The position numbers were made by a program, and so were the translations under genes. Source: Aquamicrobium sp. (GTDB lineage Bacteria; Pseudomonadota; Alphaproteobacteria; Rhizobiales; Rhizobiaceae). From it: a stretch of DNA of 64,000 nucleotides. The DNA is taken from contig JAHHDT010000006.1 in NCBI GenBank assembly GCA_019739225.1, positions 1 through 64,000 of the forward strand, in the 5' to 3' direction. This document shows, piece after piece, positions 1 through 64,000 of this stretch (its first letter is position 1; each line of letters begins with the position of its first letter). Under the pieces are notes generated by a model. It was given only the letters and a program-made list of their open reading frames with translations, had not been told where the DNA came from and made no database searches.

Positions 1-117
1 AGGGAGGACATCTACCAGCATTCGCTGGTTTCGAAGATCGCCACGGCCGTCATCGCCGGGCTTGGTCCGAAAGGCTACACGGCCGCGATACGCGCGATGA
101 GAGACCTGATCGCATAA
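1..117 (+). CDS. C-terminal fragment of an unrecognised protein
   Basis: The reading frame is open from the left edge of the window and closes at TAA (115-117), leaving only 38 residues that end in GLGPKGYTAAIRAMRDLIA. The tail looks helical and has no motif I recognise, so I cannot assign a family. The gene lies on the same strand as the rhodanese gene, but 173 bp of apparently non-coding DNA separates them, so co-transcription is not obvious. Confidence 0.5.
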   Translation, partial: REDIYQHSLVSKIATAVIAGLGPKGYTAAIRAMRDLIA

Positions 118-290
118 ACAGACCCAAGCGCCCTCGGAAACTCATTCCCTATTCGGGCTTCTCTAGAGAATGGTATTCCATCGACGCGGCGATAGCTCGG
201 GCACTCGTGCGCTGACTCTGAACGGCCGGAGGTCTAAAACCCTTTCAGGATCCCGGATCGATTTCGGGAAATGATACGGAGTTCGATCAC

Positions 291-1202
291 ATGCGCATCG
301 CTTCATTGGCATTCACGCTTTCGGTTCTCGCTGCCCCGGCTCTCGCGGCCGATGCAAGCCCGCTGGTTGACGCCGAATGGGTCAAGGCGAACGCCGGCAA
401 GGAAAACGTCGTCATCCTCGACATTCGCGACAAGGTCGCCGAGACGGAGCTGGGCGAAACGCCCTATATCGAAGGTGCCGTCGTGGCCCCCTATGCAAGT
501 GCGGGTTGGCGCACCGAGATACAGGGCGTGCCCGGCCAGCTTCCGCCGCTGGACCAGATCACCAAGCTGATCGGCGACCTCGGCATCGACAATGACGACC
601 ATGTCGTCATCGTGCCTTGGGGTACAGATTCCTCCGAATTCGGCGGCGCGACCCGCATCTACTGGACATTCAAATATCTCGGCCACGACGATGTCTCCAT
701 TCTCGACGGCGGCTGGCGGCAGTACGATGCGGCCGGCGGTGCACGCACCGCGGAAGCCGTCACGCCCGAGCCGGCGACCTTCACCGCGAACCCGCAGGAA
801 GATCTGCTCGCCACCACCGAGGAGGTGGCCGCGGCGCTGGAAGCCGGGACGAAGCTCGTCGACGGACGTCCCGCCGAGCAGTTCGTGGGCAAATCGAAGA
901 GCCCGGTCGTGCGCGCCAACGGCACGATCCCGGGATCCGTGAACATCCAGCACTCCGAACTCTATAGCGCGGACTATGCGAGCTTCGCGCGTCCCGAGAC
1001 CGTGAAGGCGTTGAGCGAGGCGGTCGGCCTCGCGACGGACGAGGAAAACATCGCTTTCTGCAACACCGGCCACTGGGCGTCGGTCGCCTGGTTCGGGCTT
1101 TCCGAGGTGCTGGGCAACAAGAACACCAGCATGTACGATGGATCGATGGCCGAGTGGACCGCCGATCCGGCGCGCCCGGTCGAGAACAAGTCCGGCAGCT
1201 AG
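291..1202 (+). CDS. Periplasmic two-domain rhodanese (sulfurtransferase)
   Basis: 303 residues with a cleavable Sec-type signal peptide (hydrophobic residues 5-15, Ala-rich cleavage region about residue 20). Two rhodanese folds follow, as in thiosulfate and 3-mercaptopyruvate sulfurtransferases. The N-terminal domain (about 25-160) has no catalytic Cys. The C-terminal domain carries the active loop CNTGHWAS near residue 256, whose Cys would take the persulfide. Family knowledge gives transfer of sulfane sulfur to a thiol acceptor; the signal peptide places it in the periplasm. The next gene is a YeeE/YedE sulfur transporter, so the pair plausibly mobilises and imports thiosulfate-type sulfur. 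The substrate cannot be read from the sequence. Confidence 0.9.
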   Translation: MRIASLAFTLSVLAAPALAADASPLVDAEWVKANAGKENVVILDIRDKVAETELGETPYIEGAVVAPYASAGWRTEIQGVPGQLPPLDQITKLIGDLGIDNDDHVVIVPWGTDSSEFGGATRIYWTFKYLGHDDVSILDGGWRQYDAAGGARTAEAVTPEPATFTANPQEDLLATTEEVAAALEAGTKLVDGRPAEQFVGKSKSPVVRANGTIPGSVNIQHSELYSADYASFARPETVKALSEAVGLATDEENIAFCNTGHWASVAWFGLSEVLGNKNTSMYDGSMAEWTADPARPVENKSGS

Positions 1203-1240
1203 GCCTAATACTCTCCTCAGCCGCCACCTGGATGGCGACA

Positions 1241-1268
1241 CAAGTGTCCGGACCTTTCCGGACACTTG
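1241..1268. repeat. Perfect 11-bp inverted repeat between rhodanese and yeeE genes
   Basis: Arms CAAGTGTCCGG (1241-1251) and CCGGACACTTG (1258-1268) are perfect reverse complements around a 6-nt loop. No T-run follows, so it is not a standard intrinsic terminator. It lies 34 bp upstream of the yeeE-type start. It could be an operator for a dimeric regulator or an RNA hairpin that sets the relative expression of the two genes. Confidence 0.6.
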
Positions 1269-1302
1269 CAGTTTGGGAACGCCGCACCGCGGCGGACTGT
1301 GC

Positions 1303-2517
1303 ATGACAGACGTGACCATCGGCCGCCCGGCCTCCCCTCCCGCCCCCATCATCGATCGCGCGCCGGCCCTGGTTGCCGGCGGCGCCCTGCTGGTCGGCTT
1401 CCTGGCGATAACGCAACTGATCGATCTGAGGCAGGCGGCACTCTTTATGGTCGGCGGACTGCTCGGCGCTGCGCTCTATCACGGCTCGTTCGGATTCACC
1501 GGCGGCTGGCGCCGGATGGTCGTCGAGCGGCGGGGACGCGGCATCCGCGCGCAGATGCTGATGATCGGCGTCGCCGCGGTGGCGATGATCCCGCTGATCG
1601 CCGCCGGTAATCTCGGCGACCGGGCACTGGTCGGCGCGATGGGGCCGGTCGGCGTCTCGGTGATCGTCGGGGCGACGATGTTCGGACTTGGCATGCAGCT
1701 CGGTGGCGGCTGCGGATCGGGCACGCTGTTCACGGTCGGGGGCGGCTCGTCACGCATGCTGGTGACGCTGGTCTTCTTCATCGTCGGCGCGCTGGTCGGC
1801 ACAGCGCATCTGCCCTGGTGGCTGACGCTGCCGTCGATGGGCACGATCGACATCGGCCGCGAGCTCGGAACCGGCACGGCGGTTCTGGCGACTCTTGTCG
1901 GACTCGGGCTCGTCGCGCTGGTGACGGCCCTGATCGAACGCCGCGCGCATGGCAACATCGAAACGGAACCGGTTCCGAGCCGGGCCGGCTGGAGCTGGCT
2001 GACCTACGGCCCCTGGCCGCTGGTGGGTGCGGGGCTTCTGCTCGCTCTGCTCAATATCGCCACCCTGCTGCTTGCCGGCCATCCATGGTCTGTCACCTTC
2101 GGCTTCGGGCTGTGGGGCGCCAAGGCCGCGCAGGCCGTGGGCGTGCCGGTCGAGACCTGGGAATTTTGGAACTGGCCGGGGCCGCAGACGGCGCTTCAGT
2201 CGAGCGTTCTCGCCGACATCACCTCGGTGATGAATTTCGGCATCATCCTAGGGGCAGCGCTGGCGGCGAGCCTCGCCGGCAAGTTCGCTCCCAAGGCCAA
2301 GATCCCGCTCGGCTCGCTGATTGCGGCGGTGGTCGGCGGCCTGCTGATGGGCTACGGGGCGCGGCTTTCATTCGGCTGCAATATCGGCGCGCTGTTCTCC
2401 GGCATCGCGTCCGGCAGCCTCCATGGATGGCTGTGGTTTGCCTGCGCCTTTGTCGGGTCGCTGGCAGGTGTCTGGGCGCGGCCGCTGTTCGGCCTCGATG
2501 GGTTCGTCAGGAAATGA
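1303..2517 (+). CDS. YeeE/YedE (DUF395) family sulfur-compound transporter
   Basis: 404-residue polytopic membrane protein with about nine or ten hydrophobic segments. It carries the Cys motifs of the YeeE/YedE family: GGGCGSGTLF near residue 134 and FGCNIGALFSG near residue 357, where E. coli TsuA uses conserved cysteines to pass thiosulfate through the membrane. The frame is open further upstream, but that extension is Arg-rich and covers the intergenic hairpin, so I use ATG 1303 (MTDVTIGRP). Together with the upstream periplasmic rhodanese it suggests thiosulfate or sulfane-sulfur import. Its stop overlaps the start of the next gene (ATGA). Confidence 0.88.
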   Translation: MTDVTIGRPASPPAPIIDRAPALVAGGALLVGFLAITQLIDLRQAALFMVGGLLGAALYHGSFGFTGGWRRMVVERRGRGIRAQMLMIGVAAVAMIPLIAAGNLGDRALVGAMGPVGVSVIVGATMFGLGMQLGGGCGSGTLFTVGGGSSRMLVTLVFFIVGALVGTAHLPWWLTLPSMGTIDIGRELGTGTAVLATLVGLGLVALVTALIERRAHGNIETEPVPSRAGWSWLTYGPWPLVGAGLLLALLNIATLLLAGHPWSVTFGFGLWGAKAAQAVGVPVETWEFWNWPGPQTALQSSVLADITSVMNFGIILGAALAASLAGKFAPKAKIPLGSLIAAVVGGLLMGYGARLSFGCNIGALFSGIASGSLHGWLWFACAFVGSLAGVWARPLFGLDGFVRK

Positions 2518-2870
2518 GTACGTCCCGCAATACGTTGCTGTTCGGTGCCGCGCTGACTGTGGCGACCGCTGCCGTCGCAGTCGACCATTACACGCATCCC
2601 GTTCCGCGCGCGCAGCCGGGAGCCTCTTCCGGGACGGGTGGCGGTTCACCATGCGCTGCCGCTGCCCCTTGCGCGGCGGGCTCGCCCTGTGCCGCCGGCG
2701 CGCCGCGTGCCGCACCTCCTCCGCCCCCGGCACCAATGCCGGCCTCGCCTTGCGCACCCGCGGCGCCCAAGCTCGCACCACCCCCGCCTCCGGCTCCCAC
2801 GCCCTCCGGCGAGAAGAAGCTTGCGCCGCCACCTCCTCCTCTTCCGAGGCCGGCAGAGGACAATGGCTGA
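2514..2870 (+). CDS. Small Pro/Cys-repeat membrane-anchored or exported protein
   Basis: 118 residues starting with an ATGA overlap on the YeeE-type gene, so probably translationally coupled. Residues 7-23 form one hydrophobic segment (signal or anchor). The rest is low complexity: three copies of a PCAAxx hexapeptide (PCAAAA, PCAAGS, PCAAGA) then a degenerate PRAAPP, followed by long proline runs with a fourth PCA and a KLAPPPPP repeat. Regularly spaced cysteines outside the cytoplasm suggest metal or sulfane-sulfur binding, but that is inference. I do not recognise a named family. Overlapping starts and stops on both sides and fixed gene order argue that it is real despite its composition. 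Confidence 0.7.
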   Translation: MSTSRNTLLFGAALTVATAAVAVDHYTHPVPRAQPGASSGTGGGSPCAAAAPCAAGSPCAAGAPRAAPPPPPAPMPASPCAPAAPKLAPPPPPAPTPSGEKKLAPPPPPLPRPAEDNG

Positions 2871-3450
2871 GGACGGCAAGGCGCTCGCGCTGCGCGAAAT
2901 CGCGTTCTGCGAGGCCGTGCTCGCCAAGGGCGGGCTCAACGTGCTGTCCGAGACCTTTCGCGGCGTCGCCGACATCACGGCATGGGAGCATTATCCACCG
3001 GGTGACGTGTTCGACCCGGCGAGTGGCGCGCAGTGGTATTATCACTGCCATCCGGCCGACGAGGACGCCGCCGAACATGGGCATTTCCACTGCTTCGTAC
3101 GCCCGCAGGGGGCCGAAGGTCCGATCCACCATCTTGCCGCCGTCGGCGTGGATGCCTACGGCCGCATGCTTCGCCTTTTCACGGTGAACCAGTGGGTTGT
3201 CGGCGACGACTGGCTCGACGCGGAAGCGACGGTCGCGCTCCTGCCGCGCTTCGACATACAGATGCCGCAGCCTTCCTACCTCGTGAACCGCTGGCTGACC
3301 GCAATCTTCACCGCCTATGAGGCTGAAATCGCCGAGCTGATCCATAAGCGCGACCGCGCGCTTGCCTCCCATCGGCCGCCCGAGGGCGTCGAAGCGAGGC
3401 AGGACAGGGCGCTGGAAATCGTCTCCGAACTGGTCATCCCGCCGCGATAG
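2863..3450 (+). CDS. Uncharacterised 195-aa protein of the sulfur cluster (DUF6969-like)
   Basis: 195 residues from ATG 2863, overlapping the previous stop by 8 bp. It is soluble, with no signal peptide or membrane segment. Notable stretches are WEHYPPGDVFDPASGAQWYY followed by a His-rich patch (HCHPADEDAAEHGHFHCF, about residues 61-80) that could bind a metal, and a Trp-containing middle section. I recall similar proteins being grouped as DUF6969, but I cannot confirm that here. Operon-like packing with the rhodanese and YeeE-type genes suggests a role in sulfur handling. Function is unknown. Confidence 0.75.
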   Translation: MAEDGKALALREIAFCEAVLAKGGLNVLSETFRGVADITAWEHYPPGDVFDPASGAQWYYHCHPADEDAAEHGHFHCFVRPQGAEGPIHHLAAVGVDAYGRMLRLFTVNQWVVGDDWLDAEATVALLPRFDIQMPQPSYLVNRWLTAIFTAYEAEIAELIHKRDRALASHRPPEGVEARQDRALEIVSELVIPPR

Positions 3451-3607
3451 TTGGCGGACAACGACGGAAGGCCGGGGCAAGCTTGTCAGGAGCTTTTGTC
3501 GTCCGTTGGAATTTGGCCTTTTCGCGACGCCCGGTTTCAAGCAATCTAACAACTCAACCTGAAGGTATGCCCGCCGACGTCTTCCGCCGATCCGAAGGCC
3601 CAGTTCA

Positions 3608-4501
3608 ATGCCGCTCTATGAACTTGCCGCCCTGGGGGCGGCGACATGCTGGGCCCTCACCGGCATCATTTCGGCGGGACCCGCCAACCATCTCGGTGCG
3701 CTGGCATTCAACAGGGCGCGACAGATCTTCGTTACCGGGCTGCTTGCGCTCTACGTGCTGGCTTCCGGCACATGGCGGGAGCTTGATGCGGGTGCTGTCG
3801 GTCCTTTGCTGCTTTCCGGGTTCATCGGCATCTTCATCGGCGACACGCTGCTGTTCGCCACGCTCAACCGCGTCGGCCCGCGCCGCTCCGGCATCCTCTT
3901 CGCCCTGAACGCGCCGCTGGCGGCCATCCTGGGATGGCTCGTGCTCGGCGAGGAGCTGCCGGGCATCGCCGTCTTCGGCATCGCATTGACGATCGCGGGC
4001 GTGCTGCTCGCCATCCTGTTCGGCAAGCGTCGGTCGCAGCTCCACCAGTGGGAGGCGGTCAAGGGGCCGCTGTGGGTCGGCGTCGCGCTTGGCCTGCTGG
4101 CGGCCACCGGACAGGCCGTCGGCTCCATCATCGCCCGGCCGATCATGGCAAGCGGCGTCGATCCGTTTGCCGCATCGATGCTGCGCGTCGGCATCGCCGC
4201 ACTCTGCCTGACAGTCCTCATCCAGCTTCCCATCCCTGCGGTTAAGCCGAAGGGGCCGCTTACCCTGAGCATCGCGGCGCAGACCGCGCTAACGGGTGTC
4301 CTGGCGCTGGCGATCGGCATGACGTTGCTGCTCTATGCGCTTTCGGGCGGCAAGGTCGGTATCGTATCGACGCTTTCAGCGACATCGCCGGTCATGATCC
4401 TGCCCATGCTATGGCTGCGCACCGGCGAGCGGCCCGCGGCCGGAGCGTGGGCAGGCGCGGCGCTCGTCGTTGTCGGCATGGCGCTGCTGTTCCTCCGCTA
4501 G
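3608..4501 (+). CDS. EamA/DMT-family permease
   Basis: 297 residues, about ten hydrophobic helices in two homologous halves (1-140 and 150-297), the layout of the drug/metabolite transporter superfamily. The end of the first half (FALNAPLAAILGWLVLGEELP) and of the second (SPVMILPMLWLRTGERP) are the usual paired EamA signatures. Such proteins move metabolites or amino acids across the inner membrane; the substrate cannot be predicted. The gene stands alone, 157 bp after the sulfur cluster and 119 bp before the next gene. Confidence 0.85.
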   Translation: MPLYELAALGAATCWALTGIISAGPANHLGALAFNRARQIFVTGLLALYVLASGTWRELDAGAVGPLLLSGFIGIFIGDTLLFATLNRVGPRRSGILFALNAPLAAILGWLVLGEELPGIAVFGIALTIAGVLLAILFGKRRSQLHQWEAVKGPLWVGVALGLLAATGQAVGSIIARPIMASGVDPFAASMLRVGIAALCLTVLIQLPIPAVKPKGPLTLSIAAQTALTGVLALAIGMTLLLYALSGGKVGIVSTLSATSPVMILPMLWLRTGERPAAGAWAGAALVVVGMALLFLR

Positions 4502-4620
4502 ATCCGTCGATGCCCACGATCTTCCGGGCTGACGACGGGAAAAATGCGGCCGCGTCACAATACCTGCCTATGGATCGTCAACCGGAGATAAGCCACCCTT
4601 AGCGAGGAGGACCCTCGGTC

Positions 4621-5535
4621 ATGTCGAAGAGTAACCCTTCCAGCGCAGCGCGCGACAGCGATGCGCATATCCGCTTCTTCGAAGAGGCCAGGCCACGACT
4701 TCTCGGTATCGCCTATCGCATCCTGGGTACGCGCGCCGAGGCCGAAGACGCCGTGCAGGACACGTTTCTGCGCTGGCAAGCCACCGATGTAGACAGCATC
4801 GAATCTCCCGGCGCGTGGCTCACGACCGCATGCACGCGACGATCGATAGACATGCTGCGCGCTGCCTACCGCAGCCGGGTCGACTATGTCGGCAACTGGC
4901 TGCCGGAGCCGATCCACGCGATTATCGACAGCGACGCGGAGGCGCAAATGGAACTCTCATCATCCCTCTCTACCGCGTTCCTGCTCATGCTGGAGCGACT
5001 CACGCCACGCGAGCGCGCCGCCTATCTGCTGCACGAAATCTTCGACATGTCCTACGGAGACGTCGCCGCGTCCCTGGACATGACCGAGGCGGCCTGCCGC
5101 AAGCTCGTCTCGCGGGCGAAAGCGCGCATCGGCGAAGATCATGTGCGCTTCACGCCGACGCAGGAACGTCAGGAGGAACTGCTTGCTGCCTTCGAGGAGG
5201 CGATCCGGTCGGGTCAGCCGGGGCAGCTCACCGCGATGCTGGCAAGCGATGTCCGGCTGACGGCCGACGGCGGCGGAAAGGTCGCGACGGTCACCGACGT
5301 GCTGGAAGGCAGCGCCGTCACGGCCTTCCTGACGGAACGGCTCAGTGGCTGGTGGCAAAACTATGAATGGAGCTTCGCCGATCTCAACGGATCGCGCGGT
5401 CTGGTGCTGCGTGATGGAGGGACGATCGTCGCCGCGGTCTCGTTTGCCTATGACAGCGCAGGCCGCATCGCCGAGATCTTTGTCGTGCGCAATCCGGACA
5501 AGCTTGCCGCACTCGATGAAGTGACGATGCACTAA
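4621..5535 (+). CDS. ECF41-type RNA polymerase sigma factor with C-terminal SnoaL-like domain
   Basis: 304 residues with a good ribosome site (GAGGAGGA) just upstream of ATG. Sigma region 2 lies at about 15-85 (RLLGIAYRILGTRAEAEDAV...), region 4 at about 120-170. The C-terminal third is an NTF2/SnoaL-like domain. Both ECF41 signatures are present: WLPEP near residue 93 in the linker and DGGGK near residue 215. In this family the C-terminal domain replaces a separate anti-sigma factor and tunes the factor itself. ECF41 genes usually neighbour carboxymuconolactone-decarboxylase or oxidoreductase genes; none is adjacent here. The convergent neighbour is another ECF factor. Confidence 0.9.
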   Translation: MSKSNPSSAARDSDAHIRFFEEARPRLLGIAYRILGTRAEAEDAVQDTFLRWQATDVDSIESPGAWLTTACTRRSIDMLRAAYRSRVDYVGNWLPEPIHAIIDSDAEAQMELSSSLSTAFLLMLERLTPRERAAYLLHEIFDMSYGDVAASLDMTEAACRKLVSRAKARIGEDHVRFTPTQERQEELLAAFEEAIRSGQPGQLTAMLASDVRLTADGGGKVATVTDVLEGSAVTAFLTERLSGWWQNYEWSFADLNGSRGLVLRDGGTIVAAVSFAYDSAGRIAEIFVVRNPDKLAALDEVTMH

Positions 5536-5551
5536 GAGGCTAACAGATCAG

Positions 5552-6805
5552 CTATGTCCCTCCTGGCGTGCCAGGCAGGCGGGCGATCCGGCGCTGCAGG
5601 AAGGCTCTTGCGGCTTCGTCGGTCGCCAGCCCAAGCGCTGCGGTCAGCGCCTCGCGTGCCTCCTCGTTCCGGCCGGCCTCCGCGAGAAGCATGCCGCGCG
5701 CTGCCCAGTAAGGCTGGTAGTCGATGAGACTGGCATCAGCGCCCAACTGCCGGATTTCGTCCAGAACCTCATCCGCGCCAGATATGCGTGATCGGGCCAC
5801 GAGACGGTTCAGCGCAACGACCGGCGTCGGCACAAGCGTGAAGAGCACGTCATAAAGCGCGACGATGTCGGGGCGGCTGTCGACGCCATGCAATCGTCGC
5901 GCCACGTGCGCGGACTGGATTGCGGCCTCGATCTGGAAGCGGCCGGCGCCCTCCATCCGGTTGGCGTCTTTCATGAGCGCCTCGGCCTGTCGGATCTGGG
6001 CGAGATTCCAACGGGCCGTGTCTTGCTCATCCAGCGGAACATACGAACCGTCGGCCGCCGAGCGGGCGCCACGACGCGCATCCAGAAACAGCATCAGGGC
6101 AAGCAACCCCTTGACCTCGGCCTGGTCGGGAATGAGCTCGGCCGTGACCTGTCCCAACCATATCGCCTCGTCTGAAAGTCGGTCCTCCGTGTCTTCGGCG
6201 GCTTCCGCCCAATCCCTCGAATAGGCCGCATAGACGGCTTGCAGGACCGCATCGAGGCGGCCCGGAAGGTCGGCGCGCTCGGGAACGGCGAAGGGAATAC
6301 CGGACTGCTTGATGCGCGCCTTCGCCCGAACGAGCCTTTGCGCCATGGTGGCCGGCGGAACCAGAAACGCGGCTGCGATGGCTTCGGCTGTAAAGCCGAG
6401 GATCGTCTGAAGGATCAGCGGCGTGCGGATGGACGGTTCGATCTCCGGATGGGCGCAGGCAAACATCAGGGCGACGCGCCGGTCGGGTATTTCCCGAGAT
6501 GTTTCCCGTTCGGCGTCCAGCTCTTCGGAGATGAGCTTGAGATGATCCTGGAAGCGTTCATTCGTTCCCCTGCGCCGCGACGAGTCGATCAGCCGCCTGC
6601 GGGCGACCGCGAGTAGCCACCCTTCCGGATTGTGCGGAACGCCTTGCGCTGGCCATTGCCGCAGCGCTGCGGCGAAGGCCTCCGCCAGCGCGTCCTCGGC
6701 GCTGGCGACGTCCCGCGTGATGGATGAAAGCAGGGCCACGAGACGACCGTAGCTTTCGCGTGCCGCACGGTCGGCGGCACGCCGGCTCTGGTCGAGGCTA
6801 CTCAT
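5552..6805 (-). CDS. ECF42-type sigma factor (long, with C-terminal TPR-like domain)
   Basis: 417 residues from ATG at 6805 (MSSLDQSRR). Sigma region 2 (about 15-80) includes ASAEDALAEAFAAALRQWP; region 4 is near 125-180. A helical C-terminal extension (about 190-417, with TPR-like helix pairs such as EARRGARSAADG... and LLAEAGRNEEAREALTAALG) is the hallmark of ECF42, which controls DGPF/YCII-domain genes. The YCII gene lies directly upstream and overlaps its start by 8 bp, as in most ECF42 loci, so the two are translationally coupled. No anti-sigma gene is seen. Confidence 0.92.
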   Translation of the reverse strand: MSSLDQSRRAADRAARESYGRLVALLSSITRDVASAEDALAEAFAAALRQWPAQGVPHNPEGWLLAVARRRLIDSSRRRGTNERFQDHLKLISEELDAERETSREIPDRRVALMFACAHPEIEPSIRTPLILQTILGFTAEAIAAAFLVPPATMAQRLVRAKARIKQSGIPFAVPERADLPGRLDAVLQAVYAAYSRDWAEAAEDTEDRLSDEAIWLGQVTAELIPDQAEVKGLLALMLFLDARRGARSAADGSYVPLDEQDTARWNLAQIRQAEALMKDANRMEGAGRFQIEAAIQSAHVARRLHGVDSRPDIVALYDVLFTLVPTPVVALNRLVARSRISGADEVLDEIRQLGADASLIDYQPYWAARGMLLAEAGRNEEAREALTAALGLATDEAARAFLQRRIARLPGTPGGT

Positions 6806-7154
6806 CTCCAAGATCAATGATCTGCCGCACCTCGATGGTTCCCCAGGTCGCGGCGGGGCAGCGAGCGGCCCATTTGATGGCCTCGTCCATGTTTTCGGCC
6901 CTGATGATGTAATAGCCGCCGAGCTGTTCGCGCGTTTCGGCATAGGGGCCGTCCTGCACCTTCATCTCGCCGCGGTCGACATGCACCGTGCAGGCCGTGT
7001 CCGTGCGGGCCAGCGGAGCGGTCGCCACGAAGGCGTTCGCCTTCCGAAGCGCCTCCCTGTAGGCGTGGAGCTGGTCCATGAAGCCCTTCATTTCTTCCGG
7101 CGGTATGTTCGAACCAGCGACCTCGTCGGCATAAAGCATCAGCATGTAGTTCAT
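6798..7154 (-). CDS. DGPF/YCII-domain protein, partner of the ECF42 sigma factor
   Basis: 118 residues. ATG at 7154 (MNYMLMLYADE) is chosen because a GGAA-type ribosome site precedes it and the family starts there; the longer frame upstream is Arg-rich. The protein is a ferredoxin-like YCII domain with the family signature DGPYAETREQLGGYYII (about residues 69-85), close to the PhnB/DGPF pattern. Its biochemical role is unknown. It is the first gene of a two-gene operon with the ECF42 factor and is probably one of that factor's own targets. Confidence 0.9.
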   Translation of the reverse strand: MNYMLMLYADEVAGSNIPPEEMKGFMDQLHAYREALRKANAFVATAPLARTDTACTVHVDRGEMKVQDGPYAETREQLGGYYIIRAENMDEAIKWAARCPAATWGTIEVRQIIDLGDE

Positions 7155-7365
7155 CTCGTTTCCTTCCGTGTTGGCTCGGCGAACCTGCTCGCCGTAACCA
7201 TGTCGCGCCGCCGTCGCGGATTTCGACACTCTCTTCGCGTGCATCCGAAAAAACAAATCAGTCCAGGCCCGGCGTCACAAACCGCTCGTCTCGAACGTCA
7301 CGAGGATATGGGCAGGATGCCCGATCACAAGCGGCCGACGGCCGCACCGTTTCGAGGAGTAGATC

Positions 7366-7680
7366 ATGAACAGGAAAGCACTTTACATCAGGCACAAGGC
7401 GCAACCCGGCAAGCGCGACGAGGTCAAGCGCATCTGGGAGAAATATGCCCGCGCCTATATCGACAACGCCGACGGGCAGATCGCCTATGTCTATGGTTTC
7501 GACGACAACGACCCAGACGCGATCGTGGCCTACCAGCTTTATACCGGCGAGGCCGGCTCCGACGATTTCGTCAACCAGCCCTGGTTCAAGGATTACGAGG
7601 AGGAAACAGCAGCACTGCTGGCCGGCCCGTCGGAATTCCGCACCATCACGCCGCGATGGATCAAGGGCGACGAAGCCTGA
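7366..7680 (+). CDS. ABM-type small monooxygenase-fold protein
   Basis: 104 residues preceded by a GAGGAG ribosome site. The sequence (KALYIRHKAQPGKRDEVKRI..., then YQLYTGEAGSDDFVNQPW) has the dimeric ferredoxin-like fold of the antibiotic biosynthesis monooxygenase (ABM) superfamily, which includes quinol monooxygenases and haem-degrading enzymes. No catalytic residue pins down the reaction. A strong hairpin terminator follows, so the gene is probably monocistronic. Confidence 0.75.
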   Translation: MNRKALYIRHKAQPGKRDEVKRIWEKYARAYIDNADGQIAYVYGFDDNDPDAIVAYQLYTGEAGSDDFVNQPWFKDYEEETAALLAGPSEFRTITPRWIKGDEA

Positions 7681-7696
7681 TGAAACTTATGCCCGG

Positions 7697-7722
7697 AACC
7701 CGGCAGGCAATCCTGCCGGGTT
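7697..7722 (+). terminator. Intrinsic terminator after the ABM gene
   Basis: An 11-bp perfect stem (AACCCGGCAGG / CCTGCCGGGTT) with a 4-nt loop begins 16 bp after the stop codon and is followed by a short T stretch. Confidence 0.7.
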
Positions 7723-7888
7723 TCAACTTCCAGGCCTTGGAAGGCAGGTGGAGAAGCGGAGACCAGCTTTTTGTTGCAAGCTCGCAGGTGTGTCCTAGGT
7801 TGGATGATGGGCATGAGACAGGCTCGCAGAGGCTGCGCCGTACGCCCCATTGCAACCGGGTCACCGACCTCCAGGCAGGAGCATCACG

Positions 7889-8284
7889 TTGAAAATCGTC
7901 CGCAACAGCGACCAGCCGTCGGCCAAGGGACCGGCGGAATATTTTACCGGTTCCGTGCGCATAGACAGCCAGTTCGCCGCTCCTGAACCGGCGCGTGCGG
8001 CGGCAGCAGTCGTCACTTTCGAGCCCGGCGCAAGGACTGCCTGGCACACGCATCCCCTGGGACAGCGCCTGCTGATCGTTTCCGGCGAGGGCTGGGTGCA
8101 GAAGGAAGGCGAGGCAAAGCAGCTTGTACAGGCCGGCGATACCGTCTGGTTCGAGCCGGACGAGAAGCACTGGCACGGCGCGACCGATACCAAGGCCATG
8201 GTTCACATTGCCATTCAGGAAGCCCGGGACGGTTCTCCGGCCAACTGGATGGAGCAGGTGTCGGACGACGACTACCTTGGCTGA
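7889..8284 (+). CDS. Single-domain cupin protein
   Basis: 131 residues. TTG 7889 is preferred because AGGAG sits 7 nt upstream and the family starts at [11 protein letters not shown]. The cupin barrel shows motif 1 as [19 protein letters not shown] (two His and a Gln) and motif 2 as [15 protein letters not shown], so a metal site made mainly of histidines is likely. Similar small cupins are annotated near carboxymuconolactone decarboxylases or as mandelonitrile-lyase-like; the reaction is not predictable here. Its end overlaps the convergent flavin oxidoreductase gene by 13 bp. Confidence 0.82.
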
Positions 8285-9618
8285 GGCGGCCGCGTGGCGG
8301 CGTGAACATCAATGCGGTCCGATTCGCCAGCCACTGTCCACGGGCGCTTGACGCCACCCAGGCTTTCGCCAACGGCAAGGCCCGCCTGAATCGCGTCCTC
8401 ATGGAAACCGGAACCGAAATACGAACCGCAGAACCACGTGTTCGCTCGCCCCTGCAGCGACCATAGCTGGCGCTGCGCGTCCAGCGTTGCCGCGTTGAAG
8501 AGCGGATGCCGGTAGACGCCCTGCCAGAAGATCTTGTCGTCGGCTGGCTTGAGCAGCGGGCTGAGCGTAACGAACAAGGGGGTGGTGTCGGGGATATCCT
8601 GCAAGCGGTTCATCCAGTAGGTGACGCAAGGCTTGCCACGCGCTTCGCCGGCCGCTGCTGACTGAGACAGGTAGTTCCAGCTCGACCAGACGCGGCGCCG
8701 ACGTGGCATCAGCCTTTCGTCGCCGTGGAGAACGGTTTCGTTCAGCCCATAGGCAAAGGTGCCGAGCAGCTCGGTTTCCTGGTCGGTGGGATCGCCAAGC
8801 AGGCGCAGCGCCTGGTCGGCGTGAGAGCCGATGACCACGTGGTCGAACCATTCGGGTTCGGCAGTCGATGTGGAGACCTGCACGACACCGTTGACGCGCC
8901 GGATTTCCGTGACGGGCGCGTTGGTGCGTATGCGATCGCGAAAGGGTGCGACCAGCCTTTCGACATAGGCTCGGCTGCCGCCATCCACGGTGCGCCACAC
9001 AGGCCGGCGAAAGAACTTCAGCAGCCCGTGGTTCTCGCAGAACCGAACAAAGGACACCGCCGGATAGCTTCCTATCTCGATGGCAGGCGTCGACCAGATC
9101 GCCGCAGCCATCGGGTAAAGGTGATCCTCGCGGAAGGCGGTCCCGAAACCCGCCCCGTCGAGGTATTCATCGAGGCTCGCAGACGGGTCGAGACCCCGGA
9201 TTCCCGATGGTGCTTCGCGGTAGAAGCGCACCAGATCGCGCAGCATGGACCAGAATCGCGGGCTGGCGATGTTCTTGTGCTGCGCGAACAACCCGGCAAG
9301 GTTGGTGCCCGAATATTCAAGCGCGCCCTGATCCATGGAGACCGCGAAAGACATGTCCGAACGCTTCGTCGGCACATCCAGATGACCGAAGAGCGCCGTC
9401 AGATTGGGGTAGGTCGGCTCGTTGTAGACAATGAAGCCCGTATCAACCGAAACGTCACCCACATCGACGGTGTGGCAATGGCCGCCCACGCGGCTCTCGG
9501 CCTCGAAGACAGTCACCTGATGCCGCTGCGACAAAAGCCAGGCTGCGGAGAGAGCAGCTATGCCTGAACCGACCACCGCGATCTTGAGTGGACGTTCGGA
9601 CTGGGGAAAATGACGCAT
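8272..9618 (-). CDS. FAD-dependent amine-oxidase-fold desaturase/oxidoreductase of the RpoE regulon (UfaD-like candidate)
   Basis: 448 residues from ATG 9618, with AGGAG upstream. The N-terminus is a Rossmann FAD site ([15 protein letters not shown], then [15 protein letters not shown]), as in flavin amine oxidases and phytoene-desaturase-like proteins. In Rhodobacter and Rhodopseudomonas, flavoproteins of this type sit in the sigma-E regulon, and UfaD there desaturates methylated phospholipid fatty acids on the way to furan fatty acids. Orthology to UfaD is inferred from context. A TGATCC-N18-TAGAAC promoter lies at 9676-9705 on this strand, divergent from rpoE. Its 3' end overlaps the cupin gene. 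Confidence 0.85.
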
Positions 9619-9675
9619 CGTTCTCCTAGGCGTCGCCATCAAGCGACTGTCGATTTGGGTCTGCTATTCGGTTAC

Positions 9676-9705
9676 GTTCTACGAACGATCACGATCGCCG
9701 GATCA
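9676..9705 (-). promoter_or_regulatory. Predicted RpoE (ECF11) promoter for the flavin oxidoreductase gene
   Basis: On the minus strand TGATCC (9705-9700) is followed by exactly 18 nt and TAGAAC (9681-9676). This matches the R. sphaeroides sigma-E form TGATC-N18-TA. Transcription would begin near 9669, about 50 nt before the ATG at 9618. Confidence 0.75.
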
Positions 9706-9743
9706 CCGGGACGACAGTTTAATGCACCGGGCGAGCGACGACG

Positions 9744-9773
9744 TGATCCGCTGTTGAACGACCGGCGTAGAAG
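9744..9773 (+). promoter_or_regulatory. Predicted autoregulatory RpoE (ECF11) promoter
   Basis: TGATCC (9744-9749), 18-nt spacer, TAGAAG (9768-9773). Transcription would start near 9780, which rules out the upstream ATG at 9779 as a translation start and supports GTG 9851 for rpoE. The same hexamers and spacing occur on the opposite strand for the divergent gene. Confidence 0.78.
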
Positions 9774-9850
9774 GGTGCATGCATGAGGCCCACAACCACA
9801 TCGGCGCAAAGCCAGGCTGGAGTGTTTCCACTCGCAGGCGGCTGTCCGTC

Positions 9851-10417
9851 GTGAACTCGGAGGAAACCCCGCCGGCACCGGCGGCGGCCGAGTTTGTCGA
9901 AATGTTGCTGGCCGTCGCGACGAACAAGGACAGACAGGCCTTTGCCGCACTGTTCCGGCATTTCGGACCGCGGCTGAAAACCTTCTTCATGCGCGGCGCG
10001 ATGTCGGCCGGGCTCGCCGAAGACCTCGTGCAGGAGACCATGCTCACCGTCTGGCGCAAGGCGTCCTACTTCGATCCCGACCGCGCCGGGGTGGCGACAT
10101 GGATATTCACGATTGCCCGCAATCGCCGGATAGATCATCTGCGCCGCCAACGCGATCCGTCGAGCCTGCCGTTCGACCCTCCCGAGGTGCCTCCATCCCA
10201 GGAGGAGATATTTGTCGTCGCCGAAAGGGACACGCGCATTCGCAACGCGCTTGCCGGCCTGTCGGAGGAACAGCAGGCGATCCTGCGGATGGCCTATTTC
10301 AGCGAGAAATCGCAGAGCGAAATCGCCGAGGAACTGGGGATTCCTCTCGGCACCGTGAAATCGAGAACGCGGCTGGCCATGAACCGCCTGCGCACTCTTC
10401 TGGAAGACGAAACATGA
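9851..10417 (+). CDS. rpoE: ECF11-family sigma factor RpoE (singlet oxygen/peroxide response)
   Basis: 188 residues from GTG 9851; the longer frame to 9779 would begin at the predicted transcription start. Sigma region 2 (about 12-80) includes LAEDLVQETMLTVWRKASYFDP; region 4 (about 120-180) ends in QSEIAEELGIPLGTVKSRTRLAMNRLR. The stop overlaps the start of an anti-sigma gene that is a close match to ChrR, identifying the ECF11 RpoE-ChrR pair known from Rhodobacter sphaeroides to respond to singlet oxygen. It probably drives its own promoter plus those at 9676-9705 and 13893-13922. Confidence 0.92.
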   Translation: MNSEETPPAPAAAEFVEMLLAVATNKDRQAFAALFRHFGPRLKTFFMRGAMSAGLAEDLVQETMLTVWRKASYFDPDRAGVATWIFTIARNRRIDHLRRQRDPSSLPFDPPEVPPSQEEIFVVAERDTRIRNALAGLSEEQQAILRMAYFSEKSQSEIAEELGIPLGTVKSRTRLAMNRLRTLLEDET

Positions 10418-11064
10418 GTTCCAACCATCACGCCAAGGACGAAACGCTGATGCGTTTTGCTGCGGGCACGCTGGCCGCAGGGCCGGCGCTCGTCATCGAG
10501 GCGCATCTGGCCGGTTGTTCGACCTGTCGGGCACGAGTTTTCGAATATGAGGCCGTGGGAGGCTCGATCCTTGAAGACATGGAGCCGACGCAGCTTTCGG
10601 AAACGGCACTTGCGGTGACGCTTGCGATGATCGACCAGGAGGACGATCAACCGGCTCCGAGGCAGCCGCAGAAGCCTGCCGAGATCGACGGGGTACGTCT
10701 GCCGGACGCATTGCGCGGCTGCGACATCGGCCGGTGGCGCTGGGCAGGACCCGGCGTGCGAATGAGCCGCGTTGGCGTGCCTCACGACCCGGAGGCCAAC
10801 CTCATCCTTCTCAAGGTCGGTCCCGGTCGCGCGCTGCCGGACCACGGTCATGTGGGCACCGAGTTCACCTATATCGTATCAGGCTCCTACACCGACAAGT
10901 TCGGGCAGTTCCGCTCGGGCGATCTGGCCGAAATGGACGAGGATATCGAGCACCAGCCGATCGTCGATCAGGGCGTGGAGTGCATCTGTCTTGCCGCGAT
11001 GGAAGGCCGGATGCGCTTCAACAGCTTCATCGGCCGCGTGCTGCAGCCAATTTTCGGAATATAG
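10414..11064 (+). CDS. chrR: ChrR-type zinc anti-sigma factor
   Basis: 216 residues, coupled to rpoE by an ATGA overlap. The N-terminal zinc anti-sigma domain has His6, His31, Cys35 and Cys38 (HLAGCSTC), the same numbers as the zinc ligands of R. sphaeroides ChrR. The C-terminal cupin domain (about 100-200) has His143, His145, Glu149 and His179, matching ChrR's second zinc site. By family knowledge the N-domain holds RpoE inactive and the cupin domain is needed for release by singlet oxygen through proteolysis of ChrR. All ligands are intact, so the switch should work. Confidence 0.93.
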   Translation: MSSNHHAKDETLMRFAAGTLAAGPALVIEAHLAGCSTCRARVFEYEAVGGSILEDMEPTQLSETALAVTLAMIDQEDDQPAPRQPQKPAEIDGVRLPDALRGCDIGRWRWAGPGVRMSRVGVPHDPEANLILLKVGPGRALPDHGHVGTEFTYIVSGSYTDKFGQFRSGDLAEMDEDIEHQPIVDQGVECICLAAMEGRMRFNSFIGRVLQPIFGI

Positions 11065-11066
11065 CC

Positions 11067-11882
11067 ATGGGTCCGGCGCTGCTCCTTCTGGCGGTCGCCG
11101 TCTTCCTGTCACTGGCGATGACAGCAGCGTTTCTCGCGGTGAGCAGCGGCGCAAAATCGGGCTGGGTGGACGCGACCTGGTCGTTCGCCATCGGCGCGGC
11201 GGGCATCGCGGTGGCGCTCGTGCCCCTCGACGGCTGGGAAGGCGACCTGCAACGGCGCGTTATCGTTGCGGCGGTTGCGGGCCTGTGGTCGCTGCGGCTC
11301 GGCCTGCACATCGTTGCCAGAACCGTGAATGGCGGCGAAGATCCCCGATATGCCGCGCTCAAGCGGGAATGGGGCGGGCGATGGCGTCGACAGATGTTTT
11401 ATTTCCTGCAGATGCAGGCTGCTGCCGCCCTTCTTTTGGCTTGCACGATCTTTCTGGCCGCCCGCAACCCTGTACCCGGCCTGCAATGGAGCGATTTCGC
11501 CGGCATCGCGGTGCTTGCGCTGGCTGTCGCCGGTGAAGGCATCGCGGATGCACAGCTTTCGCGTTTCCGGCAACAGGACGCCAACACGGGCAAGGTTTGC
11601 GACGCCGGGCTATGGGGCCTTTCGCGGCACCCCAACTATTTCTTCCAGTGGCTCGGCTGGGCCGGCTACGCGCTGATCGCAATCGGCCCCTATGGCGGCT
11701 GGGCATGGGGTTGGGCGGCAATCGCCGGCCCGGCCTTCATGTACTGGCTGCTGGTACACGTGTCCGGCATTCCACCGCTGGAAGAACATATGAGACGCTC
11801 CCGGGGCGAGGCCTATGAAGCCTATGCCCGCCGGGTGAGCGCATTCTGGCCGCTGCCGAAACAGAGGGAGGTCCCGACATGA
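11067..11882 (+). CDS. DUF1295 (steroid-reductase-fold) membrane protein
   Basis: 271 residues, 2 bp after chrR, so in the same operon. About six or seven hydrophobic segments. Near residue 190 it has GLWGLSRHPNYFFQWLGW, the conserved stretch of the DUF1295/steroid 5-alpha-reductase and isoprenylcysteine methyltransferase fold, with HPNY as the likely cofactor-binding part. Next to a cyclopropane-synthase-like methylase it probably acts on fatty acyl chains in the membrane, for instance as a reductase; this is inference. Its stop overlaps the next start (ATGA). Confidence 0.85.
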   Translation: MGPALLLLAVAVFLSLAMTAAFLAVSSGAKSGWVDATWSFAIGAAGIAVALVPLDGWEGDLQRRVIVAAVAGLWSLRLGLHIVARTVNGGEDPRYAALKREWGGRWRRQMFYFLQMQAAAALLLACTIFLAARNPVPGLQWSDFAGIAVLALAVAGEGIADAQLSRFRQQDANTGKVCDAGLWGLSRHPNYFFQWLGWAGYALIAIGPYGGWAWGWAAIAGPAFMYWLLVHVSGIPPLEEHMRRSRGEAYEAYARRVSAFWPLPKQREVPT

Positions 11883-12913
11883 ATCTCGCCGTTGCAGCGA
11901 TTTCCGCCGCCGAGCGCCTGCCGCTGCCCGACAAGGCCTTGCGGTTCGGCATCGACCGCCTCGTCGGGCGAACCGAGCAGAAGCTCGCGAGCGGCAACGA
12001 CAATGCCGATGCCGATTTCGCCAGGGCGATGGACCGTTGGCCGATAGCGGTCAACACCACCGAAGCCAACGACCAGCATTACGAGCTGCCGCCCGCCTTC
12101 TTCGAGATCGTGCTCGGACCGCGCCGCAAATATTCCTGTTGCCTCTATCCGGCTAAGCATACGACGCTGGAGGAAGCGGAACTGCTTGCGCTGGACGAGA
12201 CCTGCAGGCACGCCATGCTCGAAGACGGCCAGACGATCCTCGAGCTCGGTTGCGGGTGGGGATCGCTTTCCCTCTTCATGGCCGAACGGTTTCCCGGTTC
12301 CCGCATCCTGTCCGTCTCGAACTCGGCCGCGCAGCGCAGCCACATCGAAGCGGAGATCGGGAAACGCGGGCTGAAGAACCTCGTCGTTGTAACCGCCGAC
12401 ATGAACGCGTTTTCGCAGGAGGACCGTTTCGACCGTATCGTTTCGGTGGAAATGTTCGAGCATATGTCGAACTGGCGGCTGCTACTCGAACGCGCGCGCG
12501 GCTGGATGCATGATGACGGGCGAATGTTCATCCATGTCTTCTCGCATCGAAACAGTCCTTACCGGTTCGATCATGCCGATCCGGCCGACTGGATCGCCCA
12601 GTATTTTTTCACCGGCGGGATCATGCCCAGCCATGGGCTGATGCGCGAATTCGGGGACTGCTTCGCGGTCGAACAGGACTGGCGGTGGAACGGCAGGCAC
12701 TACGAACGAACAGCGCTCCACTGGCTCAGGAATTTCGACACCAACGAGGCCGCCATCCGCCCCATCTTCGTGGAGCGATACGGCGGCGATGCGCAGCTCT
12801 GGATGCGGCGCTGGCGGATGTTCTTCCTCGCAACGGCCGGCCTGTTCGGTCACGCCGACGGCGAGGCTTGGGGGGTGAGCCACTATCTGCTGCGCCCCGC
12901 AGCGAAGGCCTGA
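11879..12913 (+). CDS. SAM-dependent cyclopropane-fatty-acid-synthase-like methyltransferase
   Basis: 344 residues. A class I SAM fold is visible: motif I ILELGCGWGSLSLFMAE near residue 120, then VVVTADMNAF and a post-motif FDRIVSVEMFEHMSNWRLLL. The DLSCCLYP-like region (YSCCLYPAKHTTLEEAE) before motif I is typical of cyclopropane fatty acyl phospholipid synthase relatives. Within an RpoE-ChrR operon, such methylases add a methyl to unsaturated phospholipid acyl chains (UfaM or FufM in furan fatty acid synthesis). Which of these it is cannot be decided by eye. It overlaps the DUF1295 gene by 4 bp. Confidence 0.88.
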   Translation: MNLAVAAISAAERLPLPDKALRFGIDRLVGRTEQKLASGNDNADADFARAMDRWPIAVNTTEANDQHYELPPAFFEIVLGPRRKYSCCLYPAKHTTLEEAELLALDETCRHAMLEDGQTILELGCGWGSLSLFMAERFPGSRILSVSNSAAQRSHIEAEIGKRGLKNLVVVTADMNAFSQEDRFDRIVSVEMFEHMSNWRLLLERARGWMHDDGRMFIHVFSHRNSPYRFDHADPADWIAQYFFTGGIMPSHGLMREFGDCFAVEQDWRWNGRHYERTALHWLRNFDTNEAAIRPIFVERYGGDAQLWMRRWRMFFLATAGLFGHADGEAWGVSHYLLRPAAKA

Positions 12914-12915
12914 CG

Positions 12916-13500
12916 GTGAGGGCTATCGATCATGTGCGTTCCTATGCGGCGCACCCGGACCCTCTCGTCGCGTCCGCCAATTTCATCGCCCTGCTGGTAG
13001 CCTCCAACCAGCCTTTCTATCCGCTCTACGTCTACTGGTTCGCCACGACCAATATCGAGCCGGTCTGGTACACGTTCCTGTCGACCCCGTTCTTTCTGGC
13101 CGTTCCGGCGCTGTCTCGCTGGAACACGCTCGCAGGGCGCGCGCTACTGCCGTTGGCCGGGATCGGCAATACGATCATGTGCGCCCAGCTCTTCGGCGTG
13201 CAGTCGGCGGTGGAAATCTTCTTCATTCCCTGCGCGGTGCTGGCGATGCTTCTGTTCCGCCCCGCCGAAAGGATGCTCGGCCTCGCAATCGCCGGCATCG
13301 CCTTCCTGACTTTCCTGCTGCTCGGCAGCCGGTACGGCACTCCGCTGGTCGCTTATGACGTTGAGGAGTATGCCGCGCTCGTGCGTCTCAATGCGTCGAG
13401 CGCCGGGTTGCTGACCGTCTGCGCCGCGCTCATCTTCTCGAACGTGCTCGCAGCAACGGAGCGATCAGCCGAAGCGGTTGGAGACGACAAAGCCGGCTGA
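12916..13500 (+). CDS. Unrecognised 194-aa membrane protein of the RpoE operon
   Basis: 194 residues from GTG 12916, 2 bp after the methylase stop, so co-transcribed with rpoE-chrR. Five or six hydrophobic segments are visible (for example FIALLVASNQPFYPLYVYWF and LGLAIAGIAFLTFLLLG). No cofactor motif and no family I recognise. Position suggests help in lipid modification or stress sensing in the membrane. Its last 36 bp overlap the convergent DUF2177 gene. Confidence 0.75.
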   Translation: MRAIDHVRSYAAHPDPLVASANFIALLVASNQPFYPLYVYWFATTNIEPVWYTFLSTPFFLAVPALSRWNTLAGRALLPLAGIGNTIMCAQLFGVQSAVEIFFIPCAVLAMLLFRPAERMLGLAIAGIAFLTFLLLGSRYGTPLVAYDVEEYAALVRLNASSAGLLTVCAALIFSNVLAATERSAEAVGDDKAG

Positions 13501-13866
13501 CGCGCCGATGGCGGTCACGAACATACCCCACGGAATGTCCGCCAGAGTGAGGGTCAGCGGCCAGTCGCGCAATGTGGCCTGGTTGGTGAGATCGTAGGTC
13601 GCATAGGCCACCAAGCCAAGCACCGCCCCGTTCAGCGCCGCCTTGGCGACACCGCCTCCTTCCAGGGCCGGCATCACCGCAAAAAAGACAATTCCGCCAA
13701 CGTAGATAAGATAGAAGACGATCGCCGGCGCCAGCCTGTACTGCGGCTCGAGCATGTCTCCGAGCAGCGGCCGGTAGAGCGTGTCGGCCATGGTGTAGAG
13801 CCAGATCGCATCGACAATCAGAAAAGCGATTGCGGTGGCGACATATGCGATGAGAATCATCTTCAT
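13465..13866 (-). CDS. DUF2177 integral membrane protein
   Basis: 133 residues, four hydrophobic segments, beginning MKMILIAYVATAIAFLIVDA with IWLYTMADTLYRPLLG, the conserved start of DUF2177. Function is unknown. A TGATCC-N18-TAGGGA site at 13893-13922 puts it, tentatively, under RpoE control, transcribed towards the main operon. DUF2177 genes commonly sit with cyclopropane-synthase and DUF1295 genes in ROS-responsive loci, as here. It overlaps the 3' end of the preceding gene by 36 bp. Confidence 0.85.
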   Translation of the reverse strand: MKMILIAYVATAIAFLIVDAIWLYTMADTLYRPLLGDMLEPQYRLAPAIVFYLIYVGGIVFFAVMPALEGGGVAKAALNGAVLGLVAYATYDLTNQATLRDWPLTLTLADIPWGMFVTAIGASAGFVVSNRFG

Positions 13867-13892
13867 GGTAATGCCTTATGCGGAACTGTTTC

Positions 13893-13922
13893 TCCCTACG
13901 CCGCGCACGCTCTTTCGGATCA
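13893..13922 (-). promoter_or_regulatory. Predicted RpoE (ECF11) promoter for the DUF2177 gene
   Basis: Minus strand TGATCC (13922-13917), 18-nt spacer, TAGGGA (13898-13893). The -35 is identical to the two rpoE-region promoters; the -10 keeps TAG but is weaker. The predicted transcript would have a leader of about 20 nt before ATG 13866. Confidence 0.6.
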
Positions 13923-13986
13923 CCGGCGGTGAACCGAAAGGGGTGTTCGAACGTATCTTTAGGAGAAAAAACCGAGGACGAAGGCG

Positions 13987-14367
13987 ATGAAGCAGCCGGC
14001 ATTCTGCGTATTTGCGACCATCCTTTTCATGGCGAACCCTGCGATAGCGCAGGATGCAGCGGACCCGAGCGGGGTCTGGCTGCGTGACGACGGCAACGCC
14101 CGCGTACAAATAGCGCCATGCGGCCCTGACATCTGCGCAACGAACCTGTGGATCGGCGACACGAGCAAGGGCGAAGAGCCGGGCGACAAGCTGGTCATGT
14201 CGCTTGAGCCCCAGTCGGCGGATACGCTCGCCGGCACGGCCTATGACCCCAAGCGGGATCGTCGATACTCCATCACTCTCCAGGTGGCCGAGCGCGCTCT
14301 GGTCACGCGCGGCTGCATCCTGGGCGGCGTTCTTTGCCGGGATGTCGGCTGGACTGCCGCGGACTAG
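13987..14367 (+). CDS. DUF2147 exported protein
   Basis: 126 residues with a signal peptide (hydrophobic residues 5-18, cleavage near AIAQDA). The mature part matches the DUF2147 pattern: SGVWLRDDGNARVQIAPCG, CATNLWI, and a late GCILGGVLCRDVGW stretch, giving several cysteines that could pair in the periplasm. A strong AGGAGAAAAAA region lies upstream. The DUF1365 gene follows 2 bp later, so they form an operon. The biochemical role is unknown; the neighbours suggest envelope or lipid stress. Confidence 0.85.
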   Translation: MKQPAFCVFATILFMANPAIAQDAADPSGVWLRDDGNARVQIAPCGPDICATNLWIGDTSKGEEPGDKLVMSLEPQSADTLAGTAYDPKRDRRYSITLQVAERALVTRGCILGGVLCRDVGWTAAD

Positions 14368-14369
14368 CG

Positions 14370-15200
14370 ATGACCCGCGAGCGCATCACCAGCGCGGATG
14401 CGAACGGAGCGCCGCCGGAGACTGCCGGCACGCTTTATCCCGGCAAGGTCATGCATCAACGCCTGAAACCCTTCGGGCACCGCTTCAGCTATCCCGTCTT
14501 CTCGCTTCTCGTGGACATCGACAGGCTAGACGAGCTGGGGCGCATGTCGCGCCTGCTCGGCGTCAACCGGGCGGGCGTTGCATCGTTCCAGGAGCGCGAT
14601 CATGTCGAAAACGACGGCGAGACGCTCCGGCAGTTCGTCGACCGGCTGCTCGCTGACACAGGCCTGCACAAACCCGCAGCACGCGTTCTGCTGTTATGCT
14701 TTCCCCGCATTCTCGGCTACGTCTTCAATCCGATCTCCGTCTATTTCGCCTATGACGACACCGGCAGGCTGATCGCGTTGATCTACGCGGTGCGTAATAC
14801 GTTCGGCGGCCGCCACGCCTATGTCGCGCCGGTGCTGGCTGGCGAGGAAAGTTCAGCCGGCGTTCGCCAGGAGCGCAGGAAGGTGTTTCATGTCTCGCCC
14901 TTCATCGGGATGAACGCCCACTATCACTTCCGTGTGCTTCCGCCGGGCAAGACCGTGCGCCTGCGCATTCACGAAACGGAAGACAACGCGCCGCTGCTGG
15001 CCGCGACACTCAATGGCGACGCGCTGGCACTTGGCGACAGGACTCTGGCCCGATGCCTACTTCGTTTTCCGTTCATGACACTGAAGGTCGTCGGCGCCAT
15101 CCATTGGCAGGCGCTGAAGCTCTGGCTCAAGGGCGCGCCATTCCACAAGAGCCCTTCACCCGAGCTTGCCGATCAGATCCCGGCAAGGCGACCGCTCTGA
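14370..15200 (+). CDS. DUF1365 protein, part of the fatty-acid modification cluster
   Basis: 276 residues from ATG 14370. The DUF1365 pattern is clear: GTLYPGKVMHQRLKPFGHRF, YPVFSLLVDIDRL, RILGYVFNPISVYFAYD and KVFHVSPFIGMNAHYHF. DUF1365 genes regularly accompany flavin amine oxidase, DUF1295 and cyclopropane-synthase-like genes in RpoE-ChrR loci. One such protein may insert oxygen in furan fatty acid synthesis (the UfaO step), but I cannot assign that from sequence. It forms an operon with the DUF2147 gene. I saw no further RpoE-type promoter in front of it. Confidence 0.85.
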   Translation: MTRERITSADANGAPPETAGTLYPGKVMHQRLKPFGHRFSYPVFSLLVDIDRLDELGRMSRLLGVNRAGVASFQERDHVENDGETLRQFVDRLLADTGLHKPAARVLLLCFPRILGYVFNPISVYFAYDDTGRLIALIYAVRNTFGGRHAYVAPVLAGEESSAGVRQERRKVFHVSPFIGMNAHYHFRVLPPGKTVRLRIHETEDNAPLLAATLNGDALALGDRTLARCLLRFPFMTLKVVGAIHWQALKLWLKGAPFHKSPSPELADQIPARRPL

Positions 15201-15318
15201 AAACACGCTGCCGATCGTTCTATCGCGCCAAAATCAGCCGAACCTTGCAACCCCAACCCACGCTTTGACCGCCCGATCGGAGGCATGAGTGATGCAAATT
15301 ACGTGAGATAAAGAAGAT

Positions 15319-15394
15319 TGGTGGAGCCAAGCGGGATCGAACCGCTGACCTCCTGCATGCCATGCAGGCGCTCTCCCAGCTGAGCTATGGCCCC
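15319..15394 (-). tRNA. tRNA-Ala(GGC)
   Basis: 76-nt cloverleaf on the minus strand: 5' GGGGCCATAGCTCAG start, anticodon arm CCTGC-ATGGCAT-GCAGG with anticodon GGC, T arm with GGTTCGATCC, and an encoded CCA end. Acceptor bases pair (GGGGCCA with TGGCTCC, allowing a G-T pair). Confidence 0.95.
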
Positions 15395-15525
15395 ACACCG
15401 GCCCGGAAGGCCGGAGCCGTCTCCGGCTCTGTGCCGGCGCACATGGGAGGCGCGCCGGTTTTCGATGGCGGCTTCTAAACCCGCCCGCAGACAATATCAA
15501 GCCTCGCGAGGATGCTTTTTTAAAG

Positions 15526-17548
<2,023 letters not shown>

Positions 17549-17644
17549 CAGCAGTATCTCGCCGCGACGCTGTGCCAACGGCACGGCGTTTCCCTTGTCA
17601 GGCTCGCGTGTTAGCCAATGTCGTGTTTGGCAAGGGAGGAGCAC

Positions 17645-18280
17645 GTGCGACAGATCGACTTCTATTTCGACATCATTTCCCCTTTCGCGCATGTGGCGCT
17701 CGCACGGTTCGGCGAATTGCCGGCAGATGTTGAGGTAAAGCCGAAGCCGATGCTGCTCGGGCCGTTGCTCGCCCATTGGGGACAGCGCGGCCCCGCCGAA
17801 ATCGCGCCGAAGCGGCTGCACACCTATCGCCTCTCGTGCTTCCTCGGCGAAAAATACGGACTGGCGATGCGCTTCCCGCAGCGCCATCCATTCAACCCCC
17901 TGGCCGCCATGCGTCTGCTGGCCGGCGCGGAAGCGGACCTTGCGACGGTGCGCAAAGCCTTCGACTTCGTGTTCTCGGACGGCCGCGCACCAGACAATGA
18001 AGGCGATCTCGCCGCCTTCGCCGCGTGTACCGGCGTCGACCTGGCCTTGGCCGGCGAACAGAGCGCCAAGGACCAACTGCGCGCGCTGACCGACGAGGCG
18101 ATTGCGCGCGGCGTCTTCGGCGTGCCGACCTTCGCGGTGGATGACGAACTGTTCTGGGGTGTCGACGCTTTCGACATGCTGCTTGCCTGGCTGGGCGAAC
18201 CGGAAATGTTTGCCCGGGCGCCCTATGCCGGGCTGGAAGGCGTGGAGGCTGCCGTCGTTCGCAAGGCGGCAGCCGGCTAG
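17645..18280 (+). CDS. DsbA-family 2-hydroxychromene-2-carboxylate isomerase-like protein
   Basis: 211 residues. GTG 17645 is preferred over the longer frame because AGGGAGGAG lies just ahead and the family starts at RQIDFYFDIISPFAHVA. That stretch carries the kappa-class GST/HCCA isomerase active Ser (SPF) in place of the CxxC of DsbA. The C-terminal GVFGVPTFAVDDELFWGVD holds the conserved cis-Pro. Family members isomerise 2-hydroxychromene-2-carboxylate in naphthalene breakdown, using glutathione, but many chromosomal copies have unknown substrates. Followed by an SDR gene 38 bp later. Confidence 0.85.
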   Translation: MRQIDFYFDIISPFAHVALARFGELPADVEVKPKPMLLGPLLAHWGQRGPAEIAPKRLHTYRLSCFLGEKYGLAMRFPQRHPFNPLAAMRLLAGAEADLATVRKAFDFVFSDGRAPDNEGDLAAFAACTGVDLALAGEQSAKDQLRALTDEAIARGVFGVPTFAVDDELFWGVDAFDMLLAWLGEPEMFARAPYAGLEGVEAAVVRKAAAG

Positions 18281-18318
18281 ATCAACCACGAACCCGAAAA
18301 CCGGAAAAGGAGAAAGAG

Positions 18319-19026
18319 ATGGCTGGCGACAACAAGGTTGCGATGGTGGTCGGCGGCGGCTCCGGCATGGGGGCGGCATCGGCGCGCAAGCTCGCCGAAA
18401 GCGGATACGAGGTCGCCGTGCTTTCGTCTTCCGGCAAAGGCGAGGCGCTGGCCAAAGAGCTGGGTGGGCTGGGCTTTACCGGCTCCAACCAGTCGAGCGA
18501 AGACCTCGAACGTTTCGTGACCGCCGCCATGGATCGCTGGGGCCGGATCGACGTGCTCGTCAACGGCGCCGGCCACGGGCCTCGCGCACCTTTGCTGGAG
18601 ATCACCGACGAGCAATGGCACACCGGCTTCGACGTCTATTTCATGAATGTCGTGCGCGCCACGCGCCTCGTCGCACCGCTGATGGCGGGTAACGGCGGCG
18701 GGGCGATCGTCAACATCTCCACAGCCTGGGTGGATGAGCCGAGCGCGATGTTCCCGACGTCGGCGGTCGCGCGGGCGGGGCTTGCGGCCTACACCAAGCT
18801 CTTCGCCGATGAATACGCGACGCGCAATGTGCGCATGAACAACGCCCTGCCCGGCTGGATCGATAGCATCGCCCCAACGGAAGAACGCCGTGAGAGTGTG
18901 CCGATGAAGCGCTACGGGCGAAGCGAAGAAGTGGCCGAACTCGTACTTTTCCTCGCGTCGGAGAAGTCCGCATACATCACCGGCCAGAGCCTGCGCGTCG
19001 ATGGCGGACTGATGCGCTCGACCTGA
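18319..19026 (+). CDS. Divergent short-chain dehydrogenase/reductase lacking the YxxxK pair
   Basis: 235 residues with a good AAGGAG site. The NAD(P) site GGGSGMGAASARKLAESG and NGAGHG are intact, as is the C-terminal SAYITGQSLRVDGGL. The position of the catalytic Tyr-x-x-x-Lys reads SAVAR in FPTSAVARAGLAAYTK, so Tyr is replaced by Ser and Lys by Arg. Either it uses a different mechanism or it is a binding rather than catalytic member. It follows the DsbA-fold isomerase gene closely, suggesting a shared pathway. Confidence 0.85.
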   Translation: MAGDNKVAMVVGGGSGMGAASARKLAESGYEVAVLSSSGKGEALAKELGGLGFTGSNQSSEDLERFVTAAMDRWGRIDVLVNGAGHGPRAPLLEITDEQWHTGFDVYFMNVVRATRLVAPLMAGNGGGAIVNISTAWVDEPSAMFPTSAVARAGLAAYTKLFADEYATRNVRMNNALPGWIDSIAPTEERRESVPMKRYGRSEEVAELVLFLASEKSAYITGQSLRVDGGLMRST

Positions 19027-19157
19027 TCTTTGTCCGCGGCTTACCCGCAGGGTAGTTGGCGGCCGCGCTCGTCTTCTGTCTCTGGCTGTCGGATGCCGGG
19101 CGCCTGCGACGTCATTGTTGCAGGCAGCCTGTCGCACCGCTTCATGAGGAGAAGACC

Positions 19158-19730
19158 ATGGGACGCATCATCGCAACGCAGTACATGTCGCTCGACGGCG
19201 TCATTCAGGATCCCGTCGGCATGGAAGGTTCCGGCCTCGGCGACTGGACGGGGCCGTTCACCCGCGGGCCGAAGGGTGACGCCTTCAAGCACCGCGAACT
19301 GGCGGATGCGGATGCCATGATCTACGGCCGTGTCACCTATGACGGGTTCGCCGCGGTGTGGCCGTCGGTTAACGACCCTGAAGGTTATGCGGCGCGCATC
19401 AACAGCCTTCCCAAATATGTCGCATCCCGCACCCTCAAAAGCGCCGACTGGTCCAATTCCAGCCTGATCGAAGGCGATCTCGTGGATGCCGCTCGGGACA
19501 TCCGCGCCAGCGTCGACGGCGACGTCCTGATCTTCGGCAGCGCTTCCATCGTCCACCAGCTTCTGCCGCACGGCCTCGTCGACGAGCTTAGGCTGATGGT
19601 CTTTCCGACCATCCTCGGGCGCGGTACGCGGCTGTTTCCGGACGGCGTGGCTGCAACGCTGGAACTTGCCGGTAATGAGCAGTTCGGCGATGGCATCGTG
19701 CTGCTGCGCTACACGACCGTACAGCCGTAG
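19158..19730 (+). CDS. Dihydrofolate-reductase-fold (RibD C-terminal domain) family protein
   Basis: 190 residues from ATG 19158 with GAGGAGAAG upstream. The DHFR-like pattern is clear: RIIATQYMSLDGVIQDP at the start, MIYGRVTYDGFAAVWP in the middle, and DVLIFGSASIVHQLLPHGLVDEL near the C-terminus. Stand-alone RibD_C proteins of this type are probably NADPH-dependent reductases with unknown substrates. It has no close operon partner. Confidence 0.85.
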   Translation: MGRIIATQYMSLDGVIQDPVGMEGSGLGDWTGPFTRGPKGDAFKHRELADADAMIYGRVTYDGFAAVWPSVNDPEGYAARINSLPKYVASRTLKSADWSNSSLIEGDLVDAARDIRASVDGDVLIFGSASIVHQLLPHGLVDELRLMVFPTILGRGTRLFPDGVAATLELAGNEQFGDGIVLLRYTTVQP

Positions 19731-19808
19731 TCCTGCCCGGTCCCGGCATCAAGCCGATAGCCGCGCGCTGAAAATTCGGCTATGCGCGGTCGCATCGAAA
19801 CGAACGGG

Positions 19809-20456
19809 ATGCCGGATTTGCTGATCGCCATCGACGGGCCGGCCGGTGCAGGCAAGGGCACGCTCGCCCGCCGGCTGGCCGACCACTTCCACCTCAACCT
19901 GCTCGATACCGGGCTCAGCTATCGTGCCGTGGCGCACAGGATGCTGACCTACGGCCTGCCGCTCGACAACGCCTCGGCCGCCGAGACCGCCGCACGACAG
20001 GTCGACCTTGCAGCGATGGATCGCGAGGTGCTCTCGGCGCATGCAATCGGCGAGGCGGCATCCCAGGTAGCCGTCATTCCTGCCGTGAGACGCGTGCTGG
20101 TCGACAAACAGCGCGAATTCGCCCGGACGCCGCCCGGCGCCGTGCTCGACGGCCGCGACATCGGCACCGTGGTCTGTCCCGACGCCGACGTGAAGCTCTA
20201 CCTGACGGCCAGCGCCGAAGTGCGCGCGCGACGCCGCCTGGCCGAGATCGAGGCCCGGGGCGGCACTGCCGACTTCGACCGCATTCTCGCCGACATCGAG
20301 CGCCGCGACGCGCGCGACATGGGCCGGGCCGACTCGCCCCTGCTGCCGGCGCCAGACGCCCACTTGCTCGATACGAGCGAAATGGATATAGAGACGGCGT
20401 TCCAGGCGGCGGTAACACTGGTCGAAACGTCCATGGCCGCCCGGAGCGAAGACTAG
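19809..20456 (+). CDS. cmk: Cytidylate kinase
   Basis: 215 residues from ATG 19809 ([20 protein letters not shown]); ATG 19782 is an alternative that adds nine residues. The P-loop GPAGAGKGT, the [12 protein letters not shown] stretch and [21 protein letters not shown] identify (d)CMP kinase, which phosphorylates CMP and dCMP using ATP. It precedes rpsA, the standard cmk-rpsA order of proteobacteria. Confidence 0.96.
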
Positions 20457-20679
20457 CAACGAGACGCGACGCATCGTCTTCCCAGAAGAGGGAAGGGCCT
20501 GCGGCGCATTTTGTTCATGTCGAAACCGGCCCGCCCGCATTGTCATGCGCCGGAGACGCCGCCAGAAGCGGCAAGCCGATCCGCCAGCCGGATCGCGATG
20601 CACGGCAGGCCAGACGCAACGCAAACCCACGGCGCACGCCCGACGAAGCCGATATGGCCCGGGCATTCCAGGAGCACAT

Positions 20680-22377
20680 ATGTCCAACGCAAATCCTACC
20701 CGCGACGATTTCGCGAGCATGCTCGACGAGTCCTTTTCCGCCGAGCACTCCGCTGAAGGTTCGGTCGTCAAGGGTCTCATCACGGCCATCGAAAAAGACA
20801 TGGCCATCATCGACGTCGGCCTCAAGGTCGAAGGCCGCGTCCCGCTGAAGGAATTCGGCGCCAGCGCCAAGGAACTCAAAGCCGGCGACGAGGTCGAGAT
20901 CTATGTCGAGCGCATCGAGAACGCGCTTGGCGAGGCAATGCTGTCGCGCGAGAAGGCCCGCCGTGAAGAGAGCTGGGTCCGTCTCGAAGCCAAGTTCAAC
21001 GCCGGCGAGCGCGTCGAAGGCGTCATCTTCAACCAGGTCAAGGGTGGCTTCACCGTCGATCTGGACGGCGCCGTCGCCTTCCTGCCGCGTTCGCAGGTCG
21101 ACATCCGTCCGATCCGCGACGTCACGCCCCTCATGCACAACCCGCAGCCCTTCGAGATCCTCAAGATGGATCGCCGTCGCGGCAACATCGTGGTTTCGCG
21201 CCGCACCGTGCTCGAGGAGAGCCGTGCCGAGCAGCGTTCCGAGATCGTCCAGAACCTCGAAGAGGGTCAGGTGGTCGAGGGCGTGGTCAAGAACATCACC
21301 GACTACGGTGCGTTCGTCGACCTCGGCGGCATCGATGGCCTGCTGCACGTGACCGACATGGCATGGCGCCGCGTCAACCATCCGACCGAGATCCTCAACA
21401 TCGGTCAGACGGTCAAGGTGCAGATCATCCGCATCAACCAGGAAACGCACCGCATCTCGCTCGGCATGAAGCAGCTCGAGAGCGATCCCTGGCAGGACAT
21501 CGGCACCAAGTTCCCGATCGGCAAGAAGATCACCGGAACCGTCACCAACATCACCGACTACGGCGCGTTCGTCGAGCTGGAGCCGGGGATCGAGGGCCTC
21601 ATCCACGTTTCCGAGATGTCTTGGACGAAGAAGAACGTTCACCCCGGCAAGATCCTGTCGACCACGCAGGAAGTCGAGGTTGTCGTTCTCGAGGTCGACC
21701 CGCAGAAGCGCCGCATCTCGCTCGGCCTCAAGCAGACGCTCGAGAATCCGTGGGAAGCATTCGCCCGCAACCATCCTTCTGGCTCGGTTGTCGAGGGCGA
21801 GGTCAAGAACAAGACCGAGTTCGGCCTGTTCATCGGCCTCGACGGCGATGTAGACGGCATGGTCCACCTCTCCGACCTCGACTGGAACCGCCCGGGCGAG
21901 CAGGTCATCGAGGAGTACAACCGCGGCGACATGGTTTCGGCGCAGGTGCTCGACGTCGACATCGAGAAGGAGCGCATCTCGCTCGGCATCAAGCAGCTCG
22001 GCCGCGATGCGATCGGCGAGGCCGCTTCCTCGGGTGAACTGCGCAAGGGCGCGGTCGTGACCTGCGAGGTCACCGACGTCAAGGATGGCGGTCTGGAAGT
22101 CAGGCTGGTCGACCACGATGTCGAGAGCTTCATCAAGCGTTCGGACCTGTCGCGCGACCGTGACGAACAGCGTCCGGAGCGTTTCCAGGTCGGCCAGAAG
22201 GTCGACGCCCGCGTCATCGCCTTCGACAAGAAGACCCGCAAGCTGCAGGTCTCCATCAAGGCGCTGGAAATCGCCGAGGAGAAGGAAGCCGTCGCACAGT
22301 ACGGTTCGACCGACTCCGGCGCGTCGCTGGGCGACATCCTGGGCGCAGCGCTCAAGAAGCAGACCACCAAGGACTGA
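20680..22377 (+). CDS. rpsA: 30S ribosomal protein S1
   Basis: 565 residues from ATG 20680, with AGGAG in front; the longer upstream frame is Arg-rich and non-homologous. Six S1 (OB-fold) repeats follow one another, recognisable by GxVxxITDYGAFVDL-type strands (for example GVVKNITDYGAFVDLGGIDG and GTVTNITDYGAFVELEPGIE) and RISLGxKQL ends. Binds mRNA on the small subunit and helps initiation. A strong terminator follows. Confidence 0.98.
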   Translation: MSNANPTRDDFASMLDESFSAEHSAEGSVVKGLITAIEKDMAIIDVGLKVEGRVPLKEFGASAKELKAGDEVEIYVERIENALGEAMLSREKARREESWVRLEAKFNAGERVEGVIFNQVKGGFTVDLDGAVAFLPRSQVDIRPIRDVTPLMHNPQPFEILKMDRRRGNIVVSRRTVLEESRAEQRSEIVQNLEEGQVVEGVVKNITDYGAFVDLGGIDGLLHVTDMAWRRVNHPTEILNIGQTVKVQIIRINQETHRISLGMKQLESDPWQDIGTKFPIGKKITGTVTNITDYGAFVELEPGIEGLIHVSEMSWTKKNVHPGKILSTTQEVEVVVLEVDPQKRRISLGLKQTLENPWEAFARNHPSGSVVEGEVKNKTEFGLFIGLDGDVDGMVHLSDLDWNRPGEQVIEEYNRGDMVSAQVLDVDIEKERISLGIKQLGRDAIGEAASSGELRKGAVVTCEVTDVKDGGLEVRLVDHDVESFIKRSDLSRDRDEQRPERFQVGQKVDARVIAFDKKTRKLQVSIKALEIAEEKEAVAQYGSTDSGASLGDILGAALKKQTTKD

Positions 22378-22403
22378 TCGTCCCGAAGTGACCTGAAAAA
22401 AAA

Positions 22404-22433
22404 GCCCCGCCGGAGCGATCCGGCGGGGCTTTT
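22404..22433 (+). terminator. Intrinsic terminator after rpsA
   Basis: Ten-bp perfect GC stem (GCCCCGCCGG / CCGGCGGGGC) with a 6-nt loop and a TTTT tail, preceded by an A-run. The A-run means it may also work on the minus strand. Confidence 0.93.
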
Positions 22434-22460
22434 GCTTGTGCGGGTGGTCGTGGCCTGCGC

Positions 22461-22919
22461 TCAGACTTCGCGGCCGAGCCTTGCGTCGAGCGAATGGCCG
22501 TTGGCGCCACGAATGGCGAAGAAGAAAAAGATCGCGGCCCAAAGGATCGACTTTTCCGCGCCCATATAGCCTTGGCCGAGCGTGATCCAGTGGAACCAGA
22601 CGGTGACCAGAAGCACGATCGTGGCGGCGAATGCCGCCGGTCTGGTCAGCAGGCCGACCGCGATGAGCATGCCGCCGAAGAATTCCGTTGCAGCCAGAAG
22701 CGGCGACCAGAACACGCCGGGGTAGAACCCCAACCCTTCGACCATCTCGATATTGGCGAGGGGCGCGCCGATCTTGCCGGCTCCGTGGACCACGAGGGCG
22801 AGCCCGGCAACAACACGCAGCACCGTTTCGGCAAGCTCGTGCAGCGGTGCATAGACATTGCCGAGGGCGGGAATCAGAAGCCGCCGCGAGCGATGGGGTT
22901 GAGAAACGGATTGGGACAC
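22461..22919 (-). CDS. DoxX-family membrane protein
   Basis: 152 residues. GTG 22919 is chosen because AAGGAG sits 6 nt upstream. Four hydrophobic segments with the DoxX pattern: LRVVAGLALVVHGAGKI, ATEFFGGMLIAVGLLTRPAA and WHWITLGQGYMG-like text. Members are often linked to thiosulfate:quinone reduction or redox stress in membranes, but the reaction here is not assignable. Monocistronic, convergent with rpsA. Confidence 0.87.
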   Translation of the reverse strand: MSQSVSQPHRSRRLLIPALGNVYAPLHELAETVLRVVAGLALVVHGAGKIGAPLANIEMVEGLGFYPGVFWSPLLAATEFFGGMLIAVGLLTRPAAFAATIVLLVTVWFHWITLGQGYMGAEKSILWAAIFFFFAIRGANGHSLDARLGREV

Positions 22920-23027
22920 GAAAAACTCCTTGCTGATAATGATGCGGTGCACAATCAGCAAAACATGAGCCTGACGGTCAAATGAACAACGGTTGATCGG
23001 GTGTTTATCGCGCCGGCTGGCGCATCG

Positions 23028-24023
23028 TCATGCCAACAGCCGGTCCAGCACCGTCTGTTCGATGACAATGCCGTTGCGCGCCGCGTCGGAAGCCGCCTCG
23101 CCCCGCGTCTCGCCGGGCACATGGATACTATGGTTTTGCTTGAGCCGGACGAGCTGGCCGTCCAGACGCTGCGCAAATTGCGGATCAAGCAGGGTCGGTG
23201 CGATGGCGATCACCAGCAAGCCGCTGCCGGGGCTCTTGTCGCCGGAACCAAACGAAGGCGCGTCCAGCGACCAGTTCGCACCCGTCAGCCCGGCTGCCAG
23301 GACTTCGACCATCAGGGCAATGTTTGCGCCGCACGCGCCTCCGTAGGCGAGCAGCGCACCCTTGACCGCCGCCGCGGCGTCCGTTGTCGGCCTGCCTTGC
23401 GCATCGAGTGCCCAGCCAGGCGGGATCGGCCGCCCCTCCTTGGCGGCGCGCCGTACATTGACGAAAGCCGTTTCGCTGGATGCCTGATCGATCAGCAGGG
23501 GCGCGGCCGTTCCGCGCGGCGCGGCGAACGCCATAGGATTGGTGGAAAAGACGCGCGAATTGCCGCCCGACCCCGCCATCAGCGCCGGGCCGTTGCTGGC
23601 TGCGATCGCCACCAGGCCCTCGTGCGCGAGCCTTGTGGCAAACCAGCCCAGTGCGCCGCACGTATAGGCATTGTGCTGGGCAAAGAGCGCGATGCCCAGG
23701 TCGCGTGCTGCGGCCACCAGCGCCTCGAACGCGATGTCGAAGCCGAGCTGGGCGATGCCGCCTCCCGCATCGCTATGGAAGATGGCCGCCGCCGGTCGCG
23801 ATACTATCGGCACCGCATCGCCCTTGATGCGGCCGGCTTTCAGCGCTTCGAGATGGTCGATCAGATGCGCGAACCCGACATTGGGTTGGCCTGCGGCTTC
23901 GGCGGCCACCGTAGCCTCTGCGAGCGCTTCAGCGGCGGACAGACTTGCTCCTGCACGCTGCAACGCCTCGCGGGCAAGCGTGGTCGCATCAGGCAGCGTC
24001 AGCCGACGATTCCTGGAACTCAT
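23028..24023 (-). CDS. Malate/L-lactate dehydrogenase (Ldh_2) family NAD(P)-dependent oxidoreductase
   Basis: 331 residues from ATG 24023, preceded by GGAG. The Ldh_2 fold differs from classical MDH/LDH and includes ureidoglycolate, sulfolactate and delta1-piperideine-2-carboxylate reductases. Visible signatures: HLIDHLEALKAGRI, ALFAQHNAYTCGALGWF with the conserved His, MAGSGGNSRVFSTNPMAFA and LLAYGGACGANIALMVE. The family acts on 2-keto or cyclic imino acids, and the substrate is not predictable. It stands alone, divergent from the csbD-like gene. Confidence 0.85.
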   Translation of the reverse strand: MSSRNRRLTLPDATTLAREALQRAGASLSAAEALAEATVAAEAAGQPNVGFAHLIDHLEALKAGRIKGDAVPIVSRPAAAIFHSDAGGGIAQLGFDIAFEALVAAARDLGIALFAQHNAYTCGALGWFATRLAHEGLVAIAASNGPALMAGSGGNSRVFSTNPMAFAAPRGTAAPLLIDQASSETAFVNVRRAAKEGRPIPPGWALDAQGRPTTDAAAAVKGALLAYGGACGANIALMVEVLAAGLTGANWSLDAPSFGSGDKSPGSGLLVIAIAPTLLDPQFAQRLDGQLVRLKQNHSIHVPGETRGEAASDAARNGIVIEQTVLDRLLA

Positions 24024-24084
24024 GCCGCCGCTCTCCGTTTCATATGTCCAAGTGATCGAAATCACTCAAGAAAGGACGATGACA

Positions 24085-24282
24085 ATGAACTGGAATCAGA
24101 TCGAAGGGAATTGGGAGCAGTTCAAGGGCAAGGTGCAAACCCAGTGGGGTAAGCTGACCAATGATGACATTGACGTCATCAAGGGCAATCGCCGCCAGCT
24201 CGCTGGCCGCCTGCAGGAACGCTACGGCAAGGCGGAAGACGAGGCAGAGCGCGAGATCGACGACTGGCTTTCGCGCCACTGA
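24085..24282 (+). CDS. CsbD-like general stress protein
   Basis: 65 residues from ATG 24085 (MNWNQIEGNWEQFKGK), with AAAGGA 8 nt upstream; an in-frame ATG at 24079 is too close to that site. The pattern WxxxEGxWxQxKGKVxxxWGKLTxDD is the CsbD family. These small, highly charged proteins are induced by stress and have no known activity. A terminator follows directly. Confidence 0.93.
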   Translation: MNWNQIEGNWEQFKGKVQTQWGKLTNDDIDVIKGNRRQLAGRLQERYGKAEDEAEREIDDWLSRH

Positions 24283-24302
24283 TCTGAATTGCCTTATGAA
24301 GG

Positions 24303-24327
24303 AGCCCCGTTTCAACGGGGCTTTTTC
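24303..24327 (+). terminator. Intrinsic terminator after the CsbD-like gene
   Basis: Stem AGCCCCGT / ACGGGGCT (24303-24322) with a 4-nt loop, followed by a T-run. Confidence 0.9.
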
Positions 24328-24410
24328 TTTGCCTGCCGCGAGGCGACTGCGACTTGCCAGTAACGCGGCCACGCGGCAAGGTCCCGCACGTTTCCAGATG
24401 CGGGGTCTCG

Positions 24411-25441
24411 ATGAAGACGATCTTTTCACCACGCCATGCAGGCCATGCAGGCAATGTCGAGCTCGAAGAAGGCGGAATCGTTCCGGCCTACGAGAAACCC
24501 TCTCGCGCCGAGATCATTCGCGCACGCATCAACACTGTGTCGCTCGGGCCGGTCAGCGAGCCCGAGGAGCATGACCTGGAAACGGCGTCAAAAGTGCATC
24601 GCCGCGACTACCTGGATTTCCTGCCGACGGTTTGGCCGGAGTGGGAGCAATCCGGGCGCAGCGGCACTGCAATGCCGTTCGCGTGGCCGACGCGCGGCCT
24701 GCGTGGCGACGTCCCTCCGACCTCGATCATAGCAAAGCTGGGCTTCTATTCCTTCGATGCCGGTGCAACCTTCGTGAAGGGCACCTGGGACGCGATCAAG
24801 TCTTCACACGACACCGCCATGACGGCGGCAGATATCGTCCGTAGCGGCGAACGCTCGGCCTTCGCTCTTTGCCGGCCTCCGGGGCATCATGCCGGCTCGA
24901 ACTTCATGGGCGGCTACTGCTTCATCAATAATGCCGCTGTCGCGGCCCAGCGGTTTCTCGATGGCGGTGCCCACAAGGTATCGATCCTCGATGTCGACTA
25001 TCATCATGGCAACGGAACGCAGCAGATATTCTATGCTCGCAACGACGTGCAGGTGGTGAATCTCCACGCCGACCCGATGAGCGAGTACCCCTTCTTCCTC
25101 GGCCATGCCGACGAAACCGGCGAAGGAGAGGGGCAAGGCTTCAACCACAATTTCCCGATGCCGGCAGGCACGACCTGGGCGCAGTGGGCCGCAGCTCTCG
25201 ACGGCGCCTGCCGCCTGATAGCCGGCTATGGACCCGAAGTGCTCATCGTTTCGCTTGGGTCGACACCTTCGAGCGGGACCCCATCAGCCGCTTCAAGCTC
25301 ATCAGCGACGACTATCCGAAGATCGGCCGGCGGATCGCAGCCTTGAAGCTACCTACCCTTTTCGTGATGGAAGGCGGCTATGCTGTCGAGGAGATCGGCA
25401 TCAATACCGTCGGCGTGCTGACCGGTTTCGAGGAAGCTTGA
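24411..25441 (+). pseudogene. Frameshifted acetylpolyamine amidohydrolase / class II HDAC-like gene
   Basis: ATG 24411 (MKTIFSPRHAGHAGN) begins a histone-deacetylase-fold enzyme with the active site RPPGHHAGSNFMGGYCFINN and metal motif ILDVDYHHGNGTQQIF, about 283 residues in frame. At the GGG of 25258-25260 the frame breaks. Restoring one G would join LIVSLG to VDTFERDPISRFKL and the rest (GGYAVEEIGINTVGVL) in the -1 frame, ending at TGA 25441. The missing base falls in the GVDTFERDP motif, which carries the third metal ligand. As sequenced it cannot make an active enzyme. Family members remove acetyl groups from acetylated polyamines. A base-calling error in the G-run is a real alternative. 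Confidence 0.88.
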
Positions 25442-25453
25442 GCCGCTTGAAAG

Positions 25454-26044
25454 CTATGCCTGCTCCCTGTCGACCCCGGCGGTCTCCAGGAAGGGGCGGC
25501 ATATGTCACCGGACAACCCGTTCGTCAGTAATCGCCGGAAGATCACTTCGGCCTCAGCCGCGCTCATGCCGGGTCGGCTTTCCTGCCACCAGCGCATGGT
25601 CGTATTGACCGTCGAGACAAGCTGACGGATCGCCAGCTCCCGCGGAATATCGTCAGCCTGCGGCAGCCACTGGCGCAGCACACCGGCGATCACCTCGTCA
25701 ACCGCCTCGCGCACGATCGCGCCGCCGCGGCCGCCAGCCAAAGCAAACTGCACATCGGCGAACTCGGCAACATGTTCGAAAAGCGCACGGCTTGGCGACC
25801 AGCCGCTTTCGCCGTCTTCCCGCGCCTTCACGAGCAAAGTGCGGAGGCGCTCTAGGCTACGGGCCAGCAACTCGTCCTTCGAGGTGAAATGCGCATAGAA
25901 GGTGGAACGGCCGACATCGGCCTCGCGCAAGATATCCTCGACGGTGATCAGGTCGTAGTCCTTGACCCTGATCAGCCTGACCAGCGCGTCGTAAAGCGCC
26001 GTGCGTGTACGCGCCACCCTGCGATCGATAGCCATTGCCGCCAA
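25454..26044 (-). CDS. TetR/AcrR-family transcriptional regulator
   Basis: 196 residues. TTG 26044 has AGGAG 5 nt upstream; ATG 26035 is the alternative with poorer spacing. The N-terminal HTH is typical (ITVEDILREADVGRSTFYAHFTSKDELL). The C-terminal ligand domain is unassigned. It is divergent from a membrane protein gene, with a perfect 17-bp palindrome between them (26124-26140), so it probably represses that gene and perhaps itself. Confidence 0.9.
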   Translation of the reverse strand: MAAMAIDRRVARTRTALYDALVRLIRVKDYDLITVEDILREADVGRSTFYAHFTSKDELLARSLERLRTLLVKAREDGESGWSPSRALFEHVAEFADVQFALAGGRGGAIVREAVDEVIAGVLRQWLPQADDIPRELAIRQLVSTVNTTMRWWQESRPGMSAAEAEVIFRRLLTNGLSGDICRPFLETAGVDREQA

Positions 26045-26123
26045 TCCATCTCCTGGTTTTCCCGGACGTCAGTTCACCCGATGTCCGTTTGCGGATTGAG
26101 GCCACCGATCGTGCCGGAACTTT

Positions 26124-26140
26124 CCGAACACCGTGTTCGG
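26124..26140. promoter_or_regulatory. Palindromic operator between the tetR-type and membrane protein genes
   Basis: CCGAACA-CCG-TGTTCGG is a perfect 7-3-7 inverted repeat, the size of a TetR dimer site, placed in the divergent intergenic region 49 bp before the membrane gene start. Confidence 0.7.
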
Positions 26141-26188
26141 TTACGTGATAGGCAGTCGCTCCGATGTCAAGCAAAAAGGACCCCCGAA

Positions 26189-26674
26189 ATGACCAACATG
26201 ACGATCGCCGGCGGGCGCTCCGATGCCCGTTTCCGCGCCGGATCTGCAGCACTGATCGTGCTTGCGTTGACGTGCATCCACCACGCCTATGGCGCGGCCG
26301 CATTCGATACGCCGTGGCGGCTTCATATCATTCTGTTCGCGGTGCCAGCGGCGATCATCATCGTTACGCTGCTCTATCTCGCCGGGGCCTACCGACACGA
26401 GACGCGCGGCCGGCTCGCGCTATGGGCCGCCGCGCTGATCATCCTCGCCTTTCCCGTTGCGATGATCGGCTTCTACGAGGGCGGCTACAACCATCTCATC
26501 AAGAACATCGTATTTTTCGTCGGCGGCGAGGAAACGGCGCGGAGCCTGTTTCCCGCACCGACCTACGAGATGCCGAACGACACGATCTTCGAAGTCACCG
26601 GCATCGCGCAGTTTCCGCTTTCGGTCCTGACCACCGTCATGACCATCGCAATGCTGCGCGAAACCCGCCGGTAA
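26189..26674 (+). CDS. Unrecognised four-helix membrane protein under TetR-type control
   Basis: 161 residues from ATG 26189, with AAAAAGGA upstream. Four hydrophobic segments (about 18-32, 48-68, 76-95, 135-152) with a loop containing YEGGYNHLIKNIVFFVGG and APTYEMPNDTIFEVTGI between the third and fourth. I do not recognise a characterised family. The divergent TetR-type regulator and the palindrome between them suggest ligand-inducible expression, so it may deal with a small hydrophobic compound. Function unknown. Confidence 0.8.
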   Translation: MTNMTIAGGRSDARFRAGSAALIVLALTCIHHAYGAAAFDTPWRLHIILFAVPAAIIIVTLLYLAGAYRHETRGRLALWAAALIILAFPVAMIGFYEGGYNHLIKNIVFFVGGEETARSLFPAPTYEMPNDTIFEVTGIAQFPLSVLTTVMTIAMLRETRR

Positions 26675-26697
26675 CGGCCGGCTCTCGGGGCGGGCGC

Positions 26698-27723
26698 TCA
26701 GCTCGCCCCGGCGAGGCAGGTGGTGAGCGAGGTGGTGAGGTTGCGGATCAGCTCGAAATAGAGCTCCGGTCCGTCGTCAAGGTCTGCTCCGAGAGGATCG
26801 AGCACGCCTGTCCTTGCCTGCGTTCCCTCGGCCACCACCGAGACGAGTCGCGGTTCGAATTGCGGCTCGGCGAAGATGCAGGTCGCACCGAGCTCGGCAA
26901 CCTTGGCCCGGATCTCGGTCAGCCGCTGTGCGCCGGGGATCGCCTCCGGGCTGACGGTGATCGAACCGGCCGCCTGAATGTCGAATCGGTTCTCGAAATA
27001 CTGGTAGGCGTCGTGGAAGACGACGAACCCCCTGCCGCGCACCGGCGCCAGCGCAGCGTCGGTTTCCGCGATCAGCGCATCCAGCTTCTCGTTGAGCGCG
27101 TCGGCGTTGGCCTCGTAGGCTGCGGCGTTGTCCGGATCGGCCGCGCTAAGCGCCTCTTCGATCTCGTGCACGAAGGCTTTCGCGTTGCTCGGGTCGAGCC
27201 ACAGATGCATGTCGATCGCGCCGTGGTCGTGCCCCTCGTGCCCATGACCTTCATGGGCGTGATCGTCGCCGCCGTCATGATCGTCTCCATCATCGTCGTC
27301 ATGGCCATGGGCGTGGTCGTGTCCTTCATGGTCACCATGGTCGTGCGCCTCGAACGGGCCACCCTCGCGGAAATCGAGCTCGACCAGATCGTGCGCTTTC
27401 ACCAGTTCGACGACGCGGGCGTTGCCACCCAGCGTCTCCAGCGGCCCCGCCAGGAACGCTTCCATGCCCTCGCCGATCCAGAACACCACCTTGGCCTGCT
27501 CGAGCGCGCGCGCCTCGGACGGCCGCAGCGCATAGGCATGCGGGGACGCCGCGCCCTTTACCAGCAGTTCCGGCTCGCCAACACCTTCCATCACGGCCGC
27601 GACCAGCGAGTGCACGGGCTTGATGGACGCCACGACCCCATCGAGCGCCCAGGCGGGACCGCCGCACAAGACAGCCGCCGATGCTGTCGCGAAGCCGAGA
27701 GTGCGAAGCTTGTGACGGATCAT
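26698..27723 (-). CDS. znuA: Zinc ABC transporter periplasmic binding protein
   Basis: 341 residues from ATG 27723, preceded by GGGAGC. A signal peptide (residues 1-26) is followed by the cluster 9 binding fold with SIKPVHSLVAAVMEGV, a zinc-ligand His in ASPHAYALRP, a long His/Asp-rich loop (about residues 137-175) and later HLWLDPSNA and VVFHDAYQYFENRF. The His-rich loop is typical of high-affinity zinc capture. Divergent from znuCB across a Zur-type palindrome. Confidence 0.96.
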   Translation of the reverse strand: MIRHKLRTLGFATASAAVLCGGPAWALDGVVASIKPVHSLVAAVMEGVGEPELLVKGAASPHAYALRPSEARALEQAKVVFWIGEGMEAFLAGPLETLGGNARVVELVKAHDLVELDFREGGPFEAHDHGDHEGHDHAHGHDDDDGDDHDGGDDHAHEGHGHEGHDHGAIDMHLWLDPSNAKAFVHEIEEALSAADPDNAAAYEANADALNEKLDALIAETDAALAPVRGRGFVVFHDAYQYFENRFDIQAAGSITVSPEAIPGAQRLTEIRAKVAELGATCIFAEPQFEPRLVSVVAEGTQARTGVLDPLGADLDDGPELYFELIRNLTTSLTTCLAGAS

Positions 27724-27757
27724 GCGGGTAGCTCCCTTCAGGTACATTGAACGCGAC

Positions 27758-27774
27758 ATGTAATGATATTACAT
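27758..27774. promoter_or_regulatory. Zur box between znuA and znuC
   Basis: ATGTAAT-GAT-ATTACAT is a perfect 7-3-7 palindrome in the 76-bp gap between divergent znuA and znuC, as expected for zinc-dependent Zur repression in alphaproteobacteria. One site probably controls both directions. Confidence 0.85.
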
Positions 27775-27799
27775 TGCGAAGCGCTATAACCTGTGCCAT

Positions 27800-28687
27800 A
27801 TGCCGCTGACAACCCCCGGACCGATGCAGATGCTGAAAAAATCCGATCCCATTGAGCCGGCACGCCGCGAAATCCTCGTAAGCCTCAAGGGCACCGGCGT
27901 GCACCGAGGCGGCCGCTGGCTGGTGCGCAACGTCGAGTTTGACATTGCCCGCGGCGAGATCGTCACGCTGATCGGTCCCAATGGGTCGGGCAAGAGCACG
28001 ACGGCGCGCACCGCCATCGGCGTGCTCAAGCCGGATGAAGGCAGCGTCACGCGGATGCCGGGGCTGACGGTCGGCTACGTGCCGCAGAAGCTCGCCATAG
28101 ACTGGACCCTGCCGCTCACCGTTGAGAGGCTGATGACGCTGACAGCTTCGCATCCCGCGGCAGAGATCGGGGAAGCACTCGATTCCGTGGGCATCGCGCA
28201 TCTGGCGCGCGCAGAGGTGCAGGCGCTGTCGGGCGGCGAATTCCAGCGCGCCCTGCTTGCGCGCGCGATCCTGCGCAAGCCCGACCTTCTGGTGCTCGAC
28301 GAGCCGGTGCAGGGTGTCGACTTCTCCGGCGAGGTCGCGCTCTACGAACTCATCGGCGCGATCCGCGACCGCACGGGCTGCGGCATCCTGCTGATCTCGC
28401 ACGACCTGCATGTGGTGATGGCCAGCACCGACACGGTGATCTGCCTCAACGGCCATGTCTGCTGTCGCGGTACGCCGCAGACTGTGGTCGCCAGCCCGGA
28501 ATACCAGAAGCTGTTCGGCGCGCGGGCTGCGGGCACGCTGGCGATCTACCGGCACCATCACGATCACACGCACCTGCCCGACGGAAGCGTTCTGCACGAG
28601 GATGGGTCGGTCACCCAGAACTGCCATCCCGACGATGGTCATCACCACGACCACGATCATCACGACGAGGCCGGCCATGCTCGATGA
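27800..28687 (+). CDS. znuC: Zinc ABC transporter ATPase
   Basis: 295 residues from ATG 27800; ATG 27833 is a possible later start. Walker A GPNGSGKST, signature LSGGEFQR, Walker B LLVLDEPVQGVD and the H-loop ISHDLH are all intact. The C-terminal 40 residues are His/Asp-rich, as in many ZnuC proteins, and may sense or buffer zinc. Powers zinc import with ZnuA and ZnuB. Overlaps znuB by 11 bp. Confidence 0.95.
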   Translation: MPLTTPGPMQMLKKSDPIEPARREILVSLKGTGVHRGGRWLVRNVEFDIARGEIVTLIGPNGSGKSTTARTAIGVLKPDEGSVTRMPGLTVGYVPQKLAIDWTLPLTVERLMTLTASHPAAEIGEALDSVGIAHLARAEVQALSGGEFQRALLARAILRKPDLLVLDEPVQGVDFSGEVALYELIGAIRDRTGCGILLISHDLHVVMASTDTVICLNGHVCCRGTPQTVVASPEYQKLFGARAAGTLAIYRHHHDHTHLPDGSVLHEDGSVTQNCHPDDGHHHDHDHHDEAGHAR

Positions 28688-29504
28688 TTTCTTCAGCCGG
28701 GCGCTGGTGGCCGGCATCGGGCTGGCGCTGACGACAGGGCCGCTCGGCTGCCTGATCGTGTGGCGGCGCATGGCCTATTTCGGCGACACGATGGCGCATT
28801 CCGCTTTGCTGGGCGTCGCGCTGGCTTTCCTGTTCGAGATCAATCTGACGGTCGGCGTGTTCATCGCGGCGATGTTCGTCTCCATGGCGCTGCTTGCCTT
28901 GCAACGGCGCGGCGCGCTTTCGACCGACGCGCTGCTGGGCATTCTATCACATGCGACTCTGGCGATCGGGCTCGTCATGGTTGCCTTCATGACCTGGGTG
29001 CGCGTCGACCTGATGGGCTTCCTGTTCGGCGACATTCTGGCCGTCTCGCGCCTCGACATCGCCTTGATCTATGGCGGCGGCGCGCTGGTGCTGGGTCTCG
29101 TGGCGTGGCTCTGGCGACCGTTGCTGGCCGCGACCGTCAACGAGGAACTTGCGCGCGCCGAAGGCATGGCGCCGGAGCGCTCGCGCTTCGTCTTCATGCT
29201 GATGATGGCCCTGGTGATCGCTATTGCCATGAAGATCGTCGGCATCCTGCTTATCACGGCGCTGATGATCATCCCGGCGGCAGCGGCGAGGCGCTTTGCT
29301 TCGACGCCGGAACAGATGGCCGTCATGGCCTCGCTCATCGGCGCGTTGGCCGTGATCGCCGGCCTGTTCGGCTCGCTGGAGTTCGACACCCCGTCAGGAC
29401 CATCCATCGTGGTTGCCGCGCTCGCCCTTTTCCTTCTCAGCCTGCTGCCCTACGCTGGACTCTTGAAGCGTGGCGGCAGCGCCAATGGAAGGCCCGTACC
29501 ATGA
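28677..29504 (+). CDS. znuB: Zinc ABC transporter permease
   Basis: 275 residues from ATG 28677, inside the end of znuC. About eight hydrophobic segments in the cluster 9 ABC-3 fold; GDTMAHSALLGVALAF near residue 35 and LLITALMIIPAAAAR near 195 are conserved in ZnuB/TroC. Forms the membrane channel of the zinc importer. Its stop overlaps the start of zur (ATGA). Confidence 0.95.
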   Translation: MLDDFFSRALVAGIGLALTTGPLGCLIVWRRMAYFGDTMAHSALLGVALAFLFEINLTVGVFIAAMFVSMALLALQRRGALSTDALLGILSHATLAIGLVMVAFMTWVRVDLMGFLFGDILAVSRLDIALIYGGGALVLGLVAWLWRPLLAATVNEELARAEGMAPERSRFVFMLMMALVIAIAMKIVGILLITALMIIPAAAARRFASTPEQMAVMASLIGALAVIAGLFGSLEFDTPSGPSIVVAALALFLLSLLPYAGLLKRGGSANGRPVP

Positions 29505-29902
29505 ATGCGACCCATCAGGACCTGACCCGGAACCAGACGCTGGTGCTCGACACGCTGGCCAAGGCCGATGGTCCGCTTTCGGCATACACGATCCTCGACC
29601 GGCTGCGCGGCGACGGGTTTCGTGCGCCTTTGCAGGTCTATCGCGCGCTGGAGAAACTGCTCGGCTTCGGCCTCGTGCACCGTCTCGAATCACTTAATGC
29701 GTTCGTTGCCTGCGCCCATCCGCACTGTCACGCGCACGGGCTGATCGCCTTCGCCATCTGCGAGGATTGCGGCCAGGTCGACGAGTTCTCCGATGCTGTG
29801 GTGCGGGAGCGACTCGGCGCATGGTCAGCCGACAACGGCTTCAAAGCAGAGAAGACCACCATCGAGATCCGCGGCCATTGCGCGAACTGCGCGGCCGCCT
29901 GA
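29501..29902 (+). CDS. zur: Zinc uptake regulator of the Fur family
   Basis: 133 residues, coupled to znuB by ATGA. The winged-helix part (LSAYTILDRLRGDGFRAPLQVYRALEKLLGFGLVHRLES) is followed by the metal part: HPHCHAHG, the Cys pair CEDC near 87-90 and a second pair CANC at the C-terminus that form the structural zinc site. Position in the znu operon identifies it as Zur, which represses the divergent promoter region at 27758-27774 when zinc is plentiful, closing the feedback loop. Confidence 0.93.
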   Translation: MNATHQDLTRNQTLVLDTLAKADGPLSAYTILDRLRGDGFRAPLQVYRALEKLLGFGLVHRLESLNAFVACAHPHCHAHGLIAFAICEDCGQVDEFSDAVVRERLGAWSADNGFKAEKTTIEIRGHCANCAAA

Positions 29903-29977
29903 AGCCGCATCCACTGTATCCATCATTACCGTAGTCATCACATCGCCGCGCATGGCGCGCGTGTGGCTCATCTTGAC

Positions 29978-29999
29978 TTTAATCAATCGATTGATTAAA
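29978..29999. promoter_or_regulatory. 22-bp perfect palindrome, operator of the CecR-like regulator
   Basis: The half site TTTAATCAATC is followed directly by its reverse complement, giving a perfect 22-bp palindrome 8 bp before the regulator start. At that spot a bound TetR-type dimer would block transcription or initiation, so the operon is probably autorepressed. Confidence 0.82.
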
Positions 30000-30007
30000 T
30001 TGTAGCC

Positions 30008-30679
30008 ATGAAAAGCGACAGCGACGCATCCGGCGCGAGCCGATCGGCCGAAAGCACACGGGCCGCCCTGATCGAGGCGGGCCTCAAACTGTTCGGAGAG
30101 AAAGGTTATGCAGCGACGTCCACGCGGGAGATAGCAGCGGCGGCCAAGGCGAATATCGGCTCGATCGCCTATCATTTCGGCGGCAAGGAAGCGCTCCGCG
30201 ACGCGTGTGCGGAGCATATCGTGAAGACGGTGCGCGGCTTTGCCGAGCCGGCCATCATGGCAGCGCCCCAGCCGGCCGATGCAGCGGCTGCGGAAGAACA
30301 GCTTTGCGCTGCGGTCCAGCGCATCAGCGGCTTCCTGCTCGCAAGTCCGGAGACGGCCGGCTTCGTCCGCTTCATCCTGCGTGAGCTGCAATACCCGACG
30401 ACGGCGCTCGACATCATCTACCATGGTGTATTCGAGCCTGTTCACAAGCTTCTCTGCCGCTTCTGGGCGACGGCGACCGGCGAGGACGCCGAAAGCGAAG
30501 ACGTCAAGATCGCCGTCTTCACCATGATCGGCCAGCTCGTCTATTTCCGGATCGGCCGCGAAGCGGTCATGCGCCGTCTGAACTGGGCGGAGCTCGGCCA
30601 GGATGAGACACAAAAGATCACGCAAGCGGTGGCGGTCAACATCAAGGCTGCCATCGCAGCGCGCCGGAGCATGTCATGA
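30008..30679 (+). CDS. CecR-like TetR-family regulator of an ABC exporter operon
   Basis: 223 residues. N-terminal HTH with RAALIEAGLKLFGEKGYAATSTREIAAAAKANIGSIAYHFGGKEAL, then the longer C-terminal domain seen in CecR/YbiH. In E. coli CecR controls the ybh HlyD-ABC exporter, and the same gene types follow here, so I infer equivalent control. A 22-bp palindrome lies just upstream. Its stop overlaps the next start (ATGA). Confidence 0.88.
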   Translation: MKSDSDASGASRSAESTRAALIEAGLKLFGEKGYAATSTREIAAAAKANIGSIAYHFGGKEALRDACAEHIVKTVRGFAEPAIMAAPQPADAAAAEEQLCAAVQRISGFLLASPETAGFVRFILRELQYPTTALDIIYHGVFEPVHKLLCRFWATATGEDAESEDVKIAVFTMIGQLVYFRIGREAVMRRLNWAELGQDETQKITQAVAVNIKAAIAARRSMS

Positions 30680-31620
30680 GCTTTCTCTGCGCAGTGCCCT
30701 TCGCGACCTGGCTTATGGCCTCCTGTGTGCAGCCCTCGACGCTGGCCGTGGGCTATATCGAAGGTGAATATGTACTGCTGGCCCCGATCGAGACAGCGCA
30801 GATCCTTTCGCAGGACGCGCGGCGTGGAGATCGGGTCGAGCCCGGCCAGGTGTTGGCGACGCTTGAAAGCGACGATGCACGCATTTCAGTCGCCGAAACG
30901 GAAGCTGCGCTCGCCCAGGCGCAGGCGCAGCTTGCCGACCTGAAACTCGGCAAACGACCGGAAGAAATCGCCGTGCTGGAAGCCGCTCTGCGCGCCGCCA
31001 AGGCCCAGGCGGCAGAAGCGCGCCGTGTCTTCGAGCGAACGGGCGACCTGCGCCGACGAGGCATCGCGACGCAAGCCGATCTCGACCGCGACGAGACCGC
31101 GCTCGAACAGGCCGAAGCGGCTGTCGGACAGGCCGAGGCCAATCTGGAGGTGGCACGCCTGCCCGCGCGCGAAGAGACGATACGGGCAGCGGAGGGCGCG
31201 GTCCGTCGCGCCGAGGCGGCGCTGGAACAGGCGCGATGGAAACTGGAAAAGCGTACACTGGTTGCACCGGTCGCCGGCCGCGTCGACGACGTCATCAGAA
31301 CACCGGGGGATACCGCTGGACCGGCCGCACCGGTCTTTTCGCTGCTGCCCGAAGGCGGCATCAAGCTCAAACTCTACGTGCCTGAGCCGCGTTTCTCGTC
31401 TATCGAGGTCGGCAGCGTCCTTTCTGTCGCCTGCGACGGTTGCGCGGCCGGCCTGACGGCCCGTGTCAGCTATGTTTCACCCGATCCGGAGTTCACCCCG
31501 CCGGTGATCTATTCGCTGGAGACCCGGCAGAAGCTCGTGCATCTGGTCGAGGCGAAGCCCGAAGGCGACGCGCGCAACCTCAAACCCGGCCAGATCGTCG
31601 ACGTGGACCTCGCGCCGTGA
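30676..31620 (+). CDS. HlyD-family periplasmic adaptor of an ABC exporter (YbhG-like)
   Basis: 314 residues. The N-terminus is hydrophobic and contains LMASC, a plausible lipobox, so this may be a lipoprotein. A biotinyl-lipoyl-like part (about 35-60 and 190-215) flanks a long Ala/Glu-rich coiled coil (about 70-190), the membrane-fusion-protein layout. It links an inner-membrane ABC exporter to an outer-membrane channel, not encoded here. ATGA overlap with the regulator and GTGA overlap with the ATPase make a tight operon. Confidence 0.9.
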   Translation: MSFLCAVPFATWLMASCVQPSTLAVGYIEGEYVLLAPIETAQILSQDARRGDRVEPGQVLATLESDDARISVAETEAALAQAQAQLADLKLGKRPEEIAVLEAALRAAKAQAAEARRVFERTGDLRRRGIATQADLDRDETALEQAEAAVGQAEANLEVARLPAREETIRAAEGAVRRAEAALEQARWKLEKRTLVAPVAGRVDDVIRTPGDTAGPAAPVFSLLPEGGIKLKLYVPEPRFSSIEVGSVLSVACDGCAAGLTARVSYVSPDPEFTPPVIYSLETRQKLVHLVEAKPEGDARNLKPGQIVDVDLAP

Positions 31621-32537
31621 ACGCCGTCGAGGTCAGCGGGCTGGTCAAGCGCTTCGGTGACAAGACGGTCGTCGACCACGTCTCGATGTCCATCAGGGAA
31701 GGCGAGATCGTTGGCTTTCTGGGCCCGAACGGGTCCGGCAAGACGACGACGATCCGGCTGATGTGCGGGCTGCTCACGCCCGACGAGGGCGAAGGCCAGG
31801 TGCTGGGGTTCGACCTGAAAACCGAAGCGCTGAAGATCAAGCGCGAGGTCGGCTACATGACGCAGAAATTCTCGTTCTACGAGGATTTGACGATCGCCGA
31901 GAACCTCGAATTCGTCGCGCGGCTGTATCAGTTGAAGCCGGTCAGCGAGCATGTCGACAGGACGTTGGAGGAACTGGGGTTGAGTTCGCGCCGCCGTCAG
32001 CTTGCCGGTACGCTTTCCGGCGGCTGGAAACAGCGCCTGGCGCTTGCCGCCTGCATCATGCACCGGCCGAAGCTGCTGCTACTCGACGAGCCGACGGCCG
32101 GCGTCGATCCCAAGGCGCGACGCGACTTCTGGGACGAAATCCACCGGCTGGCGGCTGGCGGGCTGACCGTGCTGGTTTCGACCCACTACATGGACGAGGC
32201 CGAACGCTGCCACCGCATCAGCTACATCGCTTACGGCCGGATGCTGGCAACCGGGACGGTCGATGAGGTGGTACGCGATGCGGGGCTGACCACCTTCGTG
32301 GTGCGTGGGCCCGACGTCCATCGCCTGGCGCCGGAAATCTCGTCGCTGGCAGGTGTCGAGCAGGCCGCGCCGTTTGGCACGACGCTGCATGTAGTCGGCA
32401 GCGACGCGTCAAAGCTTGAAACGTCGCTTTCCGAATTCACCGGCGACCGGCAGGGCATCTCGTTCAAACGCGGCGAAACCAGCCTGGAAGACGTCTTCAT
32501 CCAGTTCATGGGCGGCGCGCGGGACAACATGCAATGA
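31617..32537 (+). CDS. ABC exporter ATPase (DrrA/YbhF-type)
   Basis: 306 residues from GTG 31617, overlapping the adaptor stop. Walker A GPNGSGKTT, signature LSGGWKQRLALA, Walker B LLLLDEPTAGVD and H-loop STHYMDEAERC are complete. A DrrA-type C-terminal extension follows (about 220-306). E. coli YbhF has two ABC domains in one chain; this has one, so it should act as a homodimer with the ABC-2 permease next door. Confidence 0.93.
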   Translation: MNAVEVSGLVKRFGDKTVVDHVSMSIREGEIVGFLGPNGSGKTTTIRLMCGLLTPDEGEGQVLGFDLKTEALKIKREVGYMTQKFSFYEDLTIAENLEFVARLYQLKPVSEHVDRTLEELGLSSRRRQLAGTLSGGWKQRLALAACIMHRPKLLLLDEPTAGVDPKARRDFWDEIHRLAAGGLTVLVSTHYMDEAERCHRISYIAYGRMLATGTVDEVVRDAGLTTFVVRGPDVHRLAPEISSLAGVEQAAPFGTTLHVVGSDASKLETSLSEFTGDRQGISFKRGETSLEDVFIQFMGGARDNMQ

Positions 32538-33670
32538 GTGACCGGTTCTCGTTCGGCCGGCTCGGCGCCTTGTTGATGAAAGAATTCATCCAGATGCGGC
32601 GCGACCGCATCACCTTCGCGATGATGCTCGGGGTGCCGTTGATACAGCTTCTTCTCTTCGGCTACGCGATCAACTCCGACCCCAAGCAGCTTCCGGCGGC
32701 ACTGGTGGTTGTCAGCCAGGATCACTACACGCGCGCCATGGTCTCCGCGCTGGAGACGACCGGCTACTACCGTTTCGATCATGTCACCGCCAGTGCTTCG
32801 GAAGCCGAGTCGCTGATAGCGTCCGGCGCGGTGGTCTTCGTGGTGACGATCCCTTCCGACTTCGCCCGGCGCGTCGATCGCGGCGACAGCCCGCAGATCC
32901 TCATCGAAGCCGACGCGACCGACCCGTCCGTCGCCAGCGGCGCCATCTCCACGCTTGGCACGGTGGCAAACGAGGCGCTGCTGCGCGAACGCGGAATGCA
33001 GACTGCCGCGGCACAGGACGCCGCCAGCCGGCTCGATGTGATCGTGCACCGCCGCTACAACCCCGAAGGCGTCTCCCAATACAACATCGTTCCCGGCCTG
33101 CTGGGCGTGATCCTGCAGATGACGATGGTGATGATGACCTCCATCGCGCTGACCCGCGAGATCGAGCGCGGGACGATGGAGAACCTGCTCGCCATGCCGG
33201 CAAGCCCGTTCGAGATCATGATCGGCAAGGTGCTGCCCTATCTCGTCGTCGGCTCGGTGCAGGTCGTGGTGGTCTTGTCGGCGGCGAAGCTGCTGTTCGA
33301 CGTTCCCTTTGTCGGCGGCATAGGCCTGCTACTCGCAGCCGTTCTGATCTTCGTGCTGGCGCTGGTGCTGCTCGGCTATTTCATCTCGACTGTCGCGCGA
33401 ACGCAGATGCAGGCGCTGCAGCTCACCTTCTTCTTCTTCCTGCCGTCGATCATGCTGTCGGGTTTCATGTTCCCGTTTCGCGGCATGCCGCAATGGGCGC
33501 AGTGGATCGGCGAGTTCTTCCCGCTGACCCACTTCCTTCGCATCGTCCGCGCGGTGATGCTTAAAGGTGCGAACCCGTCCGAGGTGGCGACCGAAATCGT
33601 CGTCCTGTGCCTGTTCATACTGGCCTATGGCGGCGTTGCGCTCGTCCGCTTCCGTCGAACCCTCGACTGA
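32534..33670 (+). CDS. ABC-2 type exporter permease (YbhS/YbhR-like)
   Basis: 378 residues, ATGA overlap with the ATPase. One membrane segment near 30-50, a large periplasmic domain (about 50-175), then five segments in the C-terminal half, as in ABC-2 permeases; EIERGTMENLLAMPASPFEIMIGKVLPY is the conserved coupling region. E. coli has two permeases (YbhS and YbhR), but only this one is present here, so a homodimer is likely. Substrate unknown; ybh systems have been linked to drug and cation efflux. Confidence 0.9.
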   Translation: MSDRFSFGRLGALLMKEFIQMRRDRITFAMMLGVPLIQLLLFGYAINSDPKQLPAALVVVSQDHYTRAMVSALETTGYYRFDHVTASASEAESLIASGAVVFVVTIPSDFARRVDRGDSPQILIEADATDPSVASGAISTLGTVANEALLRERGMQTAAAQDAASRLDVIVHRRYNPEGVSQYNIVPGLLGVILQMTMVMMTSIALTREIERGTMENLLAMPASPFEIMIGKVLPYLVVGSVQVVVVLSAAKLLFDVPFVGGIGLLLAAVLIFVLALVLLGYFISTVARTQMQALQLTFFFFLPSIMLSGFMFPFRGMPQWAQWIGEFFPLTHFLRIVRAVMLKGANPSEVATEIVVLCLFILAYGGVALVRFRRTLD

Positions 33671-33710
33671 GTGGACATGCGGCCGCCGGCGGACGGCGAC
33701 CGCATTCAGG

Positions 33711-35132
33711 TCAGGCAAAGAAGAGGAAGGTCACCAGGATAAAGACCGGCACCAGCACCGCGACCGACCACAGCATGTAGCCGAAGAAGCTCGGCATCGC
33801 GATGCCCTGGCTGCGCGCGATCGCGTAGACCATGAAGTTGGGTGCGTTGCCGATATAGGTGAGCGCGCCCATGTAGACCGCGCCCGCCGAAATCGCGGTC
33901 AGGGTCGGCGCAAGAACCGTCATCAGCTCCTGAGGATTCCCCCCGGCCATCTCGAAGAAGACCAGATAGGTCGGTGCATTGTCGAGGAAACCAGACAGGG
34001 TGCCGGTCAGCCAGAAATAGGCGACGTTGTCAGGGTCGCCCGCAGCGCCGGTCACCAGCGAGACGAGGGGCGCGAACGCGCCATTGAGGCCCGCCTGCAG
34101 GATTGCGATCACCGGGATGATGCAAATGAAGATCCCTGCGAAGAGCTTTGCCACCTCCAGGATCGGCTCCCAGTTGAAGCCGTTGGCTTCACGAAATTCC
34201 TGGCGTGACACAGCAAGCGAGACAAGGGCGAGTGCCACTATGATGGCGTCGCGCAGGAGGTTCTGCAGCTCCAGCTCGATCCCGTGCACGGTAAAGGTGA
34301 TGCCGGGATCCCAGATGCCCGACATCAGGATCGCAGCGATGACGCCACCCAGCAGCGGCGCATTGATCAGACCACGAATGCGAACGCGGGAATCGGGCGT
34401 CGGGTCGACCACGCGCATCTCCCCTTCACGACGGTAAAGCATGGTGTCTAGCAGGTAGAAGACGGCGAGCAGGACCACGACGACGAAGGTCGCAGACGGC
34501 AGCATGTGCGTCGTCGTCCAGAAGAAGTCGACGCCGCGCAGGAAACCGAGGAACAGCGGCGGGTCGCCCAGCGGCGTGAGCGAGCCGCCGATGTTCGAGA
34601 CCAGGAAGATGAAGAAGATGATGACGTGGGCGTTGTGCTTGCGGCCGTCATTGGCGCGGATGATCGGCCGGATGAGAATCATCGACGCACCGGTCGTGCC
34701 GACGATGGAGGCCATGAGCGCGCCGATCAGCAGCAGGCCAGTATTGACCAGGGGCGTACCGTGGATGTTGCCGGCAACCAGAATGCCGCCCGAGATCGTG
34801 AACAGGGCGAACAGCAGGATGATGAACGACATGTATTCCAGCAGCATCGTGTGCAGCACCGATTCCAGTGCCGTGCTGAAGCCGAAGCCCATGACCAGCG
34901 GCACCACCACCAGAGCCGCCCAGAAAGCGGCGATCTTGCCATAGTGATGTTCCCAGAAATGTGGAAAGAACAGCGGGCCGGTCGCGATCGAAAGCAGGAT
35001 GCCAGCAAATGGAATGGCCCACAGGAGGGACATGGAATCGCCCGGCAAGCCATGTTCGGTAGCCGCAAAGGCGGCCTCCGGAACGATCAGCCCACCCGCA
35101 ACAAGCACGGCCATCCACACCACAAGTCGCAT
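33711..35132 (-). CDS. NhaD-type Na+/H+ antiporter (ion transporter superfamily)
   Basis: 473 residues from ATG 35132, with GAGGGGAG ahead; the residues before it in frame are not needed. About twelve hydrophobic segments, with VSNIGGSLTPLGDPPLFLGFLRG near 205-230 and WLTGTLSGFLDNAPTYLVFFEM near 380-400, the paired re-entrant signatures of the ArsB/NhaD superfamily. Probably exchanges Na+ for H+ at the inner membrane; a citrate- or arsenite-type role is less likely. The N-terminus may be a cleaved signal peptide (EAAFAATEHG). Confidence 0.87.
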   Translation of the reverse strand: MRLVVWMAVLVAGGLIVPEAAFAATEHGLPGDSMSLLWAIPFAGILLSIATGPLFFPHFWEHHYGKIAAFWAALVVVPLVMGFGFSTALESVLHTMLLEYMSFIILLFALFTISGGILVAGNIHGTPLVNTGLLLIGALMASIVGTTGASMILIRPIIRANDGRKHNAHVIIFFIFLVSNIGGSLTPLGDPPLFLGFLRGVDFFWTTTHMLPSATFVVVVLLAVFYLLDTMLYRREGEMRVVDPTPDSRVRIRGLINAPLLGGVIAAILMSGIWDPGITFTVHGIELELQNLLRDAIIVALALVSLAVSRQEFREANGFNWEPILEVAKLFAGIFICIIPVIAILQAGLNGAFAPLVSLVTGAAGDPDNVAYFWLTGTLSGFLDNAPTYLVFFEMAGGNPQELMTVLAPTLTAISAGAVYMGALTYIGNAPNFMVYAIARSQGIAMPSFFGYMLWSVAVLVPVFILVTFLFFA

Positions 35133-35314
35133 CGGCTCCCCTCTCCAGTTCACATCTGTCGGCCCCGTCTTAACCGGCAGGGTCCGCCCGGAGAAGCAGA
35201 ATCGTAACGAATGCGCCGAATTGAAGCATTTTGCCGCGGCGAACAGCGCCCTTTGCCTTTGGGCACGAAACCATTAAGAAGCGGCTGAACAGGCAATTTT
35301 CTGGAGAGCCAGCG

Positions 35315-36289
35315 ATGACATCCGTCATAAAGGTCCCCCCGCTCGTCACCGTCTTCGGCGGGTCAGGTTTCCTCGGTCGCCACGTCGTTCGCGCACTGGC
35401 CAAGCGCGGCTACCGGGTGCGGGTTGCCGTTCGCAATCCCAATCTCACCGGCCATCTCCAGCCGCTCGGCAATGTCGGCCAGATTCAGGCGGTCCAGGCC
35501 AATCTGCGCGCGCGCTGGTCGATCGACCGCGCGGTGCAGGGCGCCGACCATGTCGTCAATCTCGTCGGCATCCTGTTTGAAAGCGGTCGGCAGAGCTTCG
35601 ACGCTGTGCAGGATTTCGGCGCTCGCGCTGTCGCTGAAGCCGCGCGAGCCGAAGGCGCGACGCTGACCCATGTTTCGGCGATCGGCGCCGCCGCTCACTC
35701 CACGGCAGGCTATGCGCGAACCAAGGCACGCGGAGAGCAGGCGGTGCTGGAGACGGTCAAGAACGCGGTGATATTCCGTCCATCGATCATGTTCGGCCCC
35801 GGGGATGGCTTCTTCAACCGCTTCGCCGCCATGTCACGCCTTTCGCCTGCACTGCCGCTGATCGGTGGGGGTCACACGAAGTTCCAGCCGGTCTATGTCG
35901 CCGACGTTGCCGAAGCGATCGCGCGTTCGGTCGAAGGCAAGGTCGAGGGTGGCCGCATCTACGAGCTCGGCGGCCCCGAGACGATGACCTTCAAGCAGTG
36001 CATGGAAAAGATGCTCGAGGTGATCGAGCGCAAGCGCATGCTGGTCTCCGTGCCATGGGGCATAGCGCGGTTGCAGGGCTCGCTGCTCGGGCTGCTGCCG
36101 AATCCGCTGCTGACACGTGATCAGGTCGAGATGCTGCGCACCGACAATGTCGTATCGCAGGCGGCGGAACAGGAAGGCCGCACTTTCGCGGCACTCGGCA
36201 TGGAGCCGCAGGCGATGGACGCAATCCTGCCGTCGTACCTCTGGCAATATCGGCCTGCTGGCCAGTTCACGCAGCCAAACGCCGCCTGA
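35315..36289 (+). CDS. NDUFA9-like NAD(P)-binding protein
   Basis: 324 residues from ATG 35315 with CTGGAGAG upstream. Atypical SDR with TVFGGSGFLGRHVVRALAKRGYRVRVAVR at the N-terminus, HVVNLVGILFESGRQSFDAV, and YARTKARGEQAVL (YxxxK-like, with Lys). This is the complex I NDUFA9 family, conserved in alphaproteobacteria, where it is thought to help assemble or stabilise NADH:quinone oxidoreductase. The TauE-type gene follows 9 bp later, though a functional link is not obvious. Confidence 0.9.
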   Translation: MTSVIKVPPLVTVFGGSGFLGRHVVRALAKRGYRVRVAVRNPNLTGHLQPLGNVGQIQAVQANLRARWSIDRAVQGADHVVNLVGILFESGRQSFDAVQDFGARAVAEAARAEGATLTHVSAIGAAAHSTAGYARTKARGEQAVLETVKNAVIFRPSIMFGPGDGFFNRFAAMSRLSPALPLIGGGHTKFQPVYVADVAEAIARSVEGKVEGGRIYELGGPETMTFKQCMEKMLEVIERKRMLVSVPWGIARLQGSLLGLLPNPLLTRDQVEMLRTDNVVSQAAEQEGRTFAALGMEPQAMDAILPSYLWQYRPAGQFTQPNAA

Positions 36290-36298
36290 GCGAGCAGT

Positions 36299-37069
36299 TT
36301 GGACGCGCTCGCCGCTGCCCTGCCGGACGGAATCGGCGTCGGAGCAGCGGCGCTGCTCGTCGTCGCGTCGTTCTTCACCTCTGCCCTGACGGCAGCCTTC
36401 GGGTTGGGAGGCGGCATCGCGATGCTGGCGCTGCTTGGCGTCTTCGTTCCCGTTGCGGCCCTCATCCCGGTTCATGGTGCCGTGCAGCTCGGGTCCAACA
36501 CCGGCCGCGCCTGGCACCAGCGAGCGCACGTGCGCACGGATATTTTCGGCCCCTTCCTCGTGGGTTCGCTGCTGGGTGCAGCCGCCGGCGCCGCGTTGGT
36601 GGTTCAATTGCCCGACGCAGCGCTGAAGGTGGCGCTCGGGCTATTCATCATCGCGGTGACGTGGACGAAGATACCGGGCTTCGACAGGCTCGGCCGCGCC
36701 GGGCTCGCGATCGGCAGCGCCGTCACCGCGCTCGTGACGATGTTCGTCGGCGCCACCGGCCCGCTGCTTTCCGCCTTTTTTGCGCAGATCCTGCCCGACG
36801 ACCGAAAGGCGCTGGTCGCGACCCATGCCGCCGGCATGACGATCCAGCATTTTCTGAAGGTCGTGGTGTTCGGCCTGGCGGGCTTCGCCTTCGCGCAGTG
36901 GCTGCCGCTGGTCGCCGTGATGGTGGCATCCGGCTACCTCGGCACGGTCTACGGCAGTGCCTGGCTCGAACGATTGCCTGAGGAAACATTCCGCCGCTGG
37001 TTCCGGATCGGCATCACGCTTCTGGCCATCGACATGATCCGCCGCGGCCTTCATTCTGGCCTGGGCTGA
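36299..37069 (+). CDS. TauE/SafE (TSUP) family membrane transporter
   Basis: 256 residues from TTG 36299, 9 bp after the previous stop. About eight hydrophobic segments, with TAAFGLGGGIAMLALLGVF near 28-45 and VGATGPLLSAFFAQILPDDRKALVATHAA near 143-170, the duplicated TSUP pattern. The family exports sulfite, sulfoacetate and other organosulfur anions. Substrate not predictable. Its stop codon abuts the convergent uppP stop with no gap. Confidence 0.88.
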   Translation: MDALAAALPDGIGVGAAALLVVASFFTSALTAAFGLGGGIAMLALLGVFVPVAALIPVHGAVQLGSNTGRAWHQRAHVRTDIFGPFLVGSLLGAAAGAALVVQLPDAALKVALGLFIIAVTWTKIPGFDRLGRAGLAIGSAVTALVTMFVGATGPLLSAFFAQILPDDRKALVATHAAGMTIQHFLKVVVFGLAGFAFAQWLPLVAVMVASGYLGTVYGSAWLERLPEETFRRWFRIGITLLAIDMIRRGLHSGLG

Positions 37070-37876
37070 TCAGCCCCAGATCAGCAACGCGAGCAGGCCG
37101 ACGGTCCCAACCAGCAGCCGCCAGTAGGCAAAGGGCGCATAGCCCCGTCGCGACACGAAATCGAGCAGCTTGCGCACCACCAGAACGGCGGCGATGAAGG
37201 CGAACAGGAATCCGGTTGCGATGATGGGCAGGTCGTTCGCCGACAGGATGTCCCGATTCTGGTAAAGATCGTAGACGAAGGCGCCGGCCATGGTAGGCAT
37301 GGCCAGGAAGAACGAGAACTCGGCTGCGGACCGCTTGTCGGCGCCAAGGAGAAGTGCGCCGACGATCGTCGCGCCGGAGCGCGACGTGCCGGGAATCATC
37401 GCAAGGCACTGAAAAAGGCCGATCCGGAAATAGACCGACAGCGGAAACTCCGAAGCTTCGGTATATTTCGGCCGAATCGCCCAGCGGTCGACCCACAGCA
37501 GGATGAAGCCGCCGAGGATCAGCGTGATGCAGATCAGCATCGGGCTTTCGAACAGCACCTCCTTGATAAAGCTGTGCGCGAAGGCGCCTATTATCGCGGC
37601 CGGCAGAAAGGCGATCAGGATGCCGAGGACGAAAGTCTGCGTGGCGCGGTCGGACGGAAGCTTGATGAGCATGTCCCACAGCCGTGCGAAATAGACAGAC
37701 AGAATCGCCAGAATCGCGCCGAGCTGAATGACGACCTCGAAAACCTTGCCGGTTGACTGGAAACCCATGAAGTGGCCGGCCAGAAGGATGTGGCCGGTCG
37801 AGGAGACGGGAATGAACTCGGTCAAACCTTCCAGGATGCCGAGAATCGCGGCCCCGACGATCGTCTGTTCGCTCAT
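37070..37876 (-). CDS. uppP: Undecaprenyl-diphosphatase
   Basis: 268 residues from ATG 37876, preceded by GGAGC. Both catalytic motifs of the BacA/UppP family are present: [17 protein letters not shown] near residues 13-29 and [10 protein letters not shown] near 160-170. Seven or eight membrane segments. Dephosphorylates undecaprenyl diphosphate to recycle the lipid carrier for peptidoglycan and other envelope polymers, and gives some bacitracin resistance. Single-gene unit. Confidence 0.96.
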
Positions 37877-38024
37877 GTCTGCTCCGGCCGTTTGTCGCCG
37901 CTTGCTTGTCAGGAAATGGATGAGCGCCTATAGGACGAGACCGCCTCGCGCCCGACTCAGGAACGGGTCCGAGACTTAGACCCGCTGCCCTAAAAAGGCC
38001 AGACCATTCCTGTTTGCCGGTGCC

Positions 38025-38717
38025 ATGCTGACTCTGTTCCACCATCCGCTCTTTCCCGCGTGCCGTTTCGTCCGCCTCTCCTTTGGAGAATACGGCGAGG
38101 AGCTGGCGCTGATCGAGGAGAAGCCCTGGCTGCGGCGCAAGGAATTCCTGACGCTCAATCCCGCCGCGACGCTGCCCGTGCTGCTGGCCGAAGGCGACGA
38201 ACCGATCGTCGGCGCAACGGTGATCGCAGAATATGTCGACGAGACGCGAGGGGTCCTGAAACGCGAGCGGCGGCTTTTTGCCGAGGATCCGCTGGCGCGC
38301 GCGGAAATCCGCAGGCTGGTCGATTGGTATCTGGTCAAGGCGGAAACGGACGTTGCCCGTCATCTGGTGCGCGAGCGCGTGCTGAAACCCGTGATGGGCA
38401 GCGAGCACGGCGGCGGCTCGCCGGATTCCGGCGCGATCCGGGCCGCCAGAGCCAATGTGCGCCAGCACATGAAATATACCAACTGGCTGGCCGGCACGCG
38501 CAACTGGCTGGCAGGCACGCGACTGACCTATGCCGACATGGCCGCTGCCGCCACGCTCTCGGTTCTCGATTACCTCGGCGAAATCTCCTGGTCGGATTAT
38601 CCGGCTGCCAAGGACTGGTATTCGCGCATGAAGTCGCGCCCCTCGTTCCGGCCGCTGCTGGCCGACCGGGTGCGCGGGCTGTCGCCGGTCTCGCACTACG
38701 CCGACCTCGATTTCTGA
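38025..38717 (+). CDS. fzlA: FzlA-like glutathione-S-transferase-fold cell division protein
   Basis: 230 residues. The N-terminal thioredoxin-like domain ([24 protein letters not shown]) and the C-terminal helical domain fit GST, and the overall pattern ([34 protein letters not shown], ending SHYADLDF) matches FzlA of Caulobacter, which binds and curves FtsZ filaments and is essential for division. Glutathione chemistry is not expected. Its stop overlaps queG by one base. Confidence 0.85.
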
Positions 38718-39862
38718 TGACCGCGAGCCTGAAACCAGTCTCAAAAGACCGGCTTCGGGACTTTCTGAACCTCGAAGCAAAACGGCAGGGTTTCAATTCG
38801 ATCGCCGTCGCCAGTCCCGATTCGGTCCCGTTCGCCCCGGGCCGGCTTGCCCACTATGTCGAAAAGGGCAGACACGGCACGATGGAGTGGATTGCCGAAA
38901 CGGCAGCACGGCGCGGCGACCCGCGCGCGCTGTGGCCAGAGGTGCGCTCGATCGTCATGCTGGCGATGAACTACGGCCCCGATACCGACCCGCTGGAGCT
39001 CCTGGCCCGCAAGGACCGCGCGGCAATCTCGGTCTATGCTCGCCATCGCGACTATCACGACGTCATCAAGGGACGGCTCAAGGAGATCGCACAGAAGCTC
39101 GCCGCGCTCAGCGGCGCGGACGTCAAGGTCTTTGTCGACACCGCGCCGGTGATGGAAAAGCCGCTGGCCGAGGCGGCCGGCATCGGCTGGCAGGGGAAGC
39201 ATACGAACCTCGTCAGCCGGGAATACGGGTCCTGGCTTTTCCTCGGCTCGATCTTCACCAGCGCGGAACTTTCACCCGATGAAGCCGAGCACGATCATTG
39301 CGGCTCCTGCCGCGCCTGCATCGACATCTGCCCCACGGATGCTTTTCCGGCGCCCTACCAGCTCGATGCGCGACGCTGCATCTCCTACCTGACCATCGAG
39401 CACAAGGGGCCGATCCCGCGCGAGTTCCGCGTCGCCATGGGAAACCGCATCTACGGTTGCGACGATTGCCTCGCCGTCTGCCCGTGGAACAAGTTCGCCA
39501 GCGCGGCATCCGAGGCCAAGCTGACGGCGCGGGAGGACTTGAAGGAGCCGCGCCTGACCGATCTTCTGACACTCGACGATCCAGCGTTCCGCGCGCTCTT
39601 TTCCGGCTCGCCAGTCAAGCGCATCGGGCGTGACCGCTTCATACGCAATGTGCTCGTCGCGGCCGGCAATTCAGGCGAGACAGCCCTGATACCGCAGGTG
39701 CAGGACCTCCTCGGCGATCCGTCACCGCTCGTGCGCGGCATGGCCGTGTGGGCGCTGTCCCGTCTGCTCGATCGCCGGTCGTTTGAGACGCTGATGGCAA
39801 GCCATCGCGGAAGCGAGGCCGACCCGGATGTTATTGCTGAAATCGGGAGTATCGTTCATTGA
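38717..39862 (+). CDS. queG: Epoxyqueuosine reductase
   Basis: 381 residues from ATG 38717. Catalyses the last step of queuosine synthesis in tRNA, using cobalamin and two 4Fe-4S clusters. [28 protein letters not shown] is the conserved cobalamin/active-site region; the cluster ligands are in [16 protein letters not shown] (about 195) and [13 protein letters not shown] (about 248). A HEAT-like C-terminus binds tRNA. Short overlaps with both neighbours suggest a fzlA-queG-SDR operon. Confidence 0.96.
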
Positions 39863-39864
39863 GC

Positions 39865-40773
39865 ATGAGACTGTTCATCTTCGGCGCCGGCTATTCCGGC
39901 CGCGCGATCGCCCGCATGGCTATCAGCGACGGTGCATTCGTCGCCGGCACGACCCGCTCGGCGCACAAGGCCGAAGAACTGCGAGCCGAGGGCATCGCGC
40001 CGGCGCTGTTCGACGGTGGCGTCCTGTCGCCCGAGATCGAGGCGGCGCTGGGCGAAACCACGCATCTGATCGTCTCGATTGCGCCGGGTGATAGCGATCC
40101 TGTTCTCGCCGCCGCGCGGGACACAATCGTCAATCGGATGCCCGCGCTGCGGTGGATCGGCTATCTCTCGACCGTCGGCGTCTATGGCGATCACCGAGGC
40201 GCCTGGATCGATGAAAGCGCCGAATGCCGGCCGGTCTCCCGCCGGTCGCAGGCCCGGCTCGCAGCCGAGCGCGCGTGGCTGGCGCTTGCCGTTGAAACGG
40301 ACCTTCCGGTGGCGATCCTGAGGCTCTCCGGCATATATGGACCCGGCCGCAACGGCTTCGTGAACCTCGAAAAGGGCACGGCCCGACGCATCGTCAAGCC
40401 GGACCAAGTGTTCAACCGCATCCATGTCGATGACATCGCCGGCGCGACGATGCTGCTGGCGAATGAGGCCAAGGGCGGCATCTTCAATGTCACCGACGAC
40501 GAGCCGGCACCGCCGCAGGATGTCGTAGCGTATGCCGCATCGCTGATGGGCGTCGCACCGCCGCCGGAGATTCCCTTCGACGAGGCCGAGATGACGCCGA
40601 TGGCGCGCTCGTTCTATGGCGAAAACAAGCGCGTCGCCAACGCGCGCATCAAGCAGGCAGGCTACCGCTTCCGCTTTCCGGATTACCGCGCGGCCCTTGA
40701 CGATTTGTGGTCGAGCGGCACATGGCGAGGTCGCGCCGAAAGCGCGGACGCACGATCGAGGATCGGCGACTGA
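39865..40773 (+). CDS. NAD(P)-binding epimerase/SDR-e family protein (YeeZ-like)
   Basis: 302 residues from ATG 39865; TTG 39859 overlaps the queG stop and is an alternative. Rossmann site FIFGAGYSGRAIARMA, then GYLSTVGVYGDHRGAWIDE and LRLSGIYGPGRN with a conserved IHVDDIAGATMLL, as in atypical extended SDRs related to YeeZ. The YxxxK Tyr is not evident (RRSQARLAAER at that place), so it may not be a dehydrogenase. Substrate unknown. Confidence 0.82.
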   Translation: MRLFIFGAGYSGRAIARMAISDGAFVAGTTRSAHKAEELRAEGIAPALFDGGVLSPEIEAALGETTHLIVSIAPGDSDPVLAAARDTIVNRMPALRWIGYLSTVGVYGDHRGAWIDESAECRPVSRRSQARLAAERAWLALAVETDLPVAILRLSGIYGPGRNGFVNLEKGTARRIVKPDQVFNRIHVDDIAGATMLLANEAKGGIFNVTDDEPAPPQDVVAYAASLMGVAPPPEIPFDEAEMTPMARSFYGENKRVANARIKQAGYRFRFPDYRAALDDLWSSGTWRGRAESADARSRIGD

Positions 40774-40862
40774 ACTGTTATGATTCGATTAACCATGCAC
40801 CTGCAAGCTAGAGCGCGGGCATTGGGGCATCTGTGAATCCATCGATTACCGGAGGCCGGTAC

Positions 40863-41882
40863 ATGCGTCTTTCAGCCGTCATTCGTCATCTTGCCAGTGC
40901 TATCGTCGCGTTTGCCGCGGCCGTTTCGGGCGCGATGGCGGATCCGCTTGCCAAGGATGCATTCGGCGCACAACGCCTGCCGGCTGCCACGCAGGCCGCG
41001 GCCCACGGCTTCTATTCGAAGGGCTGCTTCGCCGGCGGCATGGCGATCGCCACGGATGGCCCGAACTGGCAGGCGATGCGCCTGTCGCGCAACCGCCGCT
41101 GGGGTCATCCGGAAATGATCGCGCTGCTCGAGCGGTTTTCGCGCGAGGCCGCGCAGGATGGGTGGCCCGGCCTGCTGATCGGCGATGTCTCGCAACCGCG
41201 CGGCGGCCCGATGCTGTCCGGCCATGCATCGCATCAGATCGGATTGGATGCGGACATCTGGTTCCTGCCCATGCCGAACCGGCGTCTGTCGGCAGGCGAG
41301 CGCGAGAACCTCGACTTCGTTTCCATGCTGAAGCCCAATTCGCTCTACGTCGACGATCGCAAATGGACACCGGCGCACGCCCGGTTGCTCCATCGTGCGG
41401 CAAGCTATCCGAATGTCGAGCGGATTCTGGTTCACCCGGGAATCAAGAAGAAGCTTTGCGATACGGTCGGCGGCGACCGCTCCTGGCTGCGCAAGGTGCG
41501 CCCGTTCTGGGGGCACGATTCGCACTTCCATGTCCGGATCGGCTGCCCCGCCGGCTCGCCCGGCTGCCGGACGCAGGATGCGGTGCCGCGTGAAGAAGGC
41601 TGCGACCAGTCGCTGGCATGGTGGTTCACCGAGGAGCCTTGGCGCCCTGCGACAGGCCCGGCCAAGCCCAAGGCCCGGGACGTGCTGCGCCTTTCCTCGT
41701 TGCCCTCCGCCTGCGAGGCAGTGCTTGCCGCTCCGGCGCCGGTATCGGAAGCCGCCGTAACCGTCGGCGGTCGCGGCACCCCGATGATCGCGACCACGAA
41801 TGCGGCACCTGTGACTGCAAATGCGTTCGCGCCGACACCCGAACGGACGATCCCGCTACCGCAGCCCCGCCCCTACGACTGA
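40863..41882 (+). CDS. mepA: Penicillin-insensitive murein endopeptidase
   Basis: 339 residues from ATG 40863, chosen over 40833 because GGAGG lies just ahead and a signal peptide starts there (cleavage near AMADPL). LAS-type zinc metallopeptidase: SGHASHQIGLDADIWF has the first His and Asp ligands and GHDSHFHVRIGCP the last His. Cuts D-Ala-mDAP cross-links in peptidoglycan in the periplasm. The C-terminal 70 residues are Pro/Ala-rich and extra to the family core. Confidence 0.93.
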   Translation: MRLSAVIRHLASAIVAFAAAVSGAMADPLAKDAFGAQRLPAATQAAAHGFYSKGCFAGGMAIATDGPNWQAMRLSRNRRWGHPEMIALLERFSREAAQDGWPGLLIGDVSQPRGGPMLSGHASHQIGLDADIWFLPMPNRRLSAGERENLDFVSMLKPNSLYVDDRKWTPAHARLLHRAASYPNVERILVHPGIKKKLCDTVGGDRSWLRKVRPFWGHDSHFHVRIGCPAGSPGCRTQDAVPREEGCDQSLAWWFTEEPWRPATGPAKPKARDVLRLSSLPSACEAVLAAPAPVSEAAVTVGGRGTPMIATTNAAPVTANAFAPTPERTIPLPQPRPYD

Positions 41883-41963
41883 GCGGTTCCTTGACATCGG
41901 GCGCGCCGGGACTCTAAGAGGTTTCTAAATCGATTTAACCCCTCGCCGCCGGATTTTTCTGCC

Positions 41964-42368
41964 TTGGCTGACCGCCCGCGCCTCGCCTTGATCGCTCACG
42001 ACGCCAAGAAGGACGACCTCGTCGCCTTCTGTCTGGCTCACGCCGAATTCCTCGTGGGCAGCGACATCGTGGCTACCGGCACCACGGGTAGCCGCATAGC
42101 CGATGCCGATTCGCGCTTTTCGGTGCGACGGCTGCGCAGCGGACCGCTTGGCGGCGACCAGCAGATCGGCGCGCTGATCGCCGAAGGCGTTGTCGATGCC
42201 GTGATTTTCCTGGTCGACCCGCTGACGCCGATGCCGCACGACGTCGACGTGAAGGCGCTGATGCGGCTTGCCATCGTCTATGATATTCCCATTGCCCTGA
42301 ACGTCGCCACGGCCGAGATCATTCTCACCGCCATGGAGACGGGCGGCCGCAACGGGGACCAAGGCTGA
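41964..42368 (+). CDS. mgsA: Methylglyoxal synthase
   Basis: 134 residues from TTG 41964 ([18 protein letters not shown]); no ATG fits. IALIAHDxKK, [24 protein letters not shown] with the catalytic Asp, and [15 protein letters not shown] with the conserved His identify MgsA, which turns dihydroxyacetone phosphate into methylglyoxal and phosphate. The glucokinase gene starts 1 bp later, so the two form a sugar-metabolism pair. Confidence 0.95.
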
Positions 42369-42369
42369 C

Positions 42370-43398
42370 ATGCTAGGCGAGGACCAGAACATCACCATGC
42401 TCAAATTTCCGGTTCTCATCGGCGACATCGGCGGCACCAATGCGCGCTTCGCGATCCTCGTCGACGCCTATGCGGAGCCGAAGGAATTCCCCATCGTTCA
42501 AACGGCGGACTTCGCGACCATCGACGAAGCGATCCAGACCGCCATCCTCGACCGCACATCCATCCTGCCTTTGTCTGCCGTGCTTGCCGTGGCCGGCCCT
42601 GTCGACGGTGACGAGATCGAGCTGACCAATTGCGACTGGGTCGTCAGGCCCAGGCAGATGTTTTCCACGCTCGGTCTGGAAGAGGTGCTGGTGCTCAACG
42701 ATTTCGAAGCGCAGGCGCTTGCTGTCGTCGCGCTCGGGCCTGAGCACATGGAGAAGATCGGCGGCGGCGAACCCGAACCGGCTGCCGGACGGGTTGTGCT
42801 CGGCCCCGGCACAGGTCTCGGCGTCGCAGGGCTGGTCCATGCGCGACACACCTGGATACCCGTCCCCGGCGAGGGCGGCCACGTCGACATCGGCCCACGC
42901 AGTCCGCGCGATTTCGAGGTGTTTCCGCATATCGAGAAGATCGAGGGCCGTATCTCCGCGGAGCAGATGCTGTGCGGCCGCGGTCTCGTCAATCTCTATC
43001 GGGCGGTCGCCAGGGCGGACCAGGCTACGCCACGTTTCTCCACGCCCGCCGAAATCACCAGCGTCGCGCTGGACAACTCCGACGCGACCGCGAGCGAGGC
43101 ACTCGACATATTCGTCACCTGCCTCGGACGGCTGGCCGGCGACCTGGCGCTGATCTTCATGAGCCGTGGCGGTGTCTTTCTCACCGGCGGCATCGCCCAG
43201 AAAATCGTTCCGGCCCTCAAGAACGGCCGCTTCCGCGCCGCCTTCGAAGACAAGGCGCCGCACAACGACCTGGTCAGGGCGATGCCCGTCTATGTCATCA
43301 CCCATCCGCTCGCCGCCCTTTCGGGACTGGCTGCCTATGCCCAGACGCCGGCGCGGTTCGGCGTTGAGACGGAGGGACGGCACTGGGTGAGTGCCTGA
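42370..43398 (+). CDS. glk: Glucokinase
   Basis: 342 residues from ATG 42370; ATG 42397 (MLKFPVLIG) is an alternative closer to the family start. Phosphate-binding [13 protein letters not shown], the [10 protein letters not shown] segment, [14 protein letters not shown] and the [11 protein letters not shown] stretch with the catalytic region identify bacterial ROK-unrelated Glk. Phosphorylates glucose with ATP. Coupled to mgsA. Confidence 0.95.
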
Positions 43399-43473
43399 CC
43401 CGGAGTCAGAAGGTCTGCGGATTGCCGATTGCATGAGCCTGTGCGAAAGGGCATAGCCAAGCGCGGAAAAGGC

Positions 43474-45297
43474 ATGACCGGGAAAAACGGTTTGGCGGTA
43501 AAAGACGAAAAGGGAGCACTCGAGGCCCTGCGAGGCGATGTCCTCCCCGTGCTGAAGCGCGTCCTGGGTGAAAATGCGCGCGACTATGTCGGGCTCTATG
43601 TCGCCGCCATTGCCTGCCTGCTCGCGGTCGCGGGCGCGACCGCCTTCATACCCTGGGTGATGCCGCCTCTCATCGACGGCGTATTCTATCAAGAGCGCTT
43701 CGATCTGATTCCCTGGATTTGCGGCGCGGTCATTCTGGTCTTCCTGGTTCGCGGTGCCGCCACCTACGGGCAGGCAGTCATCCTCGCCAAGATCGGCAAT
43801 AATCTCGTCGCCCGCTACCAGCGCCGCATCTTCGATCACCTGATGCGGCTCGGTCTGGACTTCTACACCGAGCAGCGCTCCGGCCGGCTCGCAGCGCAGA
43901 TCAACGAGAACGTGCTCGGCGTTCGTGACATGCTGAGCATGACGCTGAAGTCGGTCGTCGGCGACGCCGTGCTATTGGTGGCGCTGATCGGAGCGATGAT
44001 CGTGCTCGATCCGATGCTTTCGGCCATCGCGCTCCTCATCGGGCCGCCGCTTATCTTCGCGGTCAACCGGATCATGCGGCGGCTGCGCAAGGTGGCGCGG
44101 CAGGCCGTGGAGGTGAATGCACGGCTTGTCGGCGCCATGCAGGAGACCACCCAGGGCATCGCCGTGGTGAAGGCGTTCACCATGGAAGAGCAGCTCGCAC
44201 GCCGCATGGACGGGCTGGTCGCCGAAGCGGAGAACCGCGCTAATAAGATCGCGCGCGTCTCCGAGCGCGTCACGCCGATTTCCGAGGCGCTGGCTGGCTT
44301 CGCGATCGCCGGCGTCATCGCCTATTCGGCCTATCAGGCATCTGCAACAAACACACCGCCCGGCTCGGTCTTCGGCTTCATTACCGCGCTGCTGCTTGCC
44401 TACGACCCGGCTCGCAGGCTCGCGCGGGTCCAGGTCAACCTCGAGCGTTCGCTGGTCAATGCGCGCATGATCTATGAACTGCTCGACATCGAGCCTCGAC
44501 AGCGAGACCGCGACGGTGCCAAACCGCTGGCGGTATCCCGCGGCGAGGTGCGGTTCGACGACGTCTCGTTCTCCTATGCGGACGACCTTCCGGTTCTGCG
44601 TGCGGTGAGCTTCGTGGCCGAGGCCGGCAAGACCACCGCGCTTGTCGGCGGCTCGGGGGCAGGTAAGTCGACGGTCGTGGCGCTGGTGCAGCGTTTTTAC
44701 GACCTGGCCGAAGGCACGATCCTGATCGACGGACAGGACATCGCACACGTCACCAAGGCATCGCTGCGCGCCAATATCGCCTATGTCTCGCAGCATCCCT
44801 ATCTGTTCGAAGGATCGGTGCGGGACAACATCCGCTACGGCCGGCCTGACGCCACGGATGCCGAAATAGAGGAGGCGGCACGGCTCGCCCATGCCGAAGA
44901 ATTCATTGCCGGAATGCCGCAGGGCTACGATACGCCCGTCGGCGAGAACGGTGTCACGCTTTCCGGCGGCCAGCGTCAGCGCCTGTCGATCGCCCGCGCC
45001 ATCGTGCGCAACGCGCCGATCCTGCTTCTCGACGAGGCGACTTCCGCGCTCGACACCGAATCCGAGGCTCGCGTGCAGGCAGCGCTTGAGACGATCATGA
45101 AGGACCGGACCACCATCGTCATCGCGCATCGCCTGTCGACGGTGGTCAAAGCAGATCACATCGTCGTTCTGGAGGCGGGTCGGGTCGTCGAGGAGGGCAC
45201 GCATGCGAGCCTGTTGAGCAGCCAGACCGGCGCCTACGCACGCTTTCACCGGCTGCAGGGCGAACCGGTCGCCAAGCATGGGGGTAATGCCGCGTGA
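43474..45297 (+). CDS. MsbA-like lipid/drug ABC exporter (fused permease and ATPase)
   Basis: 607 residues from ATG 43474; the start could be further up at TTG 43429. Six membrane helices (about 40-335) then an ATPase domain with Walker [10 protein letters not shown], signature [14 protein letters not shown], Walker [13 protein letters not shown] and H-loop IAHRLS. The MsbA/LmrA-like type usually moves lipid A precursors or other lipids across the inner membrane; without lpx neighbours the substrate is open. Its stop overlaps the dapB start. Confidence 0.9.
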
Positions 45298-46100
45298 CAA
45301 TGGGTCTTGTCGTCGTGGGTGCCGCAGGCCGCATGGGCCGCACGCTGATCCGCGCGGTGCACGAGACGCCGGGCGCAAGCCTGGTCGGCGCCGTGGAACG
45401 CGAAGGGTCGCCCTTCATCGGCCAGGATGCCGGAATCCTCGCAGGCGTCGAGCCGCTCGACGTCACGATCAGCGACGATCCTCTTCAGGTCTTCGCAAAG
45501 GCCGATGGCGTGCTCGACTTCACCGTCCCGTCCGCCACGACGGTTTTCGCGGGCTATGCCGCCCAGGCCCGCATCGCCCATATCATCGGCACCACAGGTT
45601 GCTCGGATGCGGATGATGCAAAGATCGCGGCGGCGGCGCGCCACGCGACGATCGTCAAGTCCGGCAATATGAGCCTCGGCGTCAATCTGCTTGCCGCGCT
45701 GGTGGAACAGGCCGCCAAGGCGCTCGACGCCGGCGATTTCGACATCGAGGTGCTCGAGATGCACCACCGGCACAAGGTCGATGCGCCGTCGGGCACCGCG
45801 CTGCTGCTTGGCGAGGCGGCGGCAAGCGGCCGCGCGGTCGCGCTGTCGCAGAACAGCGTGCGCGTGCGTGACGGCCATACCGGCCCGCGCGAGGAAGGCA
45901 AGATCGGTTTCGCGACGTTGCGCGGCGGCTCCGTCGTGGGCGATCATTCCGTTATCCTTGCGGGAACAGGCGAACGCATCGTGCTTTCTCATCACGCGGA
46001 GGACAGGGCGCTATTCGCGCGCGGCGCGGTCAAGGCGGCGCTCTGGGCGCACGGCCGCAAGCCCGGCCTCTATTCGATGCGCGACGTACTCGGCCTCTAG
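45294..46100 (+). CDS. dapB: 4-hydroxy-tetrahydrodipicolinate reductase
   Basis: 268 residues from GTG 45294, overlapping the ABC exporter stop. NAD(P) site [16 protein letters not shown], catalytic [18 protein letters not shown] and the GTTGCSDAD stretch identify DapB, which reduces the cyclic intermediate in lysine and diaminopimelate synthesis. It precedes gpmA closely, an arrangement common in Mesorhizobium relatives. Confidence 0.97.
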
Positions 46101-46134
46101 CCTCAATCCAAACAATCAACAGCAGGAGAACCCC

Positions 46135-46755
46135 ATGTCCGGAACGCTGGTCCTCGTCCGCCACGGACAGAGCGAATGGAACCTGAAGAACCTGTTCACC
46201 GGCTGGCGCGACGTCGGGCTGACCGAGCAGGGCCATGAAGAGGCCAAGGCTGCCGGAGCGAAGCTTGCCGCGCGCGGCCTCAAATTCGACATCGCCTACA
46301 CGTCCGCGCTCGTTCGCGCGCAGGTGACCTGCCAGCACATCCTCGACGCGGTCGGCCAGGCCGATCTGGAGACGGTGCGCGACCAGGCGCTGAACGAGCG
46401 CGACTATGGCGATCTCGCCGGCCTCAACAAGGACGACGCGCGCGCCAAGTGGGGCGAGGAGCAGGTTCATGTCTGGCGGCGCTCCTACGACGTCCCGCCG
46501 CCCGGCGGCGAGAGCCTGCGCGACACCGGCGCGCGGGTCTGGCCCTATTACATGCATGTGATCCAGCCGCATGTGCTGCGCGGTGAGACGGTGCTGGTGG
46601 CCGCCCATGGCAACTCGCTGCGCGCACTCATCATGGCGCTCGACGGGCTGTCGGGCGAGGAAGTGGTCAAGATCGAACTCGGCACCGGCGTGCCGATCAT
46701 CTACCGCCTCAATGCCGATTCGACGGTCGCTTCCAAGGAGATCATCGAAAGCTGA
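46135..46755 (+). CDS. gpmA: 2,3-bisphosphoglycerate-dependent phosphoglycerate mutase
   Basis: 206 residues from ATG 46135 with AGGAG 8 nt upstream. [10 protein letters not shown] with the catalytic His, [32 protein letters not shown] and [14 protein letters not shown] identify GpmA (dPGM), the glycolytic 3- to 2-phosphoglycerate isomerase. The C-terminal tail is shorter than in E. coli, as is usual in alphaproteobacteria. The tRNA-Leu att site lies 122 bp downstream. Confidence 0.95.
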
Positions 46756-46877
46756 GCGGCTTCGCGCGCCTGTCGCGAGATTGTCATTGACAGCACAGGC
46801 GCGCCCGCTTACATCGGCGTCGCACCACGCATGGTCTCCGGAACCGTTGTCTCCGGACAGGCCCGTGCGGTCATCTA

Positions 46878-46962
46878 GCCCAGGTGGCGGAATTGGTAGA
46901 CGCGCACGGTTCAGGTCCGTGTGCCGCGAGGCGTGGAGGTTCGAGTCCTCTCCTGGGCACCA
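46878..46962 (+). tRNA. tRNA-Leu(CAG), integration site of the element
   Basis: 85-nt class II tRNA: GCCCAGGTGGCGG start, anticodon arm with loop TTCAGGT (anticodon CAG), a variable arm, T arm GGTTCGAGTCC, acceptor 3' strand CCTGGGC and an encoded ACCA end. The last 17 nt are part of the 42-bp direct repeat that bounds the integrated element, so the element keeps the tRNA intact. Confidence 0.95.
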
Positions 46963-46987
46963 TCCGGTCCAAGCTGCCAAGTGGACC
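46946..46987. repeat. attL, 42-bp direct repeat (left copy)
   Basis: Starts TCCTCTCCTGGGCACCATCC, covers the tRNA 3' end (to 46962) and 25 bp beyond, ending AAGTGGACC. Identical over 42 bp to 57616-57657; bases on each side differ. Confidence 0.95.
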
Positions 46988-47048
46988 AAATACTTAAGCC
47001 CCTTCAGAGTGTTGCGCTCGCCCTTGTGTGTTACAAAGGCGTGCAACA

Positions 47049-48683
47049 ATGCTCTATCGGCTGGTCCGACCCATGCAGCGCAAAGGCTCCTCTAAGCATC
47101 AATTTGTCCAGCGCATACCGGCTGACGTGAAGCCCCGCGCGGCTGGCCTCAAGCTGGAGGTGCCGGTGGGCGGGGACGTAGTTCCCCTTACCATCTCACC
47201 GAAAGCGGAGGCCGTGAGGCTGTCCTTGCGCACCTCTTTGTCATCGGAGGTCAAGGTACGGCAGGCACAGGTGGCGGGTTATCTAGAGACTGTGTGGGAA
47301 GCGCTGCGCAATAGCCGTCCGTTGCCTCTTTCGCATCGCCAAGCCGTTGCCCTTGCGGGTGAGCTTTACCGGGCTTGGGCGGATGATCGGAAGGCAAAGG
47401 CGTGGCCTACAGCTACCCATATGCCGGACGGCTCGTGGCAGATCGAACACGATGCCGACGATGACCCGGAGGTATGGGAGGCGGCGACGATGGCGCTAGC
47501 GGGGGACTCCGCAGATGCACTTGACCGCGCTCTGGGTCCAATCGCTGGTCGCCTGTTGCTGCGCAAGGGTATCCATGATGTCGATGCTCAGAGCCATGCC
47601 ATGCTGCTCCGGGAGTTTCGCCGGGCGCTCGTGGAGACACTTGAGGCCCGTAGCAGGCAGGCGAGCGGGGACTACTCCCCCGACCTCACTGCCGCACGGT
47701 TCCCCGACTGGGAAGCTCCAAGCCAACCGAAGCCGGCGCGGAGTGCCGCGAAGGTCTCGCTAACCGGACTCGTGGAAGACTGGTGGACGGAAGCGAAGGC
47801 GGCAGGACGCACGGTTAGCACCTATGAGAGCTACCGCAGCGTCTTCACACGCCTGGGCGACTTCCTCGGACATGACGATGCACAGATGGTCAGTCCCGCT
47901 GACCTCGTGCGCTTCAAGGACCACAGATTGGCTCAAGGGGTCAGCCCTAAGACGGTGGGAGATAGCGACCTGTCAGCGTTCCGGTCGGTCTTCCAATGGG
48001 CAGTGGACAACATCAAGGTGGACACGAACCCAGCCGAAAAGGTCCGGGTAAAACGCCCGAAGCAAACCGTGCGGCGCTCCAAGGCGTTCACGGCGGACGA
48101 GGCAAAAGCCATCCTCTCCCACTCCCTTGGCCACACGCGTGGCAGGGAGCACGCCAAGACCTATGCCGCGAAGCGCTGGGTGCCGTGGCTGTGTGCCTAT
48201 ACCGGTGCGAGGCTAGGGGAGATGGTTCAGCTACGAAAGCAGGACTTGCGCCAAGAGGGAGATATTTGGGTGGTCACCATCACCCCGGAAGCCGGCACCG
48301 TGAAGGACAAGGAGGTCCGCGAAGTGGTACTCCATACCCACCTCATAGACCTCGGCTTTCCCGCGTTCGTGAAAGAAGCGCCAGCCGGTTATCTGTTCCT
48401 AGATGTTGCGTCAGGCAAAGACATCCGGGGCCGCTGGCGGACCACCAAGAACCGCGTTCGGGAGTTTGCGCGAGAGGTGGTCAAGGACAGCGACGTTGCG
48501 CCAAACCATGGCTGGCGTCACCTGTTCAAGACTGTGGGGCGTGAGGCTGGCATCGGGGATAGCGTGTTGGATGCCATATGCGGCCACGCTGCAAAGACCA
48601 TTGGCGGCAGCTACGGGGATGTGACGCTGAGGACGCAGGCGGATGCGATGGCGCGTTTTCCGAGGTTCGAGGTGAAGGCCTGA
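47049..48683 (+). CDS. int: Tyrosine-family site-specific integrase
   Basis: 544 residues from ATG 47049; GTG 47028 is an upstream alternative. N-terminal arm-type region (QFVQRIPADVKPRAA), then a SAM-like core-binding domain (LVEDWWTEAKAAGRTVSTYESYRSVFTRLGDFLG, about 235-270) and the catalytic domain with YTGARLGEM (Arg), HGWRHLFKT (HxxR) and GHAAKTIGGSYG holding the His and the likely nucleophile Tyr. It lies directly inside attL and reads away from the tRNA, the normal place for an integrase. It should recombine the tRNA-Leu 3' end with the phage-type site. Confidence 0.95.
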   Translation: MLYRLVRPMQRKGSSKHQFVQRIPADVKPRAAGLKLEVPVGGDVVPLTISPKAEAVRLSLRTSLSSEVKVRQAQVAGYLETVWEALRNSRPLPLSHRQAVALAGELYRAWADDRKAKAWPTATHMPDGSWQIEHDADDDPEVWEAATMALAGDSADALDRALGPIAGRLLLRKGIHDVDAQSHAMLLREFRRALVETLEARSRQASGDYSPDLTAARFPDWEAPSQPKPARSAAKVSLTGLVEDWWTEAKAAGRTVSTYESYRSVFTRLGDFLGHDDAQMVSPADLVRFKDHRLAQGVSPKTVGDSDLSAFRSVFQWAVDNIKVDTNPAEKVRVKRPKQTVRRSKAFTADEAKAILSHSLGHTRGREHAKTYAAKRWVPWLCAYTGARLGEMVQLRKQDLRQEGDIWVVTITPEAGTVKDKEVREVVLHTHLIDLGFPAFVKEAPAGYLFLDVASGKDIRGRWRTTKNRVREFAREVVKDSDVAPNHGWRHLFKTVGREAGIGDSVLDAICGHAAKTIGGSYGDVTLRTQADAMARFPRFEVKA

Positions 48684-48727
48684 GGAGGCGGAGGAGCGCC
48701 CGCCACGCTCCCCCATCTACCTACCCG

Positions 48728-51700
48728 CTAAGGGCTTGCCGGCTGCCGCACCGGACCCAAGAGCGCATCAAGCTCCGCCCCGAAGGACTTCCCGACTTGC
48801 CCAAGCGAAGGCTCGGGCTGCTGCCGCCTCGCCGGCTGGCCTCGATAGTGCTCAACCACCTTCAACTGCTTCGCCTGCACTGCCTCCCGAACTGCTGGGT
48901 CGCGGAGGAGGAAGCGGAACGCCGCCTTTCGGTATCGCTCTATGGGACCATGAAGCATCCACAGCTTGGTCCCCTTCGTGGCCATGTCCCCATCCGGCGC
49001 TCGCCTGTAAGCGTCCGACGCCATCACCTTCGCTACGATGCTCTTGAGGCTGGGCTGGCGCTCTGTCATTTGGCCGGCTAACTCCTGATAGACCGCGTAG
49101 GCATTTCGTCCGGTCCATCCGGGGAGTGCCTGCGAGCCTGCAAGCGTGACATCCCTCAAGTCCACGCCATTGTGGTTCGGGCTGGGCCGCGAGATGGTTG
49201 ACCCATTCTCCACCGCCAACCGGGTCACTTCTAGGTCCACCGCGTCATACTCTTTGTTGGACCACAGGCCTTTGCGCGTCGTTATGGGGTCCCCGAAGGG
49301 ATCATAACGCGCCGGCACGTTCTCGCTGAGCCCGGGAATGGTGGCCATGAGCTTGTCCGTAAGGTCCCGCGCTTCGCGTAGGTACGGGTCCGTGTTGAAC
49401 TGGCGCTGAGCCGCCGAGAAGGGCAGGAAGTTCGCCGCCACGCTCGACCCAAACGAGGACCTGTCCGGCTCCATGAAGAAGTCCAACGCCTGGCTGATCC
49501 CCATCAGGAACGTCTTGTTCTTCATCTGCGCCGCAGCGGAGAGCTTCAGGGCATCGAAGATCGCTCCCGCCTCGGAGCTATCCTCGGTCTCAGGAGCCGC
49601 CGTCATGACATCCTGCAAGTCAGCGATGATGCCGAACGGTAGCGCAACGGGGTCATAGCGGTTGTAGGGGATGGAGGTCACTGACCCGTCCGCATTCTCC
49701 CACCACACCGAATAGGGCACTCCGCCTGCTGCCATCCACGCTTCCCTTGCTCGGGGGTCTCGTGGTCCTGCGCCTGTGAGCCGGCCTTGCGATACCAGGT
49801 AGGCAGCGGACCCGAGGAACAACGCACCAAGCGACATTTGCCCTACCGCCTGCCTCTGGGCTTCCACCCCCATCTCGCCCCGGAGCATCTGGCGATATTC
49901 CATCTGGAGAACATTGAGGCCCGGCGTGAGCTTCCACCCGTACCGCATCACGTTGACCGGGGTCTTAACGAAGGGGAGCACAAGGCGAAGGCTTGGGTGC
50001 TGCGATACGGCTAGCTGTGCGGTCCTGCCAAGCGTCCCCGGGTTGAGGTCCTGCTGGAAGGTCGCGATGTTCGCCTCACGCAGCGCGTTGGCGTTGACCC
50101 CACGGCCCTCTACGTCGAAGGCAGCATGGGTCTTGTCCGTCACGTACTGCTTGACGAAGTCCTCAAGGTCCTTGCCCGATAGCCCGGTCTGCTGGCCCTT
50201 GTTGACTGCCTCCCAGTAAGCCCCGGCCATCACCTTGGAGCGGTAGACGGTCTGCTTCACCAGCTCGTCCACCGTGCCGAGCACCCGCGTGGGCACCCCG
50301 ATGGCCTGAGCCGGCATCGCGGCAAACACGTTGTAGAGCATATTGGGCGTGCTGTCCCACTTCTTGAAGGGGATCATTGCGCCTGCCCTCTCGCCCGCAT
50401 CGTTGCCGGCATAGACCTCCGAGCGGTGGGGGGTGATGATGCTGTCGTTCTTGAGGAAAGCCTTGGTGGCGTTCCTGAAGCCCTCCGTGAAGGCGTGGCC
50501 CATATAGGTATACTGGGTGACGCTCTCCTTGAGGATCGCCCTGCTATTGGTGCCCTTCACGGCATCCATCACGACTGACCCGATGATACGCTCAAGGGGC
50601 CTCACGCCGACCATATAGGCGTTGGTGGTGGCGTTGATAAACTGGGTCATCGGGCCGGACACGAGGTTGTTCACGTAGACGAAGGACGCGAAGTCCACCA
50701 CCTTGGAGAACATCGAGCCATTGACCAGCCGCGCCATGTTCCTCGGGTCGCCCTTGGTGCTGAAGATAAGCTCCGCCAGCGCGTCCCCGTCGAGACCCTT
50801 CAGGGCTTCCACCTGCTTGGGGTCAATCTTGAACTCGCCACGCATCCGCCTCAGGCTCCGGCCCGCGTTGGACGACATGGACTTTGCGGCACCATAGACG
50901 GAAGACGCGAGGCTGAGCCGCTGGCGCAGTTCCTCCATCGCCATATCCTTCGAGCCAGCCCCGGAGAAGTCCCCGAGGTTGATCCGTGCGGCCAGCGCGT
51001 AGGCGTCCTGAAACATCTTGTTGGCCACGAGGTAGCCGGCTTCCATGTTGGCCACCACCGAGGCGGCATCACGGCCGGCCTTCTGGACCATCCCGAGGAG
51101 AAGCGCGGGGTCATCGTCAAAGAGCTTGGCCCTCTGGCGAACCATGCTGTCCACCCGGGCGTCCGACATGATGTCCCCACCCTTCAGGGCGTCCAAGCGT
51201 TCCTCTGCGGCATCCACCACGCGGGCCATGAAGTCGTCCACGTCCGCCTCGGTGTTGAGCTTGCGGTACGGGATGCCTTCCCCCTTGCCGAACGTATGGC
51301 CGGCCTCAATGGCCTGATACCACCCGCCGTGCCTGGAGATCGCCTCCGCGTCTGCCTCCATGCCTGAGAGCACCGCAGCGGTATCCTCGTCATCGAACTT
51401 GATGCCGGGCTTGGCGGTTGGCTTGGGGCCTTCCGTGCCGGCCTGCTGCATGGCCTCGGTGGGAGAGGAGACTACCTCGACTGGGACTTCTTCGGCTGCT
51501 GCCCCTTGAGTGCCTGTCGAAGCATCCTCTCGAATAGCTTCGGGCTCGCGAAGTGTTCCGGCTTCAGGCTCTCTACGGCCTGCCGAAGGTTCCGCTGCGC
51601 CCTCTTGCGAGCTAACTCCGAGGCCGCCATCGCCGCTTCCTGTATCTCCCGGGGCCACCTCGCCAAGGCCTTCAGCACCTCCCTCTGGTATGGCTGAAGG

Positions 51701-52630
51701 GGCGTCGGGCTCACCATCTGGGCGAACTGTTCCAGGCTCGGAGGATTGCTCTGCGGCGATTGCGTCACTGGCTTCCTTCTCCATCCTCGCCGCTTCCTCA
51801 GCGGCCTTCTCCATGTCACCCTTGCGCAGGTGCTTCCAGATGCGCCCGGCACCCACGAAGACACCCATCAAGGTGCTGTCCAGCGCGATGCTCTCAAAGG
51901 CTGCCTTCATGCGACCCTCGGCGGCACTGTCCTCGGGGTCGGCAGCGAGCCAGGCATTGAGCGGGTTGGCGAGAGCGGTGTCCTGTATGACGTTGCTCAG
52001 GCGCTCCTCGTGGGGGTCGAACGCAATGGCACCCGCCAAGGCCGCCTGCCCCATCTCCACCGCCACCACGCCCTTCTTCGAGGAACCCAGCGTGGCCAGC
52101 CCAGCGCCCACCCAAGGCAGCGCTGCGGCAGCCGTGCGGAGTTTCCCGAGGCCGATCATTGCGGTAGCGAACTGGGCCACCTCAGCCGAGAAGCCGTCGA
52201 AGATGCTCTCCTGCTGCCGACGCTCTACGGTGTCCTCGACGTTGGCGCGGAACTGCGAGCGGTCGTCCTCAGGGGTGTCGCCAAAGAGGAAGTCCTTGGT
52301 CTCGAAGACGGACTTGAGGGCTCCCCCTGCGATGGCGTCGAGGCCCGAGGCGTCCCCTAGGCCCGGCTCCTCGGCGGGAGGCTGGTCGTAAGGGGTGCCA
52401 TCAGGGCGTGTCTCACCGGGTGCAGGGACAGCAAGACCACTGTCGCCCGGCACTATGCCAGCACTGGCTGCCAACTCCCCCACAGGCGTAGACCCCATAG
52501 CCCCAAGGTCCAGCTCCAAGGCTTCCGAAGGAGCCGCATTACCGGCGTCCTGTTGGGTGGGCTGCCCTTGGGGTTGCTCGGGGAGTGGAGGAAGGTTCTG
52601 GAGGAGGCGGTCAAATTCCCTTTGGTCCAC
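48728..52630 (-). CDS. 1300-aa phage-type large polyvalent / internal-virion-like protein
   Basis: GTG 52630 with AGGAGG 7 nt upstream, a strong site. Layout: residues 1-110 Gln/Pro-rich and disordered; 130-260 helical with small hydrophobic patches; 260-300 charged coil; about 290-395 a Gly/Glu/Pro linker; 400-640 helical; then a core with VNNLVSGPMTQFINATTN (about 655), LPFVKTPVNVMRYGWK (about 890), GPRDPRAREAW and YNRYDPVALPFG (about 960-990). These core stretches resemble the large polyvalent or DNA-ejection proteins of tailed phages. Such proteins are packaged in virions and delivered with DNA. No other virion gene is present in the element. An ORF in the +1 frame overlaps the linker. 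Confidence 0.8.
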   Translation of the reverse strand: MDQREFDRLLQNLPPLPEQPQGQPTQQDAGNAAPSEALELDLGAMGSTPVGELAASAGIVPGDSGLAVPAPGETRPDGTPYDQPPAEEPGLGDASGLDAIAGGALKSVFETKDFLFGDTPEDDRSQFRANVEDTVERRQQESIFDGFSAEVAQFATAMIGLGKLRTAAAALPWVGAGLATLGSSKKGVVAVEMGQAALAGAIAFDPHEERLSNVIQDTALANPLNAWLAADPEDSAAEGRMKAAFESIALDSTLMGVFVGAGRIWKHLRKGDMEKAAEEAARMEKEASDAIAAEQSSEPGTVRPDGEPDAPSAIPEGGAEGLGEVAPGDTGSGDGGLGVSSQEGAAEPSAGRREPEAGTLREPEAIREDASTGTQGAAAEEVPVEVVSSPTEAMQQAGTEGPKPTAKPGIKFDDEDTAAVLSGMEADAEAISRHGGWYQAIEAGHTFGKGEGIPYRKLNTEADVDDFMARVVDAAEERLDALKGGDIMSDARVDSMVRQRAKLFDDDPALLLGMVQKAGRDAASVVANMEAGYLVANKMFQDAYALAARINLGDFSGAGSKDMAMEELRQRLSLASSVYGAAKSMSSNAGRSLRRMRGEFKIDPKQVEALKGLDGDALAELIFSTKGDPRNMARLVNGSMFSKVVDFASFVYVNNLVSGPMTQFINATTNAYMVGVRPLERIIGSVVMDAVKGTNSRAILKESVTQYTYMGHAFTEGFRNATKAFLKNDSIITPHRSEVYAGNDAGERAGAMIPFKKWDSTPNMLYNVFAAMPAQAIGVPTRVLGTVDELVKQTVYRSKVMAGAYWEAVNKGQQTGLSGKDLEDFVKQYVTDKTHAAFDVEGRGVNANALREANIATFQQDLNPGTLGRTAQLAVSQHPSLRLVLPFVKTPVNVMRYGWKLTPGLNVLQMEYRQMLRGEMGVEAQRQAVGQMSLGALFLGSAAYLVSQGRLTGAGPRDPRAREAWMAAGGVPYSVWWENADGSVTSIPYNRYDPVALPFGIIADLQDVMTAAPETEDSSEAGAIFDALKLSAAAQMKNKTFLMGISQALDFFMEPDRSSFGSSVAANFLPFSAAQRQFNTDPYLREARDLTDKLMATIPGLSENVPARYDPFGDPITTRKGLWSNKEYDAVDLEVTRLAVENGSTISRPSPNHNGVDLRDVTLAGSQALPGWTGRNAYAVYQELAGQMTERQPSLKSIVAKVMASDAYRRAPDGDMATKGTKLWMLHGPIERYRKAAFRFLLRDPAVREAVQAKQLKVVEHYRGQPARRQQPEPSLGQVGKSFGAELDALLGPVRQPASP
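51472..51717 (-). CDS. Possible overlapping gene inside the linker of the polyvalent protein
   Basis: 81 codons from ATG 51717 in the +1 frame of the large gene, opposite its residues of about 304-386. The product starts MVSPTPLQPYQREVLKALA and continues with amphipathic helices rich in Glu, Gln, Lys, Leu and Arg, with a single Gly and no Cys, ending KKSQSR. The main frame here is low-complexity Gly/Glu/Pro linker. That contrast is what overprinting would give. No strong ribosome site precedes the ATG, so expression is uncertain; it could also mark a shifted frame in an ancestor of the large protein. Confidence 0.35.
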   Translation of the reverse strand: MVSPTPLQPYQREVLKALARWPREIQEAAMAASELARKRAQRNLRQAVESLKPEHFASPKLFERMLRQALKGQQPKKSQSR

Positions 52631-52995
52631 CCTTAGGCCTCCTCAGCGCCATCAATGTCTAAGAGGTTCCGCAGCCCCAATTGGTCCACGACACTCGTGC
52701 AGGGGCGGGACCTGCTCGTCTGTGTCTCGTCATCTGAGCGGCGCTCCTGCTTTTCACTGGAAGCTGGAAAGCGTGAGGTGGTTGGTCGATTATCGGGCAA
52801 GGATTTTCCTTCCTGCGATTATGGCAAAGCGAGGGAGGGCCGCCGCCGCTGAATGCGTGCGAGGCGCTTCTCTCAGTTGATTGTTTGGGGGTCGTGCGGC
52901 CTTACCTGTGCAAATGCACACTCCTAGTGCGTGCACAGGGCCAGTGCTTTAAGCCGCTCTAAGTCCTGGGAGGAGGAGGTGGAAACTCCCCGGCT
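52631..52995. other. 365-bp gene-free region before the polyvalent gene, with an operator-like repeat
   Basis: No convincing ORF on either strand; the plus-strand open frames here are antisense shadows that run on from the large gene. It probably holds the promoter of the polyvalent gene (minus strand) and a structured site at 52905-52939. I saw no clear terminator for the ParB-like gene, which ends at 52996, so read-through into the large gene is possible. Confidence 0.6.
52905..52939. repeat. Nested inverted repeats, candidate operator of the element
   Basis: Outer arms CCTGTGCA (52905-52912) and TGCACAGG (52932-52939). Inside is TGTGCA-AA-TGCACA (52907-52920), a perfect 6-2-6 palindrome, and a further GTGC-GT-GCAC. 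It sits between the ParB-like gene and the large gene, where a regulator of late-type expression could bind. Confidence 0.6.
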
Positions 52996-53784
52996 CTAAT
53001 ACTCAGCGTCACCGCGATCCGGGCGGTATTCTTCAAGGCACATCACCAAGTCCTCCAAGCGCCGCCCGAAGTGTGTCGCGATGGCCCTTGCGGCAATCTC
53101 AGGGTTCTTCGTGAGCTTGTCCGCAAAGGTCCTCGCCAGGGTGTTCGCATAGTCCTGCGCCACGCTTTCCATCCACTGCGCCCGCTCCTCCTCCGTCTGA
53201 TCCTTTCGGCTCTCCATACGGTCCAGCGCCATCGCCTCCGCCCAGGTTTCCACGTGGTCAGCCGCAGCGCCTAATCGGCCTAGCACCCTGCGCATGTTCG
53301 CCACGGTGCCCGTTGAGCAATTAGCGGCCTTTGCAATCTGTGCCTTGGAGTGCTGCCCCAAGCGAACATAACGCCACGCTGCGTTTTGCCGCTCGCATCG
53401 GGCCATGGGGAGCTTGGTGATAGAGTTGGCAGCACATGCCTCCAAGGCCGCTGCCGTTACGGTCCCTTCGAACTCGACAACCGGGACCTCCGCGAAGCCA
53501 GCTCTATGGAACGCCTCAAGCCTGTGGTGGCCGTCCACTACGATCACCTTGCGCCCTACCCTCAGCACCAGCAGGGGCGGCATCTGGCTTCCGTCGCGCA
53601 ACGCCCTCGCCATGTCATCCACATGGGATGGGTCCATAGCGCGAACCTGAAAGACCTCCGGCAAGGTGGTGATGGTGGTGAGCGGGAGCGAGGCAGGCAA
53701 AGGCTCGGTTACTAGGCTAGACCCCTCCGCTGCCTCCGCCTCCAGGCTGGCAAGAAGTCGGGCAAGTTCGAAGCTCTCCACCAT
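52996..53784 (-). CDS. ParB/Srx-fold protein with HTH (no ParA partner)
   Basis: 262 residues from ATG 53784, overlapping the previous stop (TGATG), so translationally coupled. ParB-like N-domain: PEVFQVRAMDPSHVDDMARALRDG, then VVDGHHRLEAFHRAGFAEVPVVEFEG where the GHHR motif would bind nucleotide (CTP in true ParB). A central HTH follows: HSKAQIAKAANCSTGTVANMRRVLGRL. The C-terminus is helical. No ParA or parS is visible. On an integrated element it could be a DNA-binding regulator or help package or segregate element DNA; the role is open. Confidence 0.82.
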   Translation of the reverse strand: MVESFELARLLASLEAEAAEGSSLVTEPLPASLPLTTITTLPEVFQVRAMDPSHVDDMARALRDGSQMPPLLVLRVGRKVIVVDGHHRLEAFHRAGFAEVPVVEFEGTVTAAALEACAANSITKLPMARCERQNAAWRYVRLGQHSKAQIAKAANCSTGTVANMRRVLGRLGAAADHVETWAEAMALDRMESRKDQTEEERAQWMESVAQDYANTLARTFADKLTKNPEIAARAIATHFGRRLEDLVMCLEEYRPDRGDAEY

Positions 53785-54332
53785 CAATAGCTCTCGGGTG
53801 GCTCTATGCCCTCTCTGAGCATATCCAGGCGCTTTAGTCCGGCCTTCGCTTCCTCGGCACACCTTGCAACCGCAGCAATCTCATCCCCGGTGCCGGGCCT
53901 TCTGCCCGAGGTGGTGATGCCTCTCCGCCCCAACTCCTCGTCCATGCGCATAAGGTGATCGCGGTTCGCGAGCGGGGTCTTGCCGTCCTTGTTCGTATAG
54001 CCTTTTGCCCGGCGCTCCTCGCGGCTGACATTGAGCGGCCCCGGATATGCCGCGTTGCCGTGGTAGTGCTCCTGCCTTGAGACCACCTCCAGGTGAGCCC
54101 CATCGGGCAAGAGGTGGGCACAGTGCATTATGGCTGCGTAGTGGCAATCCTCGCCTTCGCTCACCCGCACCGACTGGCGTTCATCAAGGACGACATCGCG
54201 GTGCTCGCCTGAGGGCAAAACAAGGCGGTAGGCGAAGATGCCCCCGGACTCCCAGCGCTTGCCCTCAGGGTCTTGGGAAATGGCGAGATACAGGGTGTGC
54301 TTGGTCGATATGCTGGCCTCTAGGGCTGGCAT
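53784..54332 (-). CDS. RNase-H-fold protein without the catalytic acids
   Basis: 182 residues from ATG 54332, with AGAGGA about 8 nt ahead. The strand order follows RNase HI: TLYLAISQDP, GGIFAYRLVLPSGEHRDVVL, DCHYAAIMHCAHLL, AHLEVVSRQEHYHG, then RRAKGYTNKDGKTPLANRDH with LMRMDEEL, which lines up well with RNase HI [20 protein letters not shown] and QRLDAAL. The four acids (Asp10, Glu48, Asp70, Asp134 in E. coli) fall on non-acidic residues: the Glu48 place is Cys, and the others are Ile/Ser, Ser/Arg and Ala/Val. It may bind RNA-DNA hybrids without cutting. Coupled to the ParB-like gene. Confidence 0.65.
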   Translation of the reverse strand: MPALEASISTKHTLYLAISQDPEGKRWESGGIFAYRLVLPSGEHRDVVLDERQSVRVSEGEDCHYAAIMHCAHLLPDGAHLEVVSRQEHYHGNAAYPGPLNVSREERRAKGYTNKDGKTPLANRDHLMRMDEELGRRGITTSGRRPGTGDEIAAVARCAEEAKAGLKRLDMLREGIEPPESY

Positions 54333-54492
54333 TGAGTTGTCCTCTTGTCGTGTGGTTGAGTTGGTGGAGGATGGGTGACCAAGTACCAGCGGCACCGATC
54401 TAATCACGCGGGCGATGGGAACCGCTCCTTCGTGCCGTCACGGCGGCTTTGAGCCTCGTTTTCTCACAAGTGTGCGCTATTGCCGATGCCGG

Positions 54493-54720
54493 CTACGAGG
54501 CGGCCCGCAGGAGCCGCTTCGCGGCGCGGTCTATGAGGCGGGAATACTCCTCTAGGTCTTCTTGAGCGCAGCGGCACTTGGCATTTCGGGCTTTCTCCCA
54601 GCCTCCCGTCCGCTCCCACAAGCGCCACCTTATCTCCATAAAGCGGCTAAGGTCCTCAGCCGGCACCCCAACGATGGCCGCAAGCATTTCATCAGGGCTT
54701 TGGTCAGCTTGATGCTGCAT
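54493..54720 (-). CDS. Small unrecognised protein of the element
   Basis: 75 residues from ATG 54720, with GGGAG ahead. Helical and charged: ADQSPDEMLAAIVGVPAEDL, then RWRLWERTGGWEKARNAKC and a Cys pair (CRC) before EEYSRLIDRAAKRLLRAAS. No family recognised. Same strand as the ParB-like and RNase-H-like genes, with 160 bp between this stop and the next start. Confidence 0.6.
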   Translation of the reverse strand: MQHQADQSPDEMLAAIVGVPAEDLSRFMEIRWRLWERTGGWEKARNAKCRCAQEDLEEYSRLIDRAAKRLLRAAS

Positions 54721-54941
54721 GGCGCTCTCTCCCGGTTGCGTTCTGGAAACGCATGGCGCATCTGAGGCGAGAAATTCAACGATAATCCACCAGCGCCCCC
54801 TGTGGCCGAAACAGGGAGTCAATGCGCCAAAGGCCGGCATCGGATCGTGGATTTACTCGTGTGGGCCGGGCACACCCGTGGGAGAGGCGTGGGCTTCTTG
54901 TAACCAAACGTGATCGGTACGGGTCGGTCGAGCGGCAGCCG

Positions 54942-55235
54942 CTATGGCTCGCGCTTCGCTTTTACCCGTGCCTCTCGTAGCCCTTGGAAATCGATGCCGA
55001 TGATATGGGAAGCCTTTGTGGCGTCCTGCCCAACTGTGGCTTTAACCGGCTCTCGTCGTCTCCCCCTCCCGTCGATAAATGCTTGAAGGTCCTCCGGGGT
55101 ATAACGTCGCCGCTCCCTCTGCGTCCCGGCACCCATGCTGACATACCGTATCTCGCCGGCATTGGTTAGCTTGCGGAGGTGCTTCGTAGACACCGAAAGG
55201 AAGTCGGCGGCCTCCTGAGGCGTCATCAAGGACAT
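54942..55235 (-). CDS. Excisionase-like helix-turn-helix protein
   Basis: 97 residues from ATG 55235. The N-terminus MTPQEAADFLSVSTKHLRKL, with the wing TNAGEIRYVSMGAGTQRERRRYTPEDLQAFI, is the HTH_17/MerR-like excisionase fold. It is the likely recombination directionality factor for the tyrosine integrase, or a repressor. The C-terminal 40 residues are not conserved with the fold. Located mid-element rather than next to int. Confidence 0.8.
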   Translation of the reverse strand: MSLMTPQEAADFLSVSTKHLRKLTNAGEIRYVSMGAGTQRERRRYTPEDLQAFIDGRGRRREPVKATVGQDATKASHIIGIDFQGLREARVKAKREP

Positions 55236-55351
55236 AGCTCATCCCCTTGCTTTCTTCGTTTCGTATAGCATGCCGGAAGGCGGAAGGCACAATGAGAGAA
55301 GCCGAGGCGTTGCGGCCCCGGCCTTCCTCAAGTTAGACATAGCGCGGGTCG

Positions 55352-55933
55352 CTAAGTTTTCGCGCCGCGCTCCGCCCGCAGGATGCGGAACACACTGGCC
55401 CGACCAATGCCCAGCTCCGCCGCGATAGCGTCTCCCGTCATTCCCTCTGCCTTGAGGCGCAACACGTCTTCGGCCTTGGCGCGGGCAGTGGGAGCGCGGC
55501 CCTTGTATTTGCCCTCCGCCTTAGCCTTGGCGATGCCCTCGCGTTGCCGCTCAAGCATCAGCTCTCGCTCAAACTCGGCAATTGACCCCAGCAGGTTGAG
55601 CATCAGCTTGCCGGTGGGCGTGGAGGTGTCCAGGTTTATGGCGAGGATGCGCAACCCCACCCCCTTCCCCTTCAGGGTCTCCGTGATTGACACGAGGTCC
55701 GCCACCGAGCGGGCCAAGCGGTCCAGCTTGGTCACCACCAGCACGTCCCCTTCGCGGACCCATTCAAGGGCAGCCTCAAGCTGGGGCCGCTTGGCGGCAA
55801 CCGAGGAAATCTCCTCTCGGAAAACCTTGGTGCAGCCGGCCGCCTCTAGGTCGCGGAGCTGGGCTTTAAGCCCCGCCTTCTGGTCGATGGTGGAGGTTCT
55901 GGCGTATCCTATCAGGACTGCATTAGCGGCCAT
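55352..55933 (-). CDS. Hin/resolvase-type serine recombinase
   Basis: 193 residues from ATG 55933. Catalytic Ser in IGYARTSTIDQ (Ser about 14), then VVTKLDRLARSVADLV, LDTSTPTGKLMLNLLGSIAEFERELM and a C-terminal HTH (MTGDAIAAELGIGRASVFRIL). The protein looks intact. It could invert or resolve DNA in the element, but I could not find a pair of obvious crossover sites. Overlaps the upstream gene by 11 bp. Confidence 0.93.
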   Translation of the reverse strand: MAANAVLIGYARTSTIDQKAGLKAQLRDLEAAGCTKVFREEISSVAAKRPQLEAALEWVREGDVLVVTKLDRLARSVADLVSITETLKGKGVGLRILAINLDTSTPTGKLMLNLLGSIAEFERELMLERQREGIAKAKAEGKYKGRAPTARAKAEDVLRLKAEGMTGDAIAAELGIGRASVFRILRAERGAKT

Positions 55934-56348
55934 GGTGAGCCTCCCGGGTCAAACCGATTGCGATCCCTGCAAGCCGGCCGGTGAATGGACACCCGGCATC
56001 AGCAAGCACCAGCCTCAGGCCGGCGCGATCCGACTTGAAGGCTTGCCACTGCGAGAACACGTCGCGGACCTTTGAGGCGGCATAGAGGGGCGTCACGAGC
56101 GGCACTACGTCTGCTGCCCTATCTTCCACAAAGTCCGCAAAGGCGAGCGTCAGGCCTTCTGCTGGCGGAACGTCTCCACCAGTCTCCTCCCACATAGTGA
56201 GGTAATGGCGGAGGTCGCTGAGACAGTCGGGCGTCTCCGGTGCCGGTGCATCGGCCAAGGTGGTCTCTAGGAGGCCGGCCGGTATGGGGATGGTGGTCTG
56301 GACAGTATCGAATGTGAAGGTGTGCTTCGGCACGATAGCGAGGTGCAT
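55923..56348 (-). CDS. Unrecognised 141-aa protein, first gene of the leftward set
   Basis: 141 residues from ATG 56348 (MHLAIVPKHTFTFDT), with GGGAGA 6 nt upstream; ATG 56378 in frame has no ribosome site. Residues: LRHYLTMWEETGGDVPPAEG, AFADFVEDRAADVVPLVTPLYAAS and CPFTGRLAGIAIGLTREA. No signal or membrane segment, no family recognised. Overlaps the recombinase, so probably co-regulated. Nested inverted repeats lie just before its start. Confidence 0.65.
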   Translation of the reverse strand: MHLAIVPKHTFTFDTVQTTIPIPAGLLETTLADAPAPETPDCLSDLRHYLTMWEETGGDVPPAEGLTLAFADFVEDRAADVVPLVTPLYAASKVRDVFSQWQAFKSDRAGLRLVLADAGCPFTGRLAGIAIGLTREAHHGR

Positions 56349-56361
56349 GTGGTGTCTCCCG

Positions 56362-56397
56362 ATAGGATCATTGAACACAAGGACATTGTGATCCTAT
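56362..56397. repeat. Nested inverted repeats before the leftward gene set
   Basis: Outer arms ATAGGATCA (56362-56370) and TGATCCTAT (56389-56397), perfect over 9 bp. Inside, CACAA (56376-56380) and TTGTG (56386-56390) pair around GGACA. Located 13 bp before the 141-aa gene and in the divergent gap to the exported protein gene at 56549, the natural place for a switch operator. Confidence 0.68.
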
Positions 56398-56548
56398 AGT
56401 ATCAAAAATGTCAACCCCATTCTTATGAGACTGAAATGGCTGGCTTCTTGGGAGCCCGAGACAGACTCACATAAGCCTGCCCTAGTGAGACCGTTGCGCG
56501 GACGCAAAGCCCATGCTCTCCTTGGGGTGGGGAATGGGAGGGACGACA

Positions 56549-56896
56549 ATGAAGATGACTAGGGCCGTGGCCTTGGCGGTGTGTGCGATGAACGCGGGGC
56601 CGGCCTTTGCGTGGTGCTCTAAGCCATCCCTGTATGAGACCCCTCCTGACCCTCCTGCTGCTTACCACCGCCCAGACGTGCCTTACTGCCTTCGGGGCTA
56701 TTCGTACTCTCGGAGCCACACTTGCGACCAAGGGCAACTGGATAGCTACAGGCGGGACGTAGGCGAGTATATCGACAAGCTCAACGCGTACCTTAGGGAG
56801 TCGTCCACGTTTGCCCAGGCGGCCATCAACTATGCCAATGAGGCGCAGCGCTACGCAACGTGCGAGGCCGATGAGGTCAACAGCCAGCACCAATAA
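56549..56896 (+). CDS. Small exported Cys-containing cargo protein
   Basis: 115 residues from ATG 56549, with GGAGG 7 nt ahead. Signal peptide (residues 1-21, cleavage near AFAWCSK). The mature chain has four Cys (CSK, YCLRG, TCDQG, TCEADE) and an amphipathic helix (LDSYRRDVGEYIDKLNAYLR and on to EAQRYATC). Similar small exported proteins occur in rhizobia, without known function. On a satellite or prophage arm it could change the host surface, for instance as a superinfection-exclusion factor; that is inference. Confidence 0.75.
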   Translation: MKMTRAVALAVCAMNAGPAFAWCSKPSLYETPPDPPAAYHRPDVPYCLRGYSYSRSHTCDQGQLDSYRRDVGEYIDKLNAYLRESSTFAQAAINYANEAQRYATCEADEVNSQHQ

Positions 56897-57030
56897 GCAA
56901 GGGTGGCAGGGGTGGCCTTGCGCAAAATATCGGAGGGCCTAAGGGGGCACAGGGGGGAAACTCGCGTCAGCCGCCGCTTAGGTGACCTCTCGCATGGGGG
57001 ACCCCAAAATTCACTCGAGGAGGGTGGACA

Positions 57031-57516
57031 ATGAACGCAACTGTCACAGATGATAAGCCGCTTGCGATCAACATTGCGGCGTATATCACTATGTTCCCTA
57101 TGCTTGAGGCCGGTATTCAACTAATCTTTGAGCGGGCTGTAGGTGGTGACGGTACTTGGTCCGACTGCATCCTCCACCACGTCCAGAGCATCAGCACCCG
57201 CATCGACATTGTAGAAGACTTCACAAAGAACTGTTGCCGAGACAAGCAATTCGCTGCTGCGGTTATTCCTCTATTCCCCCGGATGCGTCAGGCTAACACC
57301 TATCGCAATCACTTAGCCCACGGCCTATTCATCACGGATCAAGGAAAAGCTCGGGTAGCTTCCAATATGTTTGCGCGAAAGAAGACCTTCCGGCAGGAAG
57401 ATATTGACGCCTCTGCGGTTCTCCAGCGCTTCCACGAGCTAGAGCAGTTGTATCTAGACCTGCTTCATGCCGTTGACGCGCTGCCGCCATATTTCCCTAG
57501 GGAGATGAAGCGATAG
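57031..57516 (+). CDS. Possible HEPN-domain protein (cargo at the right end)
   Basis: 161 residues from ATG 57031, with GGAGG about 8 nt ahead. All-helical pattern with TYRNHLAHGLF (residues 90-100), a match to the HEPN ribonuclease motif R(N)xxxH. Length and helix content fit a stand-alone HEPN domain. HEPN proteins often cut RNA in abortive infection and toxin systems. No nucleotidyltransferase (MNT) antitoxin partner is adjacent. It lies 99 bp inside attR, a typical place for defence cargo. The family match is by motif only. Confidence 0.6.
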   Translation: MNATVTDDKPLAINIAAYITMFPMLEAGIQLIFERAVGGDGTWSDCILHHVQSISTRIDIVEDFTKNCCRDKQFAAAVIPLFPRMRQANTYRNHLAHGLFITDQGKARVASNMFARKKTFRQEDIDASAVLQRFHELEQLYLDLLHAVDALPPYFPREMKR

Positions 57517-57615
57517 CAGCGAGACCGGAAAGGCGAAACAGAACTGTGTTACGCTCTCTCGACAACGCACCGATTTTCTCTTAGAAATCAACGTTCCCAT
57601 CTGAACCGGGCGCAA

Positions 57616-57657
57616 TCCTCTCCTGGGCACCATCCGGTCCAAGCTGCCAAGTGGACC
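57616..57657. repeat. attR, 42-bp direct repeat (right copy)
   Basis: Identical to 46946-46987, but here it is not part of a complete tRNA; only the last 17 nt of tRNA-Leu are present. Marks the right end of the element. Confidence 0.95.
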
Positions 57658-57736
57658 GAACGATCTCTCTTACTTCCGATATGTCGCAGCCGGGCCTTAG
57701 CGCCCGACCGCCGGGTGTGTTCGTGGCCGGCCACGC

Positions 57737-58069
57737 TCACCCGTCCGCCGCCAGCACTTCGACCGCCTTGTGGTCGGGTGAGACGCCGTCCACGATGAAG
57801 ATGTGGCCTTCGGCATTGTCGCTGCGCAGGGCCTTGATCGCGGCGTAAGCCTCGCTGTGATACCAGTCGCGTGCATGCTGGTAGTCGGGGAACTCGAGGA
57901 TGATGGCATTGCCTTCCGGCAGGCTGCCTTCGAAATGCTCGATCCTGCCTCCATGGGCGATGAAGCGGCCGTCGAAGGGCGCAAGCGTCGCATCGATGCG
58001 TTCCAGATATTCGACGATGCCGGGGCCGAGATTGACGTTCCAGAGGTATCCGATTCCGTAGGCTGCCAT
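57737..58069 (-). CDS. DUF1330 family protein
   Basis: 110 residues. The DUF1330 ferredoxin-like fold is visible: MAAYGIGYLWNVNLGPGIVEYLERI, FIAHGGRIEHFEGSLPEGNAII with LEFPDYQHARDWYHSEAYAAIKALR (HSxAYxxI is the family mark). Function unknown; the fold resembles ABM-type small oxygenases. First host gene after the element. Confidence 0.9.
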   Translation of the reverse strand: MAAYGIGYLWNVNLGPGIVEYLERIDATLAPFDGRFIAHGGRIEHFEGSLPEGNAIILEFPDYQHARDWYHSEAYAAIKALRSDNAEGHIFIVDGVSPDHKAVEVLAADG

Positions 58070-58283
58070 GGGTCTGCTCCCGTTGCGGTTCGTTTGACTT
58101 GCGATTGCAGGTGCAAAATGCCTTCCGCAAAGCGGCTGGTCGATTACGCTTCAGGTAATCATTTCGATTTTCCCGACCGGGCGGCGGCGATGCGTTGGAG
58201 TTTCGGGATCAACTTGGCTGTTTACACCCGGACGTGCTTCGGAGACTGTGCGACCGTCGCCTGGAAGCGGAGGAGAGGCCTGC

Positions 58284-59162
58284 ATGAAACTCGACGAGCT
58301 CGTCGCGATCGACATCCATACCCATGCGGAGGAGCCCTGCTGCGGACCGCGCGACGACGGCTATGACGAGTTCCAGGCCGGCATGGCGAAATATTTCAGG
58401 AATCCGGCCGGCGCCAAGGGCATGCTGCCTTCAGTGCAGGAAACGGCGGCCTATTATCGGGAGCGCAGGATCGGCTGCGTGATCTTTCCGGTCGATGCAG
58501 AGCGCGAGACGGGTTTCCGGCGCTACAAAAACGAGGAGGTGGCGCAGATCGCCGCCGAGAACAGCGACATCATGATCCCGTTCGCCTCCATCGATCCGGC
58601 CAAGGGCAAGGCCGGCGCCCGCGAGGCGCGGCGACTGGTGCGCGAATTCGGCGTTCGCGGCTTCAAGTTTCACCCCACGATGCAGGGCTTCTATCCAAAC
58701 GACCGCTCTGCCTATGTGCTGTATGAAGCGATTGCTGAAGAGGGCGCCATCACGCTGTTTCACACCGGCCAGACCGGGGTGGGTGCCGGGATGCGGGGCG
58801 GCATGGGCATGCGGCTCAAATACTCCAACCCGCTTCATCTCGACGACGTCGCGGTGGATTTCCCGGACATGCCGATCATCCTCGCGCATCCCTCCTTCCC
58901 GTGGCAGGAGGAAGCGCTGTCCGTCGCGACCCATAAGCCCAACGTCTATATCGACATGTCGGGCTGGTCTCCGAAGTATTTCCCACCGATCCTTGTGCGC
59001 TATGCCAACACGATGCTGAAGAACAAGATGCTGTTCGGCTCAGACTGGCCTGCAATCACGCCGGATCGCTGGCTTGCCGATTTCGAGAATATCGAGATCA
59101 GGGACGAGGTGCGGCCGCTGATCCTCAAGGACAATGCGGCGAAGCTGCTGAATCTGCGTTGA
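58284..59162 (+). CDS. Amidohydrolase-2 family metal-dependent hydrolase
   Basis: 292 residues from ATG 58284, with GGAGGAGAG ahead. TIM-barrel amidohydrolase: metal-binding DIHTHAE near residue 9, GFKFHPTMQGFYPND near 130, LFHTGQT near 165, ILAHPSFPWQEEAL near 205 and the final Asp in LFGSDWP near 255. Related to ACMSD and gamma-resorcylate decarboxylases, so it may be a decarboxylase or hydrolase on an aromatic or lactone acid. Substrate unknown. Confidence 0.9.
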   Translation: MKLDELVAIDIHTHAEEPCCGPRDDGYDEFQAGMAKYFRNPAGAKGMLPSVQETAAYYRERRIGCVIFPVDAERETGFRRYKNEEVAQIAAENSDIMIPFASIDPAKGKAGAREARRLVREFGVRGFKFHPTMQGFYPNDRSAYVLYEAIAEEGAITLFHTGQTGVGAGMRGGMGMRLKYSNPLHLDDVAVDFPDMPIILAHPSFPWQEEALSVATHKPNVYIDMSGWSPKYFPPILVRYANTMLKNKMLFGSDWPAITPDRWLADFENIEIRDEVRPLILKDNAAKLLNLR

Positions 59163-59304
59163 ATATCCGCCAGTTCAGCGCGGGATCATGACCTAATATT
59201 ACTGACTGTATTCATTTTTGTGCCGCATTTCAGTTGCGAGCCCCGTGATTGCCCGATTCCGTTCCTAGTGCCGCTTTTGGTATCAACGGAACCGGACTTC
59301 CAAC

Positions 59305-59664
59305 ATGACCAGAACCAGCCTGCGGATCGCTGCAGCGGGCCTGTCAACAGCGGCCCTTCTCGCCTTATCCGCAACCGCGGCTTCCGCCCAATGCGGCAGC
59401 GCCTCATGGTATGCGCTGACATCCAAGACCGCCTCAGGCGAACGCATGAACCCGGCGGCGCTGACGGCGGCGCACCGCAGTCTGCCGTTTGGGTCGAAGA
59501 TGAAGATCGTCAACCAGCGCAACGGCAAGTCCGTGGTGGTGCGGATCAACGACCGCGGGCCGTTCATCAAGGGCCGCGTGCTCGACCTGTCCAAGGCGGC
59601 CGCGCATCAGCTCGGGTTCATCCGGGCCGGTCACACCAAGATCTGCATGGAAAAGCTGGGCTGA
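59305..59664 (+). CDS. RlpA-like exported double-psi barrel protein
   Basis: 119 residues with a signal peptide (cleavage near ASAQCG). The DPBB domain shows [40 protein letters not shown] and [20 protein letters not shown] with the conserved Asp. RlpA is a lytic transglycosylase for septal glycan strands; this short form has no SPOR domain, so its target may be broader. Periplasmic. Confidence 0.88.
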
Positions 59665-59680
59665 GGCTGCAGGCTGGCTG

Positions 59681-61033
59681 CTAGCCCCGCCGGCGGTCAC
59701 GCGCCATGCCGCGATAGGCTTCGCGCAGATAGGCCATGGTCGCCTCGGCATCGCTCGGCCTGCCAAACAGGTAGCCCTGGCCGCCCGCGCAGCCGAACTC
59801 GACAAGACGGTCGGCCTGCGCTTCCTCTTCGATGCCTTCAGCCACCACATTCATGCCAAGTCCCTCGCACATTGCGAGGATGGCGCGGATGATATGCTCG
59901 GAGGGCTTGTCCTCCAGGATCGACGAGACGAAGCTGCGATCGATCTTCAGCTTGTCGAAATGGAATTCGCGCAAGCGGCCGAGCGATGACTGCCCGGTGC
60001 CGAAATCGTCGAGCGACACGCGTATGCCGACCGCGCGAAGGTCGTTGACGATCTTCTCCGCCGATGCGGGATCGGTCATCAGGCCGGTCTCGGTGATCTC
60101 GATCTCGAGACGGCGCGGGTCGAAACCGGTACGCGCCAGGATTGCGAGAACCTGCTGGGCGGTGTTCTGGTCGACAAGCTGTGAAGGCGACAGGTTGAAC
60201 GACAGGAAAAGTTCGTCCGGCCAGTTGCGCGCGGTTTCCGTCGCCTTGCGCAGCAAAAGCTGCGAGAGGGCGCCGATGATCCCGCGCTCCTCGGCGATCG
60301 GGATGAAGACGTTAAGCGGGATCACGCCGAGATCCCGGTCGGTCCAGCGCGCCAGCGCCTCGAAACCGATCACGTGGCCGGTCTTCAGCTCGACGATGGG
60401 CTGGAAATGCGGTTCGACCTCTTCTGCGGCTACGGCGCGGCGCAGCGCCTGCTCGATATGCGTCACCCGCCGTGCGGCCTCTTCCATCTCGCGCGTGTAG
60501 ACCATCACCTTGCCACGGCCGGACCGTTTGGCGTGGTAGAGCGCCGTTTCGGCCTTGGATATGAGGGTCTCTGTGTTCTCCTCGCCGGAGTAGAACAGCG
60601 AGCAGCCTGCGGATGCCGAGAGGCGCGCCGTCCGGTCGCCGACATCGTATGGGGCCGAGAGGATCTCGATCAGCATCAGGGCGCGTTCCTGGGCGGCCTC
60701 CTCGCTGAACACCAGGGGATACAGGAAGGCAAACTCGTCGGCGCCGACACGGGCGACGGTCGAATGCTGGTCCATCGACGCCTTCAGCCGCATCGCGACC
60801 TGCTGGAGGATGTTGTCTCCCGCCCGGCGGCCGAAAAGATCATTGATCGGCTTGAAGCCGTCGAGGTCGAGAATGCCGATGGCGAAGGGTGCGGGATCGT
60901 CGGCGCGATCGAGGATCAGCCGGTCGATCTTGTCAAAGAAACGCCTCAGATTTCCGAGACCCGTAAGCGGATCGGTAAAGGCCAGATCCGTCGATTCGTT
61001 CCCCATCTTGCCGCTGCCGAATAGATGCTGCAT
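59681..61033 (-). CDS. GGDEF/EAL cyclic-di-GMP protein with a degenerate GGDEF motif
   Basis: 450 residues. GGDEF domain at about 20-175 (TDPLTGLGNLRRFFDKI, LDLDGFKPIND) with the signature as GADEF (RVGADEFAF), so cyclase activity is doubtful. The EAL domain (about 190-435) looks complete: GFEALARW, FNLSPSQLVD, EITETGLM, DDFGTGQSSL, KIDRSFV, VAEGIE. Most likely a cyclic-di-GMP phosphodiesterase, with GGDEF as a GTP-binding regulatory part. No sensor domain or membrane segment. Single-gene unit. Confidence 0.92.
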   Translation of the reverse strand: MQHLFGSGKMGNESTDLAFTDPLTGLGNLRRFFDKIDRLILDRADDPAPFAIGILDLDGFKPINDLFGRRAGDNILQQVAMRLKASMDQHSTVARVGADEFAFLYPLVFSEEAAQERALMLIEILSAPYDVGDRTARLSASAGCSLFYSGEENTETLISKAETALYHAKRSGRGKVMVYTREMEEAARRVTHIEQALRRAVAAEEVEPHFQPIVELKTGHVIGFEALARWTDRDLGVIPLNVFIPIAEERGIIGALSQLLLRKATETARNWPDELFLSFNLSPSQLVDQNTAQQVLAILARTGFDPRRLEIEITETGLMTDPASAEKIVNDLRAVGIRVSLDDFGTGQSSLGRLREFHFDKLKIDRSFVSSILEDKPSEHIIRAILAMCEGLGMNVVAEGIEEEAQADRLVEFGCAGGQGYLFGRPSDAEATMAYLREAYRGMARDRRRG

Positions 61034-61140
61034 CGGCGCCCCTTATTCTGCTTTTTCTTTTTTCCAGGCCTGCGGGATCGTACGTTGTCATGAAACCGTT
61101 TAGGAAAGGTATCGGGGAGAACAATTTTTCAGCATAGCGT

Positions 61141-62925
61141 TCAACGTTCGCCGCGTACCCGCCAAATCTCCACAGCACTGCCCGCCGTGGCATCGACGGG
61201 CGTCAGCCAGGAAGGCGCATTGCCGGCAACCAGACCTGCGAGAAGACCTTCGGGCGCCCATTTGCGCAGGGATTGCGTTTCAGGATTGCCGCGGCATAGC
61301 GCGACATAGGTTACGCCGAGCTGCCGCGCCATGTCGCCCGCTTCGGCCGGGTCGCCCATCAGCATGTCCAGCGCGGCGAGATTGCCGGCGTTGTTGCGAT
61401 GATAGGGGCCGTTGAGCACACGGTGGCCGGTGGCACCCAGGATCGTCGACCCCTGGTTGGAAACCGCAAGCACGAGCCCGGCCGGCAAAGCGCCCAGCAT
61501 CGCGTAATCGGACCGAGCATAGCAGCGCTCGAGAGATGCCGTATCGCCGCCATCTCCGCCTTCCGATCCGGATTTGAGCGGAAGGGCGGCGAGCTGCCAG
61601 ACAATATTCAGCGAAACCAGCCAGGCGGCAACCGCAGCGAGCTGGCGCGGCGCACCGCCTTTGATCTCCGCCTTGCTCCGCAATCCGCCGACCCAGGTGG
61701 CAAGCGGAATAGCGGCAAGGGGAACCGAGAACATCGCGCCGCGCACCTGCCAGAAACTGACGAGCACCGCGACGCCGAGGAAAGCCGCCGCAACAGACCA
61801 CGCGCGAGCGTCCCGTTTACGGGCCAAGCTCCAGCCGCAGACGCCAAGCGCGATGATCGGGGTGATATAGAAGCCGGCGAACATCGCCGGATCGGATCCC
61901 AGCACGGAAATGACTGACTGGGCCTCGGACACCGCGCTCAGCCAATAGCGTTGCAGACGGGGATCGAGATCGGCATAGGGGTCTGCAAGACATTGGGGGA
62001 AAGCCGCGAGCAGCAGCGCCGCCGCCAGCCCGCCCAACACCACCAAGCCTGCAAGCCGCCGCCGAGGGGAGGCCGCAAGAGCCGGCGTCGCCGCAACCGC
62101 GGCAAGGCCTGCACCGCCCAGCACCGCCAGAGACGCCTGCGGAAACGAAAAGGCATCACACTCTACCGCGAGCCAGTCGCGCATCGGCACGGTCGCCGCC
62201 AGCGCCACCGCGCCCACGACGGCGAAGGCTGTACCGAACCCGCGTGCCATCCGTGCATCGGTATCGTCGCCGGCAAGAAAACCCACTGCCGCGATGGCGC
62301 AGGCCGCCGCCACATAGGGTGCGGCTTCCATGCCGACCGCAAGCATCAGCGCCGCGCATGCGCCGGCAATCGCACCGGCCTGACGCCGCGCCCGCGCGTT
62401 CAAAAGGCAAAGAAAGGTCGCCAGCGCCAGGACGAGCTGCACGTTGTGGTGATCGAGCGAGGCGGGCGAAAAGAGATCGACGAAATAGAGCGCCAGCCCG
62501 CCTATGACGGCGGCGGGCAGGACTGCCCATTCGCCGCCAAGGGCACGGGCGGCGCGAACGGTGAGAAAGAGTGCCACGCCAAAAAGAACCGTCGGCCAGA
62601 TCACCAGCGCCGCAGGCTCGCCGAACCCCGCGACAAGGAGAGCTATCGGCAGGTCGACCAGCCGCGACCAATGCATCTCGAAGCCGCCTTCGAGGCCCAT
62701 CCGGTATTGGGTGAGATCGAACCAGCCCTGGCCGGCTAGCAGGTCGCGGACCTGAACTAGCCGCATGACGCTGTCGTTGTCGCCCGTGCTGTCGGCGAGG
62801 GTAGGAAAGCCGCGCACGGCGTGCATGACGAGCATCAGAGCAGCAGCGCCGACGGCCACCGCTGCATCGACAGCGAAATGTGAGCGCAACCGCGCCCAGG
62901 TGGTGGGTGTGGTGACCGTCGCCAA
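61141..62925 (-). CDS. GT-C-like polytopic membrane protein (possible glycosyltransferase)
   Basis: 594 residues from TTG 62925, with GGAG 6 nt ahead. The frame extends up to ATG 63018, but that start would sit on the divergent gene's own start and leave no room for promoters. About 12 hydrophobic segments. The first loop has STGDNDSVMRLVQVRDLLAG and FEMHWSRLVDLPIAL, resembling the GT-C oligosaccharyltransferase-type loop in which an acidic pair binds metal. The C-terminal 150 residues are periplasmic. Divergent from a GT2 gene, so they may work together on a polyprenyl-linked sugar. Confidence 0.75.
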   Translation of the reverse strand: MATVTTPTTWARLRSHFAVDAAVAVGAAALMLVMHAVRGFPTLADSTGDNDSVMRLVQVRDLLAGQGWFDLTQYRMGLEGGFEMHWSRLVDLPIALLVAGFGEPAALVIWPTVLFGVALFLTVRAARALGGEWAVLPAAVIGGLALYFVDLFSPASLDHHNVQLVLALATFLCLLNARARRQAGAIAGACAALMLAVGMEAAPYVAAACAIAAVGFLAGDDTDARMARGFGTAFAVVGAVALAATVPMRDWLAVECDAFSFPQASLAVLGGAGLAAVAATPALAASPRRRLAGLVVLGGLAAALLLAAFPQCLADPYADLDPRLQRYWLSAVSEAQSVISVLGSDPAMFAGFYITPIIALGVCGWSLARKRDARAWSVAAAFLGVAVLVSFWQVRGAMFSVPLAAIPLATWVGGLRSKAEIKGGAPRQLAAVAAWLVSLNIVWQLAALPLKSGSEGGDGGDTASLERCYARSDYAMLGALPAGLVLAVSNQGSTILGATGHRVLNGPYHRNNAGNLAALDMLMGDPAEAGDMARQLGVTYVALCRGNPETQSLRKWAPEGLLAGLVAGNAPSWLTPVDATAGSAVEIWRVRGER

Positions 62926-63016
62926 GACGCGCTCCGCCCGTTTTCGTCTGGCGCTAAACCTAGCCTTAACGGCTTCAAGAAATAGTAAAGCCCACTGTCC
63001 GACCCCGGAGCGCCGC

Positions 63017-64000
63017 ATGAAGAGCCTGCACCCAGCCGACCCCGCAATTGCGGTGTTGCTGCCTTGCTATAACGAGGAACAGACGATCGGCGCGGTGGTT
63101 CGCGGCTTCCGGGAGGCGCTGCCGCAAGCCACCATCTACGTCTACGACAACAACTCGACCGACCTGACCGCGCTCCAGGCGCGCGCCGGCGGCGCGATCG
63201 TCATCCGCGAGCCACGCCAGGGCAAGGGCAACGTGGTGCGTCGCATGTTCGCCGACATCGAGGCCGACATCTATGTCATGGCCGACGGCGACGGCACCTA
63301 CGACCCGCAGGATGCACCGCAGCTCATCAACACGCTGCTGACGGAACGGGTCGATATGGTGGTCGGCACGCGGCGTGGCGTGACCGACGATGCCGGCCGC
63401 GCCGGACATGCCTTCGGCAACCGCATCTTCAATACGCTCTACCAGTTTCTCTTCGGCCGCGATTTCACCGACATCTTCTCCGGCTACCGCGTGTTCTCGC
63501 GTCGCTACGTGAAGAGCTTTCCCGCCGTTTCCGGCGGCTTCGAGATCGAGACCGAGATGTCGGTCCACGCGTCCGCGCTGCGTATTCCCGTCTGCGAGAT
63601 GCCGCTCGACTATGGCCGACGGCCGGAAGGCTCAGAATCGAAGCTGTCGACCTTCCGCGATGGTGGCAAGATCCTCTGGATGTTTGCGATGCTGATGAAG
63701 GAGACCCGGCCGGCACGCTTCTTCGGCGCTCTTGCGATCCTGTCGCTCGCAGCAAGCGCCGGCTTCGCCGCCCCCGTGCTTTACGAATATTTCACCACCG
63801 GCTACGTGGCGAAAGTGCCGACCTGGATCCTGTCGATCGGGCTGCTGATGCTGTCGATGATCATGATGGTGGCGGGACTGATCCTCGATTCCGTGGCGCG
63901 CGGCCGGGCCGAGCAGAAGCGTATCCATTATCTCAGCCACGCACCCGCGCAGACCATCGCCAAGACTGCGGGCGAGGCCGACAAGCACCGGTCCATCCGG
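63017..64000 (+). CDS. GT2 polyprenyl/dolichyl-phosphate mannosyltransferase-like (runs off the right edge)
   Basis: At least 328 residues from ATG 63017, preceded by GGAG; no stop before the window ends. GT-A fold: IAVLLPCYNEEQTIGAVV, then VYDNNSTDLT, GKGNVVRRMFADIEADIYVM, and the DxD in ADGDGTYDP near residue 92. Later FSGYRVFSRRYVKSFP and GGFEIETEMSVHA. Two C-terminal membrane helices (about 240-260 and 270-295). Such enzymes load a sugar onto a polyprenyl phosphate for use by GT-C enzymes, like the divergent neighbour. The visible part may be almost the whole protein. Confidence 0.88.
   Translation, partial: MKSLHPADPAIAVLLPCYNEEQTIGAVVRGFREALPQATIYVYDNNSTDLTALQARAGGAIVIREPRQGKGNVVRRMFADIEADIYVMADGDGTYDPQDAPQLINTLLTERVDMVVGTRRGVTDDAGRAGHAFGNRIFNTLYQFLFGRDFTDIFSGYRVFSRRYVKSFPAVSGGFEIETEMSVHASALRIPVCEMPLDYGRRPEGSESKLSTFRDGGKILWMFAMLMKETRPARFFGALAILSLAASAGFAAPVLYEYFTTGYVAKVPTWILSIGLLMLSMIMMVAGLILDSVARGRAEQKRIHYLSHAPAQTIAKTAGEADKHRSIR

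What the first reader, a model, noticed from the sequence alone, without database searches (positions are those of the whole stretch)
46946..57657. A 10.7-kb tRNA-Leu element with one virion-type gene and no packaging or replication genes
The ends are exact: a perfect 42-bp repeat, one copy completing the tRNA. Inside there is an integrase, a serine recombinase, an excisionase-like protein, ParB-like and RNase-H-fold proteins, one 1300-aa polyvalent protein and two cargo genes. Known satellites (P4, PICI, PLE types) carry replication, packaging-redirection or capsid-size genes; I see none. This would be a new satellite layout if mobile, or a strongly reduced prophage if not.
Basis: partly seen in the sequence, partly recalled or inferred. 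Interest (0 to 1): 0.85.

Follow-up and report, generated by a model that had tools for sequence, protein, structure and literature searches.

The report
Phage-derived island with lone ejection gene
A 10.7-kb genomic island, cleanly inserted in a tRNA gene, carries one gene for the protein that short-tailed phages use to push DNA into cells and no other recognised phage-particle gene; similar islands sit in a range of related bacteria, which suggests a little-studied kind of phage parasite or phage-derived element.

Summary
An intact element lies between 42-bp perfect repeats at tRNA-Leu(CAG). Its 1300-aa protein (BIG) is a T7-type internal virion (ejection) protein; no other virion or packaging gene is recognised. 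It is not unique: 21 non-redundant loci in Hyphomicrobiales carry BIG (broken in one) without T7-type capsid, tail-tube or intact terminase genes in the stretch read. Eight sisters are bounded by tRNA-derived repeats (11.8-20.3 kb); all eight have an integrase and a resolvase. In 397 genomes BIG occurs in 12, of which 10 lack tail tube B and capsid, whereas capsid without tail tube occurs in 0 of 4. BIG is under purifying selection. The resolvase, in 17 of 21 loci, was not found in six related phage records. Two sisters in different Rhizobiaceae are 94-97% identical where aligned, the chromosome beside them 82%: such elements move. T7-like phages of 45-48 kb with related integrase and BIG exist, and one sister keeps a terminase scrap, so the elements probably descend, repeatedly, from such phages. 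Best reading: satellite-like elements that keep an ejection protein for use with T7-like helpers. Descent and retention rest on comparison; helper use, packaging and excision are untested.

The parts
46878..46962 (+). tRNA-Leu(CAG), integration site
46946..46987 (+). attL: 42-bp repeat, first 17 nt are the tRNA 3' end
   Evidence: same start, 17 nt before the tRNA end, in six of eight bounded sisters
47049..48683 (+). tyrosine integrase (ATG start as in the sisters; the longer ORF begins at 47028)
48728..52630 (-). BIG: 1300-aa T7-type internal virion / ejection protein of the large polyvalent kind
   Evidence: phrog_6651 8.5e-36; phage homologues; Foldseek BFVD; selection; trees
52631..52995 (-). 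365-bp non-coding stretch upstream of BIG; no unusual RNA fold, no phage-type promoter found
52996..53784 (-). ParB-like protein (likely start overlaps the preceding stop; longest ORF to 53862)
53784..54332 (-).
54493..54840 (-). small ORF of 115 aa or less, weak ribbon-helix-helix match
   Evidence: RHH_6 0.014, below cut-off
54942..55235 (-). excisionase / AlpA-like HTH_17 protein
55352..55933 (-). serine resolvase; 79-84% identical to those of L036, L038, L042, L048
55923..56378 (-). 151-aa protein, overlaps the resolvase start; 39% identical homologue beside the resolvase in L036
56513..56896 (+). 127-aa probable secreted cargo protein; 47% identical homologues in L042 and L048
   Evidence: signal peptide by eye
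57031..57516 (+). 161-aa cargo protein with an RNHLAH (R-x4-H) motif like HEPN ribonucleases (motif recalled; no family match above cut-off)
57616..57657 (+). attR: second copy of the 42-bp repeat

Best explanation
The stretch 46946-57657 is an intact integrative element of a recurring family in Hyphomicrobiales that descends from T7-like podophages with integrases. It lacks recognisable capsid, portal, tail, terminase and RNA polymerase genes and keeps site-specific recombination, a resolvase, small regulators, cargo and one virion gene, the gp16-like ejection protein BIG. Most likely it lives like a satellite. After entry of, or induction by, a T7-like phage it excises; BIG is made and packed into helper procapsids, alone or beside the helper's own protein; particles that hold element DNA then use it to pass DNA, and any effector domain in BIG's variable middle, across the inner membrane of the next cell. 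The resolvase would cut multimers back to single copies. Supported by sequence comparison: ends, content, descent, selection on BIG, recurrence, recent transfer of a sister. Inferred: helper dependence, packaging of BIG and DNA, the role of the resolvase.
For: Ends and content. BIG is an ejection protein: phrog_6651; 61 phage records by tblastn, 22 of the 30 rows listed annotated internal virion protein; Foldseek to viral internal virion and polyvalent proteins. Bounded sisters: G108 20.3, G179 19.3, G276 19.9, L036 11.8, L035 12.7, L024 13.9 kb, L042 15.0 and L048 15.3 kb. In the 21 loci no tblastn hit at E<=1e-5 to the capsid, tail tubes A and B or two small internal virion proteins of prophage L032, and none to its terminase in 20. 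In six bounded sisters 117 ORFs of 130 aa or more, BIG left out, gave no capsid, portal or terminase family among the 25 of 41 PHROG families listed. Sampling control in the same 397 genomes: BIG 12, tail tube B 5, capsid 4; BIG without both 10 of 12, capsid without tail tube 0 of 4, tail tube without capsid 1 of 5 (Fisher 0.008 and 0.028). dN/dS of BIG 0.085-0.43 in 11 pairs, ten between lone loci; cleanest, within close lone pairs, 0.085 (L042-L048) and 0.21 (L054-L049). Resolvase 17 of 21 lone loci versus 0 of 5 phages in the stretches held, p 0.002; 0 of 6 whole phage records. Mobility: L042 and L048 elements 94-97% identical where aligned, chromosome beyond the tRNA 82%. Exchange: integrase nearest L028, BIG nearest L036, whose integrase did not match at 1e-6. 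ART-like insert in BIG of L028, below Pfam cut-offs (DUF3990 7e-07, ART-PolyVal 0.0079). Defence-type genes in L036 (TIR, inside the element) and L039 (PDC-S49, beside the integrase).
Against: No helper, particle, excision or expression data. No T7-like tail tube B or capsid in the own genome, so no resident helper was seen. The promoter-like repeat of phages L132 and L092 gives no site above shuffles just before BIG in any element scanned; several scattered sites score above shuffles. In the BIG tree lone loci and full phages intermix (at least 7 changes forced), as repeated reduction would give; so dN/dS between far lone loci may partly reflect constraint in phage ancestors. L039 keeps a terminase scrap; L050 has tail tube B and BIG in pieces, L053 BIG in pieces, L176 tail tube B with only the end of BIG. 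The window element has no gp15 partner. A clean empty site was not seen: the nearest relative G004 has other genes there. The 397-genome control is small; 4 of the 10 lone-BIG genomes are one genus, BIG of G431 is broken and G173 is too divergent to be sure. Of the 17 resolvases 6 are only 31-34% identical to this one, and resolvases are common mobile genes.
Confidence: 0.45

Rival explanations
1. It is the end stage of a T7-like prophage: deletion removed most genes, and integrase, resolvase and BIG remain by chance with no function for BIG.
For: T7-like phages with related integrase and BIG exist; lone and full loci intermix in the BIG tree; terminase scrap in L039; broken versions L050, L053.
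Against: BIG is one open frame in this element and in most sisters and is under purifying selection, also within close lone pairs; BIG is the gene left alone more often than capsid or tail tube; resolvase shared by lone loci and not seen in the phages; gene order gp15-BIG is reversed in L042 and L048, not what deletion gives; recent transfer of a sister.
Confidence: 0.27
2. BIG is a weapon, not a tool: made during infection by a T7-like phage, it is built into the phage's core in place of its own protein and spoils DNA ejection, so the element protects its host and is kept as a defence island that moves by other means.
For: BIG of lone loci pairs with BIG of particular phages: L038 with L091, L024 with L132, L041 with L092, Methylobacterium loci with L040; defence-type genes in L036 and L039 and an R-x4-H protein here (motif recalled).
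Against: Six lone loci also keep the gp15-like partner, more than a spoiler needs; no test of interference.
Confidence: 0.18
3. BIG acts in the resident cell, for example at the inner membrane to exclude incoming T7-like ejectosomes, or as a toxin-like polyvalent protein of the element.
For: Hydrophobic segments in 6 of 12 homologues scanned; ART-like insert in L028.
Against: Full-length ejection protein conserved rather than a membrane piece; ART-like match in 1 of the 3 BIG proteins scanned, none in the window's.
Confidence: 0.06

Closest known systems
T7-like podophages with BIG (IMG/VR records behind L088, L089, L091, L092, L132; prophages L040, L046, L052)
   Same: BIG at 34-45% identity; related integrase in two (41 and 47%)
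   Different: In the stretches read they carry tail tubes and internal virion proteins, capsid in all but L040 and terminase in all but L089 and L046; T7-type RNA polymerase in three (L169, L170, L040); the five IMG/VR records are 43-48 kb; no resolvase of this kind found
PICMI satellites of Vibrionaceae (PMC10803314, abstract and passages seen)
   Same: Small, no capsid-remodelling genes, integrase plus a regulator family that includes HTH_17, cargo, packaged by unchanged helper particles as multimers
   Different: PICMI has a primase and sits next to fis; this element has no primase, sits in tRNA-Leu and carries a virion gene
PICI, P4-like and PLE satellites (recalled; starts of abstracts seen in the listing)
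   Same: Integrase, excisionase, cargo, att-bounded island
   Different: No primase, capsid-size or packaging-redirection family found
Mulch and Flayer satellite phages of Streptomyces (PMC10690885, abstract and outline seen)
   Same: Satellites that encode virion genes of their own
   Different: They encode an encapsidation machinery; here only the ejection protein is kept
Large polyvalent proteins (PMC5512222, passages seen) and T7 gp16 (PMC8954989, passages seen)
   Same: Huge, mostly helical, injected protein kinds; ART-like insert in L028
   Different: The passages place phage polyvalent proteins near late virion genes; here the gene stands alone

Membership tests
Integrative element in a tRNA gene | Direct repeats bounding the element, one completing the tRNA, integrase next to one end | tested here: met
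Integrative element in a tRNA gene | Empty site in a close relative | tested here: inconclusive
   G004 has both flanks but about 3.5 kb of other genes between them
T7 gp16-like internal virion protein | Sequence relation to phage internal virion protein D | tested here: met
   phrog_6651, best stretch residues 647-1118; 61 phage records, up to 63% of the length
T7 gp16-like internal virion protein | N-terminal lytic transglycosylase of T7 gp16 | tested here: not met
   no Pfam domain; not conserved in P22 and Sf6 either (PMC8954989, passages); hydrolase domains on the three gp15-like partners scanned
Phage satellite (as in the abstract start of PMC13376191) | att-bounded, 7-20 kb, integrase and regulatory genes | tested here: met
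Phage satellite (as in the abstract start of PMC13376191) | DNA replication genes | tested here: not met
   none recognised
Phage satellite (as in the abstract start of PMC13376191) | No viral structural genes | tested here: not met
   BIG is an internal virion protein; some satellites do encode virion genes (PMC10690885, abstract)
Phage satellite (general) | Mobilised by a helper phage | not testable with these tools
   no particle or induction data
PICMI | Primase, and insertion next to fis | tested here: not met
   no primase family; inserted in tRNA-Leu
P4-like / PICI / PLE | Primase and capsid-size or packaging-redirection genes | tested here: not met
   none among ten proteins in Pfam, PHROGs, NCBIfam
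Complete T7-like prophage | Capsid, portal, tail tubes, terminase, RNA polymerase | tested here: not met
   tail tube B and capsid absent from the whole genome

The most novel reading that the evidence does not exclude
A class of phage satellites that carries its own DNA-ejection machinery: the element borrows the helper's shell, tail and packaging but loads its own ejection protein (with effector-like inserts in some members), so it controls how its DNA, or the helper's, enters the next cell; a dedicated resolvase restores single copies after packaging as multimers.
Probability: 0.37. Interest if true: 0.85.

Novelty: new variant of a known kind. Interest (0 to 1): 0.61.

Why it matters
Known satellites hijack a helper at the capsid, packaging or replication step. 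Elements that keep only the ejection gene would add DNA entry as a point of parasitism or interference, and would explain why a large virion protein is preserved alone in many genomes. The comparison gives pairs of element and phage lineages on which this can be tested directly. If the satellite reading fails, the family still points to selective retention of one virion gene after phage reduction, which asks for a function. In the held open-access library no paper joined 'phage satellite' with 'internal virion protein' and 'integrase', 'polyvalent protein' with 'internal virion protein', or 'phage satellites' with 'ejection proteins'; a broader two-of-three search listed 20 of 52 papers, none of those 20 titled on such elements. 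Most subscription papers and bioRxiv are not held.

Tried and rejected
Rejected: unique oddity (sisters found); pure search bias for BIG (controls with tail tube B and capsid); a structured RNA upstream of BIG (z -0.04; Rfam only the tRNA).

Phage promoter before BIG: repeats are clear in phages L132 and L092. A weight matrix from them (five single-base shuffles per locus) gives sites above the mean shuffled maximum in several elements (for example L041, L042, L048, L051, L028, L053), but none of them just before BIG on its strand. In L024 a weaker site (score 6.3, shuffled maximum 9.4) lies 65 bp before BIG on its strand. A 21-base form of the motif occurs once in L041 exactly (it was taken from there) and once in L050 with three mismatches. 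Inconclusive, reported as negative.

Led nowhere: T7 gp16 in the PDB by fold (no hit at E<=0.001; model pLDDT 57.8) or by profile; viral scans with BIG alone and with the 182-aa protein; structure of the 182-aa protein; DNA-polymerase reading of the ~440-aa sister protein (motifs by eye; hhalign probability 0.2, E 0.32, against a two-row profile; no PDB match); joined-flank search for an empty site.

Limits: 16 of 41 PHROG families were not listed. Absence of T7-type genes in the 21 loci rests on queries from one prophage (L032), without its portal; divergent forms can be missed. L022, L043, L044 and L045 end near contig ends, so absence there is weak; only nine elements, the window's included, were bounded. 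ORFs were called mechanically. Searches had no positive control. Rows left out of the second BIG tree: L030, L031, L043, L057, L066. Lone and full labels were set by me. The 21 lone loci are those left after dropping duplicates (L023, L025, L027, L029, L037 repeat L051, L053, L054, L049, L022; L032 repeats L052). Counted in neither class: L050 (decayed, with tail tube B), fragment L056, and the divergent L030, L031, L033, L034, L057. L044 counts as without resolvase (tblastn) although blastp gave one at 34%.
Full report
What is there. The window holds an element of 10,670 bp (repeat start to repeat start) between two identical 42-bp sequences; the left one supplies the last 17 nt of tRNA-Leu(CAG). 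Gene order: integrase (+); BIG, ParB-like, 182-aa, small ORF, Xis, resolvase, 151-aa (all -); two cargo genes (+) (order as read along the + strand). Family scans give integrase, resolvase, Xis and ParB-like names and, for BIG, only 'internal virion protein'; PADLOC gives two matches, both to the Xis protein.

What BIG is. It matches phrog_6651 at 8.5e-36, best stretch residues 647-1118. tblastn finds it in 61 phage records, chiefly marine T7-like phages, at 22-27% identity in the 30 rows listed, 22 of them annotated internal virion protein. In Roseobacter phage CRP-804 and in the prophage L032 it lies after capsid, tail tubes A and B and smaller internal proteins. A model of residues 101-1300 is nearly all helical but of low confidence (pLDDT 57.8, pTM 0.35). 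Foldseek lists internal virion and large polyvalent proteins of phages at E down to 2e-22 and nothing convincing in the PDB. T7 gp16, its functional model, inserts in the inner membrane and helps draw DNA in (PMC8954989, passages). The N-terminal transglycosylase of T7 gp16 is not recognised here.

Sisters. A search of 397 genomes of the order found BIG in 12. A scan of GTDB contigs gave 23 loci, 22 in Hyphomicrobiales by their titles and one in a Dependentiae MAG. After removal of duplicates, full phages, the decayed L050, the fragment L056 and divergent loci, 21 loci including the window's carry BIG (in pieces in L053). None shows a T7-type capsid, tail tube A or B, or the two small internal virion proteins at E 1e-5, and 20 of 21 no terminase. 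Six keep the gp15-like partner, with peptidase M15 or VanY domains in the three scanned. Eight sisters could be bounded by repeats of the tRNA 3' end, at tRNA-Leu, -Ser or -Phe. In six of the eight, and in the window, the repeat starts 17 nt before the tRNA end; in G179 19 nt; in L024 it is 72 bp and starts further inside. All eight have an integrase and a resolvase. In 27 BIG-bearing genomes searched whole, tail tube B (phrog_457) is strong in 6, weak (E 2e-4 to 8e-4) and away from BIG in 3 Labrys-type genomes, and absent in 18, the own genome included.

Is BIG kept on purpose? Because loci were found with BIG, I ran the same 397 genomes with tail tube B and capsid profiles. Tail tube B is in 5 and capsid in 4, all four among the five. 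BIG is without both in 10 of 12; capsid is without tail tube in 0 of 4; tail tube without capsid in 1 of 5 (Fisher p 0.008 and 0.028; without the divergent G173 0.011 and 0.036). Three of the five tail-tube genomes show no BIG, so BIG is if anything the harder to detect. The numbers are small; the ten fall in seven genera, four of them in one. dN/dS of BIG is 0.085-0.43 in 11 pairs; for far pairs synonymous changes are near saturation and part of the history may have been in phages, so the close lone pairs (0.085 and 0.21) weigh most.

Descent. IMG/VR holds five 43-48-kb T7-like records with BIG at 34-45% identity; two also have the same kind of integrase (41% and 47%) and a T7-type RNA polymerase. 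In the BIG tree lone loci and phages intermix, with at least seven changes forced by well-supported branches. The integrase tree mixes them too. Aureimonas L039 retains 64 residues of a terminase. So these elements come from such phages, more than once, or have traded BIG with them. Against mere decay: a resolvase is in 17 of 21 lone loci and 0 of 5 phages in the stretches compared (and 0 of 3 prophages), and in 0 of 6 whole phage records (no positive control). A ~440-aa protein (phrog_4756-like) is in 12 of 21 and 0 of 5 (p 0.04; 0 of 6 records). In L042 and L048 the order of BIG and gp15 is reversed. These two elements are 94-97% identical where they align, against 82% for 5.6 kb of chromosome beyond the tRNA; the other flank does not align. 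The window element mixes an integrase nearest that of L028 with a BIG nearest, and a resolvase 84% identical to, those of Mesorhizobium L036, whose integrase differs.

Mechanism. Kept without other virion genes, an ejection protein is useful for DNA entry only together with a capsid and tail from elsewhere, hence a helper of T7 type. No such prophage is seen in this genome, so the helper would be an infecting phage. Whether BIG serves the element's own DNA (satellite-like) or spoils the phage (interference) is open. The gp15-like partner in six loci, resolvase, excisionase and recent movement favour the first; defence-type genes in L036 and L039 fit both. PICMI satellites travel as multimers in full-size capsids (PMC10803314, passages); four copies of this element come to 42.7 kb, near the size of the related phages, which gives the resolvase a plausible task. 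That is inference.

What argues against it. No helper promoter was seen before BIG, no clean empty site, no data on excision. Broken or partial members exist (L050, L053; L176). By a definition that asks for replication genes and no structural gene (PMC13376191, abstract start in the listing) this element is not a satellite; the claim here is that it works like one.

Verdict. Ordinary parts in an unusual, recurring and selected combination. Novelty is judged from the calls listed and a full-text library that lacks most subscription papers.

Noticed in passing
L042 / L048 (with L083, L082): 15-kb elements at tRNA-Phe in Rhizobium sp. AAP43 and Peteryoungia aggregata, 94-97% identical where aligned, while the adjoining chromosome is 82%; BIG and gp15 in reversed order.
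   Followed up: yes
L132 and L092: Repeated intergenic motif near ACCCTA(C/T)CACATTNCACACA, nine and seven copies, some just before capsid and BIG: probable phage RNA polymerase promoters.
   Followed up: partly
L048:16119-17405 and relatives (alignment A6): About 440-aa protein family (phrog_4756-like) in 12 of 21 lone loci; motifs by eye recall family A DNA polymerases, profile comparison does not confirm it.
   Followed up: partly
L028:7915-12795; L036:13136-14131; L039:14371-16296: ART/DUF3990-like insert inside BIG of L028 (below Pfam cut-offs); TIR-domain cargo in L036; PDC-S49 defence candidate beside the integrase in L039.
   Followed up: partly
L050 and L176: Loci with tail tube B, broken or partial BIG, the 440-aa gene, a resolvase and an integrase: a larger or intermediate type.
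   Followed up: no
L068:1063-4616 (G004): At the same tRNA-Leu of the closest relative lie genes that read as a sensor kinase and a response regulator (by eye) instead of the element.
   Followed up: no
L067 (Bordetella bronchiseptica plasmid pA) and L057 (Candidatus Dependentiae MAG): Distant BIG relatives (26-27%) in a 39-kb plasmid that carries phage structural genes and in a Dependentiae contig.
   Followed up: no
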